Origin: Neolewinella litorea
GTDB taxonomy: Bacteria; Bacteroidota; Bacteroidia; Chitinophagales; Saprospiraceae
Direction of reading: 5' to 3'
NCBI RefSeq assembly: GCF_004803465.1
Contig: NZ_SRSF01000010.1
Coordinates: 1-59,045 of the forward strand
Length of the DNA stretch: 59,045 nt
A program made the translations under genes and the position numbers. The notes below the pieces were generated by a model that saw only the letters and a program-made list of their open reading frames with translations, was not told the origin of the DNA and did not search any database. Shown piece by piece: positions 1 through 59,045 of the stretch (position 1 is its first letter; the number at the start of each line of letters is the position of its first letter).

Positions 1-229
1 TGGCGTCGCCGGTAATCCCCTCCTGCGGCGGTGAGCACCGCAGATTGATAAATCCGTCGCGACCTACTACCGCTGGCTCCGGTTGCGGACTGTCTCGCCG
101 CCGCCGCCGGCGGCGCCAGTAGTGAAAGGTGGCGTAGCTGATACCTTCCGTGGTACAGAAGTCTTTGATGGTCTTTCCCGAAGTCGCTTGCCGGTCCAGC
201 AGGGCGTACATGCGGCTGGCTTTGTCCAT
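1..229 (-). CDS. IS66-family accessory protein TnpA-like, partial (runs off left edge)
   Basis: Reading leftward from an ATG at 229 the frame stays open to the window edge and starts MDKASRMYALLDRQ, followed by a helix-turn-helix-like stretch (GKTIKDFCTTEGISYATFHYW) and a basic arginine run. This layout, with an acidic or polar N-terminus, a KDFC..EGIS..TFHYW motif and then basic residues, is typical of the small DNA-binding accessory proteins encoded upstream of IS66-type transposases. The rest of the element would lie outside the window. It sits beside another transposase fragment at 264-428, so this edge looks like an insertion-sequence graveyard bordering the cassette array. Family assignment is from motif memory, not from a search. 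Confidence 0.6.
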   Translation of the reverse strand, partial: MDKASRMYALLDRQATSGKTIKDFCTTEGISYATFHYWRRRRRRRDSPQPEPAVVGRDGFINLRCSPPQEGITGDA

Positions 230-263
230 GGTTGCTGTTTCCAGCAAAGGTCAGGCCGACCAA

Positions 264-428
264 TCAGCAGAGAAAGACGCGGTTGCTCGGACGCTTACCC
301 TTCTTCCACTTGTAGAAGGTCGCGGCGCTGATCTGGTGCTGTCGGCACAGATCGGCTACGGGAGTGCCGGCGTCGGCCTGGGCCAGGATCTCGAGCCGCT
401 GGGTGGGGGTGAACTTGCTTTTTCGCAT
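264..428 (-). pseudogene. Transposase OrfA-type helix-turn-helix fragment, 54 aa
   Basis: The short frame begins MRKSKFTPTQRLEIL and continues with a classic transposase HTH (VADLCRQHQISAATFYKWKK), as in IS3-type OrfA proteins. Full OrfA proteins are about 90-110 residues and continue with a coiled coil after the FYKWK motif. Here the frame turns into unrelated residues (GKRPSNRVFLC) and stops, so it is most likely truncated by a rearrangement. A 9-bp inverted repeat (434-442 and 478-486) lies just upstream and might be part of an element end, but this is weak. The fragment is 326 bp left of the last recognisable attC site, so insertion sequences may have cut the end of the cassette array. 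Confidence 0.6.
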
Positions 429-504
429 GGTGAAACCACTTTGGGAAGATGAACTAATTTAGGGTCAGTTCTACTAAAAAGTGGTTGCGGGGAGGGGGAA
501 GCGT

Positions 505-700
505 ACAATAGCTTTTTCCGGTCCTGCGGGCTCAGAGTGCGCGGCAGCTTTTCTGTGGCTGGGGGTGAGGTAGTTTGCGGTAGCTTTTTCTATTCCTGCG
601 GGCTCAGCAGTGCGCGGTAGCTTTTCTCTGGCGTGCGGCGGGGTAGCTCGCGGCAGCTTTTTCCGGTCCTGCGGGCTCAGTGACGCGCGGTAGCTTTTGT
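505..700. repeat. Degenerate tandem repeat, about 72 bp period, three copies
   Basis: A block starting with AGCTTTTTCCGGTCCTGCGG occurs at 510, in diverged form at 582, and again at 655. Each copy is followed by a GTGCGCGG(C/T)AGCTTTT block. The minus-strand frame through it would encode repeats of EPAG.EKA and REKLPR, but composition and context do not support a real protein. The block lies between the transposase remnants and the last attC site. No other gene is visible from 429 to 754. Confidence 0.6.
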
Positions 701-754
701 CAGCCCCAGCGTTGGACTGATTGTCGGTTGATTCTGTGTCGGTTCTGGCATTTC

Positions 755-964
755 CGCCAACGGGTGCGCCCACGCAGCCGGGGCACCGATAAGTTAAAGG
801 TAAAAACTCTAACCCCACCCACGAGGGCGCGGCGCGGCGGCATGGACCGAAACCGACCACCGTGAGCTTTCGGACCATTGACGACGGGACGAACCCGGGC
901 ACTGTTAGCACTAACCAGCACATCAGCTACCCAGCCCCGGTTGACGTTGGGCGCGGTGTTGGGC
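755..964 (-). other. attC-like recombination site 5 (long type, 210 bp)
   Basis: The outer arms are CGCCAAC (755-761) and GTTGGGC (958-964). Inner arms GCGCCCA (766-772) and TGGGCGC pair perfectly, separated from the outer arms by unpaired spacers GGGT and GGT. A further pair, CCGGGGC and GCCCCGG, extends the stem. The interior is about 80 percent identical by eye to the site at 2807-3017, including a near-palindrome ATGGACCGAAA / TTTCGGACCAT. It follows the gene at 1095-1757. At 210 bp it is longer than the usual 57-141 bp range of described attC sites. Confidence 0.8.
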
Positions 965-1094
965 GAATTTCTTTTTCCACTTTGGATTGCTACTATTGCA
1001 TCTCCACTGCCATTCACTCTACCGCATCATTTCGTCCCACTAGGCACCTTACAATATGGAGCTCGCTAGAGATGGTAATTAATTTAAAGGGAGT

Positions 1095-1757
1095 CTATCT
1101 CATCCATCCTTCTACAATAAAATTTTTCGCGATGATTAATGAATCCTTACCACCTTTATCTGACCGAAACAGAAGTTCAAACCTTGCCCCGTACTTATCA
1201 CCCCAGGATCCTTCATAGATCGTAAATTCTTTGGCGTAAAGGATTGTGTCACTATGAGATACTACCATCTTGGTGTCCTCAAGGATTGATTGACTAGATA
1301 GCCGTTCGTTAGTTTGAATATCGAACACCTTGAGATGTAACTCTCCTTCCTGATAAGGTTTGAAATTAGTGGTATAGTAGTATATGCCAGGCTGGAATGA
1401 GTTAACTAGTTGCAGCTGTACGCCCTCCTCATTCGCGAAAGCAGGAAAGGAGTCAATAGGTTCGTAGATATCAATCCCCTCCGGGATTTCTTTGTGTGCA
1501 CCATAGTAGTCAGGAGTAGCGAACGTCAATATAAATGATACAAGTACAAATAATCCAACTGCCATACATAGACTTAAACCTATTGCTAGCAACTTTCTCT
1601 TTGGTGATCTGAGAGCAATTATAAAACTGAGCACTGCATTTATCAAAAACAACCACAATGCTACGTCAATCATCCAGTCATACCTGAACCCAGCTCCAAG
1701 AATGAAGACTAGAATTGGAACTGCGTATACTGTGATTGCGATTCTGTATCTGCTCAT
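1095..1757 (-). CDS. Cassette 5 gene: membrane protein of unknown function, 220 aa
   Basis: I do not recognise a family. The first 90 residues hold three hydrophobic segments (about 8-25, 29-48 and 54-80), consistent with three membrane helices. The remaining 130 residues are polar, rich in aromatic and acidic residues, and probably form one extracytoplasmic domain (DYYGAHKEIPEGIDIYEPID onward). The gene is AT-rich, starts with ATG and ends 131 bp before the attC site at 755-964, so it is the sole gene of cassette 5. Cassette genes are typically of unknown function and independently acquired, which fits. Expression would have to come from a cassette-internal or upstream integron promoter; none was identified. 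Confidence 0.75.
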   Translation of the reverse strand: MSRYRIAITVYAVPILVFILGAGFRYDWMIDVALWLFLINAVLSFIIALRSPKRKLLAIGLSLCMAVGLFVLVSFILTFATPDYYGAHKEIPEGIDIYEPIDSFPAFANEEGVQLQLVNSFQPGIYYYTTNFKPYQEGELHLKVFDIQTNERLSSQSILEDTKMVVSHSDTILYAKEFTIYEGSWGDKYGARFELLFRSDKGGKDSLIIAKNFIVEGWMR

Positions 1758-1872
1758 ACTTAATTATCCCTCTTCTCTTCGATCCGCTTCTATCTATATC
1801 GACGGTGCTTGAAGTTTACTGCTTACGCTCGGGGAGCGTGATTATTTGTTTAAGGGTTTGTGGTAAATGTAG

Positions 1873-1894
1873 TGACCGCCTCTGATGGCGGTCA
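1873..1894. other. Perfect hairpin just inside the start of cassette 5
   Basis: TGACCGCC (1873-1880), a 6-base loop and GGCGGTCA (1887-1894) form an 8-bp perfect stem. It begins 11 bases inside the leading end of cassette 5 (crossover at 1904/1905). It is not followed by a T-run in either direction. It could act as a transcript-stabilising or insulating structure at the cassette 5' end, but this is inference. Cassette 4 carries a weaker stem (TGCCG...CGGCA) at the equivalent position. Confidence 0.5.
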
Positions 1895-1898
1895 TTTC

Positions 1899-1964
1899 GC
1901 CCAACGATTACATCTGCGCCGTGCGTCCCGATAGGGCGCATGGACATCAGATGTGGTGTTGGGC
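1899..1964 (-). other. attC-like recombination site 4 (short type, 66 bp)
   Basis: This is the clearest attC of the array. The outer arms are GCCCAAC (1899-1905) and GTTGGGC (1958-1964), extending to 10 paired bases (TTCGCCCAAC / GTTGGGCGAA). The inner arms ACATCTG (1910-1916) and CAGATGT pair perfectly, with unpaired central spacers GATT and GGT. The core contains a GTCCC/GGGCGC-type stem. This arrangement R - spacer - L - loop - L - spacer - R with GTTRRRY/RYYYAAC cores is the diagnostic architecture of integron attC sites. The stop codon of the gene at 1971-2687 lies 7 bp outside it. Confidence 0.9.
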
Positions 1965-1970
1965 GAATAT

Positions 1971-2687
1971 TCATCTGATAATTTGGTAGGTGCCAGATTG
2001 TAGCTTCACATACTCTCTTCCATTTGACTTGAAATAATTCCACAGTGGCTCATCAAATATGTGATCTAAATTTAGGCCTTCGCGTGTAGCATCTAAAGTA
2101 AATAGTTTGTTGTTTCCCATATTTGGAATGTACAACATCCCTTCATCATCTATCCACAAAGATTCTGGATATGCTAAAAATTTATTGCTTTGCGAATCAG
2201 TATCCTGCCATTCAAATTGACCATAAGTATCTTCGACTACAGAAGTTGATAAATTTATTCTTGCAATCGTATGGCCAGTAGGAAATGTTAACCACAAATG
2301 GTCAGGGTTTTCTATTTTTATATCGTAACATGTGTGTCCATTACTGAAATGGATAGGGATTTTATCTATTAATTTTCCGTTGCTATCAAACTTGAATACA
2401 TCCCACTCCTGATAGAAATGCAAATATAAAAAACCATCAGAACTTCGCTGAATTGAAAAATGCTCAAGCCCAACCGAAAAAAGCTTTTGCATTTCAGTGT
2501 AGCTCGGACCAACTAAATCAATCAGTAATTCGTGTGCTTCTATTTCTGTTATGCCATTATCACTGTTTAATACAAATATTTTGGTAATTTCATTGTAATT
2601 GCCATACGTACAAACGCAATATACATCTGATTCTTTTTTGTGGACTACAGATAAGCTATCTAAGCCCACAATCTTTTCTAATTTCAC
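1971..2687 (-). CDS. Cassette 4 gene: predicted beta-propeller-like protein of unknown function, 238 aa
   Basis: There is no signal peptide; the start MKLEKIVGLDSLSVVHKKES suggests a cytoplasmic protein, or a truncated version of a longer secreted one. The sequence has recurring short strands and turns with patterns such as DGFLYLHF, NPDHLWLTF and DDEGMLYIPN followed by NNKLFTLD. These resemble NHL or 6-bladed propeller repeats (6-bladed propeller proteins are common in Bacteroidota), covering perhaps four blades. No catalytic motif is evident. The gene is AT-rich, fills cassette 4, and its stop codon almost touches the attC at 1899-1964. Function unknown. Confidence 0.75.
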   Translation of the reverse strand: MKLEKIVGLDSLSVVHKKESDVYCVCTYGNYNEITKIFVLNSDNGITEIEAHELLIDLVGPSYTEMQKLFSVGLEHFSIQRSSDGFLYLHFYQEWDVFKFDSNGKLIDKIPIHFSNGHTCYDIKIENPDHLWLTFPTGHTIARINLSTSVVEDTYGQFEWQDTDSQSNKFLAYPESLWIDDEGMLYIPNMGNNKLFTLDATREGLNLDHIFDEPLWNYFKSNGREYVKLQSGTYQIIR

Positions 2688-2806
2688 AATCCATTGGTTT
2701 TGTCCAAGTAAAGGAGACTGACCTTGACCAGGATATTTAATGTACTTCTAGGTCTCTAGATGGACTAGCATGTGTTGTTATGTGCCGGCCTAAATGTCGG
2801 CATTTC

Positions 2807-3017
2807 GCCCAACGAATGCGCCCACGCAGCCGGGGCTCCAATTGCTCGAAGGTATCAATTTTGACTCCACCCACGAGGGGGCGGCGCGGCGGCATGGACC
2901 GAAACCGACCGCAGGGAGCTTTCGGTCCATTGACGACGCGACGAACCCGGGTGCCACAAGCACGCACCAGTACTAAACTTACCCCAGCCCCGGTTGACGC
3001 TGGGCGCGGTGTTAGGC
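2807..3017 (-). other. attC-like recombination site 3 (long type, 211 bp)
   Basis: The outer arms are GCCCAAC (2807-2813) and GTTAGGC (3011-3017). The inner arms GCGCCCA and TGGGCGC pair perfectly with spacers GAAT and GGT. AGCCCCGG near 2980 pairs with CCGGGGCT near 2830, and an internal perfect 11-bp hairpin ATGGACCGAAA / TTTCGGTCCAT lies in the centre. It closely resembles the site at 755-964, so the two define a long subfamily, distinct from the three short sites. It follows the cassette 3 gene. Confidence 0.85.
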
Positions 3018-3103
3018 ACAGTATTTTTTTCTATAAATATCCACATTCGTTTGTAGACTTCAGCAATAAATTATTAATGATTTTTATATAAATTAATAAG
3101 GAA

Positions 3104-3640
3104 CTAAATTTTACGTTTGGTATAATATGGTGTGATTTCATTTAGAAGAGATTCAATCTCATTAGGAGAATAGTATCCAAATTTTGGATGCCATCCAAAC
3201 CCAAAATTACTTGGAGTTATAAATGCAGGTATCCTTCCGTTCTCTGTAATGATAATAAGACCTATAGTATAGTTATTAACCCCATTTTGTTTTTTATATT
3301 CAAGATCTAAATCGATCAATTTGTCTTCAGGAAATTTATGTGAAACATCAATTATATATATTGATTTGACAGTAGTATTCGTGTCAATAATTTTATACCA
3401 GTACTTTGATGAGTCATTCTCAAACTCTATAGCCTCCTCAAGCGCAAAAACTTTGCAATAGTCTATTTCGTCATATTGTGACCTAGCCCCTTCAGGTAAT
3501 TCAGTACGACATTCCAACTTATAAGTAGCGGTCTGAGTATTGAAATAAAACGCATTAATGTCCCAAACTATCTTTACGCAATTTCCAATCAGACAACGTA
3601 ATAATGCAACCTGATCTACATTAACTCGTAAATCGATCAT
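3104..3640 (-). CDS. Cassette 3 gene: hypothetical protein, 178 aa
   Basis: I do not recognise this protein. It begins MIDLRVNVDQVALLRCLIGN, has no signal peptide or membrane helix, and is AT-rich. It contains charged and aromatic segments (FENDSSKYWYKIIDTNTTV) and a C-terminal region rich in glycine and aromatics (NFGFGWHPKFGYYSPNEIES). The overall look is of a small cytoplasmic protein, perhaps of the immunity or defence-associated type often carried in cassettes, but there is no direct evidence for that. It stops 87 bp before the attC at 2807-3017. About 355 bp of its cassette upstream of the start carry no obvious gene. Confidence 0.7.
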   Translation of the reverse strand: MIDLRVNVDQVALLRCLIGNCVKIVWDINAFYFNTQTATYKLECRTELPEGARSQYDEIDYCKVFALEEAIEFENDSSKYWYKIIDTNTTVKSIYIIDVSHKFPEDKLIDLDLEYKKQNGVNNYTIGLIIITENGRIPAFITPSNFGFGWHPKFGYYSPNEIESLLNEITPYYTKRKI

Positions 3641-3995
3641 TTGGTTTTACTTTAATTTGAATTAGACTATGTTTTTAGTTTTGGCAGCCAGAATAATTAT
3701 CATTCTTACCAAGTCTGGATTTCCCGCTACATTTGCATCACTCAAAGTAGTTATTCGCAATCATTCCAGCACGTATTAGAGGTCCAACTTGAATCCAGTT
3801 AAACTAGCCAGCGGTTTTACAAATAAAACGATCTTTTTTCCATCGCGCTAGTCCTTTTTTGAATTTTGTTGTCTGCCAACGATCCGATATTACAGACTAG
3901 TAAGACTGCCGAGATCGATTTTCTCTGTATGAACATCGAGCACAAAATTACTTGACTTCGCAATACGGAGTTTTGATAACTGTTTCAGTGATTGT
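3641..3995. other. Noncoding leader of cassette 3, no gene seen
   Basis: This AT-rich stretch lies between the cassette 3 leading end (crossover at 4001/4002) and the ATG at 3640. No convincing frame exists on either strand. It may hold a cassette promoter or the eroded remains of a second gene, but I see no specific element. It is unusually long for a cassette leader, which in classic integrons is normally a few tens of bases. Confidence 0.5.
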
Positions 3996-4059
3996 GCCTA
4001 ACGTTTAGTACATGCGGCGTGCGACGTCAGGAGCATGACCGTTATGTACATTGTTATCG
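3996..4059 (-). other. attC-like recombination site 2 (short type, 64 bp)
   Basis: The outer arms are GCCTAAC (3996-4002) and GTTATCG (4053-4059). The inner arms GTACAT and ATGTAC pair perfectly with spacers GTTTA and ATT. The core (GCGGCGTGC...GGAGCATGACC) matches the pattern of the sites at 4546-4615 and 1899-1964, placing it in the short subfamily. The cassette-derived arm GTTATCGGTA (4053-4062) is the exact complement of the leading end of cassette 2 at 4544-4553. Confidence 0.88.
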
Positions 4060-4068
4060 GTATACCTT

Positions 4069-4533
4069 TTACTTTTCTACTTTAATTTTGTTTTTTTCAA
4101 GTATTCTAATTTGATAGGGGATAATTTGAATCTTTTTTAGACCTAAATGTCCAAATCCTAATTCTTCCTCTGTGTTTTCAATAATACCAATTATTTCTAA
4201 TTTAAGCGAATATTTCCAATAATTTTCATACAAATGCGAGAACTTTTTGCTTAAATTTACATTTAGACGTTCTTGGTAATTTTCTTCCGTATTCAAATAT
4301 ACTTGATAGTCCAATTCGCACGGTGTTTTAGATGTTAAGCTCCAGTACTCTTCAACTCCCGTATAGTATGCGATTGTTGAGATGTATTCTCCTGATTCTA
4401 TTCGATATAATTCGCAAAAATCAGTCAATTCAAGTTCCGGTGGTCCATCATAGGGTTTAATTATATAAGTCTTTGAACAGCTCTGAAAAGCGATTAAACT
4501 TAACAATACTCCAATAATTTGTAGGTTATCCAT
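4069..4533 (-). CDS. Cassette 2 gene: small lipoprotein of unknown function, 154 aa
   Basis: The N-terminus MDNLQIIGVLLSLIAFQSC is a lipoprotein signal with the lipid-attachment cysteine at residue 19, followed by SKTYIIKPYDGPPELELTDF. The mature part is about 135 residues, rich in acidic and aromatic residues, with no recognised domain. It would be anchored to the inner or outer membrane facing the periplasm. The gene is AT-rich, begins with ATG 13 bp inside the cassette boundary and ends 10 bp before its attC. This compact packing is typical of integron cassettes. Confidence 0.75.
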   Translation of the reverse strand: MDNLQIIGVLLSLIAFQSCSKTYIIKPYDGPPELELTDFCELYRIESGEYISTIAYYTGVEEYWSLTSKTPCELDYQVYLNTEENYQERLNVNLSKKFSHLYENYWKYSLKLEIIGIIENTEEELGFGHLGLKKIQIIPYQIRILEKNKIKVEK

Positions 4534-4545
4534 TTCTTCTGGTTA

Positions 4546-4615
4546 CCGATAACGGTTGGTGTATGTGGCGTGCCGACCGAATGGGAGGCATGAACATCAT
4601 ACACATTGTTCTGCG
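4546..4615 (-). other. attC-like recombination site 1 (short type, 70 bp)
   Basis: The outer arms are CCGATAAC (4546-4553) and GTTCTGCG (4608-4615). The inner arms GTGTATG (4559-4565) and CATACAC (4598-4604) pair perfectly with spacers GGTTG and ATT. The core TGGCGTGCCGAC...GGAGGCATGAACAT matches the short subfamily. The arm GTTCTGCGT (4608-4616) is the exact complement of the leading end of cassette 1 at 5353-5361. The two outer arms pair only through the AAC/GTT core because they derive from two different cassettes, as expected in a linear array. Confidence 0.9.
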
Positions 4616-4622
4616 TTCGTTT

Positions 4623-4877
4623 TTATTTTTTCAATTTCTTCCAATCAGGTTTACCTTGTTTCCTGTACTTTTCAATTGCATCATTCCAAAAATCAATCAT
4701 TCCACTATCTGCAGGTCGTTTTATTCCTGTTCCATTCCAATCCATAGGTTCAGAAGCACTTAGTATATCACTAACATCAAATGTGTTTTCTGATAATTCA
4801 TAATGTTCTTGCAAGAAGTAGAACATTACCCAAAATGCATCTTCTGATGTTAAATCCTCATTTTTGAATTCAGCCAT
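4623..4877 (-). CDS. Cassette 1 second gene: small acidic protein, 84 aa
   Basis: The protein MAEFKNEDLTSEDAFWVMFY has no signal peptide. It reads as a compact alpha-helical protein with a pattern EDAFWVMFYFL-x-LS-x-DW-x-FW-x-AIEKYRKQ, reminiscent of small immunity-like proteins with a buried aromatic core. I cannot name a family with certainty. Its start overlaps the end of the upstream gene (4870-5328) by 8 bp, so the two are translationally coupled and were acquired together as one cassette. Two-gene cassettes are often toxin-antitoxin or effector-immunity pairs; here that is only a suggestion from the layout. Confidence 0.7.
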   Translation of the reverse strand: MAEFKNEDLTSEDAFWVMFYFLQEHYELSENTFDVSDILSASEPMDWNGTGIKRPADSGMIDFWNDAIEKYRKQGKPDWKKLKK

Positions 4878-5328
4878 TTTTATTTTTCAAGTAATTTAAA
4901 AGGTTAATCAAATGTTGTTGAGTGTGACTATAAAACATTAGTTCAAAAAACCACCAAGCATCATTTTCACTATTATTTTCACTTCTCCACTTAATTTCCA
5001 ACAAGTCATAAATTATATCTGATAAATCATCAATTGCATCTCCGGTCCCTGTTTCAGGTTGTTTGAGTATTTCTTCTAAATTTAGAATTGAGTGATACCA
5101 ACCGAAATCTTTAAAATTGCTTTTTACACTTTCAATTACATTTGGATAAATTTTCTTCTTGTTGAAATCTTCGTATTCATTTTCATCAAATACATAATCT
5201 ATTTGGAAGTATTTAGAGTATAATTTAACAAGGTTTATTTCTAAATCTTTTTCCTTATCCTCAATTTCAATATTAGGATTTAAACCATATTTGATAATTT
5301 CATTTATTATTTCGATTAACTCTTCCAC
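4870..5328 (-). CDS. Cassette 1 first gene: DUF5063-like protein, 152 aa
   Basis: The start is a GTG at 5328; the protein begins MEELIEIINEIIKYGLNPNI. The C-terminal half, with GDAIDDLSDIIYDLLEIKW followed by ENDAWWFFELMFYSHTQQHLINLLNYL, matches my memory of the DUF5063 family, which ends in a D.L.DIY.DL motif, an aromatic stretch and an H..HL..L helix. It is cytoplasmic and acidic with no known reaction. It is the gene nearest the recombinase, so it would be the most strongly expressed if the integron has a promoter reading into the array. It overlaps the next gene by 8 bp. Confidence 0.7.
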   Translation of the reverse strand: MEELIEIINEIIKYGLNPNIEIEDKEKDLEINLVKLYSKYFQIDYVFDENEYEDFNKKKIYPNVIESVKSNFKDFGWYHSILNLEEILKQPETGTGDAIDDLSDIIYDLLEIKWRSENNSENDAWWFFELMFYSHTQQHLINLLNYLKNKNG

Positions 5329-5353
5329 TTTTGGTTTCTTTTATTCTTAATGA

Positions 5354-5505
5354 CGCAGAACATTAATACACCCGCATTGCACTTGCGCACGCAATGGCGG
5401 TGAAATTATTGACGGGTGTGCGCCACCCGCCCGCCAATAATACGTAATGTCCCGGGGTTGCGGGGGGCGGAATTGACGGGTGTGCGCGGGTTGACGGGTG
5501 TGCGC
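5354..5505 (-). other. attI-like primary recombination site with three direct repeats
   Basis: CGCAGAAC at 5354-5361 (GTTCTGCG on the cassette strand) is the junction where cassette 1 begins. An inverted L-type box ACACCCG (5368-5374 region) sits beyond a short spacer, with a CATTGC...GCAATG hairpin inside. On the recombinase side lie three copies of TTGACGGGTGTGCGC at 5409-5423, 5473-5487 and 5491-5505; the last two are 18 bp apart. No second outer arm (RYYYAAC) is present, so this is not a complete attC. Known attI sites combine one simple crossover box with extra direct repeats bound by the integrase, and this layout fits that model. Confidence 0.7.
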
Positions 5506-5588
5506 ACCTGGCAACCCCGCCGCGCCACCCCCCGCAGCGCCTCCATTACAACGTTCTGGCCGTCTCTAGCCTATACCCCATCCCGCCT

Positions 5589-6779
5589 TTAAGGGTTTTC
5601 CTCCCCCCCGCCCCCGTCGGTTAGCCGGTCGAGCGGACTGATGATGCGCTGCCGCTCCTTACTGGAGATGTGGGTATAGATTTCGGTGGTCCGACTGCTG
5701 TTGTGACCCAGCAATTCCTGGATGTGGCGCAGACTCGTCCCCTGCTCCAACAAGTGGGTGGCGTAGCTGTGGCGCAGGGTGTGTACCGTGGCGTGAGGAT
5801 TTACCCCGCTCCGCTTCACCGCCCGCTTGAGGATGGCCTGTACGCTGCGGGGGGAATACTGTCCCCCGTGCTGCCCCTCGAACAGCCAGTAGTCCGGTTG
5901 GTAAGCTTCCACGTACCGGTTCAGTTCGGCTATCAGCGATTGCGGCAGCGTGGTATACCTGTCCTTGTTTCCCTTGCCGCTGCGGATGTAGATCTGCAAG
6001 CGGTCCACGTGTATATCCGCCAGCCGCAATCGGCACACTTCCCCCAGCCGCAATCCGCCGCCGTAAATCACCTTTAATATGCACCTATGCTTCGGATTCT
6101 CCACGGCGGCGAACAGCCGGCTCACCTCCTGGGTGCTCAGCACCTGGGGCAGCTTGTGCTCCTTCCGGGGTCGCAGTTCAATAAAGGTCTTCTCCCGCCC
6201 CTCAATGTGCTCCATCCAGAATTTCAGGGAATTCAACAGCTGGTGCTGACTACTGGAAGAATACCCACCCGCGCCCGAGCGCCGCAGGATATACTGCTTC
6301 ACCGTTTCAGTGGTCACGTCCCCTGGCTCCAGATTCGCGCATGCCCGGAAGAAACCGCGCAGGTGCGCCATATATCCCTTCACCGTCCTCCACGAGTACC
6401 GCTGCACGCGCAAGGCTTCCTCCGTTCGCAGGAGCCGTTCCTGCCACCGCGCCGGCAGCGTCCTGGTTTCTCCTTCAGAACCACCTTCCCCCCGCCGCTT
6501 AGCCCTATCCGGCGCTTCCACTAGCGTATACGTCCATTCCAGTCGATCCCGTCCCACTGCATCACTTAATCCCCGAAGAGTTGCCGCGACCGCGGGTGCC
6601 GACCAATACCGTTGTTCCATATGATACCTCACGCCCGCAATGTGCCCGCAAGCCGCCGGGAAGTTTTCAATGTATCCCTTCGGCCGAAATACGTAGCGCG
6701 TCCCCGTTCGCCCCACCACCTTCTGAATTAAGACCATATTTCCCATCGTTTTGCTCCAAAGGAAACCGGTCCACCGCAA
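5589..6779 (-). CDS. Tyrosine recombinase, candidate integron integrase lacking the IntI insertion, 396 aa
   Basis: The catalytic set of a tyrosine recombinase is complete: Arg244 (GGGLRLGEV), Lys269 (GKGNKDR), His333 and Arg336 (HTLRHSYAT), His359 (LLGHNSS) and Tyr368 (EIYTH). A SAM-like core-binding domain spans about 105-200. The N-terminal 90 residues (containing QRYWSAP) form an extra domain seen in many Bacteroidota recombinases. The C-terminus ends SPLDRL, like the SPLDAL of IntI1. Between KDR and HTLRH there are only about 60 residues, as in XerD, whereas IntI proteins carry about 40 more including their diagnostic extra helix. The gene reads toward and in the same direction as the cassettes. 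The start could instead be Met12 (6746). It most likely acts on the attI/attC sites beside it, but it could be an unrelated recombinase. Confidence 0.85.
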   Translation of the reverse strand: MRWTGFLWSKTMGNMVLIQKVVGRTGTRYVFRPKGYIENFPAACGHIAGVRYHMEQRYWSAPAVAATLRGLSDAVGRDRLEWTYTLVEAPDRAKRRGEGGSEGETRTLPARWQERLLRTEEALRVQRYSWRTVKGYMAHLRGFFRACANLEPGDVTTETVKQYILRRSGAGGYSSSSQHQLLNSLKFWMEHIEGREKTFIELRPRKEHKLPQVLSTQEVSRLFAAVENPKHRCILKVIYGGGLRLGEVCRLRLADIHVDRLQIYIRSGKGNKDRYTTLPQSLIAELNRYVEAYQPDYWLFEGQHGGQYSPRSVQAILKRAVKRSGVNPHATVHTLRHSYATHLLEQGTSLRHIQELLGHNSSRTTEIYTHISSKERQRIISPLDRLTDGGGGEENP

Positions 6780-7027
6780 ACCATCCGTTTTTATCCGTAT
6801 ATAATCGAATATATGCGTTTACATACGGCTCCGCCTCCCATGCGTCGCAGCCTTCCGCAACCCGGCATCCATATACCCTGATCGTGGGACGAACCCATGC
6901 CTGAATATAAAGTATGTACCCAAACCCATGGGCCTTCGTCCCTTCCCCGGCACCCGCGCCCCGCCGCCCGAATAAGACCGGACACAGAAACCAGGCGCTA
7001 TTGCCCCCCAACCCCTACCTTCCCCTA

Positions 7028-7260
7028 CCCGAGCGAAGCAAGGGACAAAAGTCGTACCCCGAAACGCCCCTACCCGAGCGAAGCAAGGGATAGGATGCCA
7101 CCCAGTAACGCCCCCACCCGAGCGAAGCGAGGGACAAATGCCACACCCCATTCACTCCTTCACCCATTCACTCCTTCACCCCTTGACTCACCCGAGCAAA
7201 GCGAGGGGCAAATGTCACACCCCATTCACTCCTTCACCCATTCACTCCTTCACCCCTTGA
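7028..7260. repeat. CCCGAGCGAAGC repeats and a duplicated 51-bp unit
   Basis: CCCGAGC(G/A)AAGC(A/G)AGGG occurs four times, starting at 7028, 7073, 7117 and 7191. A 51-bp block beginning AAATG(C/T)CACACCCCATTC is present twice, at 7136-7186 and 7210-7260, with one mismatch seen. An open frame runs through from 6897 but has low-complexity, non-protein-like composition. From 6780 to 7027 I see nothing else. The second 51-bp copy overlaps the likely TTG start of the next gene. Confidence 0.75.
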
Positions 7261-8180
7261 TTTCCATAGCCCAAATAGGCCTAGGCGACATAGCCCAAAA
7301 AGCCTACCTACCCCTCCTGGCCACCCGCGCCGACGTAGAACCTTGGCTCTGTACCCGGGACACGGCGGTGCTGGAGCAGTTGTCGCGGCAGTACCGGATC
7401 GCGAACACCTTCCCCAGTGTCCGGGAAGTCATCGCGCGGCGGCCCGACGCCGCTATGGTGCACAGTGCTACGGAGAGTCACGCCGACATCGTCGGGGCGC
7501 TGCTGGACGGGGGGATACCGGTGTTCGTGGACAAGCCCCTTTCCTACTCCCTCATTGAATCGGATCGCTTACTCCAATTGGCGGCCCAACGCGGCGTCCC
7601 CCTCATGGTGGGCTTCAACCGGCGGTATGCCCCGCTGGTCAGCGCCCTGCGGCGGCAAACCAACCCGTTACAGGTAACCTGGCACAAGAACCGGGTGGAC
7701 CTGCCGGGTGAGGTGCGGACTTTCGTCTTCGACGACTTCATCCACGTAGTCGACGGGCTCCGCTTCCTCGCCCCCGGACCGGTGGAAGACCTCAACGTAC
7801 ACGCCCGGCTACGCGACGGACGCCTCACCAACCTGCAAGTCCGCTGGCGCACCGGCGAAACCCTCCTCACCGGCGGTATGAATCGGGTGAGCGGCCGCAC
7901 GTCTGAAACGATCGACTACCACACCCCGGGGCAACAGTGCACCCTCCACGACCTCCACTCCGGCGTCCACTACCGCGCCGCAGAGCGCACCGACCTCTCC
8001 TTTAACCACTGGACGCCCACCCTGGAAAAGCGCGGCTTCGTGGCCATGATCGACGACTGGCTGGAGGTCGTCCGCCGCGGCAACCACGATGCCCCGCGCG
8101 CGGCAGACATTCGGGCTACCCACGCGCTCTGCGAAACCATTGTAGAACGTATTGAATTGGGTGATACAATGGGTAGGTAG
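7257..8180 (+). CDS. Gfo/Idh/MocA-family oxidoreductase, 307 aa
   Basis: The protein opens with a nucleotide-binding Rossmann fold (IAQIGLGDIAQKAYLPLL) and continues with the family's VDKPLSYS motif, in which the lysine belongs to the EKP-like catalytic motif, and GFNRRYAP. It probably uses NAD(P) to oxidise or reduce a sugar or inositol derivative; the substrate cannot be told. At about 307 residues it is slightly short for the family (330-380). I place the start at a TTG (7257) because the upstream in-frame region back to an ATG at 6897 consists of DNA repeats; an unusual start codon inside a repeat makes this uncertain. It has no signal peptide, unlike the relative at 46594-47694, and stands alone. 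Confidence 0.8.
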   Translation: MISIAQIGLGDIAQKAYLPLLATRADVEPWLCTRDTAVLEQLSRQYRIANTFPSVREVIARRPDAAMVHSATESHADIVGALLDGGIPVFVDKPLSYSLIESDRLLQLAAQRGVPLMVGFNRRYAPLVSALRRQTNPLQVTWHKNRVDLPGEVRTFVFDDFIHVVDGLRFLAPGPVEDLNVHARLRDGRLTNLQVRWRTGETLLTGGMNRVSGRTSETIDYHTPGQQCTLHDLHSGVHYRAAERTDLSFNHWTPTLEKRGFVAMIDDWLEVVRRGNHDAPRAADIRATHALCETIVERIELGDTMGR

Positions 8181-8263
8181 CGGCTGGCGTCGGCACGCTT
8201 CGTATGGCCTTCGATTTACCACGGATGACCACCAATTTTGTCTTACGGATTTACCTAAATACT

Positions 8264-8446
8264 GCCCACGCGGCGCGTGGGCGATCCGACGTGCGGAGCA
8301 CATCTCCCAAAAATCCGCGCCCGAATCCGCGTGATCTGCGGTGAAAAAAACGAAAGCTTCCGAAGGAAGCGAAGCTCAGAGTTCCATGCTTTACACGCTT
8401 CGCGTGCGGGGTTTTTACCGCAGAGGTACGCAGAGGGGTTTCACAG
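8264..8446. repeat. Dispersed repeat, copy A (about 183 bp)
   Basis: This block is repeated at 8742-8947 with small differences. It contains a CCCACGCGGCGCGTGGG palindrome, an AAATCCGCG(CCC) element, TGATCTGCGGTGAAAAAAACG, a GAAGCTTCC-type segment and ACCGCAGAGGTACGCAGAGG. The last motif resembles short intergenic repeats often seen in Bacteroidota genomes. The gap from 8181 to 9130 holds no gene that I can support. Confidence 0.8.
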
Positions 8447-8741
8447 AGATGCACAGATTCTCCACGGTGAATACCAAATAGCAGGAAGGTCGCCCTTACA
8501 GCCGGCCGGATGCCGGGCCGCGGCAGGGCGTATAAAAATACACACTGTATGAGCCGGGACGGAGTCGTGTGGTGTAACGAAACACTATTCGGATCCCCGG
8601 CAATGAGGCCTTACCTGGGAACGTGCGAGTTTGTGGATTTTAGCCCTGACGTGGTTTGGCAGCCGATCAAGCCGGATGTAGAGGCTTGATTTTTTGTTTC
8701 TTTTTTATCAAGAAAAAAGAAAAAGCACCAGAGCATCAAAT

Positions 8742-8947
8742 GCCCACACGGCGCGTGGGCGGTCCGGGGTGAGCAGCACATAACCAAAAAATCCGCGCCC
8801 AAATCCGCGCCCAAATCCGCGCCCAAATCCGCGTGATCTGCGGTGAAAAAAACGAAAGCTTCCGAAGGAAGCGAAGCTCAGAGTTTCATGCTTTACACGC
8901 TTCGCGTGCGGGTTTTTTTACCGCAGAGGTACGCAGAGGGGTTTCAC
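8742..8947. repeat. Dispersed repeat, copy B with internal 12-bp tandem units
   Basis: This is a direct copy of 8264-8446, enlarged by a 12-bp tandem expansion: AAATCCGCGCCC is repeated three times plus a partial unit (about 8790-8836). Copy A has a single unit and a variant. A symmetrical T-run/A-run hairpin (8697-8722) lies just before it and may be a bidirectional terminator. Confidence 0.8.
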
Positions 8948-9130
8948 CGAGGCACACAGACTTTGCCAATGCGTCGCGGGGGCAGCCCCGGGCCACCCGG
9001 AACTTTCACTCGCCGAGTGAAAGTCAGCAATAGACAGGAGAACCCCACGGAAAACACTCTGTGATACCTCTGTGATGCACTCTGAGTACTCTGTGGTAAC
9101 CTACCTAAAAACATCTTCAAAAACCAAAAA

Positions 9131-9163
9131 ACGGGTGCCGGCTGTAACACAGCCGGCACCCGT
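9131..9163 (-). terminator. Rho-independent terminator of the 9185-10093 gene
   Basis: A 14-bp perfect stem, ACGGGTGCCGGCTG (9131-9144) and its complement (9150-9163), has a 5-base loop. Read on the minus strand it is followed by a T-rich run (TTTTTTGGTTTTT), and it lies 21 bp past the stop codon. Confidence 0.9.
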
Positions 9164-9184
9164 CCGAAGCAAAAACAGGCGTCT

Positions 9185-10093
9185 CTACTCGAAGCCGATC
9201 TCCTCCAGCGCGGCGTGGCTGATCTCAATAGCCTCCAGGGGGGTCTCGTCGAAGGTCATGTCCTGCTCCACCAGGTAGAACTCCATGCCGGACTGGTCCT
9301 TCGCCGCCAGAATGCGATCGAAGTCGATCGATCCGGTGCCTACGGGAGCAAAGCGGCCCTGATCGTCGATGTCCTTCACGTGCCAGGCCTTGAAGCGGCC
9401 GGGGTACTTGTTGAAGTAGTCGACGGGGTCGGCGCCGGCCTTGGTGACCCAGTAAAGGTCCATCTGGAAGTTCAGGTGCTCGGGGTTGCTGTGCTCGATG
9501 AAGTAGTCGATGGGGATGATGCCTTCGTTATTGGCCACGAACTCGAAGTCGTGGTTGTGGTAGAGGGTCTGCATCCCCTGGGCCGCGGCTTTGGCGGCGA
9601 TCTCGTTGATGATGTCGGAAGCTTCGGCCACCGTGCCGCTCATCCCGAGGGTACGCGTCGCGGGGTCAAATTTGAAGCGACCTTCCGGCGGAACCGGAAT
9701 GACGAAGTACTGGAACCCGGCCTCCTTGGCGGCGGCAATCATCTCGTCGGCGTTCTCTCGGGTGACGTCGCCGTGGTGGCTGCTCATGGGTTTCAGGCCC
9801 ACTTCGGCGAGGTAATTCTTGAATTCCGTTGGTGTCATGCCGTAGAACTTGCCATCGCTGTAGCCGGCCGCCTCGATGTAGGCGTAGCCCAGATCAGCTA
9901 CTTCCTGCAATACGGCTTTCGGGTCCTGGGACATGGTATCCCGCAGGGTGTAGAGCGCGAGTCCGCCGAATGCATTTGCGGATTCAGGTACCGCCGTGGC
10001 ACTGCTGGAGTCGGCCCCCTCCCGGGTGCCGCCGCACGAAATCAGGCCAAACAGGAGGACAAACCCCAGTAAAAAGGAGATGGAACGGAACAT
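9185..10093 (-). CDS. Secreted sugar phosphate isomerase/epimerase-like TIM barrel lipoprotein, 302 aa
   Basis: The N-terminus MFRSISFLLGFVLLFGLISC is a lipoprotein signal with cysteine 20 as the anchor. From about residue 44 (LALYTLRDTMSQDPKAVLQE) the protein follows the xylose isomerase-like TIM barrel (AP endonuclease 2 family). It shows GYAYIEAAGY, MSSHHGD, TLYHNHDFEF, FQMDLYWVTKAGADP, WHVKD and the final glutamate in YLVEQD; the His, Asp and Glu residues are the usual metal ligands. Such secreted versions are common in Bacteroidota carbohydrate loci and probably act on a sugar outside the cytoplasm; the substrate is unknown. It is a single-gene unit with its own terminator. Confidence 0.85.
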   Translation of the reverse strand: MFRSISFLLGFVLLFGLISCGGTREGADSSSATAVPESANAFGGLALYTLRDTMSQDPKAVLQEVADLGYAYIEAAGYSDGKFYGMTPTEFKNYLAEVGLKPMSSHHGDVTRENADEMIAAAKEAGFQYFVIPVPPEGRFKFDPATRTLGMSGTVAEASDIINEIAAKAAAQGMQTLYHNHDFEFVANNEGIIPIDYFIEHSNPEHLNFQMDLYWVTKAGADPVDYFNKYPGRFKAWHVKDIDDQGRFAPVGTGSIDFDRILAAKDQSGMEFYLVEQDMTFDETPLEAIEISHAALEEIGFE

Positions 10094-10229
10094 AGCGGGT
10101 AAATTTTGTACAAGGATACCACATTCGGTGGTGGTGACCCAATCATTTTGTGGGGAATGTGGTGGGTCTGGTAGTTGGTATTTCGAGATAAGCGCTATTC
10201 GATCCCCGGGTAGTCGGGCCTGCGTCTCC

Positions 10230-10438
10230 CGGGTAGTCGGGCCTGTGGCCCGACCGATAAATGACCGACGAGCGGACAGCTACAATTATCCACTATACAG
10301 ACGTGAAGCTGATGCGCACCCCAGAGAGAATTGCCGGGTAGTCGGGCCTATGGCCCGACCGATAAATGACCGACGAGCGGGCAGCTACAACTATCCACGA
10401 TTAACATAAATCTGATGCGCACCCCAGGGAGAATTGCC
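10230..10438. repeat. Two-copy tandem repeat, 105-bp period
   Basis: The block CGGGTAGTCGGGCCTGTGGC... starts at 10230 and again at 10335 with few changes. Each contains the palindrome TCGGGCC(TAT/TGT)GGCCCGA and ends near CGCACCCCAG(A/G)GAGAATTGC. An extra partial start is at about 10206. The rest of 10094-10552 shows no gene. Confidence 0.85.
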
Positions 10439-10552
10439 GAAGCAATGAGTACAGTCATAAGCTGGGGCAGCGGTCCAACCCGACTACTCCGAGCCACAAA
10501 TCCGGAGACCCATTACCCGCTCCGGCACCCGCGCACGCGCCCACAGTCCTAC

Positions 10553-11512
10553 CTACACCTCCTGGGCAATCTGCCAGCCCGTATACGCGATGTAGACCAG
10601 CAAAAGCAACCCCGCCTCCCAGCGGTCGAGCCGGCGATGCCCCCCGGAAAACATGGCGACGAACAGAACGAGCGTGCCCCCGATGAGCAGGTAGATCTCC
10701 CGGTTAAAGCTCGCGTTGTAGCCGATGGGGTTGACGGTGGCGCTGACCGCAATGATGAAGAGTACGTTGAAGATGTTGGAACCCACTACGTTGCCGATGG
10801 CAATGTCGCTGTTCTTCTTGAGGGCCGCCACGGCGGAGGTCACCAGCTCGGGCAGCGAGGTGCCCGCCGCGATGATCGTCAGGCCGATGATCTTTTCACT
10901 AACGCCAAGGTTGGTGGCGATGGAGATCGCATGGTCGACCACCAGTTTGCCGCCGAAGACCAGTCCGGCCAGACCGAACAAGATCAGAAAGGTGATCTTG
11001 AGCGTCGTGGGTTGATCCCCGGCGACGGTCTCCACGGGCGGAGCCTCGGCCCGCATCTGCCGAAAGACGTACCACAGGAAAGCTGCAAAAAGCAGCAGAA
11101 GTACGAAGCCGTCCAGCCGGGAAAGGCTCAGCGCGCCGCCCAGGAAGAAGTTATTCGACAACGACAGCAGTACGGCGGCGGCAGCCAGCGACATCGGGAT
11201 TTCCTGCCACACCGTGCTGCGCTGCACCGTGATCGGATAGATCAGCCCCGCAATACCCAGAATGAAGAAGAGATTGAAGTTGTTGCTGCCCACCACGTTG
11301 CCGTAAACGATGTCGGAATGGCCGTCCAGAGAGGCTATGAGGTTCACGACAAGTTCCGGAGCGGAGGTGCCGAAAGAAACGATCGTGAGGCCGATCACGA
11401 GGTCGGAAACCCCGCGTTTGCGCGCCAGGGCGGAGGATCCGTCCACGAGCCAGTTGGCACCGAAGATCAGCAGGACAAAGCCCAGAAGGATGAAGGCAAT
11501 GGAAAGTAGCAT
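10553..11512 (-). CDS. Calcium/sodium antiporter (YrbG-like CaCA family), 319 aa
   Basis: This integral membrane protein of about 10 helices has the two inverted halves typical of K-independent Na/Ca exchangers. The first alpha repeat contains SFGTSAPELVVNLIASLDG and GNVVGSNNFN; the second contains AAGTSLPELVTSAVAALKK and GNVVGSNIFN. The two acidic residues in the ...PEL... motifs coordinate calcium. It exchanges cytoplasmic calcium for external sodium or protons across the inner membrane. The length is usual for the family (about 310-325). It stands alone, between repeat-rich intergenic regions. Confidence 0.93.
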   Translation of the reverse strand: MLLSIAFILLGFVLLIFGANWLVDGSSALARKRGVSDLVIGLTIVSFGTSAPELVVNLIASLDGHSDIVYGNVVGSNNFNLFFILGIAGLIYPITVQRSTVWQEIPMSLAAAAVLLSLSNNFFLGGALSLSRLDGFVLLLLFAAFLWYVFRQMRAEAPPVETVAGDQPTTLKITFLILFGLAGLVFGGKLVVDHAISIATNLGVSEKIIGLTIIAAGTSLPELVTSAVAALKKNSDIAIGNVVGSNIFNVLFIIAVSATVNPIGYNASFNREIYLLIGGTLVLFVAMFSGGHRRLDRWEAGLLLLVYIAYTGWQIAQEV

Positions 11513-11698
11513 AGGCCAACGGGATTATCGGGGGCGAAGCCGCGGGAAATTCACCGAGTCTTCACCGGGAAATCGTTAGCGAAAGTAGGGTGGCCGCAGA
11601 ATGGATGGCGATTTATTTTTGGATGTTTGCAAACGGATTACAGGCTATAGATTCCTCAGCCACCGGGCCCGCTAATCATTTCCACATCCTTACCCAAA

Positions 11699-12082
11699 AC
11701 GGGCCCGAAGGGCACGCAACCTAGCCAGCGGGGTCAGCAGCGCAACGCGCGAAGGGCCCCGCGAACATTATTCAGCGGGGTCAGCAGCGCAACGTACTCA
11801 GACGGGCCCGAAGGGCACGCAACCCAGCCAGCGGGGTCAGCAGCGCAACGCGCGAAGGGCCCCGCGAACGTTATCCAGCGGGGTCAGCAGCGCAACGTAC
11901 TCAGACGGGCCCGAAGGGCACGCAACCCAGCTAGCGGGGTCAGCAGCGCAACGCGCGGAGGGCCCCGCGAACATTATCCAGCGGGGTAGGCAGCGCAACG
12001 TACTCAGACGGGCCCGAAGGGCACTCAACCCAGCCAGCGGGGTCAGCAGCGCAACGCGCGGAGGGCCCCGCGAATGTTATCC
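11699..12082. repeat. Four-copy tandem repeat, 103-bp period
   Basis: Units begin GGGCCCGAAGGGCACGCAAC at 11701, 11804, 11907 and 12010, exactly 103 bp apart, with only scattered substitutions. Each unit contains AGCGGGGTCAGCAGCGCAACG twice and a GGGCCCCGCGAA block. The last unit runs to the stop codon of the SRPBCC gene (12077). The rest of 11513-11698 is featureless. Confidence 0.9.
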
Positions 12083-12496
12083 ACCGAGATAAGCCGGTAG
12101 CCGCTGCTGCAAGAAGTATTCCCACCCTCCCCGGCAACTTTCCTCGGTAAATTCCGGGACGTCGTCGGGGAAGGTCTCCAGCCCCTCGTTGAACACGGTT
12201 ACCCGGGTGCCGCCGTCGGCATCGGCCAGGCGGAAGGTGACGGGACCGGCACCGGGGTACTCCGCGTAGGTCCAGACATAGGTGATCTCTTCCCCGGGCA
12301 CCACGCAGGTCACCTCCCAGTGGGCGGTGAAGGTGCGTTCCGCCGACTGCATGGGGAACCGGGTGGTAAATCCTACCTCCGGCCGGAAGTCGGGGATGTT
12401 TTCGAAGTACCATTCCCGCATTTGCCCGGGTTGGGTGAGGGCAGCCCATACTTCGGAGCGCGGGTGGGGAAGTTCTACGGTGAGGGTGACGGCCAT
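12077..12496 (-). CDS. SRPBCC domain protein (AHSA1-like), 139 aa
   Basis: The sequence follows the START/Bet v1-like fold of the activator-of-Hsp90 homolog 1 family: an N-terminal strand (VTLTVELPHPRSEVWAALTQPGQMREWYF), then FRPEVG, WEVTCVVPGEEITYVWTY, and a C-terminal long helix (GGWEYFLQQRLPAYL). These cytoplasmic proteins bind hydrophobic ligands in a cavity; no particular role is assigned. The length of 139 residues is usual. The final codons abut the 103-bp tandem repeat, so repeat expansion may have reached the stop codon. Confidence 0.85.
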   Translation of the reverse strand: MAVTLTVELPHPRSEVWAALTQPGQMREWYFENIPDFRPEVGFTTRFPMQSAERTFTAHWEVTCVVPGEEITYVWTYAEYPGAGPVTFRLADADGGTRVTVFNEGLETFPDDVPEFTEESCRGGWEYFLQQRLPAYLGG

Positions 12497-12654
12497 TTCA
12501 GGTCAGTTGGGGAGTTTGTGGTTAGTTGCCGTTGTCGGCTTCGGATTGCTCGGAAGACTACGTCCACCGTCGCGGAACCGATCGATCAAGTGAAGTGTAG
12601 GCGGTGGCCGGTTACTTCCTCCCTAACTTACGTTTTCCAGTCGGCATTGCCCCC

Positions 12655-12990
12655 TCAGCCGCGGCGCGCCGTGGTGGAATAGACGATTTCGTAGACCCGC
12701 GGCTGGGGACCGTAGGGTCCGATCACGGGCCGGATGTGCTGTTGCTTGTCCTCGTCCTGCCGGAAGGAATCGAAGGCGGCCTTGCTTTCCCACTGGAAGT
12801 AGTTGAGCACCTTCTCCCCGTCGGTACTCAGGTGCAGGTGGGAGGAGATGAAGCCCGGCTGCCGACAGACAATGTCGTGCACCAGGCCCTGGATCTTTTC
12901 ACTCAGTTCCTTCTGCTGCCGTGGCTCCACCTGGAATTCAAAAATTACGGTATGGACATCATAGTCCTTCCCGATGCGTCCCTGTGCCAT
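12655..12990 (-). CDS. Antibiotic biosynthesis monooxygenase-like (ABM) protein, 111 aa
   Basis: This is a small dimeric alpha-beta barrel type protein. It has VHTVIFEFQVEPRQQKELSEKIQGLVHDIVCRQPGFISSHLHLS, then an NYFQWESKAAFDSFR segment with the conserved W in the ABM core (YFQWES), and a C-terminal strand near EIVYSTTARRG. Members act as small heme-degrading or quinone-type monooxygenases, or as sensing proteins; this one cannot be specified. It is in the same direction as the SRPBCC gene, 158 bp away. Confidence 0.8.
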   Translation of the reverse strand: MAQGRIGKDYDVHTVIFEFQVEPRQQKELSEKIQGLVHDIVCRQPGFISSHLHLSTDGEKVLNYFQWESKAAFDSFRQDEDKQQHIRPVIGPYGPQPRVYEIVYSTTARRG

Positions 12991-13182
12991 AGTGTGCGTT
13001 TTGCCGGGTAGCGCAGACCGGATCGGCGCACCCGCTCGATAAAAAATTGCCGTCTCCTAAGTTAAGGCGCTGATCCGGAACGTGTCAACTCCACCCTCAC
13101 CCCGATCTAGTACAATTCTTTGGGCGCGGACGCGGGTGCCACACCCGGTTCGGGATGCAGGGCCCGGCTGGTTGCCACACCC

Positions 13183-14208
13183 TTACCTGGCCAGGAATAC
13201 CAGACCGTTGGGTCGGTTGACCCGCCCGAAGGGCGCCACGCTGAAGTCGGACAGGTCGATGCGGCTGAGGTGGTCGTCCATCGCATTGCTCACGAGGGCG
13301 TACCGGCCGTCGGGGGTCATCTGTACGTTGATCGGTGCCCGTCCGCATGCAAGCCGGTGTAGGACCTCCCCGGTAGCGGCGTCAATCACCAAAACCACGT
13401 TGTCGAAGGGGGCCGGCGCGAAGATCAGGGATTCGTCGGGGCTGAGGGTGGAATACAGGATCTGCCCTACCCCCAGGTCGCTGAAGTGCCGCTCGACGGA
13501 CAGCGCGGCGGTGTCGATGACGAACAGCTCGTCGCGGCAGCTCACCAGCAACTTGCGGTCGCGGTCCAGCGGAGCTACGCCCCGCACCGGGGTGGGCGTC
13601 GCAAAGTGGCCGGTTGAATCGCCGGTGGTGGCCGACAGCCGGTACAGTCCGCCTGCCCCGGCTTGCAGGTACACCGTCTGTCCGTCGGGCGAGAAGGTGA
13701 AATTGTGGTTGCCCGTCGGCAGGGGAAATGACCGCACGATGCGCCCGCCCAGTGTATCGTACACGAGCATCGAGTCGCCGTATTCCACGTTGACGTACAG
13801 TTCGTTCGGGTGCCCGGGTCGCAGCCGGATGCCGTGCGGGCCGCGGCTGGTATCCACCGCCCCCGGCCGGTAGGTGGGCCACAGACCGGCTGCCGAAAAC
13901 CCTTCCACGTCGATCACCGATACGGTAGTGCCGGGCGTCCCGATGGTGTAGTCGTAGTCCTCCACCCCGAAGTTGGATACGTAGGCCCGCCGCTGTGCCG
14001 GGTCCAGGGCAATCTCGTGGGGATTATAGCCCACCCGCACGCTGTCGAGCACCCGCCCCGCCGTGTCCAGCAGTTTGACCTGACCGCTGCCCTGCTCCAC
14101 GACGAGCACCCGCCAGTCCGCGCCGCCCGCCGCAGGCACGACCACGTTCGTGCGGCAGGCCACGACCATCAGCAGGAAATACAGCAGGTGAAGGGGGGCA
14201 AGACGCAT
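13183..14208 (-). CDS. YVTN-type beta-propeller lipoprotein, 341 aa
   Basis: From Met at 14208 the protein begins MRLAPLHLLYFLLMVVAC, a lipoprotein signal with cysteine 18. An upstream in-frame Met at 14262 would place an unlikely 18-residue polar extension in front of it. The mature part contains repeated blades of the 40-residue YVTN type: LLDTAGRVLDSVRVGYNPHEIALDPAQRRAYVSN, YDTLGGRIVRSFPLPTGNHNFTFSPDGQTVYL and VIDAATGEVLHRLACGRAPINVQMTPDGRYALVSN in shortened form. Such seven-bladed propellers bind ligands or proteins in the periplasm or at the cell surface. No enzymatic residues are apparent. Confidence 0.85.
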   Translation of the reverse strand: MRLAPLHLLYFLLMVVACRTNVVVPAAGGADWRVLVVEQGSGQVKLLDTAGRVLDSVRVGYNPHEIALDPAQRRAYVSNFGVEDYDYTIGTPGTTVSVIDVEGFSAAGLWPTYRPGAVDTSRGPHGIRLRPGHPNELYVNVEYGDSMLVYDTLGGRIVRSFPLPTGNHNFTFSPDGQTVYLQAGAGGLYRLSATTGDSTGHFATPTPVRGVAPLDRDRKLLVSCRDELFVIDTAALSVERHFSDLGVGQILYSTLSPDESLIFAPAPFDNVVLVIDAATGEVLHRLACGRAPINVQMTPDGRYALVSNAMDDHLSRIDLSDFSVAPFGRVNRPNGLVFLAR

Positions 14209-14426
14209 AACGGACCATTGTACCCGGAAGATAACGGCTTTTGCCCTGCGGTTTTCACCCATTCCGCGGGCCGCGATAGCTTAGCCCCGAAACCACAATA
14301 CCCGGCGGCTAGCCGGTCGGTCCGGTACCTGCGCTCCGCCGCCCGCCCTTGTGCCTCAGCCCTCACGGACCGACCGGTCCCCGGTAAGCAAAGGTTGCCC
14401 CGCCTCGCCGCACTCTCAAGGGGCCG

Positions 14427-15170
14427 TTACCGCCGTATGAAGCGGTACAGGTAGGGGGCCCGGTGTGATCCGCCGGAGTATTTCTTTTCCAGGCGTTCCA
14501 GCACGTTCAGGTCCAGGATTTTCTTCTGGAAGTTGTTGCGCGCGAAGGGGCGGTCGTATACGGCTTCGTATAGGTAGCGCAGGTCCTTCATGGTAAATTT
14601 CTCCGGCAGCAGGTTGTAGCCGATCAGCTTTTCATCGAGGTAGCGCTGCAGGGTGCGGCGGGCGTGGGCCACGATGTCGTTGTGGTCCATGATCATGGGC
14701 GGCAGCTCGTTGACCGGGTACCAATCGACCGAGGCGTCGATCTCGGTGCGGGCGGGCATCACCTTGCGCATGTCCACCAGGGCGTAGTAGCCGATGGACA
14801 CAAAGCGGCCCGCGAGCCAGTCTGCGTTGGCCCTTATCCACTCGGCGCCCTTCGGACCGTCCGCGGGCAGGGCGGCCAGGTGCTCGATCAGGTAGCGGTT
14901 GGTGCGCTCGGCCGCGCCGAAGACGCGGAATTGCTCCAGGTAAATGTTCGTAATGCCCGTGCGGGTCTCCAAGATGCGACGGGCGGCCGCGTCGATATCT
15001 TCCTCCTGGCGGATGAAGCCGCCAGGGAGGGCCCAGAAGTCGCCCTCGAACACCAGTTTGGGCACCAACGCGAAGAGCTTCCCGTCGCGGTAACCAAAGA
15101 TCACGCAGTCGATAGAGAGCTGGCGGAGGTAGTCTTCGGCGGGCGGCAAGGGGCGTGCGGAATCGGGCAT
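14427..15170 (-). CDS. NrtR/AraR-type transcriptional regulator with degenerate Nudix domain, 247 aa
   Basis: An N-terminal Nudix fold (LSIDCVIFGYRDGKLFALVPK) is followed by a C-terminal winged-helix region (LLPEKFTMKDLRYLYEAVYD then NNFQKKILDLNVLERL). This combination is the NrtR family of regulators, in which the Nudix domain senses a sugar-phosphate or nucleotide. The Nudix box GGFIRQEEDIDAAARRILET has lost the catalytic RE and EE residues (RI and ET), so it should be non-enzymatic. It is a paralogue of the AraR-like protein at 22031-22717. No operator of the AraR type was found beside it, and its target is unknown. The start could also be 15203. Confidence 0.85.
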   Translation of the reverse strand: MPDSARPLPPAEDYLRQLSIDCVIFGYRDGKLFALVPKLVFEGDFWALPGGFIRQEEDIDAAARRILETRTGITNIYLEQFRVFGAAERTNRYLIEHLAALPADGPKGAEWIRANADWLAGRFVSIGYYALVDMRKVMPARTEIDASVDWYPVNELPPMIMDHNDIVAHARRTLQRYLDEKLIGYNLLPEKFTMKDLRYLYEAVYDRPFARNNFQKKILDLNVLERLEKKYSGGSHRAPYLYRFIRR

Positions 15171-15253
15171 GGAAGGAATCGGAGGGCGTGATTTACCCCA
15201 CAAGGTGCCAATTTTCCCGCAGCGGCGGCGGCTAGGGATAGGGGCACAAAAAA

Positions 15254-15283
15254 ACGCAGGCCCGTACGGATACGGGCCTGCGT
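15254..15283 (-). terminator. Rho-independent terminator of the 15314-15754 gene
   Basis: A 13-bp perfect stem, ACGCAGGCCCGTA (15254-15266) with its complement at 15271-15283, has a 4-base loop. On the minus strand it is followed by seven T residues, and it lies 31 bp past the stop codon. Confidence 0.92.
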
Positions 15284-15313
15284 CGGTAATTGGGAGGTCT
15301 GAGCCTGGTCGGC

Positions 15314-15754
15314 TTACTGCTTTTCAGCGGCCAGCACCTGCTGGGCCTGGCTGGAAAGGGTTTCGATCTCGGTGCGGTCGGTTACCTCACCAGCACGTAC
15401 GCCGTCGGTAAGGTCCTCAAGCTGCTGGATGATGGTCTTCAGCTGCTGCTGAGCATCACCCTGCAGGTTAACGGCTTCGGTTTCCAGCGAAGAGATACCT
15501 TCCTGCATGTGGTCAGCGGCAACGGCGAATTGCGACTGGTCGAATGCATCAAGTGCCATCTCGAAGTGGGTGGTGAAGGCGGTTTCCTCTTCCGCCATGG
15601 TGGTGGCGTCGTCCATTTCCACGGGTTCGGCGGCTACCTCCATTCCGGGGGTGGGGGCCTGCTCGGTACCGTCGACGGTTTCGGGGTTGGTGGTGGAATC
15701 GCTGCAGTTAAACATGGCCAGACCAAGGAGGCCGGCGGTCAAAATGTGTTTCAT
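15314..15754 (-). CDS. Small acidic lipoprotein of unknown function, 146 aa
   Basis: MKHILTAGLLGLAMFNC is a lipoprotein signal with cysteine 17. A low-complexity linker rich in Glu, Thr, Pro and Ala follows (about 18-60), then an all-helical segment rich in Gln, Ala and Leu (HFEMALDAFDQSQFAVAADHMQEGISSLETEAV and onward) that probably forms a helical hairpin or coiled coil. It is probably periplasmic. No family is recognised. It is a single gene with its own strong terminator. Confidence 0.85.
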   Translation of the reverse strand: MKHILTAGLLGLAMFNCSDSTTNPETVDGTEQAPTPGMEVAAEPVEMDDATTMAEEETAFTTHFEMALDAFDQSQFAVAADHMQEGISSLETEAVNLQGDAQQQLKTIIQQLEDLTDGVRAGEVTDRTEIETLSSQAQQVLAAEKQ

Positions 15755-16027
15755 GGTAGTCTGAAAGTTAAATGTAATTACTACCGCCCATCGCCCGCCC
15801 TAACTGGGGAACGCTTGTGGGGTAGTTCATGCTGTAGACAGGGTCACCCGCCCTTGGTCACACTTTTCGGGGGCAAAAATGAAAATATTTTTTCCCGACC
15901 CTCCGTGACCTGCCCCGCCCCGGAGTATTCAATTTACACACTCACCTTCCGCGCTGGTTACCAATGTTTTACACATGAGAGTTGCGTCGGCGCGCGGGTG
16001 CCGCATAAACCGGTAAAAATGCGGGGC

Positions 16028-18427
16028 TCACAGGTCCACCACGTTCTCTCCGCTGCCGAGCGGGGTGGTGTTGCCCTTCCATACGAAAGTGCCGGTAACG
16101 CCGTCCGGCAAGGTAACGGTGGCCCGCGGACTGCCGTCCAGCTCGTAACGGACGGCAATCGTACCCGCCGGGTGTGGCATCTCGCCGCCGATCGACCGGA
16201 TCTCGCCGAGGTGGGGCGCGATGCGTACCGTTTTGAAGTGGGGGGAGGCACTGTCGATGCCCAGCAGGGTGCGGAAGAACTCAACGTTCGGACTGGAGCC
16301 CCAGGCGTGGCAGTCCGACCGCGCGCCGGCCACGTCGGAATCTTCGGCCCAGGTCGTGAGGCCCAGGTCGAGGTTGGTGCGCCATACGTCCAGCCAGTTG
16401 AGGTAGTCGTCGCCGAGCCCGGCCCGCACCAGGGCCCGGTGCAGGTAGTAGCGGAAGTAGATCGAGGCGGGGGCAAGACCCTCCCCCACCCGCAGGCGGT
16501 TGGCCAGGGCGGTCAGTTCCGCTTCGGGCACGATGCCCGCCAGGATGGCGAGGGCGTTCGCGTGCTGGGAAAAGGAATCGTGATCGGGCGTGTCGGCGTA
16601 GAGTTGGCGCCCCGGGCTCCAATATTTCCGCTGGATGGTAGCAGCCAGCTGATCGGCGCGGGCGCGGTACTGCTCCGCGAAGGCCGCCATGCCCAGTTCC
16701 CGCTCCAGGGCTTCGGCGTTCTGGTAGGCCAGCAGCAACTGCAGATCGAGGATGGCCGACCGGCCGGTGCTGTCCATAGGCGGAATACCGCGGGGCCACT
16801 CGTTCACCCAGTCGGTGAAGGACCAGTTGGGTAAGTCTACCAGGGAACCGTCGGCGGCCTGGAAGTCGGCGAAGTAGTCCAGGACCTGCCGTGCCCCGAA
16901 GAGCTTATCCTGCACGAATGCCCGGTCGCTGCCGTACATCATATAATCGCGCAGCATCCCGATGTACCAGAGCGAGAAGGGGGCGATGATCTGTTTGATG
17001 TTCGTCGGGTACCGACTCAGCGTGATGCCCTCCGGCTGGCGGGAGTAGTTGATGAGGTTCAGGGCATTTTTGACCAGGCGGTCGTCGCCCGTATTGTACA
17101 GGGTGACCATGGCCTGGATGCGGGTATCGCCGATGTACTGCAGCTGCTCCCAGTATGGGCAGTCCATATACGTATCCATCGCGCACAACCGGGCGGTGCG
17201 CCAGCCCACGGCCACCATGGTGTCCATCTCGGGCCGGGAGCTTTCGAGTCGCGAGCGTAGCTCGAAGGGAAAGCCAACCGCCACGGCGGCTACGTCCTCC
17301 ACCGTCAGGGGATCCTCCGCTGTAGTGATCTCCAGTTGCACGTAACGGTAGGTGCGGTAGGAAAGCGGGGTGAAGCTTTGTTGCGGGGATCCGTCGGTGA
17401 AGATGCTGTCCTGCCGCCCCAGGATGACCTTCCCCGCCACTTCGTCTCGATTATTCTTGGTACGCAGGTCCGCTTCGTAGAGGGCCTCGGCGTAGGTGAG
17501 GACCACCCGCCCCCCGGCCCCGCCGCTGAAGGTGAAGGTGGGAAAGGCGTTGGTGAGGTAGGACTGGTCCAGCAGGATCGTAGCGGTGGTGCGGGCGGCG
17601 ACGAGCAGGCGCGCCGACCCACGCGGAAAGCCGTCGGGCGGTATGACGCCCTCGGCCCGTCTTACGGCAGCAAAGCGTTCCGGCGTCCGGCCCATGGGCG
17701 GTACCAGCGACGGCACGAGCCGCCAGGGCTGTCGCGCATCCATGCCCACGGAGTTTCGGGGTACGCCCCGGGAGATGGCCCGGGCAGCCCGCCATTCCGG
17801 CCCGGTGGCCGGTGCCGTTGGCCAGTCTTTCACCCGGCCTGCCATATCGACGCGGTCGCCCGGCCCGGCTACGTAGTATCCGTACATCCCGATCATGTCG
17901 GGCCGGGGGCCGTACACGCTTACCGGTACCGGTTGGTAGCCGGGGTCCTGCCGATACCGCCAGCTCGTATCCGTGTTGATGGCGGCGGTCTCGGGCGTCG
18001 CCCCCTGGACGATCAGGCCGGTCATGAAGGTGATCTGCGCCTCCTGGCGGTAGGCTCCCGCGTTCCAGACCCGCGCCGTCACGGTATTGCGTCCGGCGGT
18101 GAGGAAGGGGGCCAGGTCGAGGCGGTCGTAGTTCCAGTGGTCGAGGTCGCCCTTCGCGGGGCCCCGGGCGGCAAACTCGCCGTTGACGTACAGCTCGTAC
18201 TGGTTATCGGCCGAAATGTGAACGGGGAAGGTGTCCACCCCGCCGGGCAGCTCGATATCCTTGCGGAAGAGGTATACACCGTAGGCCTCCGGGTCTCCGT
18301 CGGAAGCCGTGATCCACTCGGCCGGCCAGGGTTGGTTCAGGAAGCGGGGGGCGACGTCCTGGGCCACACTTCGCTGGGTCGCCAGCAGGAAGCAAAGCGA
18401 TAATAGGGAGAGAAAAAGTCTGCGCAT
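16028..18427 (-). CDS. Alpha-L-rhamnosidase, GH78 family, 799 aa
   Basis: The signal peptide MRRLFLSLLSLCFLLATQRSVAQ is cleaved near AQ. The N-terminal beta-domains (YGVYLFRKDIELPGG, ISADNQYELYVNGEFAARGP) are followed by the (alpha/alpha)6 catalytic domain with its hallmark MDCPYWEQLQYIGDTR motif near residue 425. Further family blocks are LPNWSFTDWVN and WYIGMLRDYMMYG. GH78 enzymes release terminal alpha-L-rhamnose from pectin or glycosides by an inverting mechanism with acidic residues; the acids in DCP.WEQ and near WAEDSDV are candidates. It acts in the periplasm or outside the cell. It lies 42 bp downstream of the cytochrome gene, in the same direction. Some GH78-like family members are uncharacterised, so the sugar specificity is inferred. 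Confidence 0.88.
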   Translation of the reverse strand: MRRLFLSLLSLCFLLATQRSVAQDVAPRFLNQPWPAEWITASDGDPEAYGVYLFRKDIELPGGVDTFPVHISADNQYELYVNGEFAARGPAKGDLDHWNYDRLDLAPFLTAGRNTVTARVWNAGAYRQEAQITFMTGLIVQGATPETAAINTDTSWRYRQDPGYQPVPVSVYGPRPDMIGMYGYYVAGPGDRVDMAGRVKDWPTAPATGPEWRAARAISRGVPRNSVGMDARQPWRLVPSLVPPMGRTPERFAAVRRAEGVIPPDGFPRGSARLLVAARTTATILLDQSYLTNAFPTFTFSGGAGGRVVLTYAEALYEADLRTKNNRDEVAGKVILGRQDSIFTDGSPQQSFTPLSYRTYRYVQLEITTAEDPLTVEDVAAVAVGFPFELRSRLESSRPEMDTMVAVGWRTARLCAMDTYMDCPYWEQLQYIGDTRIQAMVTLYNTGDDRLVKNALNLINYSRQPEGITLSRYPTNIKQIIAPFSLWYIGMLRDYMMYGSDRAFVQDKLFGARQVLDYFADFQAADGSLVDLPNWSFTDWVNEWPRGIPPMDSTGRSAILDLQLLLAYQNAEALERELGMAAFAEQYRARADQLAATIQRKYWSPGRQLYADTPDHDSFSQHANALAILAGIVPEAELTALANRLRVGEGLAPASIYFRYYLHRALVRAGLGDDYLNWLDVWRTNLDLGLTTWAEDSDVAGARSDCHAWGSSPNVEFFRTLLGIDSASPHFKTVRIAPHLGEIRSIGGEMPHPAGTIAVRYELDGSPRATVTLPDGVTGTFVWKGNTTPLGSGENVVDL

Positions 18428-18469
18428 CGGGTCGGCGGATTGTCTGCTACAATGTAACCCGACGCGGTC

Positions 18470-19483
18470 TTACTCGGTGGTGAACCGGGAGTTGTCTTTC
18501 TGCTCCATGCCCGCAACCCGGAAGGGTTCGATTCGGGAATCCACCGGCGTCAGCGTCTGCAGGTAGGCGTAGATGGCGCGCAGGTCGCGCTCTTCCATGC
18601 CGGAGAACATCACCCACGGCATGATGGTCTGGGGGTCGTTGGGGCCCATTTCGGGAGACACGTAGCTGGAATCCTGGTACTGCTTGAAGCGGGCCACGAA
18701 CTGATCCTCCGTCCAGTTGCCGATCCCGCTGGCGTGGGGGGTGATGTTGGCGGAGGTCACCAGGCGGTTATTGGGCAGGGGAAACTCCATGCCCCCGGCG
18801 TAGGCTTCGCCCACGATCTTGCCCTGTTCCTGCTTGGTGTGGCATTCGGTGCAGGCGGCGATCGTCACCAGGTACTCTCCATACGCCACGCGGTCGGCCG
18901 GATCGGGCCGGGTGGTGAACTGCGGCTCGGCCGGCAGGGTATTGATGATCAGGTTCATGGGGAAATCCGCACGCGAAGGTTCCGTGGCGTGCTCGATGGC
19001 CGGCAGGGTCCGTATGTAGGCAATTACCGAGAGGATGTCTTCCTTGTCCGCCCGGCCGAAGGCCGGATAGGGCATGATGGGAAAGAGGGCACGGCCGTCC
19101 TTCCCCACCCCGGAGGTCATGGCGCGGAAGATTTCCCCGTCCGTCCAGTCGCCCAGGTTCGCCGGCGTGATGTTGCTGGCCACGAAGCGGCCGGGAAAGC
19201 CCATTTCCTGACCGAAGACCTCGCCGCCCTGGCCCAGGGAATGTTCAACGACGGGCCCGGAGAACTGCGACCAGTCGCGCTCCGAGTGGCAGTCGGTGCA
19301 CGACATGACGTGGTTGGCCAAATACTTGCCCCGGGCAATGCGCTCCGGGGTGCGCTCGACGGTGAGGTCCGGGGCGGGGCCGACTTTGGGGAGGGCGGTC
19401 TTCACGTAAATGATGCCGGCGGCGGCGATCAGCAGGAGGACGGCCACCAGGGCCGCCCCGATCATCAGGATCTTTTTCGACAT
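18470..19483 (-). CDS. Membrane-anchored diheme cytochrome c, 337 aa
   Basis: An N-terminal membrane helix (residues 5-27) anchors the protein facing the periplasm. Two heme c motifs are present: CTDCH (about residue 62) and CTECH (about residue 211). Each is followed by a distal region with candidate Met ligands (FPIMPYPAFGRADKEDILSVIAYIRTL and IMPWVMFSGMEERDLRAIYAYLQTL). This two-domain layout is that of diheme cytochromes that accept electrons from periplasmic dehydrogenases. The partner dehydrogenase is not adjacent. The upstream neighbour is a DUF819 membrane protein. Confidence 0.92.
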   Translation of the reverse strand: MSKKILMIGAALVAVLLLIAAAGIIYVKTALPKVGPAPDLTVERTPERIARGKYLANHVMSCTDCHSERDWSQFSGPVVEHSLGQGGEVFGQEMGFPGRFVASNITPANLGDWTDGEIFRAMTSGVGKDGRALFPIMPYPAFGRADKEDILSVIAYIRTLPAIEHATEPSRADFPMNLIINTLPAEPQFTTRPDPADRVAYGEYLVTIAACTECHTKQEQGKIVGEAYAGGMEFPLPNNRLVTSANITPHASGIGNWTEDQFVARFKQYQDSSYVSPEMGPNDPQTIMPWVMFSGMEERDLRAIYAYLQTLTPVDSRIEPFRVAGMEQKDNSRFTTE

Positions 19484-19648
19484 AGTGTGTTGAGTGTGCG
19501 TGAAAATTTAAAACCAGTCGCGCGCTGGATTCCGGGCGCGTGTCCCTTCGGGTCGCAGGTGAGCAAAGGATCGCGGCTTCTTGGGGGGTGGGGCTCCCGC
19601 AAATTAGGGGTTTGCCAATACAGAATCAAGGGGTGCCGATACCGACCA

Positions 19649-20773
19649 CTACACCACCCACCACTCGAACAGGTAGATCGTGAGCAGCCCCCACACCGTG
19701 CCGGTAGCCATGCTCAGGATCGCTAGCAGTACGGCGTGGGGCATCCAGCGCTTCTCATAGGCGGCGGTCACCGCGGGTGCCGTGGCTATCCCGCCCACGT
19801 TGGCCATGCTGGCGATGGGCACCCAGGCCGCGTTCACGTTCAGGGCCCGGGCCACGAGCAACATGAAGGCGAAGTGGCTGATCAGCCAGACGAGCAGAAA
19901 AGCGAGCAGTTCCCCCTCAAAGCGCACCAGGTCGAAGCGCAGTCGTAGTCCGAGCACAGCCATCACTACCAGGATCATCACCGCCCCGAGCCGCAGGGCG
20001 AAGGTCTGGTTCCACGTCCTCAGCAGGTTGCTCAGCAGCAGGCCTACCGCGGAAAGGACCAGGATACGGGCGACAAACGCATCCACCAGGTAATCGATCG
20101 CCAGGACGCTGAATAACAGAAGACCCAGGCAGACCAGCGGGTGCAGGGGTACCCCATCTCGCGGGGGCAGGGGCGCGGGCATGGCGTCGTCCGTGATGCC
20201 CAGCCGGGCGTTCAGGCGGTCGCTTCTCTTGATCCCCTGGAACATCAGGATGGTCCAGATATTGACCAGGATGTTGTCGATGACGAGGATCGACAGAAAG
20301 ATGTGCTCCGGACAGTCCACCACTTCCTTCAGCACCAGCTGACTGGTGCTGCCGCCGATCCAGCTGCCCACGATGGGCGGAATGCCCTTCCAGTAGGCGG
20401 CCTCCACCAGGGTTTCGGTCACGAAATGCGTACCGGCGAGGGCCATCGCCAGGACGACGGGAAAGACCGCGATCCACCACGATCCGGCCACGAATACCGC
20501 CAGCGGCTTCCAGCCGATGGAACCGAGCTGCCCTACCGACAGACTGCTCATCACCGCCACGATGGCCAGGGGAATGAAGTACGACCGGCTGTAGCCGTGA
20601 ATGGCGTGGTCGGAAAAATCCGCGCCCAACAGCGCGGAAAGGCCGGCCGGCAGCAGGTAGGCCAGCAGAATGGCCGGCACCCAGGCGAACAGTTTACGCA
20701 GCCAGGGGGTGTCCCACCGGTCAAGGAAGTACGTAAGTACCACGGTAAAGCCGGTGATCAGCCAGGGAGTCAT
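19649..20773 (-). CDS. DUF819 family integral membrane protein, 374 aa
   Basis: The gene encodes about 10-11 hydrophobic helices (for example TPWLITGFTVVLTYFL and PLAIVAVMSSLSVGQLG). Family-specific motifs include GSWIGGSTSQLVLKEVVDCP and the C-terminal ASMANVGGIATAPAVTAAYEKRWMPHAVLLAIL. The N-in/G-rich segments resemble transporter re-entrant loops. DUF819 proteins are thought to be transporters, but their substrate is not established. A longer in-frame extension exists upstream (to 21511), but it overlaps the sialidase-like gene and is not coding. The start is an ATG at 20773. Confidence 0.87.
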   Translation of the reverse strand: MTPWLITGFTVVLTYFLDRWDTPWLRKLFAWVPAILLAYLLPAGLSALLGADFSDHAIHGYSRSYFIPLAIVAVMSSLSVGQLGSIGWKPLAVFVAGSWWIAVFPVVLAMALAGTHFVTETLVEAAYWKGIPPIVGSWIGGSTSQLVLKEVVDCPEHIFLSILVIDNILVNIWTILMFQGIKRSDRLNARLGITDDAMPAPLPPRDGVPLHPLVCLGLLLFSVLAIDYLVDAFVARILVLSAVGLLLSNLLRTWNQTFALRLGAVMILVVMAVLGLRLRFDLVRFEGELLAFLLVWLISHFAFMLLVARALNVNAAWVPIASMANVGGIATAPAVTAAYEKRWMPHAVLLAILSMATGTVWGLLTIYLFEWWVV

Positions 20774-20870
20774 TGCGGCGGGTGACGGGCGGCGGATTAC
20801 CGCCCGGGGAGGTGAAGCTAAGTCCGCCGGTCCGAATAACCGTCCGCACCGAAAGGGAAAGGCACCGTCG

Positions 20871-21911
20871 TCAACGCTCCCCGAGCCGGAAGCTGGCGTG
20901 CCGGATGGTCCGCCGGTCGTAGGTATAGACCACGTGGACGGTCCCGTCCGCCGCCTGGATGATGGCTGGGTAGCTGTATTCTCCCTCCGCGTGGCGTTCG
21001 AGGTCGAAGAGCGACTGCCAGGATAGTCCGTCGGTGGACCACTCCACGTCCAGCACGCTGCGTCCGTTCCACCAGTTTTCGCCCCGCGGGAGGGGATTGT
21101 TGACGAGCAGGAATTTGCCGGAAGCGAGGGTAACGGCATCGACGCCGGAGTTTGAATTGGGGACGGCCAGGGTGTCCGCCGCCGTCCAGCTGTTGCCCTT
21201 GTCGTACGACCAGCTGCCCACGAGACGGTCGTGCTTGCTCCGGCAAAGTATCTGCAGGGTATCGCCGCCGTGCTGCAGGAAGGTGGGCTGGATGATCTCG
21301 AACTCCCGCGGGTTCGGTACGGGCACCCTTTCCCAGCTTCCCTCCTCTTCCCGGTACCGTTCCAGGTGGACGCGCCAGGCATCGGTACTGGGGCTTTCGG
21401 TGCTGCTGCCGCAGAGCAGCACGCCCGGTTCCGGCTCGATGGGCTTGTTGCGGACGGGCCCGAGGAAGCCGTCCGGCAGGTAGCGGGGGGCGCTCCACTG
21501 CACTCCGTCATCGTCCGAGGTCAGCATGGCGCCGAACCATTCCCGGGGGTTCTTCCCAACCTTGTAGAAGAGGTACAGCTTGCCGCTCAGGCTGCGGTAC
21601 AGCACCGGATTCCAGCACGGCAGGGTGTCGCCATCGGTGACCAGGGGAGCTAACAGTTGCCGGGGGTGCGACCACCGCTCTCCCTCCCGGTGACTGGCGT
21701 AGATGCCGACGTCTTTCGCGCCCTCCCGGCTGCCCCCGAACCAGGCGACGAGCAGTCGATCCGGCCCGAGTTCCACGATGGTAGAAGCGTGGCTGTTCTG
21801 GGTGACGGGCTTTTTGAAGACGTCGGTCAGCACGAGATTACTGTAGGTCGGAGGCTGGGCGGACATAAGGGCAGGCAGCAGCAGGATAAAAAAGAGGAGG
21901 TGCAGGTACAT
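20871..21911 (-). CDS. BNR/Asp-box sialidase-fold exo-glycosidase-like protein, 346 aa
   Basis: A signal peptide MYLHLLFFILLLPALMSAQ is followed by a six-bladed propeller of the BNR_2 (sialidase) superfamily. Visible motifs include SHASTIVELGPDRLLVAWFGGSREGAKDVGIYASHRE, the Asp-box-like SDDDGVQWSAPR, SYDKGNSWTAADT and STDGLSWQSL, and the C-terminal GEYSYPAIIQAADGTVHVVYTYDRRTIRHA. Members without sialic-acid genes nearby often act on other acidic sugars or are uncharacterised. Here the nearest carbohydrate genes are the GH78 rhamnosidase and the arabinan locus, so a plant or algal polysaccharide side chain is plausible. It is secreted to the periplasm. Confidence 0.82.
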   Translation of the reverse strand: MYLHLLFFILLLPALMSAQPPTYSNLVLTDVFKKPVTQNSHASTIVELGPDRLLVAWFGGSREGAKDVGIYASHREGERWSHPRQLLAPLVTDGDTLPCWNPVLYRSLSGKLYLFYKVGKNPREWFGAMLTSDDDGVQWSAPRYLPDGFLGPVRNKPIEPEPGVLLCGSSTESPSTDAWRVHLERYREEEGSWERVPVPNPREFEIIQPTFLQHGGDTLQILCRSKHDRLVGSWSYDKGNSWTAADTLAVPNSNSGVDAVTLASGKFLLVNNPLPRGENWWNGRSVLDVEWSTDGLSWQSLFDLERHAEGEYSYPAIIQAADGTVHVVYTYDRRTIRHASFRLGER

Positions 21912-22030
21912 GGAGCGCAGAAATTATACGCGTATCACGGGTCGCGGCCAGGGGCCAGGACAGCGGGTGGCTGACCACCGCCCCGTAATCGTGAAGCTAA
22001 GCTCCCTGCGGCAAATGCCCTGTGTCGGCC

Positions 22031-22717
22031 CTAGAGATTCAGCGAAGCCCGGTTCCGCTCCACCGTCCGGTACTTCTCGGCGTCGAAGCGGTACAGGAAG
22101 GAGCCCTTGCGGGAGGAGGTCATGTCTTTCTCGTCGAGCTTCTCGAGGATATCCAGCGAGCGCACTTTACTGATGAAATTGCGCTTATCGAGCGAGACAT
22201 TCCAGATGGCCTCGTAGAGGTTCTGCAACTGCCGCATGGTGAACTTTTCCGGCAACAGTTCGAAGCCGATGGGCTCCGTCTCCGCCTTGATCTTCAGGCG
22301 GTCGAGAGCGTAGCGTACCATCTTGTCGTGGTCGAAGATCAGCGGCGGGGCCTCCTCCACGCTGAACCAGCGGGCGGAGAACTGCCGGTTCAGTTTCTGG
22401 CTGTGGTTCTTGATGTTGATCAGGGCGTAGTAGGCCGTGGAGACGGTGCGCTCCTCGGGGTCGCGGTCGATATCGCTGAAGGTGCCCACCTGCTCCATAT
22501 AGACGTCGTCGAGGCCGGTGTAGAGCGTAAGGATGCGGGTAGCCGCGTCGTGCAGCACTTCGTTCTTCTTCAGGAAGCCGCCCACCAGCGACCACTTGCC
22601 CTTTTCGGGCTCGAAACCCCGCTTGATCAACAGGATCTTGAGTTTTTCCCCGTCGAATCCGAAGACGATACAGTCTACCGCCAGCAGGAGTCGCTCTTTG
22701 TCGGTGTGTTCGTACAT
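22031..22717 (-). CDS. araR: AraR-like arabinose repressor, NrtR/Nudix family, 228 aa
   Basis: A Nudix-like sensor domain (LLLAVDCIVFGFDGEKLKILLIKRG) is followed by a C-terminal winged-helix DNA-binding domain (LLPEKFTMRQLQNLYEAIWN, KRNFISKVRSLDILEKL). The Nudix box GGFLKKNEVLHDAATRILTL lacks the catalytic RE and EE, so it is a sensor, not an enzyme. In Bacteroides the characterised arabinose regulator AraR is a Nudix-derived protein of this family next to the araBDA genes. Here the gene is divergent from an arabinan/arabinose locus, and two near-identical palindromes lie in between. The start at 22717 (MYEHTDKERL) is preferred over 22843, because the extension would read through the operator-proximal leader. 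Confidence 0.88.
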   Translation of the reverse strand: MYEHTDKERLLLAVDCIVFGFDGEKLKILLIKRGFEPEKGKWSLVGGFLKKNEVLHDAATRILTLYTGLDDVYMEQVGTFSDIDRDPEERTVSTAYYALINIKNHSQKLNRQFSARWFSVEEAPPLIFDHDKMVRYALDRLKIKAETEPIGFELLPEKFTMRQLQNLYEAIWNVSLDKRNFISKVRSLDILEKLDEKDMTSSRKGSFLYRFDAEKYRTVERNRASLNL

Positions 22718-22790
22718 GACGGGCGGGGGGATAAGTGAAGGGGCTTCCAAGAAAGGCAAACCTAGGCATTTTACAGGATTTCCCTTCATA

Positions 22791-22812
22791 ATAAGTGTAA
22801 ATCGTACACAAA
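22791..22812. promoter_or_regulatory. Operator 1, candidate AraR-binding palindrome upstream of araR
   Basis: ATAAGTGTAAATCGTACACA contains GTGTA-5-TACAC symmetry. It is nearly identical to the reverse complement of 22915-22936. It lies 74 bp upstream of the araR start and about 30 bp downstream of the araR -7 element, so binding would allow autoregulation. Confidence 0.75.
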
Positions 22813-22840
22813 AAATCTTGTTCGGCTTACGCAGTGACAT

Positions 22841-22848
22841 CAAATTTA
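22841..22848 (-). promoter_or_regulatory. Candidate araR promoter -7 element
   Basis: CAAATTTA on the plus strand reads TAAATTTG on the minus strand, an exact match to the Bacteroidota TAnnTTTG -7 consensus. It points toward araR. No convincing TTG at -33 was seen. Confidence 0.5.
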
Positions 22849-22905
22849 ACCAAAAGAATATTTGATTTTCAAGAAGTAAAATTTTGCAGGATCAAAATAT
22901 GCGCA

Positions 22906-22913
22906 TACATTTG
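22906..22913 (+). promoter_or_regulatory. Candidate promoter -7 element of the arabinan locus
   Basis: TACATTTG matches the TAnnTTTG consensus of the Bacteroidota primary sigma factor. The operator at 22915-22936 starts two bases after it and would cover the transcription start. Confidence 0.7.
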
Positions 22914-22914
22914 C

Positions 22915-22936
22915 AAGTGTACGATTCACACTTATT
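22915..22936. promoter_or_regulatory. Operator 2, candidate AraR-binding palindrome at the susC start region
   Basis: AAGTGTACGATTCACACTTA is the inverted counterpart of operator 1 (18 of 19 core bases shared). It lies immediately downstream of the -7 element and 20 bp before the susC ATG. Occupation would block transcription of the whole locus. Arabinose or a phosphorylated derivative sensed by the Nudix domain is the likely inducer (inference from the family). Confidence 0.78.
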
Positions 22937-22956
22937 AAATCCGCAAATACGCCGTT

Positions 22957-25900
22957 ATGATGACACGCGAACAGTCCGAGGCAGCAGGGTTACCTGCCTT
23001 CTACCCCGACAAATGGTTACTCTCCTTCGTCATCGCCTGCCTGCTGACGTGCTCGGCGGCCCTGGGCGCGCAGACGGTCACCGGTACGGTTACGGCCGAG
23101 GAGGGTGAGCCCCTCATCGGCGTGAGCATCACGGTGGCGGGCAAGAGTACCGGTACGGTGACCGACCTGGACGGCAGCTACAGCCTGACCGTCGCGCCCG
23201 AAGACGTACTGCAGTTTTCCTACACCGGCTACCGTCGCGAGGAAGTACCGGTGAACGGCCGCTCGCAGATCGACGTCGTACTTGCGACCGACGTGGCGCT
23301 GCTCGATGAGATCGTCGTGGTCGGCTACGGCACCCAGCGCAAGGAGGACCTCACCGGGTCCGTCAGCGTGGTCAACACCGAGGAAATGGCTAAACAGGCC
23401 TCCAACGACGTCACCCAGATGATGCAGGGGCGGGTGGCCGGAGTATCCATCACCAGCGACGGGCAGCCCGGTGCGGCCCCCAACGTGCGCATCCGCGGGG
23501 TGAGTACCTTCGGACTGGGCGCCGGAGCGGAGCCGCTGTATGTGGTGGACGGATTCCCGCTGGCCGGTGGCATCCGCGACATCAACCCCAACGACATTGA
23601 GTCCATCCAGATCCTGAAGGACGCCACCTCCGGAGCCATCTACGGCAACCGGGCCGCCAACGGCGTGGTGATCATCACAACCAAGTCGGGCGCCAAGAAC
23701 CGCAAGTTCGGCGTCAGTTTCTCGGCCTACGCCGGACTGCAGACCGTGCCCCAGCGGCTGCCGGTGCTCGACCGGGTAGGCTACCAGACCATCAGCAACG
23801 AACTGCTCGCCAACGGGGGGCAGGCCGCCGTGCCCGGCAATAACCCCTCCTCGCCGAGCTACATCAACAACATCGATACCGACTGGCAGGACGCCGGCTA
23901 CAAGGACGGCTCCATCCAGAACTACAACCTGGGGCTGAGCGGGGGGACCTCTAACCTGAACTACTTCGTCAGCCTGGACTACCTCGACAACAAGGGCACC
24001 CTGGTCGGCTCCGGGCCGGACTACAAGCGCTACTCCGCCCGCGTGAATTCCGAGCTAGACCTGGGCCGCGTGCGCTTCGGAGAAAATATTTATGCCATGC
24101 GCTCCGACGAAAACCCGCTCTTCTTCACCGGGCCCTTCAGCCTCTTCCTGCCCGGTGGCCGCTCCACTCTCGTTAACGACCTGTTGCAGGCCATCCCGAC
24201 GATCCCCGTCGAGGACCCCAACCGCGAGGGCGGATTCGGCGGTGCCGACGCGGTGATCCACCAGTCCATCACCCTCAACGTTCCCGGCTTCAACACCCTG
24301 GTGACCAACTCCAGCAAGGTGAACCGCCTGCTGGCCAACGTCTACGGGGAAGTCGACCTGCTGGACGCCCTGACCTTCAAGACCAGCCTGCAGTACGACA
24401 ATACCGACATCACGGACGAGCTCTTCGCCCCCCAGTACGACCTCGGCTACTTCTTCCCCCGGCCCATCGCCGAACTGCAGGTTGGTGACCGCTCCGGCAA
24501 CTCCTTCCTCGTGGAGAATACACTGACCTACCAGAACGTCATTGGCAAGCACGACCTGACGGTGCTGGCCGGACAGAGCTTCCAGGAATTCAACTTCCGT
24601 CAGATCACCGCCGTGGGGTCCGGCCTGGAGAAGCCCTACATCCGCAGCCTGTCCAACGCCTCGACCTTCAGCGTGACCGATAACCAGCAACCCGCCACCC
24701 TGGCCTCCTTCCTGGGGCGGATTGCCTACGCCTACGACGATACTTACCTGCTGACCTTCAACATCCGCCGCGACGGCTCCTCCCGCTTCCGGGAAGAGGA
24801 CCGCTTCGCCGTCTTCCCCTCCATCGGACTGGGCTGGAAACTGCACAAGACCCTGCCCTTGCCCGAAGCCGTCACCGGCCTGAAGCTGCGCGGCGGCTAC
24901 GGCGAACTCGGCAACCAGGAGATCGGCAACTTCCGCTACCAGGCCACCATCAACCGGGCCATCCCCTATGAATTCTCCACGGGACGCGTCTTCGGTGCTG
25001 CCACCACCCTGCTGGTGGACCCCGCCATTACCTGGGAGACCCGCGTGACCCGCAACGTGGGCCTGGACTTGGAGCTGATGGACGGACAGGTGGAGTTCAC
25101 CGCAGAGTACTACAGCAATACTTCCAAGGACGTACTCATCGACCTGCCCATCCCCCTGTCCAATGGTTCGCTCGGCGGACTGACGACCAACGCCGGCTCG
25201 ATCGAAAATTCGGGGATCGAGCTTTCCGGCAGCTGGCACCCCACCGTGGGGCCTGTACGGCTGAGCATCTCGCCCAACTTCTACACCGTGAAGAACAAGG
25301 TGCTGGATATCGGCACCCTCGACCTCATCTCCGGGGCGGGCTCCCGCACCGAGGTGGGGCAGGCCATCGGCCAGCACTACGGATGGGTTTACGAGGGCAT
25401 CTTCCAGTCGGAGCAGGAAGTGGCCGAGGCGCCCTTCCAGACCGAGGGTACGTCAGCCGGAGACATCCGGTTTGCCGACCTGACCGGCGACGGGGTCGTC
25501 GACGAAGCCGACCGTCAATACCTGGGATCGGGTTTGCCCACCTACTATTACGGACTCAATTTCGTAGCTGAGTACCGAAACTTCGACTTCACGGTATTCG
25601 GACAGGGCAGCGGGGGCAACCTCATCAACAGCAACCTCTACCGGGGCCTCATGCCTACCACTGGCTACAATAACCGGCACGAGGACATCCTGAACCGCTG
25701 GACGCCCACCAACACCACCACCGACGTGCCGCGGGTGGTGATCAACGACCCCAACAACAACCACCGCGACAGCGACCGGCCGGGCTGGCTGCAGGACGGC
25801 GACTACTTCCGCATCAACACTCTTTCCCTGGGCTACACCCTGCCCGCCGGACTGCTGCGCAAGGCCCATATGCAGAGCGCCCGCATCTACGCCACCGTAC

Positions 25901-26034
25901 AGAACGTCCACACTTTCGCGGCTTACAAGGGCTACAACCCGGACTTCCAGGCCGGTATCCTTAACCCCGGTTTTGACTTCGGCAGCTTCCCCCGCCCCCG
26001 TACCACCATGCTCGGTATCCAAATCAAATTCTAG
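22957..26034 (+). CDS. SusC-like TonB-dependent receptor, 1025 aa
   Basis: A signal sequence (WLLSFVIACLLTCSAALGAQ) precedes a carboxypeptidase D-like domain (about 43-110, VTGTVTAEEGEPLIGVSITV). A TonB-box/plug region follows, with DEIVVVGYGTQRKEDLTGSVSVV, the plug core (MMQGRVAGVSITSDGQPG) and NDIESIQILKDATSGAIYGNRAANGVVIITTK. The remainder is a 22-strand beta-barrel ending in an aromatic residue. It forms an outer membrane import pore for oligosaccharides, energised by TonB-ExbBD, and works with the SusD-like partner encoded 2 bp downstream. The neighbouring enzymes suggest that it imports arabino-oligosaccharides. It is the first gene of a 13-gene run under the operator at 22915. Confidence 0.95.
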   Translation: MMTREQSEAAGLPAFYPDKWLLSFVIACLLTCSAALGAQTVTGTVTAEEGEPLIGVSITVAGKSTGTVTDLDGSYSLTVAPEDVLQFSYTGYRREEVPVNGRSQIDVVLATDVALLDEIVVVGYGTQRKEDLTGSVSVVNTEEMAKQASNDVTQMMQGRVAGVSITSDGQPGAAPNVRIRGVSTFGLGAGAEPLYVVDGFPLAGGIRDINPNDIESIQILKDATSGAIYGNRAANGVVIITTKSGAKNRKFGVSFSAYAGLQTVPQRLPVLDRVGYQTISNELLANGGQAAVPGNNPSSPSYINNIDTDWQDAGYKDGSIQNYNLGLSGGTSNLNYFVSLDYLDNKGTLVGSGPDYKRYSARVNSELDLGRVRFGENIYAMRSDENPLFFTGPFSLFLPGGRSTLVNDLLQAIPTIPVEDPNREGGFGGADAVIHQSITLNVPGFNTLVTNSSKVNRLLANVYGEVDLLDALTFKTSLQYDNTDITDELFAPQYDLGYFFPRPIAELQVGDRSGNSFLVENTLTYQNVIGKHDLTVLAGQSFQEFNFRQITAVGSGLEKPYIRSLSNASTFSVTDNQQPATLASFLGRIAYAYDDTYLLTFNIRRDGSSRFREEDRFAVFPSIGLGWKLHKTLPLPEAVTGLKLRGGYGELGNQEIGNFRYQATINRAIPYEFSTGRVFGAATTLLVDPAITWETRVTRNVGLDLELMDGQVEFTAEYYSNTSKDVLIDLPIPLSNGSLGGLTTNAGSIENSGIELSGSWHPTVGPVRLSISPNFYTVKNKVLDIGTLDLISGAGSRTEVGQAIGQHYGWVYEGIFQSEQEVAEAPFQTEGTSAGDIRFADLTGDGVVDEADRQYLGSGLPTYYYGLNFVAEYRNFDFTVFGQGSGGNLINSNLYRGLMPTTGYNNRHEDILNRWTPTNTTTDVPRVVINDPNNNHRDSDRPGWLQDGDYFRINTLSLGYTLPAGLLRKAHMQSARIYATVQNVHTFAAYKGYNPDFQAGILNPGFDFGSFPRPRTTMLGIQIKF

Positions 26035-26036
26035 TC

Positions 26037-27593
26037 ATGCAATTCAGAAACATCACCCTCGGGGCACTTGCGGCTCTCCTGCTTTTCGCCACGGCCTGTA
26101 CCGACGAGCTGAACATCGCCGACCCCAACCGCCTGTCTACCGGGCAGTACTACGAAAACCAGAGCCAGGCCGTGGCCGCGGTGGACGCCATCTACAATAC
26201 CCTGATCATCGACGGGATGTACCAGCGCATGACGCCCATCTACCACGACGGGCGCGGCGATGAGATCAGCAGCCGCAGTCCCTGGCCCTTCCTCACCGGA
26301 CTGAGCGCCTTCACCGTGCCCGGCACCGATGGGGCCCTGGAGATTTTCTGGGCCGGACACTACATCATGATCTCCCGCGCCAACCAGGCCCTGGAAAACA
26401 TCCCCCAGATCGAGGACGTCGACGCCCAACTGCGCGAGCGGCTGCTGGGACAGGCCTACTTCCTGCGCGGACTGGCCTACTTCAACCTGACCAACGCCCT
26501 GAACAACGTGCCCCTGGTACTCACCACCCCCAATGGCGTGGAGTCTTTCTACCCCAGCAACGAGGACGTAACCCAGGAAATGGTCTATGCCCAGGTGAAG
26601 TCTGACCTCGAGAACGCCATCAACCGCCTGCCCGTCAACTACGATGCCGTCGGCGGCCCGGACCAGGGACAGGAAGGTCGGGCCACCAAGGGAGCGGCCC
26701 AGGCCCTGCTCGGCAAGGTTCACCTCTACGAAGGGGATTACACAGCCGCCACCCCCTTGTTTGCCGCGGTGGTGAACTCCGGGGAATACGCCTTGGCGCC
26801 CCGCTACGCCGACCTGTTCTCCCAGGACCCCGGCATCGAAAACGCCAACCCCGGCAAGATCTTCTGGGCCGACTTTACCACCAGCACCAGCTCCGAATTC
26901 AACTGGGGGGGCGACCCCAACGTCAACTGGCGGCAGTTTCTGGCCCTGACCCCCACCTACTCCGTGGGCGACTTCTTCGACTTCTACCCCACCCGCTTCC
27001 TCTACGACGAAATGAGGAAGGAACGGACGGTGGACGGCAAGCTTGACCCCCGCTACCACGCCACCCTGCTGTCCTACGAACCCGCGGAAGGTTACACCAC
27101 CGCCTACGGCGTCGACTGGTTTGAGCGCGGCTACGGTGAAAACGACTACTTCATTAAGAAATACACCAACGCCGCCAACGGTACGGATGCCTTTTCCGCC
27201 GGCTTCGACTACCACATCATCCGCTACGCCGACGTGCTGCTCATGTACGCCGAATCCCTGGCCCAGACGGGCGACATCGCTGCGGCGGCCGGGTACGTGC
27301 AGCAGGTCCGGGACCGGGCCAACCTGCCCGACCGGGAGGCGGAATTCGCCGCTTACTCACTGGAAGAATTCATGGAGCAGCTCGAGCACGAACGGATCAT
27401 GGAACTGGCCATCGAGGGCGTGCGCTTCTACGACCTGAAGCGGTGGGGTCACCTGCAGGGGGCCGAACTGGAGGAACTGCGGTCCCACGATTTCGAGTTC
27501 GCCACCTTCACGCCCGGTGAAGACGAGTTCCTCCCCATTCCTCAGACCGAGATCGACCGCAACCCCAACCTGGTCGGCAACTCCGCCAACTAA
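26037..27593 (+). CDS. SusD/RagB-like surface glycan-binding lipoprotein, 518 aa
   Basis: MQFRNITLGALAALLLFATA-C is a lipoprotein signal with cysteine 21. The TPR-like helical SusD fold is indicated by ANQALENIPQIEDVDAQLRERLLGQAYFLRGLAYFNL, the NVPLVL segment, GAAQALLGKVHLYEGDY and the C-terminal YADVLLMYAESLAQTGD then ERIMELAIEGVRFYDLKRWG. It sits on the cell surface as the lid of the SusC pore and captures arabinan-type oligosaccharides (specificity inferred from neighbours). It is translationally close to susC. Confidence 0.95.
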   Translation: MQFRNITLGALAALLLFATACTDELNIADPNRLSTGQYYENQSQAVAAVDAIYNTLIIDGMYQRMTPIYHDGRGDEISSRSPWPFLTGLSAFTVPGTDGALEIFWAGHYIMISRANQALENIPQIEDVDAQLRERLLGQAYFLRGLAYFNLTNALNNVPLVLTTPNGVESFYPSNEDVTQEMVYAQVKSDLENAINRLPVNYDAVGGPDQGQEGRATKGAAQALLGKVHLYEGDYTAATPLFAAVVNSGEYALAPRYADLFSQDPGIENANPGKIFWADFTTSTSSEFNWGGDPNVNWRQFLALTPTYSVGDFFDFYPTRFLYDEMRKERTVDGKLDPRYHATLLSYEPAEGYTTAYGVDWFERGYGENDYFIKKYTNAANGTDAFSAGFDYHIIRYADVLLMYAESLAQTGDIAAAAGYVQQVRDRANLPDREAEFAAYSLEEFMEQLEHERIMELAIEGVRFYDLKRWGHLQGAELEELRSHDFEFATFTPGEDEFLPIPQTEIDRNPNLVGNSAN

Positions 27594-27603
27594 ACCCCTA
27601 CTT

Positions 27604-30600
27604 GTGCGCCACTCCGTCCGGCCGGTCCTGATATCGTTTCACCTCCTGGGAATCCTCTCCCTGGGGTGGATCACGGGGTGCCAACCGGGACGGGCCGAGA
27701 CGGGAGCGGCCGCCGACCCCCTCTTCGAATTGCTGGACCCTGCCCGTACGGGCATCGGATTCACGAATACGGTAACCCCCACTGACAGCATGAACCTCCT
27801 CACCTACGAATACCTCTACAACGGGGGCGGCGTTGGTGTCGGTGATTTCAACCGCGACGGGCGGCCCGATCTGGTGTTCACCGGCAATGCGGTGGGGAGC
27901 CGCCTGTACCTGAACGGGGGCGATTTCCGCTTCACCGACGTAACGGATGTGTCGGGTTTTACCACTGCTGGGCGCTGGTGTACGGGAGTGACTATAGTGG
28001 ATATTAACGGCGACGGATACGACGATATTTACGTGAGCGTAGGCGGGCCCGGAAACCAAAGCACGTACCCCAACCTGCTTTTCGTCAACCGGGGGAATGC
28101 CACATTCCGGGAGGCGGCGGCGGAGTACGGACTGGACCACCCCGGCGAATCCAATCACGCCGTATTCTTCGACTACGACCGCGACGGCGACCTCGACCTG
28201 TACCTGCTCAACGGTGGCGGCTTCGAGCGTTCGGCGGTGACGATCAAGCCCATCCTTACCGACGGATCGGCGCGCAATACCGATGTCCTGTACGAAAACA
28301 CCTTCGACGAGCGCCTCGGCCACCCCATCTTTACGGATGTGTCCGCGCGGGCCGGGATTACCATCGAGGGTTTCGGGCTCGGCGTGGCCATTCTGGACGC
28401 CAACCGCGACGACTGGCCCGACATCTACGTATCCAACGATTACCTCTCCAAAGACCTGCTTTACGTGAACCAGCACGACGGCACTTTCCGGGAGGAAGCC
28501 GACCGCTATTTCGGGCACACGAGCTTCTTCTCTATGGGCAACCGGGTGGGCGACATTAATAACGACGGCTACTTTGACCTCCTCACCCTGGACATGCTCC
28601 CGGAGGATCACTTCCGCCGGATGACCATGTTCGGCCCCAACCAGCCCAGCCGCTTCGAGCGAGCGGTAAGCCTGGGCTACGGCTACCAGTACATGCGGAA
28701 TATGCTGCAACTGGGGTCGGCCGCGGGGCGCTACCAGGAGATCGGGCAGCTGGCGGGCATCGACCGCACCGACTGGAGCTGGTGCCCCCTGCTCGCCGAC
28801 CTGGACAACGACGGACTGGAAGACCTCTACATCACCAACGGCTACGGGAAGAACATCACGGACCTTGATTTCGTGAAGTTCCGGCAGGAGGCCGTCGACC
28901 CCTTTTCCCGCCCGCAGGACGTACAGCAAGAGCTCTACCGCAGCCTGGAAGAACTGCCGGCCATCGTCCTGCCCAATTACGCCTACCACAATCGCGGCGA
29001 GGCAACCTTCACCGCCGTGACCGACAGCTGGGGCCTGTCAAAACCCTCCATCTCCAACGGCGCCGTATACGTAGATTTGGACCAGGACGGTGACCTCGAA
29101 ATCGTCACCAACAACCTGAACGAACCAGCCTTCGTATACCGCAACCACGTGCGGGAAAAACGCCGCGAGACCACCCACTACCTGCAGGTGCAGCTGCGGG
29201 GCATCCCCTCAAACGAACCGGGCATCGGCGCACGGGTCATCGCTTACCACGGCCCACATACCCAGCACCGGCTGCAGCAGCCGGCCGGGGGCTACCAGAG
29301 CTCCGTCACCTCCGTACTGCACTTTGGCATCGGAACGGATTCCCTGATCGACAGCCTGCGGGTGGTGTGGCCCGACGGACGGGAAAGTGTCTTGCAGGCG
29401 ATTAAAACGGACCAGGTAGTGACCGTAGCGTACGCATCCGCAACCGCGGCCGTTTCCGGACCCGCGAAGAAATCCCCGTCGCTACTGCTGCGGTCGGCCG
29501 CCACACTACCCTACGCCCACCACGAGGCCATCACTCCCAGCGATTTTGCCGTGCAGCCCCTGCTGCCCCACGCCTTCACCCACCAGGGCCCGGGCGTGTC
29601 CGTGGGCGACGTTAACGGCGACGGACTGGAAGACCTGTTCTTTAGCGGGGCCTACGGTAGCGACGCCAGCATCCTCCTGCAAGGTCGGGACGGATCGTTC
29701 ACCCATCGCCCGCTGGCGAGCGAGAAATACGAAGACCTGGGTGGCCTGCTGCTGGACGTGGACAACGACCAGGACCTCGACCTGTACGTCAGCAGCGGCG
29801 GCTCGGAACGGCACCCGGCCAGTCCCTACTACCAGGACCGGCTATACCATAACGACGGCCACGGCACCTTCTCCCTGGCCGAAGACGCCCTCCCGGCCAT
29901 GCTCAGCAGCACCGCCGCGGTGACCGCCGGCGACTTTGACCGAGACGGGGCGCTGGACCTTTTCGTGGGGGGGCGCGTGGTCCCCGGACAGTACCCCGCT
30001 ACTCCCCGCAGCTACCTGCTCCGCAACACGGGCAGCGGCTTCGAGGACGTGACCGCCCGAATCTGCCCGGCCCTTCAGCAAGTGGGCATGGTCACCTCCG
30101 CCCTCTGGACCGACTACAACGACGACCACCTGCCCGACCTCCTGGTGGTCGGCGAAATGATGAACATCCGCCTGTTCGAGAACAACGGAAAGAAGCTGAT
30201 TGAAGTTAGTGACCCGGTAGGGCTTTCCCATTCCTCCGGAATGTGGAACAGCCTTACTGCGGGTGACTTCGACGACGACGGGGATACCGACTACGTGGTC
30301 GGCAACCTGGGTGAGAACACCCCGCATACGCCTACTCCGGGCCACCCCCTGCAACTCCACTACGGAGACTTCGACGGCAACGGCACTACCGACCCCATCC
30401 TCTCGATGTACGAGGAAGGGCAGTACTACCCGGCCGCCCCCTTCGACCAACTGGCGGCCCAGCTGCCCCGGATCAAAAAGGACATCCTATACTATCACCG
30501 CTACGCCCGGGCCACGACCACGGAGATTCTCGGTCTGCTGGATACCGTGGGCATGCATACCCTAACCTGCGAAATGCAGGAGAGCGTGCTGCTGGAAAAC

Positions 30601-31173
30601 CGCGGTAAAAAAGGCTTCGTGGTGCGCCCCCTGCCCCGCGCCGCCCAGTACGGGCCCGTTCTCGGCGTGGTTGCGGAAGACCTCGACGGCGATGGCTACC
30701 TGGATCTCCTGCTGGTCGGCAGCGACTACCACCGCGAGGTCATCGGCGGGAAAATGGACGCCTCCACGGGCACGGTACTGCTGAATGACGGCCGCCTCAA
30801 CTTTCAGTCCGTATCGGCCGACCGTTCCGGATTTTCCACCACCGGCGATACCCGGGCGGCGGTACGCGTCTCGCGCGGTGGTGGCGACGACCTGGTGGTG
30901 GTCACCCGCAATGGAGAAGCCCCGGAAAGTTTCCTACTGGCGGGCACGGGGCGGGGCCTACGAGCCGCCTTCCGATCCGAAGAGGCATCCGCCCACCTGC
31001 AATTCACCGACGGCCGGACGAGGAAACTGGAGCCCAATCGCGGCGGGGGATACCTCAGTCAGGGCACCGCCACAATCAATATCCCCGTCGGGGCACGGTA
31101 CCTCACCTTTTACGACGTGGTGGGGCGCACCACCCGGACCATCACGTTCACCCCCACGGAAGAAAACCTATGA
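27604..31173 (+). CDS. CRTAC1-like lipoprotein with FG-GAP/VCBS repeats and ASPIC/UnbV domain, 1189 aa
   Basis: A GTG start gives MRHSVRPVLISFHLLGILSL then GWITGC, a lipoprotein signal with cysteine 26. The upstream ATG at 27517 lies inside susD and is rejected. Many calcium-binding FG-GAP motifs follow (GDFNRDGRPDLVF, VDINGDGYDDIYV, FDYDRDGDLDLYL, GDINNDGYFDLLTLDM and others), forming two propellers. An ASPIC/UnbV-type region (GIPSNEPGIGARVIAYHG through VVWPDGRESVLQ) lies between them. Such proteins are often encoded in Bacteroidota SusCD loci and are thought to bind glycans or tether enzymes at the cell surface; the exact role is not established. It ends overlapping the GH43 start by 4 bp. 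Confidence 0.88.
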   Translation: MRHSVRPVLISFHLLGILSLGWITGCQPGRAETGAAADPLFELLDPARTGIGFTNTVTPTDSMNLLTYEYLYNGGGVGVGDFNRDGRPDLVFTGNAVGSRLYLNGGDFRFTDVTDVSGFTTAGRWCTGVTIVDINGDGYDDIYVSVGGPGNQSTYPNLLFVNRGNATFREAAAEYGLDHPGESNHAVFFDYDRDGDLDLYLLNGGGFERSAVTIKPILTDGSARNTDVLYENTFDERLGHPIFTDVSARAGITIEGFGLGVAILDANRDDWPDIYVSNDYLSKDLLYVNQHDGTFREEADRYFGHTSFFSMGNRVGDINNDGYFDLLTLDMLPEDHFRRMTMFGPNQPSRFERAVSLGYGYQYMRNMLQLGSAAGRYQEIGQLAGIDRTDWSWCPLLADLDNDGLEDLYITNGYGKNITDLDFVKFRQEAVDPFSRPQDVQQELYRSLEELPAIVLPNYAYHNRGEATFTAVTDSWGLSKPSISNGAVYVDLDQDGDLEIVTNNLNEPAFVYRNHVREKRRETTHYLQVQLRGIPSNEPGIGARVIAYHGPHTQHRLQQPAGGYQSSVTSVLHFGIGTDSLIDSLRVVWPDGRESVLQAIKTDQVVTVAYASATAAVSGPAKKSPSLLLRSAATLPYAHHEAITPSDFAVQPLLPHAFTHQGPGVSVGDVNGDGLEDLFFSGAYGSDASILLQGRDGSFTHRPLASEKYEDLGGLLLDVDNDQDLDLYVSSGGSERHPASPYYQDRLYHNDGHGTFSLAEDALPAMLSSTAAVTAGDFDRDGALDLFVGGRVVPGQYPATPRSYLLRNTGSGFEDVTARICPALQQVGMVTSALWTDYNDDHLPDLLVVGEMMNIRLFENNGKKLIEVSDPVGLSHSSGMWNSLTAGDFDDDGDTDYVVGNLGENTPHTPTPGHPLQLHYGDFDGNGTTDPILSMYEEGQYYPAAPFDQLAAQLPRIKKDILYYHRYARATTTEILGLLDTVGMHTLTCEMQESVLLENRGKKGFVVRPLPRAAQYGPVLGVVAEDLDGDGYLDLLLVGSDYHREVIGGKMDASTGTVLLNDGRLNFQSVSADRSGFSTTGDTRAAVRVSRGGGDDLVVVTRNGEAPESFLLAGTGRGLRAAFRSEEASAHLQFTDGRTRKLEPNRGGGYLSQGTATINIPVGARYLTFYDVVGRTTRTITFTPTEENL

Positions 31174-32684
31174 GCCTGACCACGTACGCTCCCACCCTGA
31201 CGGCCTGCTGCTTTGCATGGCTCCTTGCGCTGGCCGCCCCCGGATGCGCCAAGGAGGAACCCGCCGCGTTGATCGACCCGCCGGTCACGACTCCGGTCGA
31301 CACGACTACCCTGTCGGACGGACCCGTGGATTTTTCAGCCTTTTCTGATACCTACGCTGACGTGGCTTCGGCGGACCAGACGAGCCAGTGGGCGCACTAC
31401 AACGTGCACGATCCCAGCTACCTGGTCGACGGCGATTTCACCTACAGCTTCAATACCGACGTGGCCTTCGGGCACGAGATCCGGCCAGGCATTCAGATAC
31501 GCCGCAGCCTGAATCTGGTGGAATGGGAATTCCTGGGCTGGGCCTTCCCGGGCCTGCCTACACAGGGCGCCAATTTCATCCGCCGCAACGGCGGCGAACC
31601 CTTCGGCTCCCTCTGGGCCCCGTACAGCATGAAGGTGGGGAACGAATACCGCCTGTACTACTCACTTTCCTCGGCCGTCCCCCGACTGAGCGTCATCGGG
31701 CTGGCCACCGCCACCTCCCCGCGCGGGCCCTACCGGGAAACCGGACTGGTGGTGACTTCGCTGGACGACGGAACCGTACAGACCAACGCCATCGACCCGA
31801 CGGTGGTCGTGGATCCCTCCTCCGGGGCCCACTGGATGTACTACGGCTCGGCCTGGGACGGCATCTACCGCCTCGAACTGGACCCGGCCACGGGCCTGGC
31901 GCGCTACAACAACGACAAGGGCGAGCGCGTGGCGCAGCGGGGGTTCACGGGCAACACCATCAACGGAAACATCGAAGGGCCGGAAATAATTTACCACCCG
32001 GAATTTGATAAGTACTACCTCTTCATCGCCTACGACTGGCTGCAAACCAAGTACAACGTGCGCGTCGGACGGGCGGACCGTCCCGAAGGACCCTTCTACG
32101 ACATCGCCGGCCGCAATATGAACGAGCCCATCGACGACCTGCCGATGATTCTGGCGCCCTACCGTTTTAAGAGCCATAGTGGCTGGCAGGGCGTGTCACA
32201 TCCCGGCGTCTTCGCCCGCGACGGCGCCTTCTACATGGGCCACCAGGGCCGGCCGGGTGTCAACTCCTACTTCATGGTGATGCACGTACGCCAGCTGTTC
32301 TGGACCGAGGACGGCTGGCCGCTGGTGAGCAGCCAGCGCTTCGCCACCGAGACGGAAACCCCGGTGGAAGCCGCGGAACTGGCCGGCGACTGGGAACTGA
32401 TCGTCTTCGACTACCGCGTAGTGCCCGGCTACGCCGAGGAACAGGTTGCCGCCGATTTCAATGATGCACGGGACATCCAACTGGGTGCCGACGGAACCGT
32501 GAGCGGGGCCGTCACGGGCAGCTGGACCTACGAGGCGCCGTGGCTGAACCTCGACTACGAGAACGGCCGCGCCCGCGTGCGCGTGGAACGCGGTCGCGAC
32601 TGGGAAAATGAAGTAGCCACAACCATCCTTTTCACCGGCCTGAACGAAAATCATACCACCCTCTGGGGAAAGAAGATTCCCTAG
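31170..32684 (+). CDS. Endo-1,5-alpha-L-arabinanase-like lipoprotein, GH43, 504 aa
   Basis: The N-terminus carries a lipobox (LLALAAPGC, about residue 27). A GH43 five-bladed propeller follows: catalytic base Asp in NVHDPSYL, pKa-modulating Asp in NAIDPTVVV and proton donor Glu in NIEGPEIIYHPEFDKYYLFIAYDW. The C-terminal 110 residues (AAELAGDWELIVFDYRV...LGADGTVSGAVTGSWTYE) form a lipocalin-like beta-barrel commonly attached to endo-arabinanases in this family. It would cleave internal alpha-1,5 bonds of arabinan at the cell surface, producing fragments for SusCD. It overlaps the preceding gene by 4 bp, so the two are coupled. Confidence 0.88.
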   Translation: MSLTTYAPTLTACCFAWLLALAAPGCAKEEPAALIDPPVTTPVDTTTLSDGPVDFSAFSDTYADVASADQTSQWAHYNVHDPSYLVDGDFTYSFNTDVAFGHEIRPGIQIRRSLNLVEWEFLGWAFPGLPTQGANFIRRNGGEPFGSLWAPYSMKVGNEYRLYYSLSSAVPRLSVIGLATATSPRGPYRETGLVVTSLDDGTVQTNAIDPTVVVDPSSGAHWMYYGSAWDGIYRLELDPATGLARYNNDKGERVAQRGFTGNTINGNIEGPEIIYHPEFDKYYLFIAYDWLQTKYNVRVGRADRPEGPFYDIAGRNMNEPIDDLPMILAPYRFKSHSGWQGVSHPGVFARDGAFYMGHQGRPGVNSYFMVMHVRQLFWTEDGWPLVSSQRFATETETPVEAAELAGDWELIVFDYRVVPGYAEEQVAADFNDARDIQLGADGTVSGAVTGSWTYEAPWLNLDYENGRARVRVERGRDWENEVATTILFTGLNENHTTLWGKKIP

Positions 32685-32726
32685 CTTAGGTCCCCTGTAC
32701 CATTACCAAGATCCAAATCCGATATC

Positions 32727-34283
32727 ATGCAATCAATCCTTTACGCTACCCTGCTCACCCTCCTGCTGGGCGGATCCCTCGGGGCCCAACCAGTCGCCAT
32801 GCGCGCCGCGCCCCAGGAGGATGCCCCGACGATCAGTCGCCACATCTACGGCCACTTTGCCGAGCACCTGGGCCGCAACATTTACGGAGGCTTCTACGTC
32901 GGTGAGGACAGCCCTATCCCGAACACCAAGGGGGTGCGCAACGACATCATCGAAGCTCTCCGCGAACTGAAGATCCCCAACCTGCGCTGGCCGGGCGGCT
33001 GCTTCGCCGACACCTACCACTGGAAGGACGGCATCGGCCCCAAGGCGGACCGCCCCTCCATCCTTAACGTCTGGTGGGGCAACGTGAAGGAAGACAACAG
33101 CTTTGGCACCCACGAATTCCTGAACATGTGCGAACTGCTCAATACCGAGCCCTACCTCTCCGCCAACGTCGGCAGCGGCACCCCCCAGGAATTCGCCGAC
33201 TGGATCAAGTATACCAACCACCCGGCCGGCACCAGCCCGATGCCGAACCTGCGGGCGGAGAACGGCCGCGAGGAACCCTGGTCGGTCAAGTACTGGGGCA
33301 TCGGCAACGAAGCCTGGGGCTGCGGCGGCAACATGCGCCCGGAATACTACGCCGACCTCTACCGCCGCTTCGCCACCTACGCCAGCGACTGGAACAACTC
33401 GGACGGCATCTACAAGATTGCTTCGGGGGCCAGTAGCAGCGACTACAAGTGGACGGAGGTGCTCATGCAGAACATCCCCAAGAATCTGATCGACGCCATC
33501 GCCTTGCACCACTACTCGGTCATCGATTGGGGCAATAAGGGCCCCGCGAAGGACTTTACCGAGGAGCACTACTTCGCCATCATGCGCGAAGCCCTGCGGA
33601 TGGACGAACTTGTGACCAAGCACGTGGCCATCATGGACGAGCACGACCCGGAAAAAAAGGTCGACCTCTTCGTCGATGAATGGGGCGGATGGTACGACGT
33701 GGAGCCCGGAACCAATCCCGGCTTCCTCTTCCAGCAGAATACCATGCGCGACGCCATGGTCGCCGGCGCCACCCTTAATATCTTCAACAACCACGCCGAC
33801 CGCGTCAAGATGGCCAACCTGGCCCAGGCTGTGAACGTGCTGCAGGCCGTCATCCTGACCGACGAGGAGAAGATGCTCCTCACCCCCACCTACCACGTGA
33901 TGAAGATGTACAACGCGCACCACGACGCTACCCTCATCCCCCTGGAATTTGACTCCCCCAGCTACACCTTTGAAGGGGAAGAACTGCCGGCGATCTCCGC
34001 TTCGGCTTCCCGCGATTCGCTCGGCGAGGTACACATCTCTCTGGTGAATATCGACAGCCGCAAGGCCCACACCATCCAGCTCGACGTGTCGGCCCTCGAC
34101 CTGAGCAAGTTGAGCGGTGAGATTCTCACCTCCGCCGCCCTGCAGGACCACAACAGCTTCGAGGACCCCGAAAAAGTGCAGCCCGCTGCCTTCACCGGAG
34201 CCCGCCTCGACCAAGGCACCATTACCCTGGAGGTACCGCCCTTCTCTGTCGTCGTACTGTCGGCCGGCCAGCAAGCCCGTTAA
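32727..34283 (+). CDS. Alpha-L-arabinofuranosidase, GH51, 518 aa
   Basis: A signal peptide (MQSILYATLLTLLLGGSLGAQ) is followed by a GH51 (beta/alpha)8 domain starting ISRHIYGHFAEHLGRNIYGG and LRWPGGCFADTYHWKDGIGP. The acid/base Glu is in WGIGNEAWGCGG and the nucleophile Glu in FVDEWGGWY. A C-terminal beta-sandwich ends the protein. It removes arabinofuranose side chains or single sugars from arabino-oligosaccharides, with retention of configuration, in the periplasm. It is 42 bp after the GH43 gene and followed closely by another GH43. Confidence 0.95.
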   Translation: MQSILYATLLTLLLGGSLGAQPVAMRAAPQEDAPTISRHIYGHFAEHLGRNIYGGFYVGEDSPIPNTKGVRNDIIEALRELKIPNLRWPGGCFADTYHWKDGIGPKADRPSILNVWWGNVKEDNSFGTHEFLNMCELLNTEPYLSANVGSGTPQEFADWIKYTNHPAGTSPMPNLRAENGREEPWSVKYWGIGNEAWGCGGNMRPEYYADLYRRFATYASDWNNSDGIYKIASGASSSDYKWTEVLMQNIPKNLIDAIALHHYSVIDWGNKGPAKDFTEEHYFAIMREALRMDELVTKHVAIMDEHDPEKKVDLFVDEWGGWYDVEPGTNPGFLFQQNTMRDAMVAGATLNIFNNHADRVKMANLAQAVNVLQAVILTDEEKMLLTPTYHVMKMYNAHHDATLIPLEFDSPSYTFEGEELPAISASASRDSLGEVHISLVNIDSRKAHTIQLDVSALDLSKLSGEILTSAALQDHNSFEDPEKVQPAAFTGARLDQGTITLEVPPFSVVVLSAGQQAR

Positions 34284-34295
34284 CCCCGCCCGTCC

Positions 34296-35276
34296 ATGAA
34301 CCGTCTCGTCCTGCTTCCCCTCCTGATCCTCGCGTGCTGTCCTCCGCTGCGTGCCCAGGCCCCCGCGTCCGGTGGGGAAGCACCCGCCATCAACAACCCC
34401 GTGATCCGCGACAAATACACCGCCGACCCCGCCGCGCTGGTGTACCGCGATACGGTATTCCTTTATGCCGGTCACGATGAGGCGCCGCTCGACTTCCACT
34501 TTTACAAGATGAACGAGTGGCTGGTGTACTCCTCCACCGACCTGGTGAACTGGCAAGAGCACCCCGTCCCGCTACGGGTCAGCGACTTCGCCTGGGCCAA
34601 GGCCGACGCCTGGGCCGCCCAGGTAGCGGAGCGCGACGGCAGGTTCTACTTCTACGTCACGGTGGAGCACGCCACGGTGCCCGGCAAGGCCATCGGGGTG
34701 GCCGTCGCCGATCACCCCACGGGTCCTTTCCGCGACGCGATCGGCCGGGCGCTCATCACCAACGACATGACCAAAGCCACCGACATCAGCTGGGACGATA
34801 TAGACCCAACCGTCTATACCGACAACGACGGGCAGGCCTACCTCTTCTGGGGCAATACGGCCTGCTACTACGCCCCCCTGAAGGAGAATATGGTGGAACT
34901 CGCCGGGGATATCCAAGTGGTGGAGGGCCTGGAAGGCTTCACGGAGGCCCCCTGGATCCATAAGCGCGGCGACTGGTACTACCTCTCCTACGCCCAGCAC
35001 TTCCCCGAGAAGACCGCCTACGCCATGTCGCGCTCCATCCACGGCCCCTGGCAGTACCGCGGCATCCTGAACGAGATTGCCGGCAACTCTAACACAAACC
35101 ACCAGTCAATCATCGAGTACCGCGGGGTACCCTACTTCATCTACCACACCGGCGCCATCTCGCCCCACGGGGGCAGTTTTCGTCGTTCGGTGAGCATTGA
35201 CCGGCTGTACTACCGCCCCGACAGCACGCTGCAACGGGTAATTATGACCTCCGAAGGCATCCAAAAACAACCCTGA
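34296..35276 (+). CDS. GH43 arabinofuranosidase-like enzyme, 326 aa
   Basis: A signal peptide (MNRLVLLPLLILACCPPLRAQ) precedes the five-bladed GH43 propeller with the three catalytic acids in KYTADPAALVY, WDDIDPTVY and GFTEAPWIHKRGDWYYLSYA. The pattern DKYTADPAALVYRDTVFLYAGHDE is typical of GH43 exo-acting alpha-L-arabinofuranosidases or related xylosidases. It is probably periplasmic and removes terminal arabinose from imported oligosaccharides. It ends 1 bp before the next GH43 start, so the two are translationally linked. Confidence 0.9.
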   Translation: MNRLVLLPLLILACCPPLRAQAPASGGEAPAINNPVIRDKYTADPAALVYRDTVFLYAGHDEAPLDFHFYKMNEWLVYSSTDLVNWQEHPVPLRVSDFAWAKADAWAAQVAERDGRFYFYVTVEHATVPGKAIGVAVADHPTGPFRDAIGRALITNDMTKATDISWDDIDPTVYTDNDGQAYLFWGNTACYYAPLKENMVELAGDIQVVEGLEGFTEAPWIHKRGDWYYLSYAQHFPEKTAYAMSRSIHGPWQYRGILNEIAGNSNTNHQSIIEYRGVPYFIYHTGAISPHGGSFRRSVSIDRLYYRPDSTLQRVIMTSEGIQKQP

Positions 35277-35277
35277 C

Positions 35278-36288
35278 ATGCTTGGGTCACTACACCGCTT
35301 TTTACTGGGCGCCGGATTCGGTCTGGCGTTACTTTCTGGCGCGGCCGCGGGTGCCCAGGGCGTCGGCGAAATCCGTGTCCACGACCCGGTGGTCATCCGG
35401 GAAGCCGGTACCTACCACCTGTTCTCGACGGGTCGTGGTATCGCCCACTTCACCTCGCCGGACCTGGAGGAATGGACGGAGGTCGCCCCGGTCTTTCCCG
35501 AAAAGCCCGACTGGGCCGACGGCGTGGTGGCCGACTTCGGCAACCACATCTGGGCGCCTGACGTGGTGCGGCACGACGGGCGGTACTACCTCTACTACTC
35601 CGTTTCCGCCTTTGGTAAAAATACCTCCGCCATCGGGGTGGCTACGAGCACTACCCTGGATCCTAACGCACCGGATTACGGCTGGACGGACCACGGCATC
35701 GTGATCCGCTCCTACCCCAACCGCGACCTATGGAACGCCATCGACCCCAACCTGATCTTCGACGAAGGGGGGGTGCCGTGGCTTTCGTTCGGCTCCTTCT
35801 GGAACGGACTGAAGCTGACGCGCCTGGACTCCTCCCTGACCCGGCTGTCTACGGAAGAGGAGTGGCACACCCTGGCCCGCCGGGAGCGGAGTTTCGAGCT
35901 CGCGGACGAGAACCCCGGCGATGCGGCACTGGAAGCGCCCTTCCTCTTCCGTAAGGGCGACTGGTACTACCTGTTCCTTTCCTGGGACCTCTGCTGCCGC
36001 GGTGTCGAAAGCACCTACAAGGTGGTGGTGGGCCGGTCGGCCCGCATGGAAGGCCCCTACTTCGACCGCGACGGGAAGAACCTTTTCCACGGCGGCGGCA
36101 GCCTGGTGCTCAAGGGCAACGAGAACTGGTACGGGGCCGGGCACTGCAGTGTCTACGACTTCGACGGTACGGACTACCTGTTCTTCCACGCCTACGACGC
36201 CGCCGACAACGGGCGGCCGAAGCTGGGCGTCCGAACCATAAACTGGACCGCCGACGGCTGGCCTACCGTGGAACCCCTGGACCGATGA
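35278..36288 (+). CDS. Arabinan endo-1,5-alpha-L-arabinosidase, GH43, 336 aa
   Basis: After a signal peptide ending near AAAGAQ the GH43 propeller has the catalytic acids in IRVHDPVVI, WNAIDPNLIF and LEAPFLFRKGDWYYLFLSWD. The conserved HIWAPDVVRHDGRYYLYYSVSAFGKNTSAIGVATS block is characteristic of endo-arabinanases, as is SFWNGLKLTRL. It cleaves the alpha-1,5 arabinan backbone, probably in the periplasm. It follows the previous gene with a 1-bp gap. Confidence 0.92.
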   Translation: MLGSLHRFLLGAGFGLALLSGAAAGAQGVGEIRVHDPVVIREAGTYHLFSTGRGIAHFTSPDLEEWTEVAPVFPEKPDWADGVVADFGNHIWAPDVVRHDGRYYLYYSVSAFGKNTSAIGVATSTTLDPNAPDYGWTDHGIVIRSYPNRDLWNAIDPNLIFDEGGVPWLSFGSFWNGLKLTRLDSSLTRLSTEEEWHTLARRERSFELADENPGDAALEAPFLFRKGDWYYLFLSWDLCCRGVESTYKVVVGRSARMEGPYFDRDGKNLFHGGGSLVLKGNENWYGAGHCSVYDFDGTDYLFFHAYDAADNGRPKLGVRTINWTADGWPTVEPLDR

Positions 36289-36407
36289 TGCGCCTCCACC
36301 CGCCCGGCACCCTGGGAACCGAACACGGCACCCGCGGCCGCGCCCAAAAGAAACACTCCGGATTCGCCCCGGCGAACCCGACTACAAGAACCGTAAACCA
36401 CACCTTT

Positions 36408-38399
36408 ATGAAACCGATCTTCACCGCCCTCTCCCTGCTGCTCCTGCTGAGCGGGTGCAGTCCGAAAGTCCTGCACGGGCAAACCGCCGCCCGCACCCTG
36501 GAGCTGGACGCCGGCACCTCGCGGGCCCCAATACAGCCGACGATGTACGGCATATTCTTTGAGGACATCAACTTCGCCGCCGACGGGGGGCTATACGCCG
36601 AAATGGTGAAGAACCGGAGCTTCGAATTCACCCTGCCCAAGACCGGCTGGCTGGAACCGAATACCGACCCCTTCTCCCTGAATGCCCGCTCCGGCAAAAG
36701 CGACATCATCAAGACGGCCCGGGACCAAGCGAACGTGAACTTCCTGCGCGTGACCGTGAAGGGACCCGACTACGTGCTGCTGAACGAAGGATTCCGCGGC
36801 ATGGGCGTGAAGGCCGGCGCCGACTACGACCTGACCTTCGACGCCGCCGTGGGCGCGGGGGATATTCGCCAGGCTACCTTTGCCCTGATCGATACCGCGG
36901 GCAACGTACTCGGCCAGACCACCGTGGACCTGGCGGGCGCCGAGCGGAAGGAATACGCGGGCACCATCCGGTCGCGGGCCACGGCCGCCAAGGCCCGCCT
37001 GCGCGTCACCTTCACGGGGACCGGCGTGGTCGACCTGGACATGGTATCGCTCTTCCCGCGCGACACCTGGAAGGGGCGCAAGAAAGGCCTGCGCAAGGAC
37101 CTCGTGCAACTGCTCGACGACATGGACCCCGGCTTCCTGCGCTTCCCCGGTGGCTGCATCGTGGAGGGGCGTACCCTGGCCCGGCGCTACCAGTGGAAGA
37201 AAACGGTGGGCCCGGTAGCCGACCGGGAGTACCTGGTGAACCGCTGGAACACGGAATTTGACCACCGCCCCACCCCGGATTACTACCAGAGTTTTGGACT
37301 GGGCTTCTTCGAATACTTCCAACTGGCCGAGGACATGGGTGCCGAGCCCCTGCCCATCCTGAGCTGCGGCATGGCCTGCCAGTTCAACACCGGAGAACTC
37401 GTGCCCATGGACGAGCTGGACCCCTACGTGCAGGACGCCCTGGACCTCATCGAATTTGCCAATGGCGACGTGACCACCCCCTGGGGCAAGGTGCGCCGCG
37501 ACATGGGCCACCCGGAACCCTTCAACCTGAAGTACATCGGCGTGGGCAACGAACAGTGGGGCGAGGAATACATCGAGCGGTACAAGGTATTCAACGAGGC
37601 GATCAGCGCGGCGTACCCCGACATCGTGATCGTTTCCGGCAGCGGTCCCTTCCCCGACGGGGAATTCTTTGAGTACGGCATGCAACAGCTCACCGATCTT
37701 GGCGCCGAACTCGTGGACGAGCACTACTACCGGTCACCGGAGTGGTTCCGGGAAAACGCCACGCGCTACGACGACTACCCCCGCGACGGGCCCAAGATCT
37801 TCGCCGGGGAGTACGCCGCCCAGAGCGTGGCCATCGCCAGTCCGGACAACAAGAACAACTGGAACACGGCCCTCTCGGAGGCGGCCTACATGACCGGCAT
37901 GGAACGCAACGCCGACCTGGTCGTGATGACCTCTTACGCCCCCCTCATGGCCCACGCCGAAGCCTGGCAGTGGACGCCCGACATGATCTGGTTCGACAAC
38001 CTGGAATCCTACGGCACGGCGAACTACTACGTGCAGAAAATGTACGCCAACCACGCTGGCACCGACCTGCTGAGCGTCACCGAAGGGGGCGAGCCCCTGA
38101 CCGGCCGGGAGGACCTCTACGCCTCGGCCGTAAAGGATACCGAACGGAAAGAACTCTACCTGAAGGTGGCCAACACCGGGAGGGAGCCGCAGCGGCTGTC
38201 CGTCGACCTGAAGGGTGCCCGGGCGGGAGCCTCGGTGCGCGTACTTACCATGGCTTCGGACGACCTGGAAGCCGTAAATTCATTCTCTGCTCCGACCCGG
38301 TTGAGCCCGGTGGAAAGCACCGTAAGCCTGCAGGGGAACACCCTCGACGTAACGGTACCATCGCACGCCTTCGTGGTGTATACATTCACCCTCCAATAA
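36408..38399 (+). CDS. Alpha-L-arabinofuranosidase, GH51 with N-terminal carbohydrate-binding region, 663 aa
   Basis: From the ATG at 36408 the protein starts MKPIFTALSLLLLLSGC, a lipoprotein signal with cysteine 17. The open frame back to 36285 has no signal and overlaps the previous gene. Residues about 85-210 form a carbohydrate-binding jelly-roll (VLLNEGFRGMGVKAGADYDLTFDA). The GH51 barrel follows, with FLRFPGGCIVEG, acid/base Glu in IGVGNEQWGEEY and nucleophile Glu in PKIFAGEYAAQS. It resembles the Bacteroides Abf2 type found in ara operons. It removes arabinofuranose from polymers or oligomers, anchored to a membrane. It lies 7 bp before araB. Confidence 0.93.
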   Translation: MKPIFTALSLLLLLSGCSPKVLHGQTAARTLELDAGTSRAPIQPTMYGIFFEDINFAADGGLYAEMVKNRSFEFTLPKTGWLEPNTDPFSLNARSGKSDIIKTARDQANVNFLRVTVKGPDYVLLNEGFRGMGVKAGADYDLTFDAAVGAGDIRQATFALIDTAGNVLGQTTVDLAGAERKEYAGTIRSRATAAKARLRVTFTGTGVVDLDMVSLFPRDTWKGRKKGLRKDLVQLLDDMDPGFLRFPGGCIVEGRTLARRYQWKKTVGPVADREYLVNRWNTEFDHRPTPDYYQSFGLGFFEYFQLAEDMGAEPLPILSCGMACQFNTGELVPMDELDPYVQDALDLIEFANGDVTTPWGKVRRDMGHPEPFNLKYIGVGNEQWGEEYIERYKVFNEAISAAYPDIVIVSGSGPFPDGEFFEYGMQQLTDLGAELVDEHYYRSPEWFRENATRYDDYPRDGPKIFAGEYAAQSVAIASPDNKNNWNTALSEAAYMTGMERNADLVVMTSYAPLMAHAEAWQWTPDMIWFDNLESYGTANYYVQKMYANHAGTDLLSVTEGGEPLTGREDLYASAVKDTERKELYLKVANTGREPQRLSVDLKGARAGASVRVLTMASDDLEAVNSFSAPTRLSPVESTVSLQGNTLDVTVPSHAFVVYTFTLQ

Positions 38400-38406
38400 G
38401 TCACGC

Positions 38407-40113
38407 ATGACCCAAGAAAAGAACTACGTGATCGGCCTCGACTACGGCTCCGACTCCGTGCGGGCAGTACTGATTGATGCGGCCAACGGGACGGAGATTG
38501 CCTCCGAAGTGTACTGGTACCCCCGCTGGAAAGCGGGCAAGTACTGCGCACCCGCCGCGAATCAGTTTCGGCAACACCCGCTGGACCACCTGGAAGGACT
38601 GGAGCATACCATCCGGGGCGTCGTTGCCGCCGGCGGCGTACCCCCCGAGCGGGTGCGGGGCATATGCGTGGACACCACCGGCAGCTCCCCGGTACCCGTT
38701 ACGCGAAGCGGGACGCCCCTGTGCTTCGAGCCGGGAATGGAAGAGAACCCCAACGCCATGATGGTCCTTTGGAAGGACCATACCGCCATCGCGGAAGCCG
38801 AGGAGATTAACGAGCTGGCCCGCAGCTGGGGGGGTGAAGACTTCACCCGCTACGAAGGGGGCATCTACTCTTCCGAATGGTTCTGGGCCAAGATCCTGCA
38901 CGTGGTCCGGGAGGACGAAGCCGTGCGCGAACACGCCTACTCCTGGGTGGAGCACTGCGACTTGATGACTCACCTCCTGACCGGCCAGACGGACATCCAC
39001 GACCTCAAGCGGAGCCGCTGCGCCGCCGGGCACAAGGCCATGTGGCACGAGGACTGGGACGGGCTGCCGCCGGAAGCCTTCCTGGGCCGGCTGCACCCCT
39101 ATCTCGCCCAACTGCGCGGCCGCCTCTACCGGGAAACGTACACGTCGGACGTAGTAGCCGGCCACTTGAGCGAGCAATGGGCACGAAAACTCGGCCTCAC
39201 CACGGCCACCGTAGTGGCGGTAGGCACCTTCGACGCCCACGCCGGTGCCATCGGGGCAGGCATCACGGAAAACTGCCTGGTGCGGGTGATGGGCACCTCC
39301 ACCTGCGACATGATGGTGGCCTCGCGGGAGGTGATCGGCGAACACGCCGTGCGGGGCATCTGCGGGCAGGTCGACGGATCCATTATACCCGGCATGGTCG
39401 GGTTGGAAGCCGGTCAATCGGCCTTCGGCGACGTACTGGCGTGGTTCAAGTCGGTGCTCCTGTGGCCCACCAAGGAACTGCTCGCTGGCAGCCGCCTCCT
39501 CACCGAGGAACAGAAGCGGCAGCTGATGGAGGAGATGGACACGGAATTGATCGGAGTCCTCAGCGAGCGGGCGCGGGACATTCCCCTTTCGGACAACCTT
39601 CCCACGGCCCTCGACTGGGTGAACGGTCGGCGCACGCCGGATGCCGACCAGTCGCTCAAGAGCGCCATCACCAACATTTCCCTGGGCACGGGAGCTCCCG
39701 AACTGTTTAAGGCGCTGGTGCACGCCATTTGCTTCGGCTCCCGCAAGATCGTGGAGCGCTTTGAAGCGGAGGGGGTGCGGATCGACCGCGTCATCGGCAT
39801 CGGGGGCGTGGCGCGCAAGTCGCCCTACATCATGCAGACGCTGGCCGATGTACTCGACCGGCCCATCATTGTGGCCACCTCCGATTACGCCCCCGCCCTG
39901 GGGGCAGCCATTTACGCCGCGGTGGCGGCCGGACTCTACCCCGACATTCTCACCACCAGCCGGCAACTCGCGAGCAGCTACGAGGCAGAGTACCAGCCCG
40001 ATCCGGAAGCGGTGCGGCAACTCCTCCCCCTGCTGCGCCGGTACGAGGCCCTCGGCCAATTCGTGGAAGAACAGACCGCCTCGACTATCAAGGAGCAATC
40101 CCTGGCCGATTAG
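38407..40113 (+). CDS. araB: Ribulokinase, 568 aa
   Basis: This FGGY-family sugar kinase has the N-terminal phosphate-binding motif YVIGLDYGSDSVRAVLID, a CVDTTGSSPVPV segment, RSRCAAGHKAMWH and the family GIGGVARKSPYIMQTLADVLDRPI signature. It phosphorylates L-ribulose to L-ribulose 5-phosphate with ATP in the cytoplasm, the second step of arabinose breakdown. The length is that of AraB (about 560). The gene order araB-araD-araA is complete, and the set is cotranscribed with the arabinan enzymes. Confidence 0.96.
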   Translation: MTQEKNYVIGLDYGSDSVRAVLIDAANGTEIASEVYWYPRWKAGKYCAPAANQFRQHPLDHLEGLEHTIRGVVAAGGVPPERVRGICVDTTGSSPVPVTRSGTPLCFEPGMEENPNAMMVLWKDHTAIAEAEEINELARSWGGEDFTRYEGGIYSSEWFWAKILHVVREDEAVREHAYSWVEHCDLMTHLLTGQTDIHDLKRSRCAAGHKAMWHEDWDGLPPEAFLGRLHPYLAQLRGRLYRETYTSDVVAGHLSEQWARKLGLTTATVVAVGTFDAHAGAIGAGITENCLVRVMGTSTCDMMVASREVIGEHAVRGICGQVDGSIIPGMVGLEAGQSAFGDVLAWFKSVLLWPTKELLAGSRLLTEEQKRQLMEEMDTELIGVLSERARDIPLSDNLPTALDWVNGRRTPDADQSLKSAITNISLGTGAPELFKALVHAICFGSRKIVERFEAEGVRIDRVIGIGGVARKSPYIMQTLADVLDRPIIVATSDYAPALGAAIYAAVAAGLYPDILTTSRQLASSYEAEYQPDPEAVRQLLPLLRRYEALGQFVEEQTASTIKEQSLAD

Positions 40114-40144
40114 CAGCCACCCCAGATACCCAATTTACCCCAAC

Positions 40145-40840
40145 ATGGCTTACCAAGAACTGAAACGCGCGTGCTACGAGGCCAACCTCGAACTGAACGC
40201 CCTGGGCCTAGTGATCTACACCTTCGGGAACGTGAGCGCGGTGGACCGCGACCGCGGCGTCTTCGCCATCAAACCCAGCGGCGTGGATTACGACGCCCTG
40301 CGGCCGGAGGACATCGTTATCGTCGACTTCGACAACCAGATCGTTGAGGGCAACCTGCGTCCCTCCTCGGATACCAAGACCCACGCCTGGCTGTACCGCA
40401 ATTGGGAAGAGATCGGGGGAATCGCCCATACCCACGCCACCTACTCCGTCGCTTGGGCGCAGGCGCAGATGGACATTCCCATCATGGGCACCACCCACGC
40501 CGACCACCTCACCGAAGACGTGCCCTGCGCCGCGCCGATGCGCGACGAACTGATCCAGGGCAACTACGAGCACAATACGGGTATCCAGATCACCGACTGC
40601 TTTGCCGAGCGCGGACTCGACTACCGGGAAGTGCCGATGGTACTGCTCGGCAACCACGGTCCCTTCACCTGGGGCGACAGCGCCACCAAAGCCGTTTACC
40701 ACAGCCGCGTGCTGGAGGAAGTAGCCCGGATGGCCTACCTGGCCCGGCAGATCAACCCCGCTGCCCCCCGCTTGAAGGAGGCTCTCATCCGCAAACATTA
40801 CGAAAGAAAACACGGCCGCAACGCCTACTACGGCCAATAA
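40145..40840 (+). CDS. araD: L-ribulose-5-phosphate 4-epimerase, 231 aa
   Basis: This class II aldolase/epimerase has zinc-binding histidines in GIAHTHATYSVAWAQ and a third His in VLLGNHGPFTWG. The N-terminal GNVSAVDRDRGVFAIKPSGVDYDAL motif binds phosphate. It converts L-ribulose 5-phosphate to D-xylulose 5-phosphate for the pentose phosphate pathway. The length of 231 residues is exactly the usual size. It lies 31 bp after araB and 16 bp before araA. Confidence 0.96.
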   Translation: MAYQELKRACYEANLELNALGLVIYTFGNVSAVDRDRGVFAIKPSGVDYDALRPEDIVIVDFDNQIVEGNLRPSSDTKTHAWLYRNWEEIGGIAHTHATYSVAWAQAQMDIPIMGTTHADHLTEDVPCAAPMRDELIQGNYEHNTGIQITDCFAERGLDYREVPMVLLGNHGPFTWGDSATKAVYHSRVLEEVARMAYLARQINPAAPRLKEALIRKHYERKHGRNAYYGQ

Positions 40841-40856
40841 CCCCGCCAACTGAATT

Positions 40857-42362
40857 ATGAATAAGAACAGTCAAGAACTCTGGTTCATCACCGGAAGTCA
40901 ACACCTCTACGGTGCCGAAACCCTGCAGCAAGTAGCGCGCCACGCCACCACCATGGTGGCCGGCATCAACGACCGGGCCGAGCTGCCGGTGAACCTCGTG
41001 GCACAACCGGTAGTGACCACCTCCGACGAAATCCTGAACGTTTGCCAACGCGCCAACACCGCCCCCGACTGCATCGGCGTGGTGGTCTGGATGCACACCT
41101 TTTCCCCGGCCAAGATGTGGATCCGCGGACTGTCGAGTCTCACCCGCCCCCTCTGTCACCTGCACACGCAGTTCAACGCCGAGATCCCCTGGGAGAACAT
41201 CGACATGGACTTCATGAACCTCAACCAGTCGGCCCACGGCGACCGGGAATTCGGCTTCCTCATGTCTCGGATGCGGAAGAAGCGGAAGGTCATCGTCGGT
41301 CACTGGCGAAATCCCGCGGTCCTCAAAAAATTGAACGTATGGTCGCGGGTAGCCCGCGGCTGGGCGGAACTCCAGCGGCTGCAGGTGGCCCGCATCGGCG
41401 ACAATATGCGACAGGTGGCGGTTACGGAAGGCAACAAGGTATCGGCCGAAATGCGCTTCGGCTTCAGCGTGAACGGCTACGCGGTAGCGGACGTCCTGGC
41501 GCACCGGTCGGCGGCCGGCAACGGGGCTGCGGACCGTCTTGTCGAAGCGTACGAAAACGCCTACCAGCTCTCTCCGGCCCTGCAAGCCGGCGGAGAGCAG
41601 CGGGAGTCCCTGCTCGAAGCCGCGCGGATCGAGCTTACGCTGAAGTCCTTTCTGGACGAAAACAACTTCGGGGCCTTCACCAATACCTTCGAGAACCTGG
41701 GAGAATTCAGTCAGTTGCCGGGCATCGCCGTGCAGCGTCTGATGGAACAGGGCTACGGTTTCGGTGCGGAGGGTGACTGGAAGACGGCCGCCCTCCTGCG
41801 GTGCATGAAGGTGATGGGCGAGGGACTTGCCGGCGGAACTTCCTTTATGGAAGACTACACCTACCACTTTACGCCCGAACGCTCGTACGTCCTGGGCTCC
41901 CACATGCTGGAGATTTGTCCGTCGATCGCCGCCCAACAGCCCAGCTGCGAGATTCATCCGCTGGGCATTGGCGGCAAGAGCGACCCGGTCCGGCTGGTGT
42001 TCGACGGTCAGCCCGGCAGCGCGCTCAACGCCTCCCTGATCGACATGGGCAACCGTTTTCGCCTGCTGGTCAATGAAGTGGAAAGCGTGGCACCACTGCA
42101 GAAACTGCCCAAATTGCCGGTGGCCCGGGTGCTTTGGGATCCCAAGCCGAACCTTGACGTGGCCGCCACTTCCTGGATACTCGCCGGGGGCGCGCACCAT
42201 ACGGTTTACACTCAATCAATTACTACTGAATACCTCGAAGATCTGGCCGACATTGCAGGCATCGAACTGCTCGTGATCGACGACCGTACCCGGGTCCGCG
42301 ACTTCAAGAACGATCTCAACGCCAACGAGGCCTACTACCACCTTTTCCAGCACGGCTTCTGA
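40857..42362 (+). CDS. araA: L-arabinose isomerase, 501 aa
   Basis: The protein begins with the family signature [20 protein letters not shown] and contains [39 protein letters not shown] and the metal-site segment [31 protein letters not shown]. It interconverts L-arabinose and L-ribulose using Mn2+ in the cytoplasm, the first step after import. The full length is typical (about 500). Confidence 0.97.
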
Positions 42363-42379
42363 GCCGCCAAACCAAGATC

Positions 42380-43552
42380 ATGACACTCCCCAACGCCCTA
42401 CCGCTTTTTTGCCTGTTGCTCCTGTCGCTGCTGCTTCCAGCCTGCGGGGATGATAATAACGACCGCCCGGTAGAAGAACCAGCCGACACCCCGGCCGCCT
42501 CCATTACCAAAAGCAGCTACGGCACAACGGCCGGGGGTGAGACCGTAGACAAGTACATCCTCCGCAACGCGGCGGGTATGGAGGTCGAGGTGATCACCTA
42601 TGGAGGCATCATAACTTCGCTGACCGCCCCCGACTCAACTGGCAACTTCGAGAACGTCGTGCTGGGGTACGACAGCCTATCCCAGTACGAGGCCAGCAAC
42701 CCCTACTTCGGTGCCTTGATCGGCCGCTACGGCAATCGGATCGCGGGCGGTAGGTTCTCGCTGAACGACCAGACCTACACCCTGGAAACCAACGATGGAC
42801 CGAACCACCTCCACGGCGGCGTAACCGGCTTCGACAAGGTGGTCTGGACCGCCACGGAAGTACCATCGGACACGGAACCTGCACTACGCCTTACCTACCT
42901 GAGCCCGGACGGGGAAGGCGGTTACCCCGGCAACCTCAACACAACGGTCACCTATACCCTGCACGACGATAACCGTCTGGAAATAGCCTATTCGGCCACC
43001 ACCGACCAGCCTACCGTAGTCAACCTGACCCAGCACACCTACTTCAACCTGTCGGGCGACCCTTCCGGCGACATCCTCGACCACGTGCTGATGATCGACG
43101 CAGACCAATACCTGCCGGTAGACGGCACCCTGATCCCCACGGGCGAAGTGCAAGCGGTAGAGGGTACGCCTTTCGACTTTACCGAACCCAAACCCATCGG
43201 CCGGAATATCGGGGACGACAATGAGCAGCTCCTCCGGGGCAAAGGCTTTGACCATTGCTGGGTACTTAACGAGCCGGGGGGTTCCGCGCCGGTGGCCACG
43301 GTTCACCACCCCGCCAGCGGCCGGTTTATGGAGGTGTTTACCGACGAGCCCGGCATTCAATTTTACAGCGGCAACTTCCTCGACGGCACCCTGCCCGCCC
43401 CGGGCGGCGGCACCTACGGTCACCGATCCGGCCTCTGTCTGGAAACCCAGCACTTCCCCGATTCTCCCAACCAGCCCTCCTTCCCTTCGGTGGTATTGGA
43501 GCCGGGCGATACCTACGCCACCACGACTACCTACTCCTTTTCCACTAAATAA
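42380..43552 (+). CDS. Aldose 1-epimerase (galactose mutarotase-like) lipoprotein, 390 aa
   Basis: The signal MTLPNALPLFCLLLLSLLLPA-C has cysteine 22 as the lipid anchor. The mutarotase fold is seen in ITYGGIITSLTAPDSTGNFENVVLGYD, GALIGRYGNRIAGGRF, NHLHGGVTGFDKVVW, VVNLTQHTYFNLSGD and GFDHCWVL; His residues in NHLHGG and TQHTYFNL are catalytic. It speeds anomer exchange of aldoses in the periplasm, supplying the anomer needed by the transporter or isomerase. It is between araA and the symporter gene, consistent with a role in arabinose uptake. Confidence 0.93.
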   Translation: MTLPNALPLFCLLLLSLLLPACGDDNNDRPVEEPADTPAASITKSSYGTTAGGETVDKYILRNAAGMEVEVITYGGIITSLTAPDSTGNFENVVLGYDSLSQYEASNPYFGALIGRYGNRIAGGRFSLNDQTYTLETNDGPNHLHGGVTGFDKVVWTATEVPSDTEPALRLTYLSPDGEGGYPGNLNTTVTYTLHDDNRLEIAYSATTDQPTVVNLTQHTYFNLSGDPSGDILDHVLMIDADQYLPVDGTLIPTGEVQAVEGTPFDFTEPKPIGRNIGDDNEQLLRGKGFDHCWVLNEPGGSAPVATVHHPASGRFMEVFTDEPGIQFYSGNFLDGTLPAPGGGTYGHRSGLCLETQHFPDSPNQPSFPSVVLEPGDTYATTTTYSFSTK

Positions 43553-43564
43553 TCCCTTAACGCA

Positions 43565-45319
43565 ATGTCCGTACTGGCCACTCTCGATTGGGTGATCATC
43601 ACCCTGTACTTCGTTCTGATTCTCGGCATTGCCTGGTGGGTGATCCGGCAAAAGAACGACACCTCCGACGATTACTTCCTGGCCGGGCGCAACCTCGGCT
43701 GGTTCGTCATCGGTTCCTCCATTTTCGCCTCCAACATCGGCTCGGAGCACATCGTCGGGCTCGCCGGATCGGGTGCCACGGACGGCGTGGCCATGGCGCA
43801 TTACGAGCTGCACGCCTGGTGCCTGCTGGTGCTGGGCTGGGTGCTGGCCCCGTTCTACATGCGGTCCAAGATCTACACCATGCCGGAATTCCTGGAGAAG
43901 CGCTTCAGTCCGGCCTCCCGCTGGGTGTTGTCGATCATCTCCCTGATAGCCTACGTACTGACCAAGGTGGCCGTGGGCATCTTCGCCGGGGGCATCGTAT
44001 TCGGGGTGCTGCTGCCGGACGTCAACGTCATGGGACTGGACAGTTTCTGGGTGGGCTCCATTCTAATGATATTGCTGACCGGCGCGTACACCATCCTGGG
44101 TGGCCTCAAGGCCGTGGCCTACACGGAAGCCATCCAGACCGTCATCCTGATTTTCGGTGCGGTAACGGTCACCGTGTACGGTTTGGACGCCCTGGGCGGC
44201 TGGGGCGAGCTGAAGCGCATCGCCGGATCCGAGATGTTCAACCTCTGGAAACCCCTCGTCCCGGAGGGCGTGGAGGGCACCTGGGCGCCCGTCAAGACCG
44301 AAACCCGGATGGCGTGGTACTTTAATACCAATTACCCCTGGATCGGCATGTTGTTCTGCGCGCCGATCATCGGGCTGTGGTACTGGTGTACGGATCAGTA
44401 CATCGTGCAGCGGATGCTGGGGGCGGCAAATCTTACGGAAGCTCGCCGGGGTACCATCGCGGCGGCCTTTTTCAAGCTGCTCCCGGTCTTCATTTTCATC
44501 GTTCCCGGCATCATAACCTTTGCCCTCGCGGCCAGCGGCAAGATGCCCCAATTGGCCGAGACCCTGCTCGACGCCGACGGCAACATCATCAACGCCAACG
44601 CCCAACAGGTCTTCCCCCTGCTCGTTGCGAAGGTACTTCCCGCCGGTATCCGGGGCCTGGTGGTCGCCGGACTGCTGGCCGCGCTGATGTCTTCCCTGGC
44701 CGGGGTATTCAACGCTTCGTCCACGCTGTTCACCATGGACCTCTACTCCAAATTCCGGCCCAACGTAAGCGAGGCCCAGCTGGTACGGGTAGGCCGCATT
44801 GCCACCGCCGTGATGGTCGTGATCGGCCTGCTGTGGATCCCGGTGATCCAGGGAAGCCGGGGGTTATATGACTACCTCCAAAGCGTACAGGGTTATCTGG
44901 CCCCGCCCATTTTCGTGGTCTTCTTCTTCGGGGTGTTTAACCGGCGCCTCAACGCCAAGGGGGCACTGGCGGCCATGCTGGTGGGCTTCGCCCTCGGCCT
45001 CTTCCGACTGATGATCGATACCCCGGTCATGCTCAACGAAGGCTTTGCCTACGCCGAGGGATCGTTCTTCTGGATCGTCAATAACACCTTCTTCCAGTAC
45101 TACAGCCTGTTCATTTTCCTTGTTTCCGCTGCTACCATGGTGGGCGTGAGTTACGCTACCGAAGCCCCCCCGCTGATCAAGGTGCAGGGCCTCACCATGT
45201 CAACGGTATCCGACGAGCAGCGCGCCGAAACCCGCGCTAGTGTCCGGACGATCGATATCGTGTTCTCGGTATTGGTGGTCGTGCTGATCCTGGTGGCTTA
45301 CCTGTATTTCACTGGGTAA
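43565..45319 (+). CDS. Sodium/sugar symporter, SSS family, probable arabinose importer, 584 aa
   Basis: The gene encodes about 14 transmembrane helices with SSS-family motifs (YFLAGRNLGWFVIGSSIFASNIGSEHIVGLAGSGA, GGLKAVAYTEAIQTVIL, GIRGLVVAGLLAALMSSLAGVFNASSTLFTMDLYSKF). It resembles SglT-type sodium/glucose or galactose symporters. Its place at the end of the ara genes suggests L-arabinose uptake across the inner membrane. It is the last gene of the run; the following sequence turns into repeats. Confidence 0.93.
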   Translation: MSVLATLDWVIITLYFVLILGIAWWVIRQKNDTSDDYFLAGRNLGWFVIGSSIFASNIGSEHIVGLAGSGATDGVAMAHYELHAWCLLVLGWVLAPFYMRSKIYTMPEFLEKRFSPASRWVLSIISLIAYVLTKVAVGIFAGGIVFGVLLPDVNVMGLDSFWVGSILMILLTGAYTILGGLKAVAYTEAIQTVILIFGAVTVTVYGLDALGGWGELKRIAGSEMFNLWKPLVPEGVEGTWAPVKTETRMAWYFNTNYPWIGMLFCAPIIGLWYWCTDQYIVQRMLGAANLTEARRGTIAAAFFKLLPVFIFIVPGIITFALAASGKMPQLAETLLDADGNIINANAQQVFPLLVAKVLPAGIRGLVVAGLLAALMSSLAGVFNASSTLFTMDLYSKFRPNVSEAQLVRVGRIATAVMVVIGLLWIPVIQGSRGLYDYLQSVQGYLAPPIFVVFFFGVFNRRLNAKGALAAMLVGFALGLFRLMIDTPVMLNEGFAYAEGSFFWIVNNTFFQYYSLFIFLVSAATMVGVSYATEAPPLIKVQGLTMSTVSDEQRAETRASVRTIDIVFSVLVVVLILVAYLYFTG

Positions 45320-45342
45320 GGTGAGGGCTCCACGGGCCTAAC

Positions 45343-45560
45343 GGGTGGAGGGCCTCCAGGCCCGACTTTCCAAGGCCAGAGGGGTAATCAACAATCCAGG
45401 ATGGGGCAACACTATACGCCGGGGCCCTGTTGCCGAGCGGGTGGAGGGCCTCCAAGCCCGACTTCCCAAGGCCAGAGGGGTAATCAACAATCCAGGATGG
45501 GGTAACACTATAGGCCGAGGCCCTGTTGCCGAGCGGGTGGAGGGCCTCCAGGCCCGAATC
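45343..45560. repeat. Tandem repeat, 96-bp period, 2.3 copies
   Basis: GGGTGGAGGGCCTCCA(G/A)GCCCGA recurs at 45343, 45439 and 45535. Between copies are GGCCAGAGGGGTAATCAACA and a CCCTGTTGCCGAGC segment. GGGCCTCCAGGCCC inside each unit is palindromic and may help end transcription of the preceding operon, but it lacks a T-run. No gene is seen from 45320 to 45658. Confidence 0.85.
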
Positions 45561-45658
45561 TTTATAAACGCGGAGCCCATTCCTCCATGCCCCCATAATC
45601 GATTCTACCCCAAAGGCGGTTTACACTAGCAGTACCTCCGACCGTCCAGTTCCAGCCC

Positions 45659-46414
45659 CTAGTATAGCCCCTCAAATGCTTCCATCCAGGCCCGGGCCAT
45701 GACGTAGCTTCCGGCCAGACTGGGGTGCACACCGTCGTGGCTCCAATGTGCGGCGGGGGCCTCTTCCAGGGCTTCGTCGAATACCCGCTGGTAGGGGATC
45801 CACGCCGCGTCAAATTCGGCGGCCACGGCCCGCGCGGCCGACTGGTAGGTGGGGAATTCATTCTTCCACCGATCGTCCCCGACCGCTGAGCCGCCCCGGA
45901 TAATGAAGGGTTCGCCGATGATGAACTTCACCTCAGGCAGGGCTTCGCGCGTGCGGTTGAGCAGGGCGGCAAAGTCCTTGCGGTACACATCTACCGTGCC
46001 GTCGTAGTTGCCGTTGAGCATGTGCCAGAAGTCGTTGACGCCGATCAGGATACTGACCACGTCGGGCTGCAGCGACAGGGCGTCGGCCTCCCATCTCTCG
46101 TCGAGTTGGTAGACCTTGTTGCCGCTGATTCCACGGTTGTAGTAGGTAAGGTCGGTTTCGGGATGCTCACCCAGCAGCATCGCCGCGACCAGGAGAGAAT
46201 AGCCCACCCCCATTTTTCCGTAGTCGTTGGGTTCGGTCCGTTCGCGGTCGCGGCCGGCATCGGTGATGGAATCCCCCTGGAATACTACCGTAAGTTGATC
46301 GGGCAGATGATCGGACATTTTGCTTGGGCGCGTCAGGGCCGAACTCCCCGCCAGGGCGGCGGGCAGCAGGGCGGCGTTTTTGATAAAGTCTCTGCGATTG
46401 TTCGGCATGCTCAT
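45659..46414 (-). CDS. SGNH/GDSL-type esterase with Tat-like signal, 251 aa
   Basis: From Met at 46414 the protein reads MSMPNNRRDFIKNAALLPAA, a twin-arginine export signal (RRDFIK). The SGNH hydrolase core follows: VVFQGDSITDAGRD (catalytic Ser), NRGISGNKVYQL (Gly), VSILIGVNDFWH (Asn) and SHDGVHPSLAGSYV (Asp and His). It is a secreted carbohydrate or lipid esterase, probably a deacetylase of plant or algal polysaccharide; the substrate is not determined. The gene is downstream of a palindromic repeat array and reads toward the end of the arabinose run. Confidence 0.88.
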   Translation of the reverse strand: MSMPNNRRDFIKNAALLPAALAGSSALTRPSKMSDHLPDQLTVVFQGDSITDAGRDRERTEPNDYGKMGVGYSLLVAAMLLGEHPETDLTYYNRGISGNKVYQLDERWEADALSLQPDVVSILIGVNDFWHMLNGNYDGTVDVYRKDFAALLNRTREALPEVKFIIGEPFIIRGGSAVGDDRWKNEFPTYQSAARAVAAEFDAAWIPYQRVFDEALEEAPAAHWSHDGVHPSLAGSYVMARAWMEAFEGLY

Positions 46415-46435
46415 TGATTTACCGCCTAATGTACA

Positions 46436-46588
46436 AAGCGGCCTCCGGCCGCGCCAGTAAAATGCGGCCTCGGGCCGCGCCAGCAAAATGCGGCCTCAGG
46501 CCGCGAGAGCAAAATGCGGCCTCGGGCCGCGAAAGTAAAATGCGGCCTCAGGCCGCGAAAGAAAGATGCGGCCTCAGGCCGCGCACCC
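46436..46588. repeat. Six tandem palindromic units, 26-bp period
   Basis: The motif AAAATGCGGCCTC(A/G)GGCCGCG recurs with T of the TGCGGCCT core at 46463, 46489, 46515, 46541 and 46567, exactly 26 bp apart, plus a diverged first unit at about 46437. Each unit contains the palindrome GCGGCCT(C)(A/G)GGCCGC and can form its own hairpin. It lies between two minus-strand genes, upstream of the esterase start and just past the stop of the oxidoreductase gene. It is not a CRISPR: the spacing is too short and the intervening bases are not unique spacers. Confidence 0.92.
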
Positions 46589-46593
46589 CTCTC

Positions 46594-47694
46594 CTACTCC
46601 AGCCGCACCGTCTCCCCCGTCCGGGCACTGCGTACCGCCGCGTCCAGTATCTCCACCACCGTCATATTATTCTCCAAGGCCGAAAGATCCGCCGGTGCCA
46701 CCTCCACTTCCCCAGCGATCACCGCCGCCAGGTAGGCGAAGGGGTCGTCGTAGGGGGCCGGGCGTTCTTCCAGTGCCTGTTCCATTTCCGAGAAGCCATC
46801 GTACCCTTCGGGGATCCGCACCCGCAGGTCGTGGCGGTTGTCGGCGTAGATCACGCCGTCCAGCCCGTAAATTTCCATATCCTTACGACCAATGGTCCAG
46901 TTCCACGAGGCCTGGATCAGGGCCACAGCGTCCGGGTAGGTGAGGATGATCAGGGCTTCGTCGTCAACGTCCGGATTGTTCTCGGGCTGCAGTTGCTGGG
47001 TCACCGCCGTGACGGTCAGGGGGCGTTGGCCCTGCATCAGCCACGTCATGAGGTTGGCCCCATAGCACCCGAAGTCGGTGATGGCCCCGCCGCCGTTCTG
47101 CACCGGATCGGTGAGCCATTCCAGGAATTCCGGGTCGACGCCGATATTCTTCGGGCCGCGGTGGCCGTCGCGAATGACCACTTTGCGGATCTCCCCGACC
47201 AGGCTATCCTGCACCAACGCGTAAGCCCGGTGGTTGGTCGGGTACCAGGTGGTCTCGTAGTTGGTGAGCAGGTGGATGTCGTGCGCTTCGGCGAGGGCCT
47301 CCATCTTGCGGGCGTGGTCCATACTTACGGCCAGCGGCTTTTCCACCATTATATGGATCCCGCGCGGCGCGCACGCCTCAACCACCTCCAGGTGCTCGAA
47401 GATCGAACCAAAGGCCGTTACGGCTGCCGGCTGCTGCGCCTCGATCAGAGCCTCCAGGTCATCGTACACCCTTTCCATCGGGAAGTCGTACTGCTCGGCG
47501 TAGCGGCGGGCGAGGTCCCGGTTGGGTTCCGCGATGCCGACGATCTCGATCTCCCCCCGGCTTTCGCTGTTGAAGATGCCGTGGACGTGGGTATGCGTGA
47601 GCCCCGCTACCCCCACGCGAAGGGGTTCCCGCTGGGCGTAGAGGGCGGAGGTGAGCATGAGCAGCAAGGTAAGACAGGTAAGAATTCGGTACAT
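46594..47694 (-). CDS. Secreted Gfo/Idh/MocA-family oxidoreductase, 366 aa
   Basis: From Met at 47694 a signal peptide MYRILTCLTLLLMLTSALYAQ is followed by the NAD(P)-binding fold (LRVGVAGLTHTHVHGIF) and HIMVEKPLAVSMDHARKM, carrying the catalytic EKP lysine. The C-terminal domain includes GAITDFGCYGANLMTWLMQ. Exported members of this family in Bacteroidota belong to sugar metabolism, some with tightly bound NAD; the substrate is unknown. The start at 47730 would add 12 residues before the signal and is less likely. The stop is 6 bp from the palindromic repeat array. Confidence 0.88.
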   Translation of the reverse strand: MYRILTCLTLLLMLTSALYAQREPLRVGVAGLTHTHVHGIFNSESRGEIEIVGIAEPNRDLARRYAEQYDFPMERVYDDLEALIEAQQPAAVTAFGSIFEHLEVVEACAPRGIHIMVEKPLAVSMDHARKMEALAEAHDIHLLTNYETTWYPTNHRAYALVQDSLVGEIRKVVIRDGHRGPKNIGVDPEFLEWLTDPVQNGGGAITDFGCYGANLMTWLMQGQRPLTVTAVTQQLQPENNPDVDDEALIILTYPDAVALIQASWNWTIGRKDMEIYGLDGVIYADNRHDLRVRIPEGYDGFSEMEQALEERPAPYDDPFAYLAAVIAGEVEVAPADLSALENNMTVVEILDAAVRSARTGETVRLE

Positions 47695-47815
47695 AAGGCA
47701 GTGCGTTCGGTCCGCTACAAGGTAATCCAAGCCTTCCGTTTTTTTGGGCGGTGCACGCGGGTGCCGCGCCGGGTCGTGGCCCGGCCTACTTACCTTGCCG
47801 GAAAACCCCCGTCAC

Positions 47816-48862
47816 ATGTACCAAGGATGCTTACTCCTGCTCTGGCTCTTCCTCCCCATCCTGGTCCGGGCGCAGGATGCGGTGGAGAGCCGAGTGGTGG
47901 TCGACTCGATCTATTCAGCGAGCCTGGAAAACGACTATGGCGAAAACCCGACGCGCGCCGTGTCGGTCTACCTGCCACCGGGCTACGACGCCGGCACGCA
48001 ACGCTACCCCGTGGTCTACTACCTGCACGGATTCCTGAACGACCACACGCTGACGCGGGAAATGATCGACGCCCTCGACTACGCCATCGCCCACCGGAAA
48101 GTGCGACCGTTCATTCTAGTGACGGCCGATAACCGCACCCGCATCGACGGCAGCTTCTACAGCAATTCGGAACTGTTCGGCAACTGGGAAGACTTCATGG
48201 CCTATGACCTGGTCCGCTACGCCGACAAAAATTACCGAACCATGCCCCGGCGAGAAAGCCGTGGCGTCACCGGTCACAGCATGGGCGGCTTCGGCGCGCT
48301 GAAACTCGCGATGCGGCATCCGGACATCTTCAGCAGCGTCTATGCCCTGAGCCCCGGCGGCCTCACGGTGGTCGGTGAGTACGGCCCCAACAGCAACACC
48401 TACCGGGAACTGGCCGCGATCGATAACATGGACGAACTCATGCGCTCCTACTTTCCCAAGGTGATCGTGGCCTTCGGACGGGCCTGGTCGCCCAACCCGG
48501 ACAAGCCCCCCTTCTACGTCGACGTACCCTTTGCCTACGCGGGCGACAGCCTGGTAGTGCACCCTGAAGTACTCGAAAAGTGGTACGCGGAAATGCCGCT
48601 GCACCTCATCGACGACCACTTGCCGGCCCTGCAATCCCTGACCGCCATCGCCCTCGACTGGGGCCGCAACGCGGGCGACCGCTTCGTTCGCCAGTGTGAA
48701 ATGTTCAGCCAGCGCCTCGAGAACGTAGGCATCCAACATTCAGCGGAAGAGTACATCGGCACCCACACCAGCGGGATCTTTACCCGCGACGGGCGCGTAC
48801 CGAACGACATGCTACCCTTCTTCGATACGCACCTGACCTTCGCACCGGAAGGCGGACGATGA
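47816..48862 (+). CDS. Secreted alpha/beta-hydrolase esterase (putative esterase family), 348 aa
   Basis: A signal peptide MYQGCLLLLWLFLPILVRAQ precedes an esterase D-like alpha/beta hydrolase. It has RAVSVYLPPGYD, RYPVVYYLHGFLND, the nucleophile elbow GVTGHSMGGFGALKLAMRHPD with the catalytic serine, and a late His in IGTHTSGIF. It would hydrolyse carboxyl esters, possibly feruloyl or acetyl groups on hemicellulose, in the periplasm. The ATG at 47816 is preferred over 47744, because only the former gives a signal peptide. Confidence 0.87.
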   Translation: MYQGCLLLLWLFLPILVRAQDAVESRVVVDSIYSASLENDYGENPTRAVSVYLPPGYDAGTQRYPVVYYLHGFLNDHTLTREMIDALDYAIAHRKVRPFILVTADNRTRIDGSFYSNSELFGNWEDFMAYDLVRYADKNYRTMPRRESRGVTGHSMGGFGALKLAMRHPDIFSSVYALSPGGLTVVGEYGPNSNTYRELAAIDNMDELMRSYFPKVIVAFGRAWSPNPDKPPFYVDVPFAYAGDSLVVHPEVLEKWYAEMPLHLIDDHLPALQSLTAIALDWGRNAGDRFVRQCEMFSQRLENVGIQHSAEEYIGTHTSGIFTRDGRVPNDMLPFFDTHLTFAPEGGR

Positions 48863-48954
48863 GGTTAGATGGCGGACCGAATCCAGCCCGCAGCGGACAA
48901 TCCCCGATCAAAGCTTCCCCGTAGGTGTTGGGTAACCATAACCCCCGACCGACC

Positions 48955-49746
48955 ATGTATCGCCTGCTCCTGCTTCTTCCTTTCCTGCTCCTGACCTGTA
49001 GCCGCTACCAGGCCGCGGGCGACTTCTCCGCCGAACAACTACAGCCCTCGCCGAACGAACTGAGCCAGGACTTTCTCCGGGGCCTCCGGGCCGGCACCGA
49101 CGTTTCGGACATCGTAGACCAACTCGCGGGCTATGAGCCCGGCGAACTGGCCGCCGCGCTGGATACCCGCGATCAGCGACTGGCCTTCTGGGTCAACGTC
49201 TACAACGGCATGGTGCAGTACCTGCTTACCCAAAAGCCAGAGCTCTACGACGACCGGTCCGACTTCTTCAGTACCCCCCGGTTTACGGTGGCCGGGCAGG
49301 AACTGAGTCCGAACGAAATCGAGCACGGCATCATCCGCGGCGGGGAAAACCGCTTCGGACTGGGCTTCGTTCCCCAGCTGTTCTCCAGCAAGTTTGAACG
49401 CACCTTCCGGGTCAAGGGCGGCGATTCCCGCGTGCACTTTGCCCTCAACTGCGGGGCCAGCGACTGCCCCCCCGTAGAGATATACGCACCGGAGACTTAC
49501 GACCAGCAGATCAACGCCCGCGTGCGCAGCTACCTGGCCGAGCACTCTGAAATCCAGGAGCGCGACGGCAAGCGGGTACTGGTGACCTCCCCACTCTTCT
49601 CCTGGTTCAAGGGGGACTTCCGCGACCACGATGGCGTGGACGACTTCCTGGTGGAATACGGCGTGCTGGAAGAGAACGAGAAGGACATCAAGCGCGAGTA
49701 CGAGAATTACGACTGGACCCTGGAAACCGGCATTTGGGCGAAGTAG
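48955..49746 (+). CDS. DUF547 domain lipoprotein, 263 aa
   Basis: MYRLLLLLPFLLLTC gives a lipoprotein signal with cysteine 15. The DUF547 domain is recognisable from RLAFWVNVYNGMVQYLL, the FTVAGQELSPNEIEHGIIRG block, VHFALNCGASDCPPVEIY and VLVTSPLFSWFKGDF. The Cys and His residues in these blocks suggest a thiol-dependent fold, but no reaction is established. It is a periplasmic-facing protein, located 92 bp past the esterase gene in the same direction. Confidence 0.9.
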   Translation: MYRLLLLLPFLLLTCSRYQAAGDFSAEQLQPSPNELSQDFLRGLRAGTDVSDIVDQLAGYEPGELAAALDTRDQRLAFWVNVYNGMVQYLLTQKPELYDDRSDFFSTPRFTVAGQELSPNEIEHGIIRGGENRFGLGFVPQLFSSKFERTFRVKGGDSRVHFALNCGASDCPPVEIYAPETYDQQINARVRSYLAEHSEIQERDGKRVLVTSPLFSWFKGDFRDHDGVDDFLVEYGVLEENEKDIKREYENYDWTLETGIWAK

Positions 49747-49799
49747 GCTCCGCCTAATTGTTTACCTAATCCGGGCCCCTGCGCGTTCTTTGATTACCT

Positions 49800-49807
49800 T
49801 ACCTTTG
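49800..49807 (+). promoter_or_regulatory. Candidate -7 promoter element just before the AraC-family gene
   Basis: TACCTTTG matches TAnnTTTG exactly and lies 5 bp before the ATG at 49813. A transcript starting about 7 bp downstream would be leaderless or nearly so. Alternatively the true start lies further inside. No clear -33 TTG was seen. Confidence 0.4.
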
Positions 49808-49812
49808 GTACT

Positions 49813-50695
49813 ATGCGTACCCAATCAGCCCGATCGGTCTCCGCCTTCAACACCGAACTCAAGCTGCGTGGCTTCAAGGCGTTCCAGATTGAGGAAGACG
49901 GCGCGGCTACCCGCGTGTACAGCAGAAAGGATTTTTACAAGATTTGCCTGACCACCGGTCGTAGCGTCATCCACTACGCCAGCCGCAGCTTTGAGCAAGA
50001 AGGCACGGTACTCTTTTTCGGCAACCCCCACATTCCCTATTCCTGGGAAACAAAGTCCCGGACCTATACCGGGTATACCTGTCTGTTTTCGGAACATTTC
50101 CTGCAACTGGCGGAGCGTTCCGAGGCCATACTGCAATCCCCCCTCTTCCGGCTTGGGGGCACCCCGGTCCTGACCATTGATCCCGAGCGGCGAGAATTCC
50201 TTACCGCCATCTTTCAAAAAATGATTGATGAGCAGCAAACGGACTATCAATAATAAAGACGAGTTGATCCGGAATTACATCCAGCTCATCGTCCACGAAG
50301 CGCTCAAGCTGCAACCGGCGGCCGAGCACACCGAATCGTCCGGTACCGCCGCATCCCGGCTAACTGCCGTCTTCCTGGAACTCCTCGAACGGCAGTTTCC
50401 GGTTGAGACTCCCGACCGGCCGCTGGAACTCAAAAGCGCGCAGGACTACGCCCGCCAATTGTCTGTCCACGTCAATCACCTGAACAGTTCGGTAAAGTCC
50501 GTAACCGGCAAGACCACGTCTGCCCACATTTCCGACCGTATCGTCGCGGAAGCCCGCGCCCTGCTCGAGCATACCGACTGGAACATCAGCGCGATTGCCT
50601 ACGCCCTGGGCTTTGAGTACCCCACCTACTTCAGTAATTATTTCAAGAAGGTTACCGGCCAGTCGCCGCGGGCCGTGCGTCAATCGTCGCTTTGA
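49813..50695 (+). pseudogene. AraC-family transcriptional regulator interrupted by a frameshift
   Basis: The 5' frame (49813-50253) encodes an AraC-type ligand-binding N-terminal domain (FYKICLTTGRSVIHYASRSFEQEGTVLFFGNP) ending DYQ-stop. The 3' frame continues the same protein (KDELIRNYIQLIVHEALKLQP, then the C-terminal HTH pair AHISDRIVAEARALLEHTDW and ISAIAYALGFEYPTYFSNYFKKVTGQSP). The join around 50251-50258 reads CAATAATAAAGAC. Removing one A would restore ...DYQYKDELIRNY..., the usual family sequence. A one-base insertion is therefore the simplest explanation. Either the regulator is broken, or this is a sequencing error, or the shift is programmed; both halves look otherwise intact, favouring a recent or artefactual change. 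Confidence 0.82.
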
Positions 50696-50872
50696 ATGTT
50701 ATATGTTTTCCTTTGGCGACCGTAAGTCGGCAAAGCAGAGCCACCCTAATTTTGCGGGTAAATTAATCGCGGTTCCAGCAATACTCGCGTGGATAACAAT
50801 TCTCCCGGGGCGAGTTGTATATCAGCCAATCCGTTCCGCAGCCGCCCGACACCGCCAGCCAAACGATCAAGC

Positions 50873-51370
50873 ATGCTTACTAAATCACGGCTCTCCCTGT
50901 CACCGGCATTCATTCTGCTGTGCGGCCTGCTCACCTGCGGGGGTGCCGCAGCGTGCGGCCAGCCAACCGAAAGCCCTCTACCCGGGGCCCCCGCGCCGGA
51001 GGCCCCGCCGCTCAATCCTTCCAGTATGAATATCAAAATTGGCACCGACTCTTTTACGGTTAGCCTGACAGAATCGGCAACCGTCGCCGAATGGCTATCC
51101 CTCCTGCCCCTGACGCTCGACATGAAGGACCTGAACGCCAACGAAAAGCACGCGGAATTGCCCCGTGCCCTGCCCACCTCTCCCGTCGACCCGGGCAGGG
51201 TTCAGGCCGGGGACGTCATGCTCTACGGCAGTTCCACCCTGGTTATCATTTACGAGTCATTCCCCACCTCCTACCGCTACACCAAACTCGGCCGGATACA
51301 GGAGGCTACCGGCCTTAAGGCGGCCCTCGGTAAGGGGTCCGTGTCGGTACGGTTTGAGGCGGGTCAGTAA
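50873..51370 (+). CDS. Cyclophilin-like fold lipoprotein, 165 aa
   Basis: MLTKSRLSLSPAFILLCGLL-TC provides a lipoprotein signal with cysteine 22. A proline-rich linker is followed by a domain of about 110 residues matching the cyclophilin-like fold family: MNIKIGTDSFTVSLTESATVAEWLSLLPLTLDM, LPTSPVDPGRVQAGDVMLYGSSTLVIIYESF and YRYTKLGRIQ. Such domains have the fold of peptidyl-prolyl isomerases, but activity is unproven. It is periplasmic. The start at 50873 is preferred over 50789 because only it gives a signal. Confidence 0.83.
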   Translation: MLTKSRLSLSPAFILLCGLLTCGGAAACGQPTESPLPGAPAPEAPPLNPSSMNIKIGTDSFTVSLTESATVAEWLSLLPLTLDMKDLNANEKHAELPRALPTSPVDPGRVQAGDVMLYGSSTLVIIYESFPTSYRYTKLGRIQEATGLKAALGKGSVSVRFEAGQ

Positions 51371-51456
51371 GCCACGCAGTTCCGTCCAACTCCGTTACCC
51401 GATACCCCTTGCCGGAATGCCGACACCCCCGACGGCGGGTCAATCACCGTATTATC

Positions 51457-52254
51457 ATGCTCAAGAAAATACCACTGCTTGTCCTCTGCCTGTCGGGCCT
51501 GATGGCTCCGGCAGGTGCCCAGACCGCCGACAGCACCGCACGCGTCGGTACGATTTCGGGGGCGGCGGGCGTCACCCACATCGGGATTTCCCTCATTCCC
51601 AGCTTCTCGCTGGAGCAGCCGGCCGCCATCTTCAACCTTGCCCTGACCCGGGGCCGGTTCAGTTTCGAACCGGAGTTCACCTTCTCCTGGGAGGGGAAAC
51701 CCTGGTATGCCCTGTTCTGGTTCCGGTATCGGCTACCGCAGGCCGGCCGGTTCAGGATGGGCGTCGGTACCCACCTCGGCCTGAACCACATCAGCGCCAC
51801 CTGGCCCGGCAACCGCAATCCCAGCGATGTCATTCTTACCGAGCGCTATCTGGTGGGTGAGCTCAGTCCTTCTTACGCCCTGAGCGAAAGGGTGAGCTTA
51901 GGCGCGTACATGTTATTCGCCCGCGGATTCAATGTGGGCACCGACCAGCTAACCCAGTTCATTACCCTGAATTCGGTAATATCCGACATCCCTCTCTCCG
52001 GAAAATACCGGCTTACCGTGGTGCCACAGGTCTATTACTTGAAGCTGTATGGCGACCGCGGGTTCTACGCCACTTCCTCCTTTACGGTCCGCCGGCGGGG
52101 CAGCCCACTTTCCCTGTCTTCACTTATCAATAAGGTGATCCAGACCGATATCGCGGGCAGCAAGGATTTTCTGTGGAACCTCACGCTCACCTACTCCTTC
52201 GGGCGCGGGGAGGTGGTGCGGACCTTCCCTTCGCCCGCCGTGCCGGCCGAATGA
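51457..52254 (+). CDS. Predicted outer membrane beta-barrel protein, 265 aa
   Basis: The signal peptide MLKKIPLLVLCLSGLMAPAGAQ is cleaved after AQ. The mature region alternates hydrophobic and polar residues with many aromatic girdle positions (GRFSFEPEFTFSWEG, WYALFWFRYRLPQAG, RFRMGVGTHLGLN, RLTVVPQVYYLKLYG, FLWNLTLTYSFG), consistent with 8-12 beta strands. I do not recognise a named family and cannot assign a role. It stands alone upstream of gap. Confidence 0.78.
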   Translation: MLKKIPLLVLCLSGLMAPAGAQTADSTARVGTISGAAGVTHIGISLIPSFSLEQPAAIFNLALTRGRFSFEPEFTFSWEGKPWYALFWFRYRLPQAGRFRMGVGTHLGLNHISATWPGNRNPSDVILTERYLVGELSPSYALSERVSLGAYMLFARGFNVGTDQLTQFITLNSVISDIPLSGKYRLTVVPQVYYLKLYGDRGFYATSSFTVRRRGSPLSLSSLINKVIQTDIAGSKDFLWNLTLTYSFGRGEVVRTFPSPAVPAE

Positions 52255-52400
52255 ACCGGTGCCTTTTGGTACCGTCGTGCCAACCAATTTCGTGGCGCGG
52301 CCGCGGGTGCAAAGTTCCCGCCCAAATGCTACGCTGATGGGTTTGTGGATTTTACCTTTGGCGTTTCTTCCGGAAAACCACCCGGTACGGTGTTTACTAA

Positions 52401-52416
52401 ATGTACAATTTACACT
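52401..52416. promoter_or_regulatory. AraR-type operator at the gap promoter
   Basis: ATGTACAATTTACACT is, on the other strand, AGTGTAAATTGTACAT. It matches the core of operator 1 (AGTGTAAATCGTACAC) at 14 of 16 positions and keeps the TGTA/TACA symmetry. It lies 9 bp upstream of the -7 element at 52425-52432, overlapping the expected -33 region, so a bound regulator would block RNA polymerase. The regulator may be the AraR-like protein or its paralogue at 14427-15170. Confidence 0.65.
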
Positions 52417-52424
52417 AAGTGCCG

Positions 52425-52432
52425 TACCTTTG
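52425..52432 (+). promoter_or_regulatory. Candidate gap promoter -7 element
   Basis: TACCTTTG matches TAnnTTTG exactly. It predicts a leader of about 105 nt that contains a hairpin (TTCCCGCC/GGCGGGAA, 52492-52514) ending 31 bp before the ATG. The rest of 52255-52545 has no gene. Confidence 0.7.
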
Positions 52433-52470
52433 AACATTCAGGCGGGCTAACCTTTATGTAGTCGCCGTAA

Positions 52471-53535
<1,065 letters not shown>

Positions 53536-53548
53536 CAATATCTCCAAT

Positions 53549-53580
53549 GGGGGGCGCGCCATCTCGGCGCGCCCCCTTTT
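53549..53580 (+). terminator. Terminator or attenuator between gap and pgk
   Basis: GGGGGCGCGCC (53550-53560), a 5-base loop and its 11-base complement (53566-53576) form a strong GC stem followed by TTTT. It would reduce read-through from gap into pgk, so pgk may need its own promoter or depend on partial termination. Confidence 0.8.
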
Positions 53581-53603
53581 ACTTTCCGATAAGACCCAAC
53601 GCT

Positions 53604-54818
53604 ATGAAACTCGAAGATTTAGATGTCAAAGACAAAACCGTACTCGTACGGGTAGACTTCAACGTGCCCGTCGATGAAGACGGTAAGGTCACCGATGCCA
53701 CCCGCATCGAAAAGGCCGCACCGACGATCCGCCACCTACTCGAGCAGGGTGCCGCCGTGGTGCTGATGTCGCACCTTGGTCGCCCCCAACAGGAAAAGCT
53801 GGAGGACGGCAAGGTGGACAAGGAAGCCTTCACCCTGGCCCCCGTGGTGTCGACCCTGGAAGACAACGTGGGCTGTCAGGTACAATTTGTCGAAGACACC
53901 ATCGGAGAGGATGCCCAGGCCGCCGTCGCGAAACTGGAGCCCGGTCAGGTCTTGCTACTCGAGAATACCCGGTTCTACGCCGGTGAAGAGAAGGGCGACC
54001 AGGACCTTGCCAAGGCCATGGCCGCGCTGGGCGACGTATACGTTAACGATGCCTTCGGTACCGCCCACCGCGAACACGCCTCCACCGCTACGGTGGCCAA
54101 GTTTTTCCCGGCCGACAAGAAAAGTTTTGGCTTCCTCATGGGGGCCGAACTCGACGGTGCCGAACGGCTGCTCAACAACCCCGCCCGCCCGGTAACGGCA
54201 ATCGTCGGCGGCGCGAAGGTGAGCGACAAGATCCTGCTGCTGGAAAAGCTGCTGGACTTTGCCGACAACATTATCATCGGCGGCGCCATGGCCTACACCT
54301 TCAGCCTGGCCCAGGGTGGCAAGGTGGGCAAGTCGCTAGTCGAGCGGAACAAAACGGACAACGCACTGGAGCTGATGAAGAAAGCCGAGGCCCAGGGAAC
54401 CAAGATCTACCTGCCGGTAGACACCGTCGTAGGCAAGGAATTCAGCAACGAAACGCCCTCTGACGTGGTGCCCGCCGGGGAGATCGGCGACGAGTGGCAG
54501 GGGCTGGACATCGGCCCCGAGTCGGTGAAACGCTTCAGTGAGGTTATCGCGAAGAGCAAATCCATCCTCTGGAACGGCCCCATGGGGGTATTTGAAATGA
54601 AGAACTTCGCCAAGGGTACTAATGCCATCGCCGAGGCCGTAGCCGCGGCTACGCGCGACAACGGTGCCTACAGTCTGATCGGCGGCGGCGACTCGGTTTC
54701 GGCCATTAATCAGGCCGGACTGGCCGATGAGGTGAGCTTCGTCTCCACCGGCGGCGGCGCCATGTTGGAGCTGTTGGAAGGAAAGGAACTACCGGGTATC
54801 AAGGCGATTAGGGCCTGA
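53604..54818 (+). CDS. pgk: Phosphoglycerate kinase, 404 aa
   Basis: The signature VLVRVDFNVPVDEDGKVTDATRIEKAAPTI is present near the N-terminus. Further matches are VLMSHLGRPQ, LLENTRFYAGEEKGD, VNDAFGTAHREHAS, the C-terminal nucleotide-binding ILWNGPMGVFEMKNFAKGT and the SLIGGGDSVSAI and STGGGAMLELLEGKELPGI blocks. It transfers phosphate from 1,3-bisphosphoglycerate to ADP. The start is the ATG at 53604. The upstream in-frame ATG (53511) lies inside gap. Confidence 0.98.
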   Translation: MKLEDLDVKDKTVLVRVDFNVPVDEDGKVTDATRIEKAAPTIRHLLEQGAAVVLMSHLGRPQQEKLEDGKVDKEAFTLAPVVSTLEDNVGCQVQFVEDTIGEDAQAAVAKLEPGQVLLLENTRFYAGEEKGDQDLAKAMAALGDVYVNDAFGTAHREHASTATVAKFFPADKKSFGFLMGAELDGAERLLNNPARPVTAIVGGAKVSDKILLLEKLLDFADNIIIGGAMAYTFSLAQGGKVGKSLVERNKTDNALELMKKAEAQGTKIYLPVDTVVGKEFSNETPSDVVPAGEIGDEWQGLDIGPESVKRFSEVIAKSKSILWNGPMGVFEMKNFAKGTNAIAEAVAAATRDNGAYSLIGGGDSVSAINQAGLADEVSFVSTGGGAMLELLEGKELPGIKAIRA

Positions 54819-54855
54819 AGCCAACCCTTCCCCCCTGCCGGGGTGTTTCCCAGGT

Positions 54856-57240
54856 ATGGAATTGGAGATCGTAGTTGACGAACGCGAAAAGGAAGCCGGC
54901 GTACCGCTGCAGTTTCGGGATTCCGAGCGCGGCAGGGCTCCGTTCGATCCCTTCCGGGTACCGTACGACAGCGTGCTCTCCTTTGACGTTCTGCTGCGCG
55001 AGATCCGGCGGCTGAAAGAAGGCGGCAACGCCGCGACTCGCTTCCTGGCCGATGCCATCCTGACCCGTATGGACGCGGTGCCGGAACTGCACGGCCCGAT
55101 CCACGACCTTTGCCTGCTTGAGAAGCACCGCGAGGTGGTCGATATGCTCATGCTGTTCGTGACCTCCCCGGTAGATCGTGCTAACCAGCTGTTCAAGGTT
55201 TCCCTGCCCTTTCACTTCCGGCCGCTGTTGACCAGTGATTCCCTGCGGGCGATGATGGTCAAGCAGAACGTCTGCTATACTTTCAATGACTGTGCCGGAG
55301 AGGTGCTGCAAAAGCACCTGATCACCATTGGCTGTACGATCTTAAAGGAGTGTTACGGCGTGGAGGTGGACATCCACGTGCAGGCCATGCTGACGGTCCC
55401 AGATCCGACCACGGGCCTGGAACGCTTTTACAAGCCCCTTATCAATCAGGATTACGCCGAGGTGGTGGTGAACGGGGACCTGCCCGAATTGTCGGACAGC
55501 GACATCCGCCGGTTGCTCAACAACCTGCATGATACCGAGCTGTGGTTGCAGTTGCTTCCCCCGGACCGCTTCAGTTTTCACGGCTTTTCCATTGCCGAGC
55601 TGTACGAAGTGACCGCCGAGGAAAGCCTCAGCCGCCTGAAGCATCGCCTGATCAGTCGCGACGCCGTGCTCGACGTGGAGCGGGTCAAGGAATTGGCCAA
55701 CCTGGTTCGCCTGCACTTCCAGCGTCCTCACCTGCAGTTGGGCCTTACAGCCCTGGACTATCCCATCGATCGCGCCATCGATCACGAGTACCGCATCCGG
55801 TATAACCTGTTGTCGGACGAGGTAGACCGCCTCACCGACCGCAGCTACGCGGGCAGTATCTACGATCAGGTATTCAAGTCGGGCGAAATGATGGTCATTC
55901 AGGACCTGAGGGAACTCACCACCACCACCCTGCTGGAGGAAAAGCTGATCGACCTGGGCTACCGTAGCATGCTGCTCGCGCCGCTGCTGAGTCAGGAGAA
56001 GAACGTAATCGGACTCGTGGAGCTGGCCAGTCCGGTGCCGTACGCCCTCAATGCGTTCATGGAGCAAAAATTCGAGGAGATTCGCGGTCTGTTCCGCACC
56101 GCAGTCGAGCGCAGCCGGGAGTACATAAACAACCTCATTGAGGTGATCATGCGCGAGCAGTTCACCAGTCTGCACCCTACGGTAGAATGGCGGTTCACCG
56201 AAGCGGCCTTCAACATCCTCAAGCGGCAGGAGGAGGGATTGCCGCAGGTCAACGAAGAGATCCGATTCAAGAAAGTCTTTCCTTTATATGGTCAGGCCGA
56301 CATCGTGGGCAGCAGCAACCTGCGCAACGCGGCCATCTACCAGGATCTGATCGACAACCTGCGGGCCGGCCGCCTCTTTCTCGTGCGCGCGCTGGATTTT
56401 GCCGTCTTCCCCATTATTGATCAAGTGGTGATGTCCCTCGACGGTCACTTGCGGACCACCATGGAGGCTTTCGACAACAGCCACGAAATACGGATCAGCG
56501 ACTTTATTCAGAAACAGCTGACCCCGCTGGTCCGCCAGCTCGGCGAGCAACTCCCCGAACTGGCGGAGCTCTACACCCAGTACAAAGAACAACTCAACCC
56601 GGAACTAGGCCTCTTTTACCGGGTTCGGCGGGACTACGAACGCAGCGTCGGGAGCCTTAACCGCATGATCAGTGACTTTCTGACCGAGCGGAATCAGGCG
56701 GCCCAGCGTATTCTGCCGCACTACTTCGAAAAATACAAGACCGACGGTGTGGAATACGAGATCTACGCCGGGCAAAGCTTGCTCAAGCGCCAGAAGTTCT
56801 CCAGTATTCACCTGAAGAACCTGCGGCTCAGCCAACTGGTCGATCTCTGTGAACTGACACGCCGGGTGGCGGCCCATAGTGATACCCTGCCGATGCCGCT
56901 GCGAACGGCCCAATTGGTTTTTGCCTACACCTCCCCCCTCAACATCCGTTTCCGGATGGATGAAAAGCGGTTTGACGTGGACGGTGATTACAACGTCCGG
57001 TACGAGATCCTGAAAAAACGGATCGACAAGGCCACCATCCGACAGGGTACCGAGCGGCTGACCCAGCCCGGCATGGTGAGCATCGTTTATCTGCAGGATC
57101 GCGACCGCGAGGAGTACGACGAGTACCTGCGGTACCTGCACCAGGCCGGCTACCTCGAGGGGGAAGTGGAGCACCTGGTCCTCGACGCCCTGCAGTCGGT
57201 TAACGGTCTGAGGGCGTTACGTTTCAGGGTACGCAGTTGA
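54856..57240 (+). CDS. Large cytoplasmic protein with GAF-like domain, unknown function, 794 aa
   Basis: There is no signal peptide or membrane helix. The central part (about residues 315-430: LSDEVDRLTDRSYAGSIYDQVFKSGEMMVIQDLRELTTTTLLEEKLIDLGYRSMLLAPLLSQEKNVIGLVELASP) has the shape of a GAF sensory domain. It is flanked by long helical regions rich in charged residues. The C-terminal part (LRTAQLVFAYTSPLNIRFRMDEKRFDVDGDYNVRYEILKKRIDKATI) is conserved-looking but unnamed. Proteins like this seem to be conserved in Bacteroidota near central genes, though I cannot name a function. It follows pgk by 37 bp and may be cotranscribed. Confidence 0.8.
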   Translation: MELEIVVDEREKEAGVPLQFRDSERGRAPFDPFRVPYDSVLSFDVLLREIRRLKEGGNAATRFLADAILTRMDAVPELHGPIHDLCLLEKHREVVDMLMLFVTSPVDRANQLFKVSLPFHFRPLLTSDSLRAMMVKQNVCYTFNDCAGEVLQKHLITIGCTILKECYGVEVDIHVQAMLTVPDPTTGLERFYKPLINQDYAEVVVNGDLPELSDSDIRRLLNNLHDTELWLQLLPPDRFSFHGFSIAELYEVTAEESLSRLKHRLISRDAVLDVERVKELANLVRLHFQRPHLQLGLTALDYPIDRAIDHEYRIRYNLLSDEVDRLTDRSYAGSIYDQVFKSGEMMVIQDLRELTTTTLLEEKLIDLGYRSMLLAPLLSQEKNVIGLVELASPVPYALNAFMEQKFEEIRGLFRTAVERSREYINNLIEVIMREQFTSLHPTVEWRFTEAAFNILKRQEEGLPQVNEEIRFKKVFPLYGQADIVGSSNLRNAAIYQDLIDNLRAGRLFLVRALDFAVFPIIDQVVMSLDGHLRTTMEAFDNSHEIRISDFIQKQLTPLVRQLGEQLPELAELYTQYKEQLNPELGLFYRVRRDYERSVGSLNRMISDFLTERNQAAQRILPHYFEKYKTDGVEYEIYAGQSLLKRQKFSSIHLKNLRLSQLVDLCELTRRVAAHSDTLPMPLRTAQLVFAYTSPLNIRFRMDEKRFDVDGDYNVRYEILKKRIDKATIRQGTERLTQPGMVSIVYLQDRDREEYDEYLRYLHQAGYLEGEVEHLVLDALQSVNGLRALRFRVRS

Positions 57241-57323
57241 GGCGTTTCTGAAACTTTGGACTTACAATTTCAGTTTAGTAAGCCAGTTGCCGTGACATTT
57301 TCTCACGGCCAAACTTTCTACGT

Positions 57324-58391
57324 TTGAGCGAAATTGTAATGTCCATTAACGGGGTAGACCCCGTAGAGCTTCTTGGAGAGAACAACAAGAAGCTGAACCT
57401 GATTCGTGCCGCTTATCCACAGGCAACGGTTACCCAGCGGGGAACCAACGTCAAAATCAAGGCGGAAAAGCCGGAAGCTCAGGAGATCAAACACCACCTG
57501 GAACTCATGATGCGCCTGCTACAGGACAACCGCGAGTTGAGTACCCATACCGTGGAGGATCTGCTGGCCGGAGAAAATCCGTTTCAAACGCGGCTCGGTA
57601 CAGGGAATAAGAACAAGACCATTGTCTTCGGCAGGAACGGCAAGCCAATAAAGGCCCGTACGCCCAACCAGATGGTTATGATCGAGGCCGCAGAAGCCAA
57701 CGACATCGTCTTTGCGGTGGGTCCGGCGGGTACGGGCAAGACCTATACCGCGGTGGCCCTGGCCATCCGGGCGCTGAAGAACAAGCTGGTCAAGAAGATC
57801 ATCCTCACCCGCCCCGCGGTGGAAGCCGGCGAAAGCCTGGGCTTCCTGCCGGGCGACCTGCAGGACAAGATCGACCCCTACCTCCGCCCCCTCTACGACG
57901 CCCTGGATGACATGCTGCCCCGGGAGAGGTTGGACAAATTTCGGGAAGACGGTACAATAGAAATTGCTCCGCTGGCGTACATGAGAGGACGAACGCTGGA
58001 TAATTGCTTCGTAATCATGGATGAGGCGCAGAACACCACGACCTCCCAGATTAAGATGTTTCTGACCCGTTTGGGTCCATCCGCGAAGTGTATCGTCACC
58101 GGTGACCTCAGCCAGGTTGACCTTCCCCGCAATCAGGTTTCGGGCCTTCGGCGCGCAATCAACCTGCTTGCACCCATCAAGGGAATTGCCGTCATCCGAC
58201 TTACCGCAGAGGACGTCGTCCGCCACCGACTGGTGAAGGCCATCATCAAGGCCTACGATGCGGACGATGAAGCCGAGGGCCGTGGACGGTTTGGTCCGCC
58301 GCCAGAAAGCACGTTTGAGCGCCTCGGCCCCCCCGGCCGGAGCAGAAAGGCGGAAACTTTCCAAGAAAATTTCCCGGAAGAGGAAATATAA
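57324..58391 (+). CDS. PhoH-like P-loop ATPase, 355 aa
   Basis: An N-terminal KH-like domain (about 1-70) is followed by the PhoH ATPase. The Walker A motif GPAGTGKT is at 133-140, the Walker B motif VIMDEAQN at 230-237, and a sensor-like VTGDLSQVDLP segment follows. These proteins hydrolyse ATP and are thought to act in RNA metabolism in the cytoplasm. The proposed start is a TTG at 57324. An ATG at 57339 (MSINGVDP) is an alternative that loses five residues. A terminator-like hairpin follows at 58419. Confidence 0.93.
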   Translation: MSEIVMSINGVDPVELLGENNKKLNLIRAAYPQATVTQRGTNVKIKAEKPEAQEIKHHLELMMRLLQDNRELSTHTVEDLLAGENPFQTRLGTGNKNKTIVFGRNGKPIKARTPNQMVMIEAAEANDIVFAVGPAGTGKTYTAVALAIRALKNKLVKKIILTRPAVEAGESLGFLPGDLQDKIDPYLRPLYDALDDMLPRERLDKFREDGTIEIAPLAYMRGRTLDNCFVIMDEAQNTTTSQIKMFLTRLGPSAKCIVTGDLSQVDLPRNQVSGLRRAINLLAPIKGIAVIRLTAEDVVRHRLVKAIIKAYDADDEAEGRGRFGPPPESTFERLGPPGRSRKAETFQENFPEEEI

Positions 58392-58418
58392 ACCCGCTTG
58401 CTACGTTACGGATGCCGC

Positions 58419-58448
58419 GAAAGCCAATGGTGCAAACCATTGGCTTTC
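58419..58448 (+). terminator. Likely terminator after the PhoH gene
   Basis: GAAAGCCAATGG (58419-58430), a 6-base loop and CCATTGGCTTTC (58437-58448) form a perfect 12-bp stem followed by AGTGTTTT. The remaining sequence to 58747 shows no gene. Confidence 0.75.
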
Positions 58449-58747
58449 AGTGTTTTATGCAAAAAAGATCCGTTTTAGCCCCCGTTTTTATGTGAAGGCA
58501 CGCCAATTTCTGCCGCTTTTTAGGGGCACAAGCCGTGACATCTTTGAGTCAGCGATAACAACCAGTTATTCTGCACCTCATGAAAAACCCGAAAGAATCC
58601 ACAATCATCCGGTCCGCCAGGATCACAAATTTTTCGAATCATGGTAGAAGATATCATTCTCTAGAGGTATAGGCTACTCCGCTTACCTCGATACCACTCG
58701 CCCGGCAAGGGCAACCACAACTCTCTCATTCCTAATTTCCATTCTCA

Positions 58748-59045
58748 TGACCTTCCTTAACGAATTCCTCTCCCCCGAAGTCCTCCAAACCGCCCAAGCC
58801 GCTGTTGATTACCTGGGTAGCCTTTCCAGCCACATCGTCGTCGAAGACATCATCATGCGCGGTGCCGAGCTGGCCAAGCACAACATCGTCGTCGAGGACA
58901 TCATCATGCGCGGCGCCGAAGTAGCCAGCAATAACATCGTTGTCGAGGACATCATCATGCGCGGTGCCGAAGTAGCCAGCAACAACATCGTCGTCGAGGA
59001 CATCATCATGCGCGGTGCCGAAGTGGCCAGCAACAACATCGTCGT
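58748..59045 (+). CDS. Protein of tandem 17-residue repeats, 3' end outside the window
   Basis: The open frame starts MTFLNEFLSPEVLQTAQAAV and, from about residue 28, becomes near-identical units IVVEDIIMRGAEVASNN, each 51 bp. Four are visible in sequence and the last is cut by the window edge; the first differs slightly (GAELAKHN). The repeat is amphipathic, with alternating hydrophobic beta-like and polar faces, suggestive of a beta-solenoid-like or short-strand repeat. There is no signal peptide at the N-terminus. DNA identity between units is very high, so the array has either expanded recently or been homogenised. No known family is recognised. The gene lies 357 bp after phoH and nothing on the right can be seen. 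Confidence 0.75.

Follow-up and report, generated by a model that had tools for sequence, protein, structure and literature searches.

A five-cassette integron in Neolewinella litorea and a probable widespread, largely overlooked family of insert-free integrons that likely includes immunity-gene arrays

Canonical integrons have attC sites with the layout AACAA..CGTT. The IntI-specific insertion is used for defining and finding integrons. This insertion has been called essential for integron function, and an "integron-like subgroup" has been placed among the Xer-type simple tyrosine recombinases (PMC8138268). Insert-free members of this XerA/Xer-type subgroup with cassette arrays are not described in the accessible part of that paper. 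Spirochaetota integrons carry IntI in reverse orientation, and IntegronFinder is described as requiring an IntI-specific domain profile (PMC9668308). For the Bacteroidetes, the accessible text of PMC9024848 lists integrases alone, with no cassettes, for 2016, and a single complete integron, that of Salinibacter ruber, for 2022. The recombinase-associated acquired interbacterial defence (rAID) arrays of Bacteroidales carry immunity genes, and the way in which they gain these genes is called not yet clear (PMC12247911).

The window is the whole stretch of Neolewinella litorea DNA that was analysed, 59,045 nucleotides of contig NZ_SRSF01000010.1. It contains a five-cassette integron made up of a recombinase gene, an attI-like stretch and five attC-type hairpins (Table 1). 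All parts named in a preliminary description of the locus, namely five AT-rich cassettes in one direction, five attC-type palindromes, an attI-like end and an adjoining recombinase, are present. In the list of open reading frames (ORFs) of the window, the recombinase and all cassette genes are on the minus strand. The cassettes consist of co-oriented ORFs in units bounded by TT..G, and the six cassette ORFs have a G+C content of 26.4–40.4%, compared to 62% in positions 9001–59045 of the window. None of the six matches a Pfam or NCBIfam family above cut-off. The R' box GTTGGCGGA of the cassette 5 attC opens a further cassette, toward the contig end, and a similar attC (85%) is found on a 3.1-kb contig (C18).

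Table 1. Positions of the recombinase gene, attI-like region, cassettes and attC sites in the window.
Feature	Position	Strand	Description
Insert-free integron integrase	5589..6779	-	396 aa from TTG, 385 aa from internal ATG
attI-like region	5361..5588	-	directly behind recombinase stop codon; from comparison with L034
Cassette 1	4553..5360	-	two ORFs, 4870-5328 and 4623-4877
attC of cassette 1	4551..4610	-	AAC to GTT; hairpin scan and R-box match
Cassette 2	4002..4552	-	ORF 4069-4533
attC of cassette 2 (attC4)	4000..4055	-	supported by arms and R boxes only
Cassette 3	2813..4001	-	ORF 3104-3640
attC of cassette 3	2811..3013	-	long type, 203 nt
Cassette 4	1905..2812	-	ORF 1971-2687
attC of cassette 4	1903..1960	-	hairpin scan and R-box match
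Cassette 5	761..1904	-	ORF 1095-1757
attC of cassette 5	759..960	-	long type, 202 nt

The recombinase has an N-terminal domain (about residues 15–82), a core-binding domain and a catalytic domain, and matches PF00589 with 136.7 bits. Its catalytic residues are intact (R244, K269/K272, H333, R336, H359 and Y368). The interval between the KDR and HxLRH regions is 57 residues and the insertion of approximately 42 residues found around patch III in IntI is absent, in agreement with the earlier estimate of about 60 residues without the IntI-specific segment. This interval is 57–58 residues in 66 of 67 insert-free homologs and 63 in the other one, 61–70 in five Xer-type proteins, and 99 in all 31 IntI (30 loci chosen by score to the IntI model and IntI1 of R388). 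The best NCBIfam model for the window recombinase is the integron model TIGR02249 with 217.5 bits, followed by 210.4 bits for the XerA model. The TIGR02249 match is below the cut-off of 265 and is split in two around the gap left by the missing insertion. Standard searches would likely miss the array, as had been expected, because of this score and the domain requirement of IntegronFinder (PMC9668308).

The C-terminal SPLD motif is common to the window recombinase, IntI and XerA-like proteins of candidate phyla. No array was seen at the loci of these XerA-like proteins, and SPLD is therefore not integron-specific. The motif that had been described as shared with IntI1 is present in IntI, but it does not set integrons apart. 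At E≤0.05, 6 of 43 relatives match the HARP model (PF07443). The relative L089 reaches 35.3 bits, against a cut-off of 25. The window protein itself has no significant match to this model, and a Foldseek comparison to 4o66 for the HARP link is not significant (E 0.20).

In the recombinase tree, the window recombinase branches outside the IntI clade. The IntI rows form a separate clade with 100/100 support and a long stem. The insert-free group itself is weakly supported (80/30), and another branch has the insert-free rows together on the same side in 98% of 200 bootstrap trees. This topology is not congruent with a true IntI that recently lost its insertion, an explanation that is very unlikely even though TIGR02249 is the best NCBIfam model for the window protein. 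In six of seven other family members, the XerA model scores higher than TIGR02249. The recombinase had been proposed to have evolved from, or parallel to, IntI; because it lies outside the IntI clade, the parallel origin fits better and descent from IntI less well.

Recombinase relatives (E≤1e-45) are present in 102 of 198 genomes of the window's class. Canonical IntI is present in one of the 198. A canonical intI with the same attC family elsewhere in the window genome had been named as a finding that would make the recombinase a bystander, and no protein of this genome scores above the IntI family cut-off.

A hairpin scan of window positions 1–9000 recovers the five attC-type sites and eight more candidates on the plus strand, which are mostly in the G+C-rich flanks. 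The sites are numbered attC1 to attC5 by ascending coordinate. They were folded as single-stranded DNA and scored against shuffles, with the plus strand as the bottom strand for the cassettes. Bottom-strand folding has z -7.09 for attC2, -4.83 for attC3, -3.19 for attC5, -1.71 for attC1 and -0.17 for attC4, which does not fold better than shuffles. In each of the three short sites in which both strands were compared, the bottom strand is the more stable one.

The match between R'' and R' of the same cassette is stronger evidence for the window sites than folding. The two arms of a single site often mismatch each other. Within each cassette, R'' and R' agree in all four adjacent attC pairs, with 4/4 letters each, and the chance of a 4/4-letter match among random pairs is 0.8%. 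For example, the 5' end of cassette 1 (TTCTGCG) is complementary to R'' CGCAGAAC of its own attC. The 5' end of each cassette is complementary to its own R'', the arrangement expected after excision and insertion at G|TT. Recombination at a double-stranded core site, as at dif or lox, would make the hairpins by-products. XerC/D and XerA, the relatives outside integrons, act on double-stranded DNA. This explanation is nevertheless very unlikely, as R'' and R' are free in their letters yet complementary within the cassette, for which a double-stranded core site has no need, and the bottom-strand preference of the short sites also argues against it.

The attI-like end was delimited by comparison with the locus (L034) of a homolog that is 88% identical to the window recombinase. 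Behind the stop codon, the two loci are similar as far as ...GTGTATTAATG|TT, past which they are unrelated. The attI-like end holds because this likeness breaks exactly at G|TT. The region contains three direct repeats of (G)CACACCCGTCAA. Crossover is predicted between 5361 (G on the minus strand) and 5360 (TT). By comparison only, the locus would have an attI beside the integrase with insertion at G|TT.

At the loci of insert-free relatives, an adjacent candidate pair was taken to carry the cassette signature when R'' and R' of the same cassette match in 4/4 letters. Downstream of the gene on the expected strand, 103 of 296 adjacent pairs carry the signature (88 loci). The controls give 2 of 131 pairs on the opposite strand and 2 of 268 in the upstream region; all three counts exclude a homolog on a Flagellimonas plasmid (L137). 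The two chance pairs in each control are the noise level of the scan, and single pairs, for example at a Woesearchaeota locus (L195), may be chance matches. Complete chains are present in Flavobacterium enshiense (8/8), Algibacter (6/6), a Sphingobacteriales MAG (5/5) and a rAID-like array of Parabacteroides (5/5), as in the window (4/4 attC pairs). A strict hairpin scan of 64 loci finds 80 downstream sites on the expected strand, four on the other strand and four in shuffled sequence. A contig end lies within 1 kb of the gene on the downstream side in 38 of 98 cases and on the upstream side in 1 of 98, a pattern expected if repeats follow the gene.

Positions outside the selection still pair, with all four letter pairs occurring. 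Position 5 pairs in 126 of 131 (maximum 81 in 500 shuffles), position 6 in 116 of 131 (maximum 54 in 500 shuffles) and position 10 in 107 of 131 (maximum 57). Arm pairing extends over seven letters past AAC, and a mismatch at position 8 is fixed (3/131 paired). This mismatch is absent from 12 canonical IntI pairs.

In a blind sample (the first 40 genomes of the relatives list, 26 of them usable with at least 1.3 kb downstream), 8 of the 26 usable loci are positive and none is positive on the opposite strand. The signature was not found at the other 18 with this insensitive scan, which detects at least one perfect pair at 5 of 15 canonical IntI loci and at least two at 2 of 15. Some relatives are probably without an array; none was seen at the Flagellimonas plasmid homolog or at candidate-phylum relatives such as L165.

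The array could instead be an integrase-less cluster that a canonical IntI has built and moves in trans, with the Xer-like neighbour doing something else. Its attC-type sites share their basic layout with canonical ones, the same scan detects chains at two canonical IntI loci (L296 and L297), and one family member (G017) has a canonical IntI. The scarcity of IntI, absent above cut-off from the window genome and present in one genome of the class, makes this highly improbable, as do the many genera in which an insert-free homolog precedes such an array and shares its orientation, the attI-like stretch attached to the stop codon of the insert-free gene, and the position 8 mismatch. Close homologs near such arrays had been suggested as a check, and the signature lies downstream of the Neolewinella-type homologs at L034, L038, L040 and L045 and of many others. 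The distinct Bacteroidota-type integron proposed in the preliminary description is borne out and is wider than one genus, with a rAID-like array included. These sequence comparisons suggest a Bacteroidota-wide lineage.

The window array resembles canonical integrons (class 1 of R388; chromosomal) in its attI beside the integrase gene, co-oriented cassettes, attC hairpins, own-cassette R''/R' complementarity, G|TT crossover (by comparison) and SPLD C-terminus. It differs from them in the shorter interval and separate clade of its integrase, in the longer arm pairing and fixed mismatch of its family, and in an integrase gene that reads in the cassette direction with attI behind the stop codon. 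The integrase orientation is also unusual in the Spirochaetota integrons, although these were found as IntI, i.e., with the IntI-specific domain (PMC9668308).

The insert-less recombinase very probably excises and inserts the five downstream cassettes, as an integron integrase would. It would act on folded attC hairpins, with the bottom strand as the likely substrate, and on the attI behind its own stop codon, with crossover at N|TT. Transcription of the cassettes would run the same way as that of the integrase gene. In place of the IntI insertion, hairpin recognition may rely on the N-terminal domain, which resembles HARP/DUF5710 in some family members, or on other contacts.

We regard as moderately probable a second integron superfamily beside IntI, in which insert-free integrases, with homologs in about half of the genomes of the class, run Bacteroidota attC arrays, with rAID as the immunity-gene branch. 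Hairpin recognition would depend on features other than the insertion, among which may be an N-terminal module resembling HARP/DUF5710 and an R box that is lengthened and has a fixed mismatch. If so, the insertion would be an innovation of IntI, and an integron would not require it. Integrons would then be undercounted in a major phylum, and the family would offer a natural experiment on the protein requirements of folded-DNA recombination.

The overlooked, widespread integron family likely also takes in the immunity-gene arrays of gut Bacteroidales. Insert-free integrons are a likely mechanism for rAID assembly and, if this is true, for the gain of immunity genes. Like rAID arrays, the window has a tyrosine recombinase followed by short, co-oriented genes with conserved motifs between them, and its six ORFs agree with the rAID gene criterion of at least two co-directional genes below 41% G+C behind the recombinase (PMC12247911, as far as the accessible text goes). 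The window cassettes, unlike rAID cargo, have no immunity-family match, and the window sites end in GTT whereas rAID sites end in ATT. A Parabacteroides plasmid (L138) carries a rAID-like array, and in the tree the recombinase of this array belongs to the insert-free clade. It is nested there with L179 as sister to Flavobacteriaceae rows (97/93) and not beside the window. The intergenic motifs of L138 show the own-cassette match in 5/5. Two L138 cassettes are also present on other plasmids, and the units common to L138, L304 and L305 have their edges at N|TT. In L304, the left edge of the shared cassette is preserved, but the attC of this cassette diverges beyond AACAAGC.

The window system, as read from its sequence, very probably works like an integron. 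Downstream of the recombinase, six ORFs in five units lie on the minus strand, all co-oriented with the recombinase gene. These ORFs have 26-40% G+C, compared with 62% in their surroundings, and five AAC..GTT palindromes found in the hairpin scan separate the units. The array of five AT-rich, co-oriented cassettes with five attC-type palindromes claimed in the preliminary description is thus present. When the bottom strands are folded as ssDNA, the check it proposed, three of the five sites are clearly more stable than shuffles (z -7.09, -4.83 and -3.19) and one more weakly so (z -1.71); the attC4 bottom strand folds no better than shuffles (z -0.17). The window opens contig C2 in a genome of 4.4 Mb, and the closest named proteins to its own are from Neolewinella/Lewinella.

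Recombinase gene and minor features of the window
Feature	Position	Strand
Tyrosine recombinase, 396 residues	6779 to 5589	minus
Repeated units around GCGGTAGCTTTTTC..CCTGCGGGCTCAG, behind attC1	480-755	
Short ORF past the last attC, close to the contig start	264-428	minus
Repeated CCCGAGCGAAGC.. units, and ~200 bases that occur in two copies, between genes in G+C-rich DNA	7020-7260 and 8260-8940	

In an integron cassette, TT.. stands at the 5' end and R'' in the cassette's own attC, and the two meet only in the excised circle. Complementarity is therefore expected per cassette, not per site. In the window, it is found within the cassette in 4/4 adjacent attC pairs, and at the attI end TTCTGCG of cassette 1 pairs with CGCAGAA. 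The signature was counted in 88 loci of insert-free relatives, each with at least 1.3 kb of downstream DNA; ten IntI-type loci were taken out beforehand, and L137, a Flagellimonas plasmid homolog where no array is seen, was never included. Of the 296 adjacent candidate pairs on the expected strand, 103 agree at 4/4 letters. The controls give 2/131 on the opposite strand and 2/268 upstream (both strands), and the background is 0.8% for random pairs and 4.3% for the two arms of a single site.

Outside the four selection letters, positions 5, 6, 9, 10 and 11 are paired in 126, 116, 97, 107 and 81 of 131 cases, each higher than the best of 500 shuffles (81, 54, 65, 57 and 50), a significance that is overstated because rows from one array are related. 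Position 8 is paired in only 3/131, mostly with C opposite A (88). No such dip is seen among 12 pairs taken from two canonical loci. The window's four pairs are paired at positions 1-7 and never at position 8, with no outer stem evident. Since all four letter pairs occur among the paired arm positions, letter identity is free and pairing itself is conserved. This would be the selection expected from a recombinase that reads a folded strand.

Relatives occur in 88/298 genomes of the order (E<=1e-60) and 102/198 of the class (E<=1e-45, own genome counted). Canonical IntI exceeds the cut-off in 1/198 genomes of the class and in 84/296 of a phylum-wide draw. In a blind sample (best match in each of the first 40 genomes of the class relative list), the KDR-HxLRH interval is 56-60 in 39, and the remaining one is a fragment. 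The signature is present in 8 of the 26 sampled genomes with usable downstream DNA (opposite strand 0/26), likely a lower bound, since the scan finds at least one pair in just 5/15 canonical IntI loci (at least two in 2/15) and thus misses many real arrays. Contigs end <1 kb downstream of the gene in 38 of 98 cases and upstream in one; repeats behind the gene would explain the downstream ends, and transposons could as well. In one relative (L072, genome G044), a single array 4385-10287 downstream of the integrase contains five near-identical cassettes (89-95% over ~650 bases), four of them in two adjacent runs. These copies may reflect repeated insertion or duplication.

The Parabacteroides distasonis plasmid locus L138 resembles rAID arrays in its recombinase, co-oriented short genes, and T6SS-immunity and SMI1/KNR4 annotations. 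A passage of a preprint (PMC12247911) terms the mechanism of rAID biogenesis unresolved. The L138 recombinase is insert-free (interval 58 residues) and nested in the insert-free clade of the tree. The motifs between the L138 genes have the form AAC..ATT, with own-cassette matches in 5/5 by scan and 7/7 by eye. A Phocaeicola plasmid carries a copy of one L138 cassette (88.7%) that begins right at the N/TT boundary and whose attC diverges past AACAAGC. In this divergence, between plasmid locus L304 (7113-7159) and L138 (9723-9767), the attC interior differs from AACAAGC onward, with R'' kept. A second cassette has a copy on a Bacteroides finegoldii plasmid (94.4%), both edges being exact.

Passages of PMC9668308 and PMC9024848 regard the extra domain as diagnostic of IntI, and one of PMC8138268 describes an integron-like subgroup in which the insertion is incompletely conserved, yet essential for integron function. 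Under the domain-based definition, the recombinase is not an IntI, and the system therefore counts as a new variant integron. A literature search found no account of insert-free integrases with cassette arrays. The NCBIfam XerA model is titled 'site-specific tyrosine recombinase/integron integrase', so the kinship had been half seen already.

The relatives have at least one N-terminal module with a G-R-W..W-P pattern. Pfam HARP exceeds the cut-off in relative L089 (35.3 bits), and among 43 relatives HARP is found in six and DUF5710 in eight. For the AF2 model of the window protein (pLDDT 93.9), Foldseek matches to XPB (E 0.11) and HARP (E 0.20) make the link only suggestive. Hypothetically, the N-terminal domain would read the hairpin.

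The Neolewinella-type locus L034 has a recombinase 88% identical to that of the window. The two attI regions agree for ~240 bases from the stop codon to the break between GTGTATTAATG and TT, and unrelated cassettes follow. Three direct repeats of (G)CACACCCGTCAA lie ahead of the break. Contig C18 of the same genome (L310, G000:C18:1-3141, 3.1 kb) has a long attC at 85% identity, and two perfect own-cassette matches connect three attC sites on it; from these sequences, the array likely continues there, with the assembly breaking on repeats. C18 also has a stretch resembling the window's repeated units behind attC1 (480-755), which are perhaps a gene-less cassette. The short ORF near the contig start resembles the helix-turn-helix segment of IS3-type transposases.
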